39,757 nucleotides of DNA from Candidatus Saccharimonadota bacterium (lineage in GTDB: Bacteria > Patescibacteriota > Saccharimonadia > Saccharimonadales > Saccharimonadaceae), in the NCBI GenBank assembly GCA_009785095.1, contig WQXA01000004.1, positions 1-39,757 on the forward strand. The letters are read 5' to 3'. The notes under the pieces were generated by a model. The model ran no database searches and had not been told where the DNA came from. It saw only the letters and a list, made by a program, of their open reading frames with translations. Position numbers and translations under genes: made by a program. Each line of letters begins with the position of its first letter. The stretch's first letter is position 1. Below are positions 1-39,757 of the stretch, piece by piece.

Positions 1-1
1 A

Positions 2-58
2 GATTCCACGGTTGCGGCAAACATGACGACGCCAGTTGATATTAGTCACATGGAGTAA
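2..58 (+). CDS. 3' end of an upstream CDS (partial), possibly an FtsL-like position in the dcw cluster
   Basis: Open frame ...DSTVAANMTTPVDISHME* ending TAA at 56-58, directly before ftsI at 61; identity not determinable. Confidence 0.4.
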   Translation, partial: DSTVAANMTTPVDISHME

Positions 59-60
59 AT

Positions 61-1812
61 ATGGATAGACCGAAAATCTCCCGTGCGCAGTGGCTGGTTT
101 TCGGACTGTTTCTGGTTCTGGTCGTCTTTTTGGGGCGACTGTTTTATATCCAAGTAATCGAACATGATAAATATATTGCTCAGGCCGACCAAATGCAAAT
201 TAGCAAACGCACCATCAACCCAACGCGCGGCGAGTTTTTTGTGCGTGATGCGGATGGTACATTGGCGCCGCTAGTTTTGAATCAGACGGTTTATACCGTG
301 TTTGCTGATTCGACCCAAGTGAAGGATGTGAGAGAAGTTCGTGACTTGGTGCAGAAAGTTGCCGGCGGTCAGGCTATCAATGACAATTTCGATAAGCTCG
401 ATAACTCGAGCGCGCAATACATTGTGCTAGCTCGCCAAGTATCTCACACGCAAGCGCAGCAAATCCACGAGGCTGATTTGGCCGGTGTCGGTCTGCAGGC
501 CACCTCGCGGCGTGTTTATCCCGAGGGGAATTTGGCGGCGCAAGCGCTCGGTTTCGTCAATATTGACGGCCAAGGCCAATACGGGCTAGAACAATATCTC
601 AATCGGGAGCTAGCTGGCCAGCCGGGACTTTTGCAATCGGTCACCGATGTGCGTCACATTCCTTTGACTATCGGAGTGCATGATGTGTCGATTCCGGCCA
701 AAAATGGCACCGATTACGTTCTGTCGATTGATCGCGGTGTACAGATGAGTGCGGAGCGGGCTCTAAGGGAAGGGCTCAAAAGAGTCAGCGCCACCAAGGG
801 CAGCGTGGTGGTGATGGAAGTAAACACCGGTCGGGTGATGGCCATGGCCAACTTGCCGTCCTATGAACCGGCCAACTACAACAAAGTCACGGACGTATCG
901 GTGTTCCAAAACACCATCACCATGCAGCCGTATGAACCTGGATCGGTCATCAAACCATTCACGATCGGTGCCGCCATGGACGTCGGCTCGATCAGCCGCA
1001 GTTCAACTTTTCATAATACCGGTTGCGTGATGATAGCGGATGCTAAAATTTGTAATCTCGATCGTACGACCGACGGCCGGACGCTCGACGTGAATGAAAT
1101 TTTGCGTTATTCGTTGAACACTGGCGCAATTTGGTCTTTGGAACAGATGGGCGGCGGCGATATAAATTTGACAGCGCGCCAGCGACTTTACGATTATTTT
1201 ACTGATAATTATCGCTTTACAAAAAAGACCAACGTTGAAATTAGCGGCGAAGCCACCGGCACAATTATGAAGCCCGACAGTCCCAACGGCGCCAAAGTTA
1301 CTTATTCTAATATGACATTTGGACAAGGTCTGAACGTGACAATGATCCAAGTCATCGCGGCTTTCTCGGCTGCGATTAACGGCGGGACTTATTATCAGCC
1401 GACCTTGATTGTCGGTACGATCAACCAAAACGGCGAGTTGGTCGAGCATAAACCAAAAGCCATAGCCACCGAAGTGTTAAAACCCGATATTTCAAAGAAT
1501 CTCAAAGAAATGTTAAGAGCGATAAGAGCGGAAAGTACTTATACATCAGGGGTCGATAGAGGATATTATGTCGGCGGCAAAACCGGTACGGCAGAAACGG
1601 TCAACCCACTAACCGGCAAGTACGGCGGGCAAACTATCGGTTCGTACCTCGGCTTCATCGGGGACGAGACAGGAGAGCCAAAATATGCGATAATGGTACG
1701 GGTGGATGATGGTCATGTGGCCGCTGGATCAACCACTGGTTCGGCCGCCGCGCAACCGATCTTTAATGAAATTAGCCGGTTTGTAATAGAATATAAAGGA
1801 GTAGCCAAGTGA
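61..1812 (+). CDS. ftsI: Peptidoglycan transpeptidase, FtsI/PBP2 class B
   Basis: 583 aa; N-terminal TM, PBP dimerisation region, SVIKPF (SxxK), KTGTAE (KTG) motifs; start of division/wall cluster. Confidence 0.93.
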   Translation: MDRPKISRAQWLVFGLFLVLVVFLGRLFYIQVIEHDKYIAQADQMQISKRTINPTRGEFFVRDADGTLAPLVLNQTVYTVFADSTQVKDVREVRDLVQKVAGGQAINDNFDKLDNSSAQYIVLARQVSHTQAQQIHEADLAGVGLQATSRRVYPEGNLAAQALGFVNIDGQGQYGLEQYLNRELAGQPGLLQSVTDVRHIPLTIGVHDVSIPAKNGTDYVLSIDRGVQMSAERALREGLKRVSATKGSVVVMEVNTGRVMAMANLPSYEPANYNKVTDVSVFQNTITMQPYEPGSVIKPFTIGAAMDVGSISRSSTFHNTGCVMIADAKICNLDRTTDGRTLDVNEILRYSLNTGAIWSLEQMGGGDINLTARQRLYDYFTDNYRFTKKTNVEISGEATGTIMKPDSPNGAKVTYSNMTFGQGLNVTMIQVIAAFSAAINGGTYYQPTLIVGTINQNGELVEHKPKAIATEVLKPDISKNLKEMLRAIRAESTYTSGVDRGYYVGGKTGTAETVNPLTGKYGGQTIGSYLGFIGDETGEPKYAIMVRVDDGHVAAGSTTGSAAAQPIFNEISRFVIEYKGVAK

Positions 1813-2843
1813 ACGAATTACTAGACCAATTGATACCAGTGGTGACGAGAATAATGTTGTTGGGCGGGGCGACTTTTGTCATCGCCATGGCGCTAACGCC
1901 AATTTATACTTATTTTGCTTACAAATATAAATTCTGGAAAAGACAGAAATCTGTCGCACTCGACGGCAAAAAATTAACAGTCATCAACAAATTGCACGCT
2001 GCCAAAATCGCTCGACGCGTGCCAACCATGGCCGGCATGATTTTTGTGTTGGCGATCGCGATTACGACGTTATTTTTCAATCTCAGCCGACCGCAAACTT
2101 GGTTGCCGCTGGCGGCGCTCATTGGCGGAGCGATCGTCGGATTGATCGATGATATTCTGAATCTCAGATCGAACGGCGGGGTGGCCGGGCTACGCGCCCC
2201 AGTTAAATTTACCATGGTGGCGTTCCTCGGGTTGGTCTTGGGTTGGTTCTTCTGGTACAAATTAGGTTTCACGGCTGTGCACGTGCCGTTCGCCGGTGAG
2301 TGGGATTTGGGAATTTTCATGGTGCCGTTGTTTGCCTTCGTGGTGATTGCGGCCGGTAGCGCGGTCAACATTAGCGACGGTTTGGATGGTTTGGCGGGCG
2401 GACTGGCGGCGTCGGCGTTTACGATGTTTGCGGTGATTGCGCTCCTCGGAGAACAATTCGGCTTGGCTGGTTTTTGCTTGACGATCGTCGGCGCGCTCCT
2501 GGCGTACTTGTGGTTCAACATCTATCCAGCCCGCTTTTTCATGGGCGATGTCGGGTCGTTTGCGCTCGGGGTGTCTTTGGGCGTGGTGGCGATGCTGACA
2601 AATTGTTTGTTCATTCTGCCGATTATCGGGGCGGTTTTTGTGATCGAAACCGGCTCGGTTATTATTCAACAGTTGAGCAAAAAATTACGCCATGGTAAGA
2701 AAATCTGGCCAGCCACGCCGATTCACCATACGTTTGAGGCCAAAGGTTGGCCAGAAACCAAAGTGACCATGCGTTTCTGGGTGCTCGGCAACGTCGCAGG
2801 TATCGTTGGCATAATCGTCGCTCTGGCCGGAGGGAATGTCTAG
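1809..2843 (+). CDS. mraY: Phospho-N-acetylmuramoyl-pentapeptide transferase MraY
   Basis: Multi-TM; NISDGLDGLAGG, FMGDVGS and TPIHHTFE motifs; overlaps ftsI end by 4 nt. Confidence 0.94.
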   Translation: MNELLDQLIPVVTRIMLLGGATFVIAMALTPIYTYFAYKYKFWKRQKSVALDGKKLTVINKLHAAKIARRVPTMAGMIFVLAIAITTLFFNLSRPQTWLPLAALIGGAIVGLIDDILNLRSNGGVAGLRAPVKFTMVAFLGLVLGWFFWYKLGFTAVHVPFAGEWDLGIFMVPLFAFVVIAAGSAVNISDGLDGLAGGLAASAFTMFAVIALLGEQFGLAGFCLTIVGALLAYLWFNIYPARFFMGDVGSFALGVSLGVVAMLTNCLFILPIIGAVFVIETGSVIIQQLSKKLRHGKKIWPATPIHHTFEAKGWPETKVTMRFWVLGNVAGIVGIIVALAGGNV

Positions 2844-4162
2844 TGAGCGGCTGGGTGTCGGTCAATAGAAATAAGGACGACTCACGTCGAACTAAATTAA
2901 CGGCGCCTAAGTTCGAAGCCTCGCTTTTTAAGACGACCGATCCTCTGGAACTAGGCCGAAGACATCGGCCGGATTATTTATTGGTGGTGTTAATTATCGC
3001 CCTAGCGCTGATCGGTTTGGTGGTGTTATTTTCCATCACGCCGGCACTGACTAACGGCGACGACTCGGCATCACTTCGGTTCATGTTGCGCCAGGGGGCG
3101 TTTCTGACGGTGGGTTTGGCGGCCTTTTTTATCGCCAGCAAAGTCCCATTAGATTTTTGGCGTCGACATGGCGTCAAGTTGTTCGTGCTGGCATTCGCCC
3201 TGTGTTTTATCTTGCCGATCATGGGTCAGTTCAATATTCCTCCGGCCTACTGCGCGGGTGCTTGTCGTTGGTATAGTTTGGGCAGCATCGGCACTTTCCA
3301 ACCAGCCGAATTTCTAAAGTTCGGCACGGTTCTTCTCGTGGCGGGTTTCTTGGCGGTTCGGACGGCGCAAAACAAATTGGACTCTATTAAAGAATCGTTG
3401 CTGCCGCTGGGGCTAATAACGTTTGCGTCGCTGTTCGTTATTGTCATCATGCAAAAAGACCTCGGCACCGGCGTGTCGTTGGTGGCGATCGTGCTAGTCC
3501 AATTGATAATTGCCGGCGTCAAATTTAGGACGCTGCTTTTGGCGGTGATGGCGCTCGGCGTGGCTGGCGTGGCGTCCATTTTGATTGCACCGCATCGAAT
3601 GACTCGCATCGCGACGTTTCTCGGCCAAGGTAACGAGGTGGCGGATTATCACATCAACCAAGCCATGATTGCGCTAGGCTCGGGCGGTATGACCGGGCGG
3701 GGTCTCGGTCAATCGGTGCAGGCGTTCGGTTGGCTGCCCGAAGCGATCCACGATTCAATTTTCGCGATCCTTGGCGAGACGCTGGGATTTGTGGGGCTGT
3801 TTGTCATCATCATTATTTTCGCGGCGCTGCTTAGACAGATAATTAGCAAAGTCGATTTTCTTGAAAACGCTTATTTGCGATTGGTTGTGGCCGGCGTGTT
3901 TGGTTGGTTGATGGCGCATGTCGTGATGAATATCGGAGCCATGACGCACCTGTTACCGTTGACTGGGATCACTTTGCCGCTCGTTAGTTTTGGCGGCACG
4001 TCGATGCTGTTTATTATGACTAGCCTCGGTGTCGTGTTTGCGATTTCGCGTTACACCACACATCGCAAAGTTAAAGTAGAGAAAGGGGAGAAGCATCGTG
4101 CGGATTCTGTGCGTCGGCGGCGGTTCGGGCGGTCACATTACGCCAATCGTGGCGATAGCTAG
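2843..4162 (+). CDS. ftsW: SEDS-family lipid II polymerase FtsW
   Basis: Multi-TM SEDS protein, QPAEFLKFG and SFGGTSML motifs; GTG at 2843 overlaps the mraY stop, more plausible than the ORF-track start at 2747. Confidence 0.9.
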   Translation: MSGWVSVNRNKDDSRRTKLTAPKFEASLFKTTDPLELGRRHRPDYLLVVLIIALALIGLVVLFSITPALTNGDDSASLRFMLRQGAFLTVGLAAFFIASKVPLDFWRRHGVKLFVLAFALCFILPIMGQFNIPPAYCAGACRWYSLGSIGTFQPAEFLKFGTVLLVAGFLAVRTAQNKLDSIKESLLPLGLITFASLFVIVIMQKDLGTGVSLVAIVLVQLIIAGVKFRTLLLAVMALGVAGVASILIAPHRMTRIATFLGQGNEVADYHINQAMIALGSGGMTGRGLGQSVQAFGWLPEAIHDSIFAILGETLGFVGLFVIIIIFAALLRQIISKVDFLENAYLRLVVAGVFGWLMAHVVMNIGAMTHLLPLTGITLPLVSFGGTSMLFIMTSLGVVFAISRYTTHRKVKVEKGEKHRADSVRRRRFGRSHYANRGDS

Positions 4163-5240
4163 CGGCATTCGCGAGCGAAAACCACGTGCCGATATTCGGG
4201 TGTGGTGTGATCGTAGTTTCGCTCCCCAGGCGCGGCAATTGCTCGGCGCCGGGACGCGCGTTGATGTGGTGGTGAGCGGTAAATATCGGCGTTACGCCAA
4301 CATTTCGTTCTTGTCACATATTCGTTACCATCTCATAAAAACGCACCTGGCGAACTTTTTTGATTTATTTAAAATCGGTTTTGGCCTGCTGCAGAGCCTA
4401 TGCAAGCTCATCGTGTGGCGGCCGAATGTTGTCTTTTGCAAAGGCGGTTTTGTCTGTTTGCCGGTAGGTATAGCGGCGCATGCTTTACGGATTCCGCTGG
4501 TGATTCATGATTCTGACATCATACCGGGACTAACCAATCGAGTGCTAGCGCGTTACGCCAATTATATTGGTACAGGCGCGCCGCTAGAGAATTATCCTAA
4601 CTATCCGCCGACTCGGACGAGATTTGTCGGCATTCCGGTTAGGCAAGAATTTCGTAAACTTTCGACGAATGAAAAACTCGCCGTCAAAGAAAAACACGGT
4701 TTTGGCGGGCATAAGAAATTAGTTTTAGTGACTGGCGGCGGCCTAGGTTCGTCCGATTTGAACGCGGCCGCTTCAGAGCAAGCTCCCGAAATAATTCGCC
4801 ACGGCGCTCAGATATTGCTGATTACTGGCGAAAATAAAGATATCACCGCGCCGGAGATTGACGGCCTTGAGGTCAAACCGTTTCTGGCTGATGATTATCC
4901 TGAGGTCACCGCCGCGGCCGACATCGTAGTAACGCGAGCCGGTGCTACGGCTATGGCGGAGCTCGCCTCTATCGGCGCCGTGGCGATCATTGTGCCCAAC
5001 CCGTTTTTGGCCGGCGACCATCAAACCAAGAACGCTAGTGCCTGGAGCAAAGCCGATGCGGCTATCGTCATTAAACAAAAAGACCTAAGAGCCCGTCCTG
5101 AGCTGCTGTCAACAGAGGTCGTGAGGCTGTTAGAGGACGAAGAATTGCGCTCGCGGCTGAGCAAAAACTTAGCAAAATTTGCCCGGCCTGACGCGCTGGA
5201 TCAAATGGTAGAAATGATTTTAGAGGCGGTAAAGTCATGA
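4098..5240 (+). CDS. murG: UDP-GlcNAc:lipid I GlcNAc transferase MurG
   Basis: N-term GGGSGGHITP, VTRAGATAMAELASIG and PNPFLAGDHQTKNA motifs; overlaps ftsW. Confidence 0.93.
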   Translation: MRILCVGGGSGGHITPIVAIASGIRERKPRADIRVWCDRSFAPQARQLLGAGTRVDVVVSGKYRRYANISFLSHIRYHLIKTHLANFFDLFKIGFGLLQSLCKLIVWRPNVVFCKGGFVCLPVGIAAHALRIPLVIHDSDIIPGLTNRVLARYANYIGTGAPLENYPNYPPTRTRFVGIPVRQEFRKLSTNEKLAVKEKHGFGGHKKLVLVTGGGLGSSDLNAAASEQAPEIIRHGAQILLITGENKDITAPEIDGLEVKPFLADDYPEVTAAADIVVTRAGATAMAELASIGAVAIIVPNPFLAGDHQTKNASAWSKADAAIVIKQKDLRARPELLSTEVVRLLEDEELRSRLSKNLAKFARPDALDQMVEMILEAVKS

Positions 5241-6109
5241 AATCAGAACGACGTGGTCGATATAGTGATGAGACGCGAGCTGAGTTGAACAAAAATTTTA
5301 CTCGGGGCACGACGTTGTCTACTTTTCATAGTGTCGAGCGCGAAGAATCCGATCGTCAAAAAGAACGTAATCTCAGGTCACGGCGGCGAAAATTGAGTGG
5401 TGTACTGCTTATCATTGTGCTGGTGTGCGGACTAGGGCTGATGACGCTGACGCAATTTAGCGGTTCTTTCGTGGACGTCACTAGCAACGTGCAGACTCTG
5501 GAAACGGCTAATGCCGATCGTTATAAAAATATTGTGAGTGAATATTTATCTAAAAATCCGTTCGAGCGATTTAGTTTTGCCCGGAGAAATAATAATTTAT
5601 TGGGCTATGTAGCCGAGCAAGCACCAGAGGTCAAAAGCATCAAAATCAGTCAAGCCGGCCTGCTCCTGGGCAAACTAAGGGTCGAATTTCGCGAGCCGGT
5701 GGCGATGTGGAGGACGGCCAACGAAACTAGCTATGTCGATGCCGAGGGCGTGGTATTTTCAAATAATTATTTCGCGACGCCGAGTGTGACGATAACTGAC
5801 AACAGCGGGGCAGTGGCTGTTAGTGATGTGGTCGCCTCGTCGCGCTTCTTGGGTTTCGTGGGGCGGGTGACGGCTGGGCTGGCCGAGAACGGCGGGGCAG
5901 TGGAGCGCGTGATTATTCCGACTGGCGCAATTCGTTACGTGGAATTTTATCTGGCTGATCGAAAGTACCCATTCAAAGCCCAGATTGATCGCGATCCGGT
6001 TGGGCAGGCGGCCGACATCGCGGCCATGACAAAATATCTCGATAATAACGGCATCACGCCCACCTCCTACGTTGATACGCGGATAGCCGGCAAAGGTTAC
6101 TGGAAATAA
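5237..6109 (+). CDS. FtsQ/DivIB-like cell division protein
   Basis: 290 aa, single N-terminal TM then POTRA-like region; position directly after murG, 4-nt overlap. Confidence 0.7.
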   Translation: MKSERRGRYSDETRAELNKNFTRGTTLSTFHSVEREESDRQKERNLRSRRRKLSGVLLIIVLVCGLGLMTLTQFSGSFVDVTSNVQTLETANADRYKNIVSEYLSKNPFERFSFARRNNNLLGYVAEQAPEVKSIKISQAGLLLGKLRVEFREPVAMWRTANETSYVDAEGVVFSNNYFATPSVTITDNSGAVAVSDVVASSRFLGFVGRVTAGLAENGGAVERVIIPTGAIRYVEFYLADRKYPFKAQIDRDPVGQAADIAAMTKYLDNNGITPTSYVDTRIAGKGYWK

Positions 6110-6679
6110 TTATTACCCCACCCGCCCCTGTTACGGCAAAGCCAGAGGAGGGTGAGATAGTCGATTTTCATATAGTACGATGATATTTTGCTAATGTCAA
6201 ATTACAGAGACAAACAGGGGTAGGGGAGTAGGGGAAAGTCTTAAAATATAATGAATCACAATAATGTCAAAATAAAGTCAAACGTGAGCACGGGGCTGTG
6301 GAAAACTTATTTTGCAATAAATCAATAAAAATGCAAATATTGCAAATGCCGTGGAATGTTCGCGCGATTGTTGCGTTTTTTGCAACGACTTGGCGTAACG
6401 TGACGATAATAGCCCACTGCTAAAAATAAATTTCCCTCGGGGCGTTTATAAATAAATAATTATTAGAAAGCAGGAAGAGCCTCCCCGCGGGGGAATCGGT
6501 GATATTTTAATTTATAGCAGTCAAATTGCTAGATTGCTAGTCTAGGCACATGATAGCTTAATCGTCTTTAATCCACTTCTTAAATATCGTAAAAGATATA
6601 TTGTGCGACATTCAATACAAATGCAAAAGACGCTTCACTACTCATTATGTATCGACCTAAATTTCTTTATTATGACGTG

Positions 6680-6705
6680 TTAATTTATTTTTAAAAATAA
6701 ATTAA
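6680..6705. repeat. Perfect 26-bp AT palindrome TTAATTTATTTTTAAAAATAAATTAA
   Basis: Sequence equals its own reverse complement; lies between convergent ftsQ-like and guaA genes. Confidence 0.7.
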
Positions 6706-6854
6706 CCATCCTCACCCGCTTCGCGACTATTCCTTTATTTTTCCTTACCAAAAACTCAATCTCGCCTTTACGGCGGCTTCTCGCGGCCTTCTCGTGCTCT
6801 AACAGAGGTCTACAGAGGCGTAACAGAGGTAGGGTGAGGGTTCTCTAAAATTTA

Positions 6855-8111
6855 CTACTCCCACTCAGTCGTCCCGGGCGGTTTCGGCGTCAGATCCAAA
6901 ACAACTCTCGAAATGCCAGGCACCTCGGCAACTATTTTGTTTACCATTTCGTCGAGCGCCGCCTCGGGCATATCTTCGCCAGGAACGACCGGCCGGCCGG
7001 TCATGAAATCTTTAGTGATAAACGGCCGAATACAGATCGACCGATTGCCAATTTGACCAAACGGCACCGGGAACGATATCACGGGAACTTGGCTGATCGT
7101 TCTGGTCAGATCGTACTTAGTTAGAATGTCGTTGACGACCTTATCCGCCGCTCGTAGCTGGCTGAGATTTTCCTTAGACAGAAGGGTCGGGGTGATTTCC
7201 CTATCGACATGATTAATTTTTTCACCAAAAATATAAACTACGCGATTAATATTATTAATTGATTTTGGAATCTCCTGCGCTAATTTAAATAATATCCGCC
7301 AATTCGGTTGACCGCTCAAAACCGCGGCGTAGCTATAGGAGCGTTTGTTATCTTTCACACCGACAGTTTTAATGGGCAAGAGATTTGCGAAAACATCATT
7401 ATTCTCGAATCGCATTTTTAGAGCGCTATTCGTCTCGTCAAAGTTCTCAAGAAAAGGTTCCTCGGCGCAAATTAGTCGTATGGCCAGACCTGGCCCCGGG
7501 AATGGCTGTCGGTGGACTATCTCTTTTGGCAAGCCCAGCAGCTCGCCGAGTTTTCGAACGTCGGGTTTATAAAACTCGCTAAATGGCTCGAGCACTTCCC
7601 CGCGCTTTCGTAGCTCATGAACCGCCGGGCTATCATTGTGATGAGTCTTGACGCCCGCTTTGGTCTCGATGATGTCGGGAGCGATGGTGCCTTGAGCCAA
7701 AATGGTGTTGCTTAGATCAATATCGAGTTCTTGCTCGATCAATTGTTGGATGCGCATAAAAGTATCACCAATAATTTGCCGCTTGATCTGCGGATCGGTG
7801 ACTTTCTTTAGCGGCGGCGTTTCGCGACCGTCCACCGTGGTAGTCGCGTTCAAAAATCTATCGACAGCATGAACCACGCGAAGGTTCATCCCAGCGGAAT
7901 CTAGCGCCTTCTGCACATCATGGCTCTCACCTGCCCTCATGAAACCGTGGTTGATATGGACGGCGATTATCTGCTCGGGCGACAAAGTTTCATATAGTAG
8001 CTTGGCCAGCACCGTGGAGTCTACCCCACCGCTCACATAGCAAAGAACTTTTTTATCACCGACTACCCGCCGAATATTTTTCTTGATTGATTCTATATCT
8101 AAATTAACCAT
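6855..8111 (-). CDS. guaA: GMP synthetase, ATP-pyrophosphatase/dimerisation part only (no glutamine amidotransferase domain), eukaryote-type long form
   Basis: SGGVDSTVL P-loop, QPFPGPGLAIR, LLPIKTVGVKDNKRSYSY, VNRVVYIFG-type region, KPPGTTEWE C-terminus; protein begins 35 aa before the PP-loop. Confidence 0.93.
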   Translation of the reverse strand: MVNLDIESIKKNIRRVVGDKKVLCYVSGGVDSTVLAKLLYETLSPEQIIAVHINHGFMRAGESHDVQKALDSAGMNLRVVHAVDRFLNATTTVDGRETPPLKKVTDPQIKRQIIGDTFMRIQQLIEQELDIDLSNTILAQGTIAPDIIETKAGVKTHHNDSPAVHELRKRGEVLEPFSEFYKPDVRKLGELLGLPKEIVHRQPFPGPGLAIRLICAEEPFLENFDETNSALKMRFENNDVFANLLPIKTVGVKDNKRSYSYAAVLSGQPNWRILFKLAQEIPKSINNINRVVYIFGEKINHVDREITPTLLSKENLSQLRAADKVVNDILTKYDLTRTISQVPVISFPVPFGQIGNRSICIRPFITKDFMTGRPVVPGEDMPEAALDEMVNKIVAEVPGISRVVLDLTPKPPGTTEWE

Positions 8112-8133
8112 GTGCTTCCTCTCCTTTCAAATT

Positions 8134-9474
<1,341 letters not shown>

Positions 9475-9486
9475 CTAGCCACCGTC

Positions 9487-12462
9487 CTAGCGACGACCCT
9501 TTTTCTTATTTTGGCGTTGCTGTTTTTTCTTTTTCTGCGCCTGTCTTTTGGCACGGTTTTTGTCAGAACTGCCCTGGCCTTTTTTGACTTTGAAATCATC
9601 ACTCGAACCGCGCGCTTCGGGCAGGCCGACTTCGTTGACGCCGCGCTCAACGGCCGATTCGGCGGCGCGGGTTAGTTCGCTCTCGTACTCGTCATCCTCG
9701 ACTGCTTTCTTATTGATATCGGATTTACGTAAGTGGAAAATAACTCGCAAAACCTCATTTTGTAAAGTTTCCTGGAGGCCGTCGAACAACTTTTGCGATT
9801 CGCTGCGATACTCGACCAACGGATCACGTTGACCAACCGAGCGCCAATGAATGCCTTCGCGCAGGTGCTGCATATTCTCCAAATGTTGCATCCACAGGAC
9901 GTCCAAAACTTGCATGTAAACTTCGCGCTCAGCGCCGCGCAACAATTCCGCCCCGAGATCTTTTTCTTGGTCGCCGTAAAGTTTCAACACCGCGCCGCGG
10001 GCTTCGGTCAGACGTTTACTATCGTTTTTGATGCGTACGATTTTCTCCAGGTTGCTTTGCGAAATTGGCAGGACGCTCAAGAATTCTTCGGCTAGTTTGT
10101 CACTCAAACTCCGTCGGCTATGCGCAAAAATACTTTTCAAACGAGCGTCGATCAAACGAAGAATTTCGGGGCTAATGTCGTCGCCCTCCAAAATTTTTCG
10201 GCGAATCGCATAGACGACTTTGCGGTGGCGATTGATGACGTTGTCGTATTGAACGACGTTTTTGCGCGTGTCGAAATTATATCCCTCGACGCGTTTTTGG
10301 GCGGCCTCCAAAGTTTTACTAACGGCCTTGTTTTCGATGGCGCGATCTTCTTCGACGCCGAGTCGATCCATTAGCGCGGAAATTCGCTCGCCTTGGAAAA
10401 TGCGCATTAGGTCGTCTTCCGTCGAAACGTAAAAAACACTGTCGCCCGGATCGCCTTGACGGCCACCGCGACCGCGCAACTGGTTGTCGATGCGGCGCGC
10501 TTCGTGACGCTCGGAACCAATCACCACTAGCCCGCCTTTAGCGGCGATGCCCTTGCCCAGCATGATGTCGGTACCACGACCGGCAATGTTGGTGGCGAGA
10601 GTGATCGCACCTTTTTGGCCAGCCAGCGCCACGATCTCGGCCTCGCGTTCGTTGTTTTTTGCGTTCAACATTTCGTGCTTGAAGCCGGCCTTGGTCAAGG
10701 CCGCGGAGATCATTTCGTTCTTGGCGATCGAAGCCGAACCGATCAAAACCGGACGACCTTGCTCGTGATATTTGCGCACGTCTTCGACCAAAGCTTTGAT
10801 TTTGCCTTTTTCGGTTTTGAAAATTTTGTCGTTGTGGTCTTTTCGGATCATCGGTTTGTTGGTCGGAATTTGGATGACATCGAGTCCGTAGATTTGCTGG
10901 AATTCTTCGGCCTCAGTGATGGCTGTGCCGGTCATGCCGGACAATTTGTCATAGAGGCGAAAATAATTCTGGAAAGAAATCGTCGCCAAAGTTTGCGATT
11001 CTTCGCGCACTGTCACGCGCTCCTTGGCCTCGATCGCCTGGTGCAAACCCTCGTTGTAGCGCCGACCGTGCATCAAACGCCCGGTAAATTCATCAACGAT
11101 AATCACCTCGCCATCGTTGGTGACGACGTAATCTTTGTCGCGCTTGAACAGAGTCTGAGCCTTGAGCGCCTGATCCATGTGATAAACAGCGCGAAGATGT
11201 TCCGGCGAATAGAGATTTCTGAGGCCGAGCATTTTTTGGACTTTGTCGACACCGCGATCGGTCAACGTCACGCTGCGTCGTTTCTCGTCGAGCTCGAAAT
11301 CACCGTCACTTTCTTCGTCCTGACCATCTAGGCGTTTGCCGGTCAGCGGATTTTTCAAACCGGTGTTGGACTTGGTTTTGGTCGGCGGCGTTAGTTGCGC
11401 CGCCACGGCCGCGAATTTGATATACATGTCCGGATTCTCGGCGGCCGGCGCTGAAATAATGAGAGGCGTTCTAGCTTCGTCGATCAGAATCGAGTCAACC
11501 TCGTCCACGATAGCAAAACTCAACTCACGTTGACGCAGCAGATCCGGCTCACTGACCATATTGTCGCGCAGATAATCAAAACCAAATTCGTTATTAGTCC
11601 CGTAGGTGATATCGGCTGCGTAGGCTTCTTTTCTCGAGCATGGCTTGAGGTGGCTCATGCGCTTGTCATAGTGATTGGTGTTCTCGAATTTCGAATCGTA
11701 AATAAAGGACTGATCATTAATAATCACGCCGGTCGACAACCCTAGCGCATCATAGAGCGTTCCCATCCAACCGCCGTGCAATTGCGCCAAGTAATCGTTG
11801 ACCGTCACCATGTGCACACCGCGACCAGTCAAGGCGTTCAGATAAACCGGCGCCGTGGCCACCAAAGTTTTGCCTTCGCCGGTCTTCATCTCGGCCACAT
11901 TTCCCTCGTGCAAGGCGACACCGCCGATCAGCTGTACGTCATAGTGGCGCTGGCCAAGGACGCGCGTCGACATTTCGCGCACCACCGCAAAAGCTTCCGG
12001 CAAAATCTCATCCAAAGCCCCCTTTCGTTTCTGAGCGGCTCGGCGCTGACGAATCGCGTTTAGGGCGTTGAAATCGTCAATTGTCGCCGTGCCGGCGCGG
12101 GCGTACTTGGCGCGATCTTCGTCGCTCAATTTGTGCATGATTTTGCGCTCGGCTAGAACATCGTCCTTGCTCGATTTGGTGCTGGTTTTGGCGGTCTTGC
12201 TTTCGCCCTTCTTGCTGGATTTACTGTCCTTGGCGGTTTGCTTGCTTAGTTTGTCGTACTTTTTCCGCAAAGTCTCGGTTTGTTTGGCGAGCTCCTTTTT
12301 GCTCATCTTGGCGTACTTGTCGGTCAGGGCGTTGACTTCATCAACCCTTTTCTTGAGGCGCCGCAGGATTTTTTTCTGCGGGTCACCAAACACGCGACTA
12401 AGTAGTTTTTGCTTCCTATCAGGCCTGACGGTCACAGAACTCTTTTGCTTGTCCCTTGCCAC
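9487..12462 (-). CDS. secA: Preprotein translocase ATPase SecA
   Basis: AEMKTGEGKTLVA, DEVDSILIDEARTPLIIS, TNIAGRGTDI; GTG start with GAGGAG SD; basic C-terminal tail. Confidence 0.96.
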   Translation of the reverse strand: MARDKQKSSVTVRPDRKQKLLSRVFGDPQKKILRRLKKRVDEVNALTDKYAKMSKKELAKQTETLRKKYDKLSKQTAKDSKSSKKGESKTAKTSTKSSKDDVLAERKIMHKLSDEDRAKYARAGTATIDDFNALNAIRQRRAAQKRKGALDEILPEAFAVVREMSTRVLGQRHYDVQLIGGVALHEGNVAEMKTGEGKTLVATAPVYLNALTGRGVHMVTVNDYLAQLHGGWMGTLYDALGLSTGVIINDQSFIYDSKFENTNHYDKRMSHLKPCSRKEAYAADITYGTNNEFGFDYLRDNMVSEPDLLRQRELSFAIVDEVDSILIDEARTPLIISAPAAENPDMYIKFAAVAAQLTPPTKTKSNTGLKNPLTGKRLDGQDEESDGDFELDEKRRSVTLTDRGVDKVQKMLGLRNLYSPEHLRAVYHMDQALKAQTLFKRDKDYVVTNDGEVIIVDEFTGRLMHGRRYNEGLHQAIEAKERVTVREESQTLATISFQNYFRLYDKLSGMTGTAITEAEEFQQIYGLDVIQIPTNKPMIRKDHNDKIFKTEKGKIKALVEDVRKYHEQGRPVLIGSASIAKNEMISAALTKAGFKHEMLNAKNNEREAEIVALAGQKGAITLATNIAGRGTDIMLGKGIAAKGGLVVIGSERHEARRIDNQLRGRGGRQGDPGDSVFYVSTEDDLMRIFQGERISALMDRLGVEEDRAIENKAVSKTLEAAQKRVEGYNFDTRKNVVQYDNVINRHRKVVYAIRRKILEGDDISPEILRLIDARLKSIFAHSRRSLSDKLAEEFLSVLPISQSNLEKIVRIKNDSKRLTEARGAVLKLYGDQEKDLGAELLRGAEREVYMQVLDVLWMQHLENMQHLREGIHWRSVGQRDPLVEYRSESQKLFDGLQETLQNEVLRVIFHLRKSDINKKAVEDDEYESELTRAAESAVERGVNEVGLPEARGSSDDFKVKKGQGSSDKNRAKRQAQKKKKQQRQNKKKGRR

Positions 12463-12494
12463 TATTAAAACTCCTCACTTAAACTAATGTGAAT

Positions 12495-12500
12495 ATTATA
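12495..12500 (-). promoter_or_regulatory. Candidate -10 (TATAAT) for the secA-gdhA-guaA transcript
   Basis: TATAAT on the minus strand about 33 nt upstream of the secA GTG; -35 weak. Confidence 0.4.
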
Positions 12501-12531
12501 TCATAAAGTTTGCTTGAAAAGGTATTTTTTA

Positions 12532-12912
12532 CTATTTCCGTCGCAGTGATCGTTTGACGAAAGACATGATGCCGCCGCGGCGTGCGCCATCGGCGCTGCG
12601 CTCGGTTTTGTACTTGCGGATCTGGCTGCGCAGTTTCGCCTCGACGATGTCAACGGCCGCCAGCACATTGGGCGCGGCGTCCTTGGCCACCAACTTTTTA
12701 TCAGGCAAAGTCAAAACGACCTCGCACTCGTATTTGTTGTTATTCCGCTGATTAATTTGCTCGATACGAATGGCCGCAAAAGCCACTTCGCGCGCTCGAC
12801 GCGGAATATAATCGACCAATTTGGCCATCTTTTTCCTGGTGTATTCGCTAGTTTTCTTGTCGATTTCCAGATGTATCCCGGTGATTTCAATACTCAAAGC
12901 TTTGTCGCTCAT
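12532..12912 (-). CDS. hpf: Ribosome hibernation promoting factor, short HPF/RaiA type
   Basis: 126 aa; ITGIHLEIDKKTSEYTRKKMAKL... alpha/beta HPF signature. Confidence 0.88.
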   Translation of the reverse strand: MSDKALSIEITGIHLEIDKKTSEYTRKKMAKLVDYIPRRAREVAFAAIRIEQINQRNNNKYECEVVLTLPDKKLVAKDAAPNVLAAVDIVEAKLRSQIRKYKTERSADGARRGGIMSFVKRSLRRK

Positions 12913-12924
12913 GTGTTTTGTCCT

Positions 12925-14229
12925 TTATAAAATTTCTTTACCATTTAAATATTTACGCAATACCTCTGGCACGGTAACCGCGCCGTCGGCGTTTTGGAAA
13001 TTTTCCAAAATTCCGATTAGCGGTCGCTCGGAAAAGACCGTTGCATCGTTGGTGTGCGCCAGCTCGAGTCGTCCATCGCCAAAACGCACGCGAGTTTTCA
13101 TAGCGCGCGCCTGGAAATCGGTAATATAATCGGCGGTATGCGTCTCGCGATAAGCATTTTGCGATGGCAACCAAACCTCGATGTCAACGCCCCGAGCGTT
13201 CGGCCGCCCAATCTCGGCCGTGCATTTTTCGAGCACGCGATACGGCAAACCGAGATTCTGCATCAGATATTCCTGGATCGCTACCATGAACCAATGCTCC
13301 TCGAGACTGCTTGTCGCATCGGTGAAACTTTCCATCTCGAGTTTGTTGAATTGATGCAGACGAAACATACCCTCGGTGTCGCGACCATAAGTCCCAGCCT
13401 CGCGCCGAAAAGCCGTCGTGTAACCGAGCAGGCGGATCGGCAAATCCTTTTCATCCAAAATCTCGTCCATGTACATCGGCGCCAAAGTATGTTCAGCCGA
13501 CGCGTTCAACCACAAATCCTCACCCTCAATTTTGTAAGTCTGTTCGGCCTTATTCAGACGTCCCGTCGCTTCGAACACGGTAGTTTTTGCCACAGCCGGC
13601 GGCAGCACAAAGGTAAAAGGTTTGTCTGAAATTGCTTCGCCAAGGCCGGCGCCGGCCAAAATTTCGCGGATTTTGTCCTGGTCGGTCAAAGTATCGATGC
13701 CGTACTGCCAGAGCGCGAACTCGAGCCGCGCCAGATCGCCTTTGACGTAAATGAACCTCGAGCCGGCGATTTTGACGGCGCGCTCGCTATCGATCCAACC
13801 GCGTTTTTCCGCGAGCTCGGTGTGGCTGAGCGGTTTAAAATCAAACTCGGGCGGCTCCCCGAAAGTTTTCGCCACGACATTTTCGTCCTCGGATTGGCCA
13901 ACCGGCACGCTGTCTAGCGCCATGTTCGGGAACTGCTTTAACAGCCCAATAAATTTCTCGTCCACCGCGCGCAAATATTTCTCGCGTTCGGCTAGCTGGA
14001 TTTTGATCTGTTTGCCTTTGTCGACCAATTCCGGTTCGGGCTGGCCGCCTTTCATTCTAGCGGCGACAGCGTTACGCGCCTCGCGCAGCTCGTCAACTTG
14101 AGCCTGGAGGTCGCGCTTTTCGGCGTCCAAGGCTAGCAGCGCCTCGACCGACAGATCGGCGTAGCCTTTATTCGCCGCGTTGGCCTGGACTTTCTCAGGA
14201 TTCTCACGAATATATTTTATGTCCAACAT
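12925..14229 (-). CDS. serS: Seryl-tRNA synthetase
   Basis: MLDIKYIRENPEKV N-term coiled coil, TAFRREAGTYGRDTEGMFRLHQF motif 2, ARGVDIEVWLPSQNAYRET. Confidence 0.96.
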   Translation of the reverse strand: MLDIKYIRENPEKVQANAANKGYADLSVEALLALDAEKRDLQAQVDELREARNAVAARMKGGQPEPELVDKGKQIKIQLAEREKYLRAVDEKFIGLLKQFPNMALDSVPVGQSEDENVVAKTFGEPPEFDFKPLSHTELAEKRGWIDSERAVKIAGSRFIYVKGDLARLEFALWQYGIDTLTDQDKIREILAGAGLGEAISDKPFTFVLPPAVAKTTVFEATGRLNKAEQTYKIEGEDLWLNASAEHTLAPMYMDEILDEKDLPIRLLGYTTAFRREAGTYGRDTEGMFRLHQFNKLEMESFTDATSSLEEHWFMVAIQEYLMQNLGLPYRVLEKCTAEIGRPNARGVDIEVWLPSQNAYRETHTADYITDFQARAMKTRVRFGDGRLELAHTNDATVFSERPLIGILENFQNADGAVTVPEVLRKYLNGKEIL

Positions 14230-14263
14230 ATGAATATTCTATCATAAATGCTAGAATGTTTAC

Positions 14264-14827
14264 ATGGTAAAAAAGGTTCGCGCTGAGTGGAAAAAACCAG
14301 AATTTTGGCGCAATCTATTCCTGTATTTTTGGGTTTTCTCGCTCGTCGGGCATATCGGCGAGATCGGTTGGGCGAATATCGGCAACTGGGTCGGTTTTAG
14401 GCAAACTCCGGCCAGCACCATACCACTTTTCGCCATCGCCGTCCCTTATGGCCTCGGCGCCATAGCGCTCCGACTCCTGCTCTATCCATCTGTTAAGAAA
14501 AAGAAAATCAACCTGGTGACGATATTTGTCCTTGGTGCGCTCATCACCACGGCAATCGAATTCGTCTGCGCGGCGCTGGTCGTTTTGTTCGCCGGCCACC
14601 CGCTATTTTGGGACTACTCCGATCGCCCACTCAACCTCTGGGGTTTTGTCTGTCTCGGCAACAGCCTGGCCTTTGGCGTCGGCTCGGTTGTCGCGCTCAA
14701 ATGGATCTTTCCTTATGCGGAAAAGTGGCTGGAGCGACTCCGCGCACGTTACCTCAACATCGCCTTTTGGATTCTATTTATTGGTTACATTTTGTCGCAA
14801 ATTTGGATCAGGATCATTAAAAGTTAA
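14264..14827 (+). CDS. CmpB-type (putative ABC transporter, PF06541-like) integral membrane protein
   Basis: 5-6 TM; FWDYSDRPLNLWGFVCL motif typical of the family. Confidence 0.65.
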   Translation: MVKKVRAEWKKPEFWRNLFLYFWVFSLVGHIGEIGWANIGNWVGFRQTPASTIPLFAIAVPYGLGAIALRLLLYPSVKKKKINLVTIFVLGALITTAIEFVCAALVVLFAGHPLFWDYSDRPLNLWGFVCLGNSLAFGVGSVVALKWIFPYAEKWLERLRARYLNIAFWILFIGYILSQIWIRIIKS

Positions 14828-16020
14828 TCGCACTGGCGCAAGATCTCGATGCTGCGCGGCCAGCTGATTTTGACGCTACAAACATCATCATCAAAGCGTT
14901 GAACGTTATTTATAAAATTATCCGGCAGTTGGTAATCGCGCGGAATTGTCCACAGCCAAACGCCCATGAATATCGACGAAATAAAACCAAACATGATGGT
15001 GGCGCCGAGCGTGCCGGCGATTTCCGAAGCCACGCGACCGCGTTTTCGGCGGTTCATCAAAGCCTGGCCGGCCGACATGAAAAGTCCCACGGTCGTCAGC
15101 CCCGCGATAATCGCCGCGCCGGTGGCCAACCACAACCAAACTTCTTTGGCGAAAGAATTCTCGAACAAAATGACGATGGCCACGATGCCGTAAATGAACG
15201 TACCAGCTAGCGTGATGAACCCGAGACAGGTCAAAATCACGCCAAAAATGGCCGCGATCGGACTGACCGGTCGCGTCGGATTTTGCTCGCGGATTTCTTC
15301 TCGCAACTCCGCTTTGACCTCGGCGGCGTAGGTTTTAGCCTCGGATTTTATGTTGTCCTTGCTCTGTTTGGCTTTGGCTTTGACGCCGGCCACTTTTTCC
15401 TTGACATCATCCGCAAAAGCCCGAGCGTTTTCTTCTGATCGTTTAGCAAAATCCGAATTCTTTAAGCTCTCCAAAGTGACCGGCTCGCCGCGCATCTCGA
15501 GTTTCTCGGACGTGGTTCGAGCGGCCGGTGCGACGATCCAAACGACAATGTAAATAAGGAGCGCCCAACCAACCGACAGGACGCCGGCGACCACAAAAGC
15601 GATCCTTAGCAGCGTCAAATCCCACCCGGTATAAGCCGACAGCCCAGCCGCCACGCCGCCCAACATCGCGTTGTCGGTGTCGCGGTAATATTTGCGGCCA
15701 CTATGGTCGTCTCGACCGCGCGTGAACAAATTATCATGCCAATCTTCGCTGTCGCTCGATGGTTGATCGTCATCGGCAAAATCGCGCGGCTCGCCGAGCT
15801 GCGCCCGCATGGCCGCCACATCGCCGGACGTGATAACGCCATCCCTCTCGACGCCGCGATCGGCCAAAATCTCGGTCATGCGCGACTCGATATCGTCCAT
15901 GATCTCGGCGTCACCAAGCGAGCGCTTGATGGCCGCGATGTACTTTTCGAGCTCTTTCTTGGCCTCGACATCAATCTCGTACGTCATGCGCCCCAAATGT
16001 ATGCGCGTCACCTCGTTCAT
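14824..16020 (-). CDS. PspC-domain membrane protein
   Basis: RDTDNAMLGGVAAGLSAYTGWDLTLLRIAFVVAGVLSVGWALLIYIVVWIVAP PspC signature; further TMs. Confidence 0.85.
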   Translation of the reverse strand: MNEVTRIHLGRMTYEIDVEAKKELEKYIAAIKRSLGDAEIMDDIESRMTEILADRGVERDGVITSGDVAAMRAQLGEPRDFADDDQPSSDSEDWHDNLFTRGRDDHSGRKYYRDTDNAMLGGVAAGLSAYTGWDLTLLRIAFVVAGVLSVGWALLIYIVVWIVAPAARTTSEKLEMRGEPVTLESLKNSDFAKRSEENARAFADDVKEKVAGVKAKAKQSKDNIKSEAKTYAAEVKAELREEIREQNPTRPVSPIAAIFGVILTCLGFITLAGTFIYGIVAIVILFENSFAKEVWLWLATGAAIIAGLTTVGLFMSAGQALMNRRKRGRVASEIAGTLGATIMFGFISSIFMGVWLWTIPRDYQLPDNFINNVQRFDDDVCSVKISWPRSIEILRQCD

Positions 16021-16382
16021 TTCGTCTCCTTTCGTTCAAGCTTGCGCGTCGTTTGGTTTAAGTTTTTGATTTCGCGCCTTAGCTCGATCAAGACTGTCCG
16101 ACCTAGTTCAGTGGTGGAATAATATTTGCGCGGCGGTCGACTCGAGCCGTCCTCGCGCCATTCGTATTGTAGTAGCCCATCGCGTTGCAAACGCAACAAG
16201 AGCGGGTAAATCGTGCCCTCCACTACCGTTAGACCCGCCTCGCTCAGCCGCCGGATGATATCCGACGCGTAGATTGGCTGTTCGGCCACCGTTAGTACTA
16301 GATAACTGAGCAGCCCCTTGCGCATTTGCGTGGCTAGCTGTTCGGCGTAACGCCTTGCTATACCGTATTCCTTGTATTCCAT
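16017..16382 (-). CDS. PadR-family transcriptional regulator
   Basis: 121 aa wHTH; KGLLSYLVLTVAEQPIYASDIIRRLSEAGLTVVEGTIYPLLLRLQRDGLL. Confidence 0.9.
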   Translation of the reverse strand: MEYKEYGIARRYAEQLATQMRKGLLSYLVLTVAEQPIYASDIIRRLSEAGLTVVEGTIYPLLLRLQRDGLLQYEWREDGSSRPPRKYYSTTELGRTVLIELRREIKNLNQTTRKLERKETK

Positions 16383-16391
16383 AGTACTATG

Positions 16392-16406
16392 TTATACAAG
16401 GTATAA
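16392..16406. promoter_or_regulatory. Candidate PadR operator TTATAC-AAG-GTATAA in the padR promoter
   Basis: 6-3-6 palindrome between the minus-strand TTGACA (16412-16417) and the padR start. Confidence 0.5.
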
Positions 16407-16424
16407 GTGTATGTCAACCCTTTT

Positions 16425-16460
16425 TCAAAAGTTTTCAAAAAAGCTGTGGAAAACTTTTGA
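16425..16460. repeat. Perfect 12-bp inverted repeat TCAAAAGTTTTC-N12-GAAAACTTTTGA
   Basis: Arms 16425-16436 and 16449-16460; just upstream of TACAAT at 16473-16478. Confidence 0.7.
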
Positions 16461-16485
16461 ATTAATATGTGGTACAATAATGCTT

Positions 16486-16857
16486 ATGGACAAAGAAATC
16501 CTGGCTCACGCTCGGTTTGTGCAGAGCGAGATCGCGCGGCTAAAAAAGGCGCCGGAGGCTGCGGCGGCCGCTGCCCTGCTCGCCTATCACGATATGATGA
16601 CGCGCAATTTCCAGCACGAGCGGCAGATTCATCTCTACGTGACGCTGTTTTTTGCCTGTTTAATGATCGGTTCTTGGGCGGTTGCGCTTATTCTGATGCT
16701 GAATTTGGGCGGCCTTGATCCGGCGTTGTGGCCGATGGGGTTGTTGGTTCTGATCCTGACCGTTCTAGAGGGATTTTACATTCGTCATTATTACCGCCTC
16801 GAGAATCGTACGGAAAAGTTGTACCAGCTAACCCGCGAAATTTACGAATTAAACTAA
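16486..16857 (+). CDS. Small membrane protein, two TM segments, unknown function
   Basis: ATG 16486 (MDKEILAHARFVQSEIARLKKAPEAAAAAALLAYHD...), TACAAT 7 nt upstream; ORF-track start 16372 is less likely. Confidence 0.65.
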   Translation: MDKEILAHARFVQSEIARLKKAPEAAAAAALLAYHDMMTRNFQHERQIHLYVTLFFACLMIGSWAVALILMLNLGGLDPALWPMGLLVLILTVLEGFYIRHYYRLENRTEKLYQLTREIYELN

Positions 16858-16860
16858 GAT

Positions 16861-19539
16861 TTACCTCAGGTTTAGGATATGCTCGTTGTCGCTCAAAGCC
16901 GGCGGCGGTGGCAGGTTTGGCTCGGTCGGCAGCTCGACGTCGGGCGATTTCTTGCGGCGACCACGGACGCGCTTGCGCTTGGTTGGTTTCGGAGCGGCGG
17001 CGCTATCGACGGTCGGCGTCAACGGATCCAATCTAGTGGCCGGCAATTTCTTTTCCTTGGCCTTGGGCGGCTCGGCCTTTTGCGGATTAGCGGCCGCGGC
17101 GGCCTGGGCGTTGGCGATCAAGGCGTGCAAGTTGGCCGTCGGCGGCTTGCTCGGCGGTGTCGTGGCCGGCGGCGAGGTGACGGCTTTGGCGTAATGCGCG
17201 CGAGTGTTTTCGACGATGCGACCCAAATTGTCGACCTGGGCGGGCGGCAATTTTAGCGTGGTGCCGGAAAAGGCCGGCGCTTTTTCGCCCTGGATCATCA
17301 TCGAACAGACAAACTCACGGTTGCTCATTTGGAGCATGTCGTTAGCCTCAAAGCGCGGCGCGAACTGCGTGGCCAAAAGCGGCGCGTCCTCGGCCGACAC
17401 GCGCATGCTAATAATCGTGCCGACATTGCCAAAGACGGCGTTGCGCACGCCTTCGCTCATCTGGGAGACGTATTGATTGGCCACGGTCAAATAGAGGCCG
17501 TACTTGCGCGCTTCGGACAAAATAACAGCGAAACTATCGGTGGCAAAGTTCTGAAATTCGTCGACATAGAGATAAAAAGGCCGGCGATCGTCCAGGCTCG
17601 GAATGTCCGAACGACTCATGGCGGCCAGTTGGATTTTCGTCACCATTAGAGCGCCGAGGATGGCGGCGTTGTCGTCGCCGATTAGTCCTTTGGACAGATT
17701 AACGATGAGGATTTTGCCCTCGTCCATGATCTCGCGAATGTTAAAGGTGCTTTTCGGTTGACCGATAATATTTCGGATGATCGGATTGGCCACGAAAGCA
17801 CCGACTTTATTCAGGACGGGCGCGATGGCTTCGGCGGTGAACCGATCATTCCAGGACGCAAACTCGACGTTCCAAAACTGCAGGACGACGGTGTCTTGGA
17901 CTTTGGCGAGGACTTTGGTGCGGAACTTTTTATCGGTCAACATGCGAGTGATATCGAGCATGGTAGTGTCCGGATATTCGAGTAGCGCCAGGATGGTGTA
18001 GCGCAAAATATATTCGAGACGTGGTCCCCAACTGTCGCCGAACATGCGTTTTAGGACACCGATGATTTCGCTGCTGATATTGTTGCGTTGGCTCGGGTCA
18101 TAGACTTCCATCGGGTTGAAACCGAGCGGAAACTCGGTATCGGCCGGATTAAAGTAAACGACGTCGTTGATGCGATTAGGCGGCACGAATTTTAGGTTGC
18201 TAACCGCAAAATCACCGTGCGGGTCGATGATGGCGTAGCCCGCTCCGTGATAAATATCCGACAGCGCCAAGAGCTCGAGCAGCGCCGATTTGCCGGTTCC
18301 GGTCTGGCCAATCACGTAAATATGGCGGCTACGATCGTCGCGATAAATGCCGAATTGCTGCTGTCCGCCGCGAGTCGCGGTCAAACCAAAAGCCGACACC
18401 AGATCATCGCGCTCGCGCTCGCCGGTGAGCAGTGGCAATTTGCTCGGACTGTCGGCGGTTTTGGCATCGGTCCAAACGACGTTGGGCGCTCTCGAACCGT
18501 CGTGCGGCAGATGATAAATACTCGCCAATTCTTCGGTGTTCAGAATAAAACCATTATCAGAAAAGTAGCGCGCGGTGTATTTCTGTAAATCCTCGCGTTT
18601 GAAGGACGGACTATTGTCCAAGCGCCAACCGTTCGAAGTCGGCGAACCGAATTGCTTGAAAGCCGACACCAAAGAATTGATCTGAGCGCGGGCGGAACTC
18701 GTCTCGCTACCGAGATAAGCCAGGCGAATTTTGACCTGGTAGCCGGGTTTCTGGGCTTTCTTCTCGGCCGCGGCCAGGCGAGTTTTGTCGCGCTCGCTCA
18801 TCTCGCGGGTTCTAGCGGAACCGGCGCCGCTCTCCGGCGGCTTCCAGAGCGCCTCGACCGCCCGCGCAAACCAGAGCCAACTACCAGAGGTAGCTCGCGA
18901 ACTGTTGCCGGCCTTTAGCCCGTTTATAAACCGCGCGGCGCTGCTATGCCACTCGTCGGCGATCGGTCGCACGAGCACCTGTACCCACGTTTCCTCGTCC
19001 GGGTGACTCTGTTTGGACATGGCCGCCATGACGGTCACCATCGGATCAGCGTTGTGGTCTTGGAACGTCTTTATCGGTATAAATTCACTATCAGTCAAAG
19101 CCAGCTCGGCCGTGGCGGTCACCGGATGATTGCTAGAATTTGCGGTGTAATCGCTATCGATCTCGTAAATATTGATGGCCGGATATTGCGCGTAAATTTG
19201 CCCCTCGACGAAGTTCTGCAGGTGTTTCGGCACGCGGACAAAGAAACGAATCTGGCCGCCCAGGCTAGCCATCTCGAAACTGAGGTGTTCCTGCATGCCG
19301 CCGGACATTTTCAATTCTTGGCGATCGCGCAAAATGCCGTGCAGCGAGGCGAATAATTGCTCGGCGGCTGGTTCTTCGCGATCGTTGTCCTGGGGTATCT
19401 CGAGGCCGAGCAAGACGTAACTATAAGTGTCGATGACCCGGGCTTTTTTGTAGTTTTGCCAAGTCAAAAAAGCCAAAATCCCCGCCAGCGGCAACCAAAT
19501 GTACCACTGTAACAGGAATTGAAATAGCCATTCAAGCAT
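16861..19539 (-). CDS. VirD4/TraG/FtsK-like type IV ATPase with N-terminal TM region and Pro/Lys-rich tail
   Basis: GQTGTGKSALLELLALSD Walker A, RPFYLYVDEFQNFATDSF Walker B, N-terminal TM segment; tail PTKRKRVRGRRKKS. Confidence 0.8.
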   Translation of the reverse strand: MLEWLFQFLLQWYIWLPLAGILAFLTWQNYKKARVIDTYSYVLLGLEIPQDNDREEPAAEQLFASLHGILRDRQELKMSGGMQEHLSFEMASLGGQIRFFVRVPKHLQNFVEGQIYAQYPAINIYEIDSDYTANSSNHPVTATAELALTDSEFIPIKTFQDHNADPMVTVMAAMSKQSHPDEETWVQVLVRPIADEWHSSAARFINGLKAGNSSRATSGSWLWFARAVEALWKPPESGAGSARTREMSERDKTRLAAAEKKAQKPGYQVKIRLAYLGSETSSARAQINSLVSAFKQFGSPTSNGWRLDNSPSFKREDLQKYTARYFSDNGFILNTEELASIYHLPHDGSRAPNVVWTDAKTADSPSKLPLLTGERERDDLVSAFGLTATRGGQQQFGIYRDDRSRHIYVIGQTGTGKSALLELLALSDIYHGAGYAIIDPHGDFAVSNLKFVPPNRINDVVYFNPADTEFPLGFNPMEVYDPSQRNNISSEIIGVLKRMFGDSWGPRLEYILRYTILALLEYPDTTMLDITRMLTDKKFRTKVLAKVQDTVVLQFWNVEFASWNDRFTAEAIAPVLNKVGAFVANPIIRNIIGQPKSTFNIREIMDEGKILIVNLSKGLIGDDNAAILGALMVTKIQLAAMSRSDIPSLDDRRPFYLYVDEFQNFATDSFAVILSEARKYGLYLTVANQYVSQMSEGVRNAVFGNVGTIISMRVSAEDAPLLATQFAPRFEANDMLQMSNREFVCSMMIQGEKAPAFSGTTLKLPPAQVDNLGRIVENTRAHYAKAVTSPPATTPPSKPPTANLHALIANAQAAAAANPQKAEPPKAKEKKLPATRLDPLTPTVDSAAAPKPTKRKRVRGRRKKSPDVELPTEPNLPPPPALSDNEHILNLR

Positions 19540-19590
19540 TACCTCTTAATCATAGCATACTTTGTCGAAAAAATCAAGCGCTCGCTTGGC

Positions 19591-19710
19591 TGATTTTCAG
19601 AAATCCCGTCGTCATTGCGAGCAACGCGAAGCAATCCAGAACTGGACTGCTTCCCCCGGATCAAATCCGGGGTCGCAGTGACGGGAAGGTTTTGATTAAC
19701 CGGAAAATCA
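19591..19710. repeat. Nested palindromic intergenic repeat (REP/MITE-like)
   Basis: TGATTTTC (19591-19598) / GAAAATCA (19703-19710); CCCGTCGTCATTGCGA / TCGCAGTGACGGG; GAAGCAATCCAG / CTGGACTGCTTC; CCCCGGATCAAATCCGGGG. Confidence 0.75.
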
Positions 19711-20386
19711 AGGTGTTTCGGGGGTTCCAGCAGCGGCATTAAGAGCAAGCTCTGCTAGCGGCCTTTGCTCAGCTAACGCAACTTTTTCCATCGCAGCAGT
19801 GATATCTTCCTTTTCGGCAAAATTACCGAACAATTCTGCCTTACTGCTAGCCGAGCGTCCACTACGGCAGATGATACTGCCAGTATCATCTGCACCCAAC
19901 TTTCGTCGGTTCAGGCAGAACATTTTTATTTTATAAGCATCTACTCCAATTTTCCTCTGTTGTGCCCGATCTTCCCAAAACCGATCATTATCTGTCCACT
20001 CGCCATCATCCGGTGGCGGTGGGATTCTGAGATAAAAAGAATCAGACTGAGGTGGCAGTTCGCTAGAGAGCTGCGTTAGTAATCTCAGAATACGACAACT
20101 GTCCTGATCCCAGTCAGGGTTTCTGGTAATGGCATCCTCGACAAAGCCGCGAAGATCATAAATATGATCGACACGGAAGATGCTGTGGCAATACTCTAAT
20201 AAAGCACTGCGCACTGTTTGCATAGACTGCTGAGAACCAACTATCTCTACGACTGCACCTACTGAGTCTTCAGATCCGTAGTACTCACCTGATAATCGAA
20301 ACGGCAACCTGGTTTTTGGTTCTACATCAGTGGGCTCTGTTTGATGGGGGGGGGGTAGGTGCTACTTGTCCAGGTTTGGCAGGCAT
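19708..20386 (-). pseudogene. Candidate phase-variable gene, OFF at this tract length; unknown protein (C9 would give one ORF)
   Basis: SD GAGGAG and ATG at 20386 (2 nt after upstream stop) open MPAKPGQVAPTPP..., C10 tract 20346-20355 shifts to TGA; removing one C fuses to ORF 19708-20307. Confidence 0.8.
20346..20355 (-). repeat. Homopolymer C10 (minus strand) contingency tract
   Basis: 10 consecutive G on the + strand. Confidence 0.95.
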
Positions 20387-20388
20387 GA

Positions 20389-21456
20389 CTATTTCTCCTC
20401 CCCTGCTTTTTCGTCGAGCGCATACTGCGCCTTGGCGACGCGTTTGAATTCTTTCTGGTTCTGGAGGTTGAGGAGGATGGTGGCTTCGCGGACTTGGCGG
20501 ACTTTGAGGACGCGGCGGACGATTTCCTCGCGGTGCAGCGGACTTTCTTCCTTTAGAATATCACGAATAACATCGGTGATCGAGCCTTTTTTGTAGCCCC
20601 ACTCCGATAGCGCATAGATGCCACGACCGACCAAAATGAAACGATCGTCCTTGATTAGCTCGTTGTGAATCGCCTGTTCGGTGACATTGTTGCGGCGGAA
20701 ATTCTGCGATTTGACGGCCTCGGCGATGTCGCTAAAGTGCGTCGGTTTGCCGGCGATACGGAGCACGATGTAAATTTTGTCGCGGATGTTGCGCGGATTG
20801 ACGAGCGGCCATTTGGTCAAACCCCACGCGCCGTCGAGATGAGCGATTTGCTTGCTGATGCTGGCGATGGCGACGGTCTCGTCGGGATGCTCGTATTGGC
20901 CGCCGGCTATGCTAACTAGTTTGAACAGGCCGTCCTTGTCGAGCGGTTCGCCGTGCTTTTTGAGCGCATCGACGATTTTGTCGACCGATTGTTTGATGCC
21001 TTTGTCTTCCTTTTCTTCGGTCAAGACAATAGCCGGATGATAGCGATCGTTCTCGGTGGTGACCACCATTTTGGAAGAAAGTTCGGCCAAAAGAGTGACC
21101 ATGCCGCGCGATTTGGTGTCGCTCGAGCCGAGCAATTTCTCGGCCAGGGTGTCGGTTCTCGCGGCGCGACCGAGCTCGTGCAAGGCTTTGACGATCTCGA
21201 CTTCGGCGGCATCAAAGGCCGGATTTTTGCCGTCATCGAGACCAATTTTGGTGCGGATGAGGGTGGCTTTCTCGATCTGGCGGACACGTTCGCGCGTGAT
21301 GCCGAGAGTTTCGCCCACCGATTCCAACGTTTCGCGCATGCCGTTGATTCCGAAACGGCGCTCGATGACTTCACGCTCGCGCGGTCGGTCGATGCTGGCT
21401 AGGACTTTCCTAGCGACGCTTTCTAATTCTTGTTTGGTGGCGGGTGTTTCTGACAT
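20389..21456 (-). CDS. Regulator with sigma-70 region 4-like HTH fused to HARE-HTH-like domains
   Basis: REREVIERRFGINGMRETLESVGETLGITRERVRQIEKATL sigma r4 signature; C-terminal RDKIYIVLRIAGKPTHFSDIAEAV... winged helix. Confidence 0.75.
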   Translation of the reverse strand: MSETPATKQELESVARKVLASIDRPREREVIERRFGINGMRETLESVGETLGITRERVRQIEKATLIRTKIGLDDGKNPAFDAAEVEIVKALHELGRAARTDTLAEKLLGSSDTKSRGMVTLLAELSSKMVVTTENDRYHPAIVLTEEKEDKGIKQSVDKIVDALKKHGEPLDKDGLFKLVSIAGGQYEHPDETVAIASISKQIAHLDGAWGLTKWPLVNPRNIRDKIYIVLRIAGKPTHFSDIAEAVKSQNFRRNNVTEQAIHNELIKDDRFILVGRGIYALSEWGYKKGSITDVIRDILKEESPLHREEIVRRVLKVRQVREATILLNLQNQKEFKRVAKAQYALDEKAGEEK

Positions 21457-21665
21457 GATGTCTCCTCTTTCTTAAACTTGACTTAGTAATTTTTCTCCCA
21501 CGTTGTCCCTATTATACGACAAATTTTCTTTTCGCGCAAGAACTTTTTATAAAGTTTTTATTGAGCAGGATTTTGTGGTATGACAAAACCTTACTGAAAG
21601 AGTTTATGCTAATTTGTCAAGATTGCCAATTTATCAGAAGTAATGTGAAATGAGGCCGTGCCTTC

Positions 21666-24128
21666 TTATGATTTCTTGGGCGTGCGGCGGCGAGTGGGGC
21701 GGCCTTTTTTGGCGGGGGCGTTGGCGATTATTTCCTTGGCCTGGTCGTGGGTGATCTTGGCCGGATCGGTGCCTTTCGGGATCTTGGCGTTCTTTTTACC
21801 ATCGGTGACATACGCCCCAAAGCGGCCGTTCAAAATTCTCAGGCCGTCGCCGAAATCTGCGATGTTTTTGGCGGCATCGGCGGCCAATTTAGCGGTGTAG
21901 AGGTCGCGGGCTTCTTGCTCGGTGATGGTGAAAGGATCGCCGTTTTTGATGCTGACGAAGATCGAACCTACTTTGACGTACGGGCCAAAACGACCGATGT
22001 TGGCCACGATTTCCTGTCCGTCCTCGGTCGTGCCGACCTCTCGAGGCAATTGGAACATGGTTAGCGCTTGGTCGAGGGTGACCGTCTCGAGGCGGGCGTT
22101 TTTCGGAAAATTGGCGAAACGCGGTTTTTTGTCCTTGTCCTTGTCGCCCTCCCCCATCTGTAACATGGGGCCAAAACGACCGATGCGAGCGAAAACGGGC
22201 TGGCCGGTTTTCGGATCTGTGCCCAAGTTTCGGACGCCGGATACCGACGAGCGATCGATCGATTTAGCGCCGTCGATCAATTCGTGAAACGGATCATAAA
22301 AAGCGCGGAGCATGTTGGTTTTGTCGAGTTTGTCCTCGGCGATCTCGTCAAGTTCGTTCTCGACGCGCGCCGTGAAATCGTAATCGACGATGTCGGTAAA
22401 GTGGCCACCGAGAAAATCGCTCACCACAGTGCCGACGGCCGTTGGCAAGAGTTTGCCTTTGGTGGCGCCGGATTTTTCGGTGATTATGTCGCGAGTCACC
22501 TTGGTCGTGGCTAATCTTAATTCGATGATCTCGCGTTCTTCGCCGTCGCTGCTGCCCTTTTCGGCGTAACCGCGCGTTTGGATGGTGCCGATAATCGTGG
22601 CGTAGGTGCTGGGTCGGCCGATGCCGAGCTCCTCGAGTTTTTTCACTAACGATCCCTCGCTGTAACGTGCCGGCGGACGAGAAAAAGCCTGCCTGGCGGT
22701 GATTTCCTTTGCGCCTAGTTCATCGCCCGCGGACAGAGGCGGCAGGATTTCTTCTTTGTCGGCACCGTACATTTTGAGAAAGCCGTCGAACAGGATGACT
22801 TCGCCTTTGGCAATAAAAGTAGCTCGCTCTTCTGGCGATATTCTTTCGCGCACCATTCCCTCGCGCCCGTCGTTACGGGGCTCGGTCATTGCCGCTGCGC
22901 TCGTAAGCGCAGAGCCTGCGCGAGAAGAACAATCGCCAGCGCTCGCAATATCAATCGTCACCGTCGTGCGCTCGATCTTGGCGTCGGCCATTTGCGAGGC
23001 CAGCGTGCGCCGGCGAATCAGGTCGTATAATTTCTGGGCTCGTGGCTCGCCGTCGATCGTGGCGCGCGCCGGATCGGTCGGTCGAATCGCCTCGTGCGCC
23101 TCTTGGGCACCGGCCGATTTGGTTTTGAATTTGCGAATTTTGAGATAATCCGCGCCGAACTGCTTTTCAATATATTTACCCATCGCGCTCAGGAATTGGT
23201 TTGACAAATTCAACGAATCAGTGCGCATATAGGTAATCATGCCGGATTGGTACAGCTGTTGCGCCAGGCTCATGGTGGTGCGGGCGCTCATGCCGAGCCG
23301 GGCGTTGGCGTCCTGTTGCAGCGTGCTGGTGGTGAACGGCGGCAGCGGTTTTCGTGTCGCCGCGCCGGTCTCGACGTCCGCCACGGTGAATTTCGCGCCG
23401 ATCAAACTCTCCAAAAATTCCCTCGCCGCATTCTCGTCGGGAAAATCGGTCGACAGAGTTGCTTTAATAGCCTCACCGTCATCGCGAGGCGGCTCGTCGC
23501 CTTTTGAGAATTCTCCTGAGACTTTGAAAACAAAACTCGACTCGAAATCCTGGATTTCGCGTTCGCGTTCGACGAGCAGGCGCACTGCTGGAGATTGGAC
23601 GCGGCCGGCCGATTTGCCGCCGGGGACTTTGCGCCAAACCACCGGAGATAATTCAAAACCGACCAAGCGGTCGAGGATCTGGCGGGCTTGCTGGGCTTTG
23701 ACCAAATTCATGTCGATGCGACGCGGATTTTTGATGGCTTCATCGATGGCCGACCGAGTGATTTCGTGAAAGACGATGCGGTTGACTTTGGTTGGATCGA
23801 GCCCCAGCGCCTCCGAGAGATGCCAAGCAATCGCCTCACCTTCGCGATCCTCGTCGGTGGCGAGCCAGACGGTTTTGGCTTTTTTGGCGGCCGCCTTTAG
23901 CTCGGCGACGGTCTTTTTCTTGTCCGGATCAACGGTGTAAATCGTGGCGAAATCGCGATCGGTGTCGATGGCTTTTTGGCCTTTTTTTAGTTCTTTGTCG
24001 GTCGGGATACTGCGAATGTGGCCGACGCTGCTCATGACGGTGAAATCTTTGCCGAGGTAACTCGTAATAGTGCGGGCTTTGGCGGGGCTCTCGACGATGA
24101 CTAAATTGTTTATGGTTTTTTCCGGCAT
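21666..24128 (-). CDS. topA: DNA topoisomerase I
   Basis: VIVESPAKARTITSYLG, DEDREGEAIAWHL, SGMITYMRTDSLNLS, LGIGRPSTYATIIGTI; C-terminal repeats FGPYVKVG / FGAYVTDG. Confidence 0.96.
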   Translation of the reverse strand: MPEKTINNLVIVESPAKARTITSYLGKDFTVMSSVGHIRSIPTDKELKKGQKAIDTDRDFATIYTVDPDKKKTVAELKAAAKKAKTVWLATDEDREGEAIAWHLSEALGLDPTKVNRIVFHEITRSAIDEAIKNPRRIDMNLVKAQQARQILDRLVGFELSPVVWRKVPGGKSAGRVQSPAVRLLVEREREIQDFESSFVFKVSGEFSKGDEPPRDDGEAIKATLSTDFPDENAAREFLESLIGAKFTVADVETGAATRKPLPPFTTSTLQQDANARLGMSARTTMSLAQQLYQSGMITYMRTDSLNLSNQFLSAMGKYIEKQFGADYLKIRKFKTKSAGAQEAHEAIRPTDPARATIDGEPRAQKLYDLIRRRTLASQMADAKIERTTVTIDIASAGDCSSRAGSALTSAAAMTEPRNDGREGMVRERISPEERATFIAKGEVILFDGFLKMYGADKEEILPPLSAGDELGAKEITARQAFSRPPARYSEGSLVKKLEELGIGRPSTYATIIGTIQTRGYAEKGSSDGEEREIIELRLATTKVTRDIITEKSGATKGKLLPTAVGTVVSDFLGGHFTDIVDYDFTARVENELDEIAEDKLDKTNMLRAFYDPFHELIDGAKSIDRSSVSGVRNLGTDPKTGQPVFARIGRFGPMLQMGEGDKDKDKKPRFANFPKNARLETVTLDQALTMFQLPREVGTTEDGQEIVANIGRFGPYVKVGSIFVSIKNGDPFTITEQEARDLYTAKLAADAAKNIADFGDGLRILNGRFGAYVTDGKKNAKIPKGTDPAKITHDQAKEIIANAPAKKGRPTRRRTPKKS
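22832..22939. repeat. Palindromic element inserted in frame in topA (108 bp, 36 codons)
   Basis: Outer arms CTGGCGAT/ATCGCCAG plus inner hairpins CCCGT-CGTT-ACGGG (22866-22879) and CTGCGCT-CGTA-AGCGCAG (22895-22912). Confidence 0.7.
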
Positions 24129-24230
24129 ACGGGGAAAAGTTTAGCACGGACAATCGATTTTGGCAAACGGCCTCGACGAAAAAGATTGCCGAAACATGAG
24201 GCCGGCAATCTAAAATCCTCGAGAAACAGG

Positions 24231-24677
24231 TTATTTTTTGATGAATTGTGGTAGTTTGCTAATTATCGGGACTTTCTTCATCTGGCCGTTGGCGGCGCCG
24301 AACAAACCGATGAGGTCAACGATAAGGATGACAAAGCTCGGAATCCACAAAATCCAAGTAATCAGGTTCGCCATAGTATAATTACAACCCGACAATGAAC
24401 CCGACCAGATCGAGCTAACGCAGTTGCCGACAAAAGCATTCCAGATGAAGCTATTGACAATGCCGACCACCACCGACACGATGATCGCCCAAATCAAAAT
24501 GTTCATGCCTTGGATGGCGTGAAAACGCACGAATTTGTTCTTGTCCTCGGCGAAATATGGGATGAATGCCAGGATGTAGGCCAAAATCGCCATGCCCTTG
24601 CCCTGTTCGATTTCTTGTTTAGTCACACCGCCCTTTTTGTCTTCGTGCTCTTTGCTATCGTGTACTTGTTCAGTCAT
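24231..24677 (-). CDS. DUF4870-like small membrane protein
   Basis: AILAYILAFIPYFAEDKNKFVRFHAIQGMNILIW typical of this family; SD AGGAG. Confidence 0.75.
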   Translation of the reverse strand: MTEQVHDSKEHEDKKGGVTKQEIEQGKGMAILAYILAFIPYFAEDKNKFVRFHAIQGMNILIWAIIVSVVVGIVNSFIWNAFVGNCVSSIWSGSLSGCNYTMANLITWILWIPSFVILIVDLIGLFGAANGQMKKVPIISKLPQFIKK

Positions 24678-24789
24678 TTGACAACTCCTAAAGGTTTAAT
24701 TTAACGATCAGTCGCGCCTTTCTATTCCTTATGCTTCCTACTCCTTTCCCGCTGTAAAACACTAACATTATAGCATATGTTTAAAAAGT

Positions 24790-25722
24790 CTAGCTACTTT
24801 TTAATGACCAATGATTAGCCCCGAGCGGGCGGATGCGGCCGTTGACCTCTAGCATGGTCATGGCCACGTTGTAATCGGCGGCCGCTAGTTTGGTGACGCG
24901 CAGGATTTCGTCGCCGTCCGAAACGCCGCTGGCTAGGCAACGCAAAATGGCGGTTTCGATGTGGTCGCGGCCTTTGATAGTGCGAACGAGCTCGGCCGAA
25001 GATTGTTTAATAGTGTCGTCCGGAAAACTGTTCAGGAATTTCTCGGTCACGGCCGCGTTCGATCGGGCGTAGAGATCGCGCAATTTTTCCATGACGTCGT
25101 CGACCGTGAGCACCGGCGTGGCGCCCTGGGCGATCAGGCGATTACAGCCGATCGACAGAGGTGAAGTAATATTACCCGGCACGGCCATGAGTTCTTTGTT
25201 CTGAGCCAAAGCATGAGCGGCGGTGTTGAGCGTGCCGGACGAGGCGCCGGCCTCAACAACGACCACCACGTCGCTGAGTGCGGTGATTAGGCGATTCCGC
25301 CACAGGAAATTGCCGCGATAAACCGGCGTGTCGGGTTCGTATTCGCTGACGACCGCCCCGCCCTGCTCGATAATTCGCTGGCGCAAAATCCAGGTCGAGC
25401 GCGGATATTTGTTGGCCAAACCATTCCCAACCACGGCAACAGTGATGCCGCCACCGTCCAAGGCGCCCTGCGCGGCCAAGCTATCGTGGCCAATCGCTAG
25501 ACCGCTGACGACGATAACGCCCCGCGCCGCTAGCGCCGCGGCCAGCCGCAGAGTCACGCCACGGCCGTATTCGGTTGGCTTTCTCGACCCGACAATAGCC
25601 ACGGTGGGGCCCGGTTCAGGCAAATCTCCTTGATACCATAATCGTTTTGGCAGCCTGTCAATAACAGAGGTACGCTGTAAGAATTTATCGTTCTTCGGTG
25701 AGATTTCCTTGATATTATTCAT
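24790..25722 (-). CDS. dprA: DNA-processing protein DprA/Smf
   Basis: VAIVGSRKPTEYGRGVTLRLAAALAARGVIVVSGLAIGHDSLAAQGAL Rossmann fold signature. Confidence 0.92.
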   Translation of the reverse strand: MNNIKEISPKNDKFLQRTSVIDRLPKRLWYQGDLPEPGPTVAIVGSRKPTEYGRGVTLRLAAALAARGVIVVSGLAIGHDSLAAQGALDGGGITVAVVGNGLANKYPRSTWILRQRIIEQGGAVVSEYEPDTPVYRGNFLWRNRLITALSDVVVVVEAGASSGTLNTAAHALAQNKELMAVPGNITSPLSIGCNRLIAQGATPVLTVDDVMEKLRDLYARSNAAVTEKFLNSFPDDTIKQSSAELVRTIKGRDHIETAILRCLASGVSDGDEILRVTKLAAADYNVAMTMLEVNGRIRPLGANHWSLKSS

Positions 25723-25739
25723 AATTTATTGAAAAAGTG

Positions 25740-25768
25740 TTGACAAACAAACCCGAGCGTGCTATAAT
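25740..25768 (+). promoter_or_regulatory. Consensus sigma70-type promoter TTGACA-N17-TATAAT driving the ncRNA
   Basis: TTGACA 25740-25745, 17-nt spacer, TATAAT 25763-25768. Confidence 0.9.
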
Positions 25769-25774
25769 GGACAA

Positions 25775-26092
25775 CGTGATCGTATGGAGATCATACGAAA
25801 CGCACCTTATACCCCCATTTTAACAGAAGCGCTATTCGTAGCGCAAATGTTAGGCTACGCGCGGATGAAAGTATCTACCCTCCACTTTCGCCGCCCCAGT
25901 TCGTGATTCGTGAGCGAAGCACGGGCGTTCACGGCGGCAATCGGCGCGTATCTAATCCCTTTGACCGGCGGACCCCAAGTGTGAGGTGGGTCGCGCTTGA
26001 ACCAATCGGTTCTGCCTTGAACTGGGTGCGTCGAAGGGCTGAATAACCGCGCTGTTTAGCGATGCCCACCCTTGCTAGACGCGCGGTTTTTT
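25775..26092 (+). ncRNA. Structured noncoding RNA, class unassigned, about 318 nt
   Basis: Consensus promoter, no convincing ORF, multiple perfect helices including ACGCACC/GGTGCGT, TACGCGC/GCGCGTA, GCGCTA-TTCG-TAGCGC, GCCGCC/GGCGGC, plus 3' terminator. Confidence 0.85.
26045..26092 (+). terminator. Intrinsic terminator of the ncRNA
   Basis: AACCGCGC-T-GTTTAGC / GCTAGAC-GCGCGGTT stem followed by a 6-T run. Confidence 0.8.
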
Positions 26093-26184
26093 GGAACCAC
26101 GAGACAAACCTACGGTTTTTCTAATCGGCCAGTTGGCAAAGCCAAGTTTTGATAAATCAAAACCAAGCTGGCCTGCTCTTTTCC

Positions 26185-26730
26185 CTAATATGATATGTCA
26201 CTAAATTCATCGATGAATCGGCTGACTTGTTCGAAAATGACCGGCAGATCGGCCTGTTCGCTGCGTGAGAATTTGCCGAGAACGTAATCGGTGTCGCGAG
26301 TGGTGGCGGCCAGGTGATTGGCCGTGCCGATGCGCAGCCGCGCGAAATCGGATCCGAGGTGCGCGATGATCGATTTCAGGCCGTTGTTGCCGCCGTCACT
26401 GCCCTGCTGGCGCAGCCGGATTTTAGAAAAAGGCAGATTGAGATCGTCACAGATCACCAAAATATCTTTTGTCGGGATTTTGTAAAATTTGGCCAAGGTA
26501 GCCACGACCTCACCGGTCAGATTGTAAAATTTCTGTGGTTTGACGAGCAGGATTTTCTCGGATTCGTTGGTCGTTTCGATTATCTCGGCCAGCGCCGCGC
26601 CGAACTTGGGCGAGTTTTTGAATTTGACCCGCCGATGCTTGGCATAGAAATCGCCCGCCATAAACCCGATGTTATGGCGAGTCTTGCGATACTTTAACCC
26701 TGGATTGCCGAGAAAAATGATTAGTTTCAT
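26185..26730 (-). CDS. pth: Peptidyl-tRNA hydrolase
   Basis: MKLIIFLGNPGLKYRKTRHNIGFM, VKPQKFYNLTGE, ICDDLNLPFSKIRLRQQGSDGGNNGLKSI. Confidence 0.95.
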   Translation of the reverse strand: MKLIIFLGNPGLKYRKTRHNIGFMAGDFYAKHRRVKFKNSPKFGAALAEIIETTNESEKILLVKPQKFYNLTGEVVATLAKFYKIPTKDILVICDDLNLPFSKIRLRQQGSDGGNNGLKSIIAHLGSDFARLRIGTANHLAATTRDTDYVLGKFSRSEQADLPVIFEQVSRFIDEFSDISY

Positions 26731-26807
26731 ACCTTAATTCTAGCAGACTCTTGCAAAATTTCGAAACATGAGATATCATGAAAGCGTTAGCTAAATGAGG
26801 AGGGTGC

Positions 26808-27386
26808 ATGTATAGTTTCGCGTCAAGAAAAAATTTTGAGTTCGAGGTGTGGCATTGGCCTTCGGCGGGAGTCGTTGCGGGGATCGTGTGCGGTGCCCTG
26901 CTCCTTTATGTGCTGACCGCGTTTCTGTTGGCTCGGCTATTTCGCAAGGCCGGCGTGCCGACCTGGAAAGCGTGGGTGCCGTTGTATAATTTGTGGAAAT
27001 TCTTCCAAATCGGCGGCCGGGTCGGCGTTTGGTCGCTGCTACTACCGGTGGTGATTTTGTCGGCGGCCGCGCTGGCTTTGTTCGTCGGCGACTGTGGCTA
27101 CAAACACGATTGGCAACAAACAAACGAAATCGTGACCCTAGTTTCGCTACTGGTCATCCTAATATTGGCGACGGTGGCCTACGTGGCGCAGTACATAGCG
27201 GCCGTGTGGAGCATCACCAAAAAGCTCGACAAAAACCTAGTCTATTTGTTACTGCTATTCGTCAACCTCGGCCCATCGTTGTGGCTGTGGATAATGGCGC
27301 TCGATAAATCGAAATGGAACGACAAACTCGGCAGCAAAAGCCTCGCCCCAGAGATGAAGAAAAAAGACGCGAAGAAGAAAAAGTAG
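26808..27386 (+). CDS. DUF5684-like membrane protein
   Basis: 4 TM; LARLFRKAGVPTWKAWVPLYNLWKFFQIGGRVGVWSLLL; SD GGAGGG. Confidence 0.6.
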   Translation: MYSFASRKNFEFEVWHWPSAGVVAGIVCGALLLYVLTAFLLARLFRKAGVPTWKAWVPLYNLWKFFQIGGRVGVWSLLLPVVILSAAALALFVGDCGYKHDWQQTNEIVTLVSLLVILILATVAYVAQYIAAVWSITKKLDKNLVYLLLLFVNLGPSLWLWIMALDKSKWNDKLGSKSLAPEMKKKDAKKKK

Positions 27387-27413
27387 GCGATCGCGGCGCG
27401 CCAGAGCGCAGCG

Positions 27414-27442
27414 TTGACAAATCACACTAGAAGTGCTACAAT
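27414..27442 (+). promoter_or_regulatory. Consensus promoter TTGACA-N17-TACAAT, ATG 6 nt after the -10
   Basis: TTGACA 27414-27419, TACAAT 27437-27442, ATG 27449. Confidence 0.85.
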
Positions 27443-27448
27443 GTGCAC

Positions 27449-28507
27449 ATGGCGTCATTGCACGATTCTCCGTTGGTTGTAGATAGCCCGAATCCAACCG
27501 CTCTTAATGCGGGGGGGGGTCTAAGTGGTGATTCAACTCCTGTAGTCCCTCCGAATGTTCGTCAAACACAAATTTATCTAAATGCTGGATTAGATCCGAA
27601 TCGAGAGATATCCGTTAATTATGAGGGGCAAGTAATATGGTCTGACGAAGGCTACTCGGCAAAGCAAAGCCACTTTATTTATCCGTGGACCAATGAGGCA
27701 CTGACAGATTGGTACGATAGACTCAAGGTTTACCTAGCGGGCAAAAAGGTTGTCGCAGTTTGCAACAGCGATTTCGTACTGACTGCAGTTATGGCTGGTG
27801 CCGAGCAGCCCGTAAGAGTTATCGATAACAATCTAGCCTCACTGTTCTTCGCAGAGCTCAAAGCTGTCGCTGCCTCCAGATTGGATCGGCTGGAGGATTT
27901 CAAGCGATTTTTTAAAACTTTCGCAAACCCTTCACTCCGTCCTGAACATGAAAGAGTAGGTTTTTTTGGCGAGGTCTTCGAAGATCTGTCTCCTCACCTA
28001 TCTGATCACTCACGCGGCTATCTCAGTCAGGTTTTTGAAAGCGTCTATATCCGCAAACACCTGATTTCAAGAAGAGGCGCTAACAATGGCAGGGCGCGTA
28101 ATGCGCCATATCTGCAAAACGAAAGTGCATACTCCAGCGTTAGACTAGCTAGTTCTAGAGTAGAGTTTTGCCCCGAATCGATAGAACAGTTTTTTGGCGC
28201 TATGGTGCTCGGTAGGCTGACGCCTCATTCGCAGTGCGATACAGCTTATCTATCAAATGCACCTGCGTGGATTAGCCTTTATGGCTGGGGATCCGACGAT
28301 AGTGTTATAGGAGTTGTCAATGCGGTCAGTGATGGTGGACATGTACTGATAGCAACCGATGGCTATAGACAAGAGGAATCCTTACTACTTGCAAACAACA
28401 CGGGCGCCCGTTTGACGCGTATCCGACGAGATCCCCCTGGAAGAAAAACCGCCTTTAACGAGATGTCTGTGTTCTATAGATACCACGAGACCGATCTGTT
28501 GAGCTAA
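27449..28507 (+). CDS. Candidate phase-variable DUF3419/BtaA-like (SAM-dependent aminocarboxypropyltransferase-like) protein, ON at G9
   Basis: VVAVCNSDFVLTAVMAGAEQPVRVIDNNLASLFFAELKAVAASRLDRLEDFKRFF resembles DUF3419 motif I region; G9 tract at codons 21-24. Confidence 0.6.
   Translation: MASLHDSPLVVDSPNPTALNAGGGLSGDSTPVVPPNVRQTQIYLNAGLDPNREISVNYEGQVIWSDEGYSAKQSHFIYPWTNEALTDWYDRLKVYLAGKKVVAVCNSDFVLTAVMAGAEQPVRVIDNNLASLFFAELKAVAASRLDRLEDFKRFFKTFANPSLRPEHERVGFFGEVFEDLSPHLSDHSRGYLSQVFESVYIRKHLISRRGANNGRARNAPYLQNESAYSSVRLASSRVEFCPESIEQFFGAMVLGRLTPHSQCDTAYLSNAPAWISLYGWGSDDSVIGVVNAVSDGGHVLIATDGYRQEESLLLANNTGARLTRIRRDPPGRKTAFNEMSVFYRYHETDLLS
27511..27519 (+). repeat. Homopolymer G9 contingency tract
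   Basis: 9 consecutive G in the 5' end of the 27449 CDS. Confidence 0.95.
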
Positions 28508-28548
28508 CTAGCGACAACTAAGCTACACTGACTTTTGCGGCGCTTTAC

Positions 28549-30096
28549 TTACTTTTTCATCTGTTTCTCATCACGAAAACTAAACTTGATCGGCGTGCCG
28601 TTGAAGCCGAATTCGTCGCGGAATTGGCGTTCGAGGTAGCGTTTGTATGACCAATGGATGAATTTGAAATTGGCGCCATAAATCACAAACCACGGTGGCG
28701 CGACGTCGGTTTGGACGACGTAACGGAATTTCGGGTGCGTGTTTTTGAGTCCGGCCGGCGGGTGTTTGGCGACGGCCTTTTGTAGGATTTTGTTGAGTTG
28801 GCTGGTGGGGATTTTGCGCTGGCGTTCCTCGGCGATGGTGGCGGCCAGCTCGAAAATCTTGGCGACGTTCTGTCCCGTCACGCTCGAGGTGAAAATCACT
28901 GGCGCCCACGGCACGAAATCGAAATTATTTTTTAGCGTGGCTAGCGCGTCTTCGGCGGCGAATTCCTCGCCCTTTAGATCCCATTTACTAACGGCCAAGA
29001 TCAAGCCCTTGCCTGCCTCGGCGATCATGCCAGCCAGTTTTTGATCGAGCGCCACGCTGGTGTCCTGGGCGTCGACGAGCAGCAAGCAAATGTCGGCTTC
29101 CTCGATGGCCGCGACGGTGCGCAGCACGCTGAATTTCTCGACGCCGCGCTCGATTTTGCCGGGCTTTCGCACGCCGGCCGTGTCGAGGAGCTCGATCGTC
29201 CGCCCGTGATATTTCACGCTCACGCGGTTGATGTCGCGCGTCGTGCCGGCCACCGGCGCTACGATGGCCTGTTGTTTTTTGCTCAGGGTGTTAAAGAGGT
29301 GCGATTTGCCGACGTTGGGGCGGCCGATGAGGGCGAGTTTGAGGGGTTTTGTGTCAGTGGATGCGTGCGCTTCCGCCAGAACATTGCCTTGGCGTACGCG
29401 ACTCAAGCCCGTCGTTACGGGTTTCGTCGCTCTCTCCTCATCCGTCATTCCGGACGACGCCAAGTCAAGTTCTGGCTGCGCGCTTGCGCCAGCTACCTCG
29501 GAATCTTCTTTCCGAAACCGTCCGGAGTCACGACGAGGCGAGAGCGATTTCTCCTGTAACGACAGGCAGAAATCGCGTATTGAGGGAGGAGATTCCGAGG
29601 TAGCATTCATGCCGACAGATTTTGCTATCTGTTCCATAAGCCGACTGATCCCGCGATTATGTTCGGCCGAAGTCTCGACGATGTCTTTGATGCCGAGGCG
29701 CAGATATTCGTCTGGTGATATTTTTTCTTTCAAATCGGCCTTGTTCAGCACCAAAATGACTGGTTTTTTCGATTTTAATACCTTTTTCGCTATGTCGCGG
29801 TCGGTCTGGTCAGGATATTCGGTGATGTCTTTGACGAGCAAAATCAGATCGGCCGAGTCGATAGCGTCGTCGACTTGATCCTGGATGGTCGCCTCGAAAT
29901 CGTCCTCGGGATCCTTCAGCCCAGCGGTGTCGACCAAGACAAAACGATCGTTAACAGTGCGGACGACCGAGTCGCGCGTCGTGCCAGCCTCGCGGGCGAC
30001 GATGGCGTCTTTCCGCCCGATGAGGCGGTTGAACAGCGAAGACTTGCCAGCATTAGTCTGGCCGACAATGGCGACGATTGGAAGTTTGGTTGACAT
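28549..30096 (-). CDS. der: Ribosome-assembly GTPase Der/EngA with expanded inter-domain linker
   Basis: Two G domains: VAIVGQTNAGKSSLFNRL and LALIGRPNVGKSHLFNTL; start MSTKLPIVAIVG at 30096 preferred. Confidence 0.95.
   Translation of the reverse strand: MSTKLPIVAIVGQTNAGKSSLFNRLIGRKDAIVAREAGTTRDSVVRTVNDRFVLVDTAGLKDPEDDFEATIQDQVDDAIDSADLILLVKDITEYPDQTDRDIAKKVLKSKKPVILVLNKADLKEKISPDEYLRLGIKDIVETSAEHNRGISRLMEQIAKSVGMNATSESPPSIRDFCLSLQEKSLSPRRDSGRFRKEDSEVAGASAQPELDLASSGMTDEERATKPVTTGLSRVRQGNVLAEAHASTDTKPLKLALIGRPNVGKSHLFNTLSKKQQAIVAPVAGTTRDINRVSVKYHGRTIELLDTAGVRKPGKIERGVEKFSVLRTVAAIEEADICLLLVDAQDTSVALDQKLAGMIAEAGKGLILAVSKWDLKGEEFAAEDALATLKNNFDFVPWAPVIFTSSVTGQNVAKIFELAATIAEERQRKIPTSQLNKILQKAVAKHPPAGLKNTHPKFRYVVQTDVAPPWFVIYGANFKFIHWSYKRYLERQFRDEFGFNGTPIKFSFRDEKQMKK
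29407..29604. repeat. Palindromic repeat insertion(s) in the der linker
   Basis: CCCGT-CGTT-ACGGG (29407-29420); outer arms GCTACCTCGGAATCT (29492-29506) / AGATTCCGAGGTAGC (29590-29604); inner hairpin 29544-29576. Confidence 0.75.
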
Positions 30097-30135
30097 AATC
30101 AGATAGATTGTATCAGATATAATTAAATTTATCAA

Positions 30136-30164
30136 TTGACCGACGCTAATATTTGTTGTATAAT
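30136..30164 (+). promoter_or_regulatory. Consensus promoter TTGACC-N17-TATAAT, ATG 6 nt after the -10
   Basis: TTGACC 30136-30141, TATAAT 30159-30164, ATG 30171. Confidence 0.85.
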
Positions 30165-30170
30165 TGTCGA

Positions 30171-30767
30171 ATGACAGGAAATGAGCAGCGATTTAGCTCA
30201 GCTATGAATGGAGTCTTAGAAAGCGTTCCGCACGACATCAGTGGCTTCCCGTTTTTTGCGGCCAGTTGCGCGCGGGTTGCCATGATGCCAGACGGTGATG
30301 TTAGGGGGGGGGCTATGGCTGTTGATGAAACAGAGCGTACAAAAGAAATTCGGAGGAGCATAAGAAAATACAGGCTGTACAGGGCGCTTCTGGGACACGC
30401 AGGTATGGAGGCTCCAAAAACTGATCAGGAAGAAGACGAGTATAATAGAATGCTGAAAATGTCGGGTCTGCACGCAGAAATCGACGGGATCCTTGGGGAA
30501 ATAAAAACCAGCAAATGGATATTGGCAAGCAGCAAGAAAAGGCTTCGTCGGACTTCCAAACGCAATGAAAATAGAGGTACCATGAAGAGTAGTATAAAAC
30601 GGCGTAAAACTGACATCGGCGAGTTGATGAATAAGGCATGCGAGCTAATAGAGAGCCTAAAATCCGATCACCAGCAAGCTCACCAGGAAGCTGCGGCTAG
30701 ACAGCGCATAGGTCGTCGCTGGCTGGCGCGTCTAGCCGTTGCTCGTCAAAATTCAGCTTCGAAATAA
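30171..30767 (+). CDS. Candidate phase-variable protein of unknown function, basic/coiled-coil rich, ON at G9
   Basis: MTGNEQRFSSAMNGVLES...; G9 tract 30304-30312 read as AGG GGG GGG GCT. Confidence 0.6.
   Translation: MTGNEQRFSSAMNGVLESVPHDISGFPFFAASCARVAMMPDGDVRGGAMAVDETERTKEIRRSIRKYRLYRALLGHAGMEAPKTDQEEDEYNRMLKMSGLHAEIDGILGEIKTSKWILASSKKRLRRTSKRNENRGTMKSSIKRRKTDIGELMNKACELIESLKSDHQQAHQEAAARQRIGRRWLARLAVARQNSASK
30304..30312 (+). repeat. Homopolymer G9 contingency tract
   Basis: 9 consecutive G in the 5' part of the 30171 CDS. Confidence 0.95.
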
Positions 30768-30775
30768 ATCTCACT

Positions 30776-31894
30776 TTACTTCTTAAGCTCCGCCAAAACT
30801 TTTGCGGAAGGTTTGTTCGGGATGGAAGCGATGGTCTTGCCGCCGTAGGTAAAGACCACTTTGTCGTCGTTGGTGATTTCGCCTATGATGGTGGCTTTGG
30901 CTTTCTTGGAGCGGATCGCCGCGAGGACTTTGTCGACGTCACCAGGATTGACTTGGAGCAGGAAGCGCGCCTGTGTTTCGTTGATCAAGGTCGCCTCGGG
31001 CGTGTTGTCAGAAGCCTCCGCGTTGAGAGGCACCACCGACAAATCGACCTTTGCGCCCAGCCCGCCGTAGCGAGCCGACTCGCAGGTTGCGGCGCCGATG
31101 CCGGCGGCCCCAAGGTCGGAACAAGCGTTGATTTTGCCGGTCGCGAACGCCGCCAGGACGCCGTCCATGGTGATTTTTTCTTCCCCAAAGAGGGCTTTGG
31201 CCGGACGCATTTCGTCGGCGAATCCGGCTCGAAACGCCGTGTCGTTGCCGTCGTTGCCAGTCTCGCCGATCAGGATGATTTTGTCGCCGATGTTTTTGGC
31301 TGGCTTGGTCAAGGGTTTGTCGGTGACGAGCACGCCCACGACCGACGCCACGAGTGCCGGTACGATGTCGGAAAACGAGGTCGAAAAACCGCCGCCAGCG
31401 ATGCCGACGCCCAAAACGTCGCACATGTCATGGACACCGTCGATCATTAGGTTGACTCTGTCGGCGCTGGTCATTGTTTTGCATTTGCCGCAGGTGCAAG
31501 TCTTACCATCGCCCTTTAGTCCGCAAGCTCCGACTAAAACTTTGCTCTCGAGCGGTCGTGTGCCGATAAAGTCAAGCACAGCCAAAGGCTTGCCGCCCAT
31601 AGCCACCACGTCCCGGATGGCGCCTCCCGCACCGGTTGCCGCCGAATCATAAGGCGTGGCCACGCAAGGCGAGCAATGACTCTCCAATTTGAGCACGATG
31701 GATGTGTTGGTGCCGGGAATTTTCACGACGCCAGCGTCGTCGTTGGCATCTGGCCCGACCACCATCAGCCCTGGGAACATTTTGTTGACTCGATCATTTA
31801 GTTTTTTGAATTTGCCGAAATCGATCGCTTTGTCGATGTTGTGATGCAAATGCACAAAAAGCCCGTGCATCAACGCTTTTTCGATCTTGTTCAT
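30776..31894 (-). CDS. Half-length PurL/AIR-synthase-related protein (N-terminal FGAM synthase half)
   Basis: LESHCSPCVATPYDSAATGAGGAIRDVVAMGGKPLAVLDF, DLGAAGIGAATCESARYGGLGAKVDL; ATG 31894 with AGGAGG SD. Confidence 0.75.
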   Translation of the reverse strand: MNKIEKALMHGLFVHLHHNIDKAIDFGKFKKLNDRVNKMFPGLMVVGPDANDDAGVVKIPGTNTSIVLKLESHCSPCVATPYDSAATGAGGAIRDVVAMGGKPLAVLDFIGTRPLESKVLVGACGLKGDGKTCTCGKCKTMTSADRVNLMIDGVHDMCDVLGVGIAGGGFSTSFSDIVPALVASVVGVLVTDKPLTKPAKNIGDKIILIGETGNDGNDTAFRAGFADEMRPAKALFGEEKITMDGVLAAFATGKINACSDLGAAGIGAATCESARYGGLGAKVDLSVVPLNAEASDNTPEATLINETQARFLLQVNPGDVDKVLAAIRSKKAKATIIGEITNDDKVVFTYGGKTIASIPNKPSAKVLAELKK

Positions 31895-31961
31895 ACCAAA
31901 CCCTCCTTTTATTAGATCTACAAGTATTCTAGCACTCACTGAATTTTAGTGCAAGAAAGTT

Positions 31962-33074
31962 TTATTTCCTGACTTCCAAAGTCTCGCCGCCAAAAGTAAT
32001 ATTTTGCGGTTCGATGATAACTCGTTTTTGGCCGGTCTCGACGCGGCCGGCCACGACGGCGGAAAGTCCCTGCTCGGCGGCGATTTTGATGACTCGCGGC
32101 GCGTCCTTTTCCGACACAAAAATTGCAAAACCGGCGCCCACATTGAACGTGGCGTACATTTCTTTACCGTCCATGCCGGACAACTTTTGAATCAAATCGA
32201 ACTCGGGCTGGATCGGCATAATTTTGTCCAAACGATAAGTAAAATCGGCCGTGGCACGCATGATTTTGCGCCAACCGTGACCGGTGATGTTGGCCATGTA
32301 ATGTGGCTGCACGCCGGCCTGCAAAATGTTCCGCACGAGATTAACGTAAAGATGCGTCGGTGTCAAAATAGCTTCGCCAAATAACCGACCGTCGGGCAAT
32401 TTCTGCTCATACAGGCCGGGATTTTCATCGGCCAATTTTCGCACCAGCGAGATGCCGTTGGCGTGGATGCCGCTACTCTCGATCAAGACAATCGCGTCGC
32501 CGGCCGCCAATTTGTCGCCGAGAACTAGGTTCTGTTTCGGATTGATGACGCCCACGGCCGAGCCGCCCAAATCGACGGCGCTGGGGTTGATGATGCCTTT
32601 GAGCGCCGGCGTTTCTCCCCCGCCCCACACGGCGCCGATTTCCTGACAGGCGGCTGCCCAACCGTTGACCAAATCGGCCGCCCGCTCGCGGTCAGTCGTC
32701 CAGGCCGAATCACCGACGGCAAAGTAAGCGTTGACGACCTGCGGCATGGCACCGACCACGATTAGATCGTTGACGATCATGGCCACGGTGTCGCGAGCCA
32801 GCGCATCGTAATAGGTTCGACCGGTGACTTTTCGCATCGCGTCAGCCACGAGATTTTTGGTGCCGAGGCCTTCGATTACTAGGGATCGATAAACGTCGCC
32901 TTCTTCCCAAACATAAGCCGACTCACCGCGCGAAGCCTCGATTTCCACGCCGCCAAAGTTCGCCAAATTGCCGGACGTCTCGGCGGCCGCGCCCTGCGCT
33001 AGGACTTTTACTTGGTCGAGTTCTTGGTAATTCACGCCCGATTTGGCGTAGGTTGATTGAGATTTAGTCATCAT
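31962..33074 (-). CDS. purM: Phosphoribosylformylglycinamidine cyclo-ligase
   Basis: PurM-family protein: DTVAMIVNDLIVVGAMPQVVNAYFAVG, GGGETPALKGI, NITGHGWRKIMRA. Confidence 0.88.
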   Translation of the reverse strand: MMTKSQSTYAKSGVNYQELDQVKVLAQGAAAETSGNLANFGGVEIEASRGESAYVWEEGDVYRSLVIEGLGTKNLVADAMRKVTGRTYYDALARDTVAMIVNDLIVVGAMPQVVNAYFAVGDSAWTTDRERAADLVNGWAAACQEIGAVWGGGETPALKGIINPSAVDLGGSAVGVINPKQNLVLGDKLAAGDAIVLIESSGIHANGISLVRKLADENPGLYEQKLPDGRLFGEAILTPTHLYVNLVRNILQAGVQPHYMANITGHGWRKIMRATADFTYRLDKIMPIQPEFDLIQKLSGMDGKEMYATFNVGAGFAIFVSEKDAPRVIKIAAEQGLSAVVAGRVETGQKRVIIEPQNITFGGETLEVRK

Positions 33075-33081
33075 TCCTCCT

Positions 33082-33594
33082 TTAGCTATCCAAATATTTT
33101 TGCCAACCTAATTTGCCTAGTTTGGTGTCTTTGTCGACGACTTTGGCGGATTGTTTTTGCCTAAAGGAATTGTATTTGGTGGCTAGCGTTTGGTCGGCTA
33201 GCGCCAAAATTTCCACCGCGTAGAGCGCTGCGTTCTTGCAACCATTTTCGGGCATAGTCGCCAGAGTAATCCCAGGCGGCATGGCGATGTTACTCCACAG
33301 CGCTTCGTGGCCGTGGTTCGGGTTCCGGAGCGGTATCGAAATGATCGGCAAAGTCGTATAAGCCGCCAACACGCCGGCCAAATGCGCTGACATACCGGCA
33401 CCCGCGATGATGATTTTTAGTCCGCGCTCGCGCGCCTCCGAAGCATATTCAGCGGCCGCGTTTGGCGTGCGATGAGCCGAAATGATGCGCATCTCATAGG
33501 CAACGCCGAACTCGTCCAAGGTTTTCGCCACCTCGCCCATAGTGCCGAGATCCGAATCCGATCCCATAACGATGCCGATTAAGGGTTTAGTCAT
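33082..33594 (-). CDS. purE: N5-carboxyaminoimidazole ribonucleotide mutase PurE
   Basis: IGIVMGSDSDLGTMGEVAKTLDEFGVAYEMRIISAHRTP, AGAGMSAHLAGVLAAYTTLPIISIP; internal ATG 33594 is the likely start. Confidence 0.95.
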   Translation of the reverse strand: MTKPLIGIVMGSDSDLGTMGEVAKTLDEFGVAYEMRIISAHRTPNAAAEYASEARERGLKIIIAGAGMSAHLAGVLAAYTTLPIISIPLRNPNHGHEALWSNIAMPPGITLATMPENGCKNAALYAVEILALADQTLATKYNSFRQKQSAKVVDKDTKLGKLGWQKYLDS

Positions 33595-34289
33595 TTCCCA
33601 TCCTCCTTTATCATTTCGAGAATCAGTTGCGCGCAGTCGATTTGATTGGGAATGTTGACTTTTTGGTCGCGCACCCGCCAAATATCCGGGGTGATTTCGT
33701 CGGCTATATAGATGTTTCGATCTTCGTCAAAGCCGAGCTCGATTTTGAAATCAATCAGAGTTAGGTCGAACCGGGCGAGTTCTTCTCGTAGGACTTCACC
33801 GACTTTTACCAGGAGGTCGAGGGCTTTGTCGTATTCGCCTTCTCTCAAGATATCTTTCATCAGACAAAGACGCTCGCTAATCAACGGGTCTCCTTGGGCA
33901 TCGTCCTTTAGAGTGACTTCCGTGTACGGCGGGTCAAAAGCTATACCGGGCTCGAGACTGAACCTTCTGCACATGCTGCCGGCTGTGTAGTAGCGCAGAA
34001 TAAATTCGAGCGGCGGAACCGTGATTTTGCGGACTTTCATGAGGCCTTTTTCTTCGTCGGCGCCGAGATAGTGAGTCGGGATGCCTTTTGCCTCCATCAG
34101 CTCAAGAAAATATTTGGATATGGCGAGGCCGGTTTTGCCTTTGCCGGTGACGCTACCGCCGACCGTGTTCGAGCCCGGGTCGAACTTGCCGTCTTCGCCC
34201 GTAGCGTCGTCCTTGAACAGCAAAAAATATTCGCCGCTCGTCTCGTCGAGCAGCACGTCTTTTGTTTTGCCTTTATACAAAGTTTTCAT
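33591..34289 (-). CDS. purC: SAICAR synthetase PurC
   Basis: KTLYKGKTKDVLL, KVRKITVPPLEFILRYYTAGS, LTLIDFKIELGFDEDRNIYIADEITPDIWR. Confidence 0.94.
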   Translation of the reverse strand: MKTLYKGKTKDVLLDETSGEYFLLFKDDATGEDGKFDPGSNTVGGSVTGKGKTGLAISKYFLELMEAKGIPTHYLGADEEKGLMKVRKITVPPLEFILRYYTAGSMCRRFSLEPGIAFDPPYTEVTLKDDAQGDPLISERLCLMKDILREGEYDKALDLLVKVGEVLREELARFDLTLIDFKIELGFDEDRNIYIADEITPDIWRVRDQKVNIPNQIDCAQLILEMIKEDGK

Positions 34290-34344
34290 AGTAAAACCCC
34301 CTCTCAAGTTTACAATTACATTGTAACACACGTGGCAATAAATG

Positions 34345-35901
34345 CTAAAAGTCGTCTTTTTTGGCGCTCAAAAACGAGCTCCAACGCCGGATGAAACCGA
34401 GGATGGTTTTGAGTGGCAACTCGACGAACATGTCTAAGAAACGCGACACGATATTGATCCGAGCGTAGGTTTCGTTGATCTTGCGACCGACCGCGACAAA
34501 CGGCATGTACAGGAAATCGCGAATCGTCGTAACAGAAGTCTGAGCTTCGTCGCCGATCTCGATTTCGCGAATGGCGCGACTGAGACGAAAGCCGAGGAAG
34601 CTAGCCGTTGAGATAAACACAAAGAAGATAGCCAGATGAATCCACTCGAAATGCGCATAGTACATCAACAGCCAAGCCACGCCGATAAACACGCCGACAA
34701 TGATCAAACCATAAGCCGTGTTCCAACCAACGCCGAAGGTTTTCTGGCGGCCTTTGATGAATGGCTTGCTCGGGATCGGCTCAAACAGCACGCGGGTGAT
34801 TTCGCGATTTAGAGCGTGCGTGTTGCCGGACGACGGCATGAGAAGTGTCAGACGCAGCGCGATCATGTACAGGGGCGGCAGCGCCAAATTAACAATCAAA
34901 GGCAGCCATTGCACCGTGCTATGCACCCAAAGATCATACGGCACTTCGATGGCGATGCCGATGATGAACTTGGTGATAACCAAAAAGATCACGCTACGGA
35001 CGATGCCGCGGCTGATGTTTTGCGAGACTGATTTGTACGCCTCGCCGATGGCTAGGTTATATTGCTCGGAATAAGATTTGTCGCTAGTTAGGCGCTCGGC
35101 GGCGTTGTCGTCGTTACTGGCCGCCAAAAGCGCAATGCGAAATGGCGCGCCGTTTCGGCTGGCTATTTGGATCAATCGTTTGAGGGCGGGACTAGCGGCG
35201 ATTTGGTCGATTTGGGTGTTGAACTTGGCGAACTCCACGGCGTGATCCAACGACACTTGGTAGCGCGCCGTGAGACCGAGGCGAATGGCGGCCGGGTCTT
35301 CGCGCAGTAGTGATTGCTGTACCGCCATGAATAAGGTAGCCTCGTAGCTGGCTGGCTTTTCCCCAAAAATCGCGGGCGCATCGATGGCGCTCAAGAAATA
35401 ATTATAAGCCAAATCGGTAAACACCGCGTTCAGGCGATGATCGCGCAGCTTGTGTTCGATGGCGGCCGACATCGGCGCCAACGTCCAACGATCGGCTGTT
35501 TCGCGCGGAAATTTCTGGAGCAATTTAGTGCGCAAATGCGTGTACTCGCGCACCAAATGTGAAATCTCATTAACAGTAGTCAAAGTAACCGAATCGTTCT
35601 CGAGATAACCCGCCAAAGTCAGCTCCGTGATCAACTCCTCGCCGATGTCATTCAATTTGAAATCCGGCGTGAGATAAATGCGTTTGAAAAACCGCCTGAT
35701 GGCTCGCATCAAGAGCAAATTCTCATCGGCGTTCTCGCTGGCATTTCGCAAGCTCTCATACAAATAAGTCAAACCGGCGCCGGTGGTTTGGACGTGGATT
35801 TTTTCCCGCGTCTCGTTGCTAGCTCGCTCGCGATCCTGGGCGTCGCGAACCAACCTTAGCTCGTGCGCGAATTTCTTGGCCAGGGCGTTCGGTTCTTTCA
35901 T
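34345..35901 (-). CDS. Large multi-TM protein of unknown function
   Basis: 518 aa, soluble N-terminal half, 4-5 TM in C-terminal half; no recognised motif. Confidence 0.7.
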   Translation of the reverse strand: MKEPNALAKKFAHELRLVRDAQDRERASNETREKIHVQTTGAGLTYLYESLRNASENADENLLLMRAIRRFFKRIYLTPDFKLNDIGEELITELTLAGYLENDSVTLTTVNEISHLVREYTHLRTKLLQKFPRETADRWTLAPMSAAIEHKLRDHRLNAVFTDLAYNYFLSAIDAPAIFGEKPASYEATLFMAVQQSLLREDPAAIRLGLTARYQVSLDHAVEFAKFNTQIDQIAASPALKRLIQIASRNGAPFRIALLAASNDDNAAERLTSDKSYSEQYNLAIGEAYKSVSQNISRGIVRSVIFLVITKFIIGIAIEVPYDLWVHSTVQWLPLIVNLALPPLYMIALRLTLLMPSSGNTHALNREITRVLFEPIPSKPFIKGRQKTFGVGWNTAYGLIIVGVFIGVAWLLMYYAHFEWIHLAIFFVFISTASFLGFRLSRAIREIEIGDEAQTSVTTIRDFLYMPFVAVGRKINETYARINIVSRFLDMFVELPLKTILGFIRRWSSFLSAKKDDF

Positions 35902-35904
35902 AGC

Positions 35905-36891
35905 TTATATAATAAGTTTCCACTGCCCTGTTGTCAAGTCGTCCAAGTGATAATTGCCAAAGTCAGTGCGATGAAGTTTAGTGACGGTGTAACCAAGAGC
36001 CGCGAAAGTCCGACGGATCTGGCGATTGCGCCCTTCGTGCATCGTGATGCGCCAGTGGCGTCTCGGAGGAAGGTTTGGCCTGCCGCCCAACCCCAAACCA
36101 TCTTCATTCCTCCTCGACGAAAAATCACGATGTTCTTCATCGCTCAAACCTCGGTTGTCTGCGGAACTCGCTGCGCTCAGACAGTCCTCGCCAAGCCGGG
36201 ATTTTCGCTCGTCATCACTCAGATTTTTCGGAGAGTCGTCAGAAAGAGATTTGGGATTGGGCTTTGCCTCTCTCTCCTCTAGCGTGAATCGGCTTTTGCC
36301 GTCAGGGAGTTCGATGCCAAAGTCGGAAATCATCTGTTGATGGAGCGGTTCGAGCGGATGGTCGAGCTCGACTTCGTAGATTTTGGTTTTGGCAAATTTG
36401 GGATGCGTCATCGAGAATGCCAAATCACCGTCATCAGTCAGCAAAATCAAGCCAGAACTGTCGCGATCGAGGCGACCGACGGTTTTTAGCTTGCGGTACT
36501 TGGGCGGCAACAGTTCATAAAGAGTCTTAGCGTCTTTCGCCTGGGCGCGCCGCGAGCTAACGTAACCGACGGGTTTGTTCAACATGACGAGAGTGCGTTT
36601 CTCGGGCAGTGTCAACTTTTTGCCATCGAGAGTGACGGTCGGCTCCAAAGCCAAACCGTCTTCCCTCGACACGCGATTTCTGCCTGTCGTTACAGGAGAA
36701 ATCGCTCTCGCCTCGTCGTAACTCCGGACGGTCTCGGGAAGAGGTTTGGCTTTGGGCTGGCTAGTCACGTCAATGACTGTTCCCAATCTCGCTACTTTGC
36801 CGTTGACTTTGGCGCGGCCGGCGACGATCAAATCATCGGCCTCACGGCGAGACTTGCCGGTGGCGCTAGCGATAAATTTGTTTAGACGCAT
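35905..36891 (-). CDS. RsuA/RluB-family pseudouridine synthase with two inserted repeat-derived segments
   Basis: S4 domain MRLNKFIASATGKSRREADDLIVAGRAKVNG, GRLDRDSSGLILLTDDGDLA, MHEGRNRQIRRTFAALG. Confidence 0.92.
   Translation of the reverse strand: MRLNKFIASATGKSRREADDLIVAGRAKVNGKVARLGTVIDVTSQPKAKPLPETVRSYDEARAISPVTTGRNRVSREDGLALEPTVTLDGKKLTLPEKRTLVMLNKPVGYVSSRRAQAKDAKTLYELLPPKYRKLKTVGRLDRDSSGLILLTDDGDLAFSMTHPKFAKTKIYEVELDHPLEPLHQQMISDFGIELPDGKSRFTLEEREAKPNPKSLSDDSPKNLSDDERKSRLGEDCLSAASSADNRGLSDEEHRDFSSRRNEDGLGLGGRPNLPPRRHWRITMHEGRNRQIRRTFAALGYTVTKLHRTDFGNYHLDDLTTGQWKLII
36056..36287. repeat. Second repeat-derived in-frame insertion in the pseudouridine synthase
   Basis: Near-palindromic arms GCCCAACCCCAAACC / GATTTGGGATTGGGC (pair with wobble), inner hairpins CGATG-TTCTT-CATCG and GTCTG...CAGAC. 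Confidence 0.5.
36645..36755. repeat. Palindromic element inserted in frame in the pseudouridine synthase (111 bp, 37 codons)
   Basis: CCAAAGCCAAACC...TCTTCCC / GGGAAGA-GGTTTGGCTTTGG arms; core shared with the der element in opposite orientation. Confidence 0.8.
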
Positions 36892-36900
36892 GAGATTTCT

Positions 36901-37929
36901 CTAGGGTTGTTTCGGGAAAGTCGCAGTATCATCGGCCGGCGTGGACGGTAAACTATCGATGCTGATGGCGCCGGTCGAGTCGACTTGGATGCCGGGAGCA
37001 TCAACTGGCGGCGGTGCCGGCGGCGTAGCGATTTGCGATTGGAACTCGGGCGATTGGGGTTGGTCTATGATGTCTTTGGCTTCCTCGTTGGCGATCAAAT
37101 TCTGGACATCGACCGGCGGAGTCAGACTCTCCCCCGTTGGTTCGATGACGCGAGCACGTGCGCCGCTTTGCGCTAAATCAACCGACGGTTGGTAAGGCGC
37201 CTCTGGCTCGTCGGGATCACCGTCTTTGGGTTGAAAAGATTCAACCGGCGGCTGGTCGGGCGCGGCTTCGATCGGCGGTGCCACCGGCGGTAAATCAGGC
37301 GGCGGCGTGGCTGGTGCTGGTAGGGGCGGCGTTTCGGCGATCGGTGTAATTTCGGGAGTGGCTATCGGCGCGGGCGGTGCGGGAACGTTCGGCGTAGTCA
37401 CGACCGGCACATTGGGCGGCGTGGTCGGCAGAGTCGGTGCCGGCACACCGGCGGTAGTCGCGGGTGCGGTGGCGGCCGGAGGATTGACCGGCGATTGGTT
37501 GGGTGCGGGCGCGGCGGGCGGCGTTGCCTGAGGCGCGGCGCCGGCTTCGGCCGGGTTATTTCGGTCGCCCAAAACTTCATGAACAGTATTGACCACGTCT
37601 TCGATGCCGACTTGGCTTTTGACGAGATAGCGATCAGCGCCGAGACTTTCGCCTCGTTCGCGATGTTGGTCGCCGCTCAGCGCTGTCATCATGATGACTT
37701 TGATGTCTTTGGTGGCTTCGTTGGAACGGAGTAGATCTAACATCTCAAAACCGCTGATTTTGGGCATCATAATGTCACTAATAATCAGCACTGGTTTTTC
37801 GCGGATAGCTACCGCCAGGGCTTCTTCGCCGTCGCCGGCGCTAACAATATCATAACCCTCCGCTAGCAAACGCACGCCGTAAATTTCGCGCAGAGCTTTG
37901 TCGTCTTCGACTAGTAATATCTTAGCCAT
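36901..37929 (-). CDS. Response regulator (CheY-like receiver) with long Pro/Ala-rich C-terminal tail
   Basis: MAKILLVEDDKALREIYGVRLL, LIISDIMMPKISGFEML, VIMMTALSG; about 200-aa low-complexity tail. Confidence 0.85.
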   Translation of the reverse strand: MAKILLVEDDKALREIYGVRLLAEGYDIVSAGDGEEALAVAIREKPVLIISDIMMPKISGFEMLDLLRSNEATKDIKVIMMTALSGDQHRERGESLGADRYLVKSQVGIEDVVNTVHEVLGDRNNPAEAGAAPQATPPAAPAPNQSPVNPPAATAPATTAGVPAPTLPTTPPNVPVVTTPNVPAPPAPIATPEITPIAETPPLPAPATPPPDLPPVAPPIEAAPDQPPVESFQPKDGDPDEPEAPYQPSVDLAQSGARARVIEPTGESLTPPVDVQNLIANEEAKDIIDQPQSPEFQSQIATPPAPPPVDAPGIQVDSTGAISIDSLPSTPADDTATFPKQP

Positions 37930-37974
37930 CGCCATACATTATACCGTTTATGTTTAGCTCATGCAACAGTCTTT

Positions 37975-39180
37975 TCACTCAACCCCCTTAGCATTATTTA
38001 TAGTGGCGGCTTGTCGCTGGCGAGCTTTGATCTCGCGGGCTTTGACGATGGCTTGGTCGCGCGACAGAATATCAAATTCCACCCAAAAGGTCGAACCGCG
38101 GCCGTAATCGCTCTCCACGCCGACTTTGCCGCCGAGCTTCTCGGTCAGTTTTTGGATCAGATACAGACCCAAACCCGTGCCACCGATCTCGCGCGTATCG
38201 CTATTATCGACTCGATAAAATTTCTGGAACAGATGCGGCACGTCTTCGGGCGGAATGCCGATGCCGGTGTCAGCCACGCTAATGCGAACGCGACCTTGGT
38301 TTTCGGCGGCGCTGACTTTGATGGTTCCCTGCTGCGTGTATTTGATGGCGTTGCCGATGAGGTTGTCCAAGATTTCTTGGAACTGATCCAAATCAACGTA
38401 AATAATGTAAAGCGGTTGAAGTTTTCCGGAGCTTTCGTAGGTCAGCGTCAAGCCGTTTTCTTTGGCTTGGTCTTGCAATTGCTCAACACATTGGCGAGTG
38501 GCCGCGCCGGCGTCCACCAAAATTAGGTGGCTGTACAGGCGGTTGTCGTCGAGTTTGGTGACGTCCAACAAATCCCGCAATAACCGACCGAGATGTTGCG
38601 CGGCGGCGTGGGCTTTTTTGGCGTAGACCTCTGTGCGAGCATCGATCGTGGCCGTGTTCGGGTTAAGTATCATGGCCAAATAGCCCTCGATGATCGCGAC
38701 CGGCGTGCGCATCTCGTGGCTGGCGGTGCTGATGAAATCGGCTTGTTTGCTATTTTCCTGGCGCTTGGCGGCGACGTCACTAAAAACTATCACCACGTTG
38801 CTACCGGATTGAGCAATCGGCGCGGCGCTACCTTCGCCGATTGGTTTCTTTAATTTCTCAAAAAAGCTAACCTCGTGCGGTTTGACGGGCTCGCCTATCG
38901 GGGCGACGGCAACAGAAACGTGGGCGTACTTTTTCGAAGCAGTTTGCAAAAAAATGTCGCTCTCGGCCACCGGGTTGCCGGTGTGCATGACTTTGATGAC
39001 GGGGTTGAGATCATCAGGTATAGCGTGCTGGGTGGCGTCGAAAAATTTAAAAATGCTGCGAAAATCTAGGTTGATCGCGTCGCTCACCTTCCAACCGGTC
39101 ATCTTGGCGGCCGCCGGGTTGAACGCCGTAATGATGCCTTTATAGTCGACAATAGCCACGCCATCAGAGACAACATTCAC
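37975..39180 (-). CDS. PAS-containing sensor histidine kinase (start uncertain, frame open further upstream)
   Basis: STASHEMRTPVAIIEGYLAMIL H-box, NLIGNAIKYTQQG N-box, VADTGIGIPPEDVPHLFQKFYR, GGTGLGLYL. Confidence 0.9.
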   Translation of the reverse strand: MNVVSDGVAIVDYKGIITAFNPAAAKMTGWKVSDAINLDFRSIFKFFDATQHAIPDDLNPVIKVMHTGNPVAESDIFLQTASKKYAHVSVAVAPIGEPVKPHEVSFFEKLKKPIGEGSAAPIAQSGSNVVIVFSDVAAKRQENSKQADFISTASHEMRTPVAIIEGYLAMILNPNTATIDARTEVYAKKAHAAAQHLGRLLRDLLDVTKLDDNRLYSHLILVDAGAATRQCVEQLQDQAKENGLTLTYESSGKLQPLYIIYVDLDQFQEILDNLIGNAIKYTQQGTIKVSAAENQGRVRISVADTGIGIPPEDVPHLFQKFYRVDNSDTREIGGTGLGLYLIQKLTEKLGGKVGVESDYGRGSTFWVEFDILSRDQAIVKAREIKARQRQAATINNAKGVE

Positions 39181-39380
39181 AACGACGTTGACCGTCTCGG
39201 GAGCACTAAAAACCGCACTAGGATCGACGTGCTTGGCCTGTTTCTTCTTGGGACTCCCGAACGTATGCCCACCTTTCGATATATTATAAATAATTCGGAC
39301 AACAGTCCACGATCATTGTAACATAAAAAGCATGAGCATGAAAAGACATTCATTTTTAGTTTTTGTGATAAAATAAAAAA

Positions 39381-39757
39381 GTGATTACATTAAAAAATCT
39401 CACTAAAAGATTTGGCCATAAAATCGCAGTTGATAATATTTCGATCAATATTCCTGAGGGTAAAGTCGTTGGTTTTCTCGGGCCGAATGGTGCGGGTAAA
39501 ACTACCACGATGAATATGATTTTGGGTTTAGAAAAACCAACTGCGGGCGAAGCCAAAATCGATGGGAAAAATTACGTTGAGCTAAAAAATCCACTCAAAA
39601 TTGTCGGTGCGGTTATAGGTCAGAATTTTCATCGGAATCGCTCGCCGCGCGCCCACTTGGAATTTCTGGCGGCCGCGACAGGCATCCCGCACGACCGCGT
39701 TGACGAAGTTTTAGAATTGACTGGCCTGACCGATGTCGCGGAGAAACCGGTCGGAAA
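39381..39757 (+). CDS. ABC transporter ATP-binding protein, 5' part (truncated by window end)
   Basis: GTG 39381: VITLKNLTKRFGHKIAVDNISINIPEGKVVGFLGPNGAGKTTTMNMILGLEKPTAGEAKIDGK. Confidence 0.88.
   Translation, partial: MITLKNLTKRFGHKIAVDNISINIPEGKVVGFLGPNGAGKTTTMNMILGLEKPTAGEAKIDGKNYVELKNPLKIVGAVIGQNFHRNRSPRAHLEFLAAATGIPHDRVDEVLELTGLTDVAEKPVG

Follow-up and report, generated by a model that had tools for sequence, protein, structure and literature searches.

The gene at 27449–28507 and its G9 tract

The window, by which the whole analysed stretch of 39,757 nucleotides from a Saccharimonadaceae genome is meant, carries on its + strand an orphan gene of 352 amino acids (27449–28507) that is assembled in the ON frame. 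A G9 homopolymer, the predicted phase-variation tract, occupies positions 27511–27519 (+) within codons 21–24, beginning 20 codons downstream of ATG 27449. From this ATG, the codons GCG GGG GGG GGT CTA AGT traverse the tract, and the frame then stays open until the TAA at 28507. A tract one base shorter (G8) reads GTC TAA and a tract one base longer (G10) reads TCT AAG TGG TGA, each ending in a stop codon. The open frame at G9 and the quick stops at the two neighbouring lengths, both pointed out in the first-pass annotation, are borne out by this codon reading. As random frameshifts in DNA of 50% G+C usually meet a stop within about 20 codons, such rapid stops by themselves constitute little proof of a switch.

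The same annotation described the OFF states as clean, which holds for G8 and has to be qualified for G10. A second ATG (27507–27509, +) adjoins the tract, starting 4 nt upstream of it, and is in frame with the gene body solely at G10, where it would open a reading frame of 334 codons (ATG CGG GGG GGG GGT CTA); G10 therefore may be incompletely OFF, giving a shorter product. The first codons 3' of the tract in the displayed sequence contain no ATG, GTG or TTG in frame.

A sigma70-type promoter, TTGACA-N17-TACAAT with a TG before the -10 element (27414–27442, +), precedes the gene. As the -10 element ends 6 bases 5' of ATG 27449, transcription is predicted to start at or beside this ATG, and a leaderless mRNA is probable. 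Upstream of the ATG, position 27443 holds an in-frame GTG.

Paralog and genomic context

The 151 family genomes yielded a single relative of the gene, a paralog within its own genome (C21:3023–4117, 53% identity). The paralog retains the promoter and a G9 tract of the same length, while its first 20 residues bear little resemblance to those of the gene; judged on this one paralog, the tract has been kept despite divergence of the surrounding sequence. The +1 and -1 frames of the paralog terminate within 9 codons. Its tract is also adjoined by an ATG, but that ATG is in the ON frame. Searches of other genome contigs, viral contigs, phages and plasmids found no relatives.

The window is collinear with contig 10 of a congener (G001) from 5237 to 30135 except for accessory insertions. 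In G001, the DUF5684 gene and der, which flank the slot of gene 27449–28507, are only about 40 bp apart, indicating that the gene is absent there. A mobile cassette bounded by repeats was considered and rejected, as no convincing flanking repeats were found around the gene. The gene stands alone, with a strong promoter to itself, between conserved housekeeping genes.

The predicted product

The identity of the product as a DUF3419/BtaA-like enzyme, proposed in the first-pass annotation, is weakly supported by profile comparison. The DUF3419 (PF11899) score is 15.9 bits for the product and 19.9 bits for the paralog, below the Pfam gathering cut-off of 28.2 bits. The weak resemblance lies in a Rossmann-like segment (residues 108–204) and consists of acidic ..ID/FD.. 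and ELK..A motifs, with a YLS motif later in the protein. In place of the glycine-rich SAM-binding motif, which reads CSGGDN in L185, a bona fide DUF3419 protein of Saccharibacteria, both paralogs have CNSDF, and profile comparison with L185 gave a non-significant probability of 3%. A single-sequence structure model of the 352-residue protein has a pLDDT of 33, too low for a fold search, and a sequence search of solved structures with a two-sequence profile (the gene and its paralog) returned no match. Because the DUF3419 match is sub-threshold and the glycine-rich motif is changed, the suggested role in modification of lipid or surface polar groups is unsupported.

A genome-wide set of G/C tracts

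The window contains no G/C runs of 6–8 and three of 9–10, at 20346, 27511 and 30304; a dinucleotide model predicts about 0.1 G9 runs in the window. The C10 tract at 20346–20355 (+ strand coordinates; C on the coding strand of a minus-strand gene) precedes a gene body at 19708–20343 that is assembled OFF. This gene has an upstream ATG with a Shine–Dalgarno-like purine stretch and sits downstream of an ORF at 20389–21456; in G001, the corresponding slot is occupied by two tract genes with no similarity detectable by tblastn. The G9 tract at 30304–30312 (+) lies in a gene in the ON frame, running from ATG 30171 to a stop at 30767, which encodes a small basic protein, has TTGACC-N17-TATAAT immediately 5' of its ATG and has no homolog in the congener.

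Genome-wide counts, covering 778,487 of the 781,496 bases of the assembly, reveal 101 G/C runs of 8 or longer in this 778-kb genome. Run numbers for lengths 4–13 are 1638, 244, 24, 1, 6, 54, 34, 5, 1 and 1, respectively, and the dinucleotide model predicts about 1.5 runs of length 9, as against the 54 counted. No A/T run is longer than 8. As run lengths are bimodal (1 at length 7 and 54 at length 9) and long A/T runs are absent, the G/C tracts are a separate class and not the tail of a distribution. Thus, the homopolymer at 27511 is longer than expected by chance in both the window and the genome. GGG accounts for just 11% of glycine codons.

The placement of the tracts points to regulation at two levels. 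At least 15 of the 101 tracts lie between the -35 and -10 elements of sigma70 promoters, these 15 having an exact TTGACA (TTGACA...TAnnnT; 0.17 expected) and spacers of 16–20 nt, most often 19; an example is TTGACA-gca-C9-attgtgt-TACAAT. Length changes in these tracts would alter promoter spacing, a recognised route to transcriptional phase variation. The tract at 27511 belongs to the other group, being inside the coding region. ORFs were called mechanically, and tracts close to short ORFs may in some cases be assigned to the wrong one. On this basis, 61 of the 82 non-promoter tracts fall within the first third of their best ORF (KS p about 1e-14), and 45, 19 and 18 of these 82 reach their best frame with 0, +1 and -1 bases, respectively, so that ON and OFF states are mixed; the excess of ON over one third results in part from the choice of the longest ORF. 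Both the frame analysis at 27511 and the genome-wide placement imply that a change of one unit would alter expression by virtue of tract position.

Genes with tracts differ from the rest of the genome. A strong promoter directly precedes the start codon in 12 of 61 tract genes and in 6 of 542 others (p 5e-9), and homologs in the congener G001 exist for 21% of tract ORFs versus 70% of other ORFs. Matches of 74 tract-gene products are spread over 40 Pfam families, almost every family being matched a single time; a few tracts adjoin housekeeping genes, where gene assignment may be wrong. In an all-versus-all comparison of tract flanks, no leaders shared between different bodies were found, barring short promoter-like stretches and overlapping windows, and this comparison rejects the idea that the tracts are leader/body recombination joints.

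Strand polarity

With the leading strand deduced from GC skew alone, G lies on the locally G-rich (presumed leading) strand in 58 of 67 G tracts, and 25 of 34 C tracts are in regions of negative skew (p 3e-9 for G and C tracts together). The congener G001 has the same polarity (p 0.001). For tracts in the 5' coding part of leading-strand genes, 31 are G and 7 are C, whereas for those of lagging-strand genes, 3 are G and 20 are C (p 1.5e-7). Because the choice between G and C flips between leading- and lagging-strand genes, the polarity tracks replication and not coding. Through this polarity, the effect of replication direction on homopolymer slippage lends itself to a natural test.

Occurrence in the family and mismatch repair

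By the topA gene of the window, the nearest named relatives are two metagenome-assembled genomes of Candidatus Saccharibacteria, very small bacteria that depend on hosts: Th196P3bin19 and Th196P4bin6, where Th196 denotes the humus-feeding termite Termes hospes (PMC7024585). An identical 4.8-kb stretch of contig 10 identifies G001 as Th196P4bin6. The genome of the window presumably has an origin similar to that of these termite-gut congeners. The congeners are about 70% identical in topA DNA and therefore unfit for comparison of alleles. A comparison of orthologous tract lengths within three genera (g1, g56 and g10) gave a similar outcome: the species are about 70–79% identical, and the tract genes are absent from the corresponding slots.

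Most of the 151 family genomes have no G9 at all, and about 17, scattered over many genera, have at least 20 9-mer hits. MutS domain V is missing from 150 of the 151. Loss of MutS as a sufficient cause of the tracts is rejected, as tract-free family members also lack it; loss of mismatch repair may permit the tracts without being sufficient. In the genome of the window (G000), a C11 tract is located near the start of a gene for about 1170–1205 amino acids (C1:38583–42047; L208), whose C-terminus matches MutS domain V with 41 bits; this mismatch-repair-like ATPase may be phase-variable itself.

Many of the tracts inspected in other genera adjoin the promoter -10 element and precede genes for type IV prepilins (L157 and L148), a TIG-domain protein, a collagen-repeat protein and large predicted secreted proteins. 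The prepilin genes with G9–G10 at the promoter -10 element are L157:9336–9773, L157:9838–10284 and L148:4816–5367. Type IV pili function in host binding in the Saccharibacterium TM7x (PMC12206443). Because related genera have tracts in promoters of type IV pilin and surface-protein genes, host attachment itself may be phase-variable. In one family genome (G011), a near-identical strong promoter sequence of about 30 bp is repeated dozens of times, as around L153:9442–9471.

Tracts are found very near contig ends in 3 of 50 cases in G001 (0.3 expected) and in 2 of 101 in G000 (1.0 expected), the excess being significant in G001 but not in G000. Such proximity is seen in several family genomes, as would happen if mixed tract lengths interrupted assembly.

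Interpretation and alternative explanations

The G9 tract at 27511–27519 is very probably a slipped-strand phase-variation (contingency) switch. This part of the first-pass annotation is well supported by the 101 tracts with their bimodal lengths, 5' or promoter placement and mixed frames, and by the paralog; the change of tract length at 27511, and the change of expression with it, we infer. Replication slippage would change the tract by one base and thereby switch the gene at random and reversibly: G9 would give the full 352-residue protein, G8 no protein, and G10 either nothing or a product about 20 residues shorter from ATG 27507. Among the approximately 100 tracts, some would switch translation and others transcription through promoter spacing.

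A variant of this mechanism is start-site switching, in which G9 uses ATG 27449 and G10 uses ATG 27507 to make two isoforms, G8 alone being OFF. The in-frame position of ATG 27507 at G10, directly beside the tract, is suggestive, an ATG also adjoins the tract of the paralog, and start-site switching by repeats is known in Neisseria meningitidis (PMC5084427). However, no Shine–Dalgarno-like sequence lies 5' of ATG 27507, the promoter is positioned for a leaderless start at 27449, and the ON frame of the ATG in the paralog means that the arrangement is not conserved. Two isoforms are rather unlikely. Slippage might instead occur at the G9 during transcription or translation, in which case each cell would mix in-frame and out-of-frame products from unchanged DNA. 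Transcript slippage is possible at long homopolymers, and about half of the coding tracts, although assembled out of frame, have long ORFs. Slippage by RNA polymerase or the ribosome leaves unexplained both the promoter-spacer tracts (at least 15), which lie upstream of the transcript, and a polarity that tracks replication and not the coding strand, and is improbable.

The tracts could also be a neutral by-product, G runs accumulating where mismatch repair is missing and being tolerated only in dispensable orphan genes. The family-wide lack of MutS and the prevalence of orphans among tract genes fit this idea, but neutral accumulation does not account for the lack of long A/T runs and the near-absence of G7–8, the evident concentration of tracts in 5' ends and promoter spacers, the majority of family genomes, which have neither MutS nor any G9, or the tracts ahead of pilin and surface-protein genes in other genera; it is a highly improbable account. 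Least credible of all is an artefact of assembly or sequencing, even though the source is a metagenome-assembled genome and some tracts, as the 3 of 50 in G001, lie very near contig ends: the same signature recurs in independent assemblies from several genera, neither the placement nor the strand polarity is expected of artefacts, and mixed tract lengths would equally produce contig breaks at tracts.

With slipped-strand switching as the preferred reading of the tract at 27511, the wider picture, which we hold with somewhat more belief than doubt, is of a 0.78-Mb Patescibacterium with about 100 poly-G/C switches (about 130 per Mb) of transcription and translation, largely in fast-turnover orphans between housekeeping genes and with replication-strand polarity. 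Were each tract to slip independently of the others, the cells of a clone would express different combinations of genes. The switches probably serve to diversify interactions with bacterial hosts, phages or competitors.

Relation to known systems and implications

Poly-G slippage as a means of phase variation is familiar from textbooks for a few pathogens. The mechanism is already known; the surprising parts are the host lineage, the tract density and the strand polarity. In a PhasomeIt survey of Campylobacter, 53% of poly-G/C tracts have 9 repeats and 26% have 10, and the median for C. jejuni is 20 tracts per genome (PMC6321876). The present tracts resemble these in the dominance of G9 and G10 (54 and 34 of 101), location in ORFs, mixture of ON and OFF states and abundance of rare genes with few homologues. 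Unlike in Campylobacter, 101 tracts occur in 0.78 Mb, a much higher density per base, the genes are mostly orphans rather than mainly surface-modification genes, and polarity follows the presumed replication strand (PMC6321876). Neisseria meningitidis likewise combines frameshift, promoter and start-site-switching tracts in one genome, but differs in phylum, lifestyle and gene content, and its length variation has been proven by deep sequencing, whereas that proposed here is predicted from assembled sequence (PMC5084427). A hypervariable repeat gene of a Gracilibacterium is another case of repeat-based local hypervariation in a CPR bacterium, but concerns one locus with 9-mer repeats and silent changes, neither a homopolymer switch nor a genome-wide set (PMC6851277). 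In the open-access literature, to the exclusion of subscription papers and preprints, no description of poly-G phase variation in Saccharibacteria or other Patescibacteria (CPR) was found.

If the phase-variation reading is true, the reduced, repair-poor genomes of relatives of obligate symbionts can keep large contingency repertoires, and stochastic switching becomes a testable basis for phage escape, pilus expression and host range in Saccharibacteria. In addition, frameshifted genes in such metagenome-assembled genomes may be OFF alleles, not pseudogenes.
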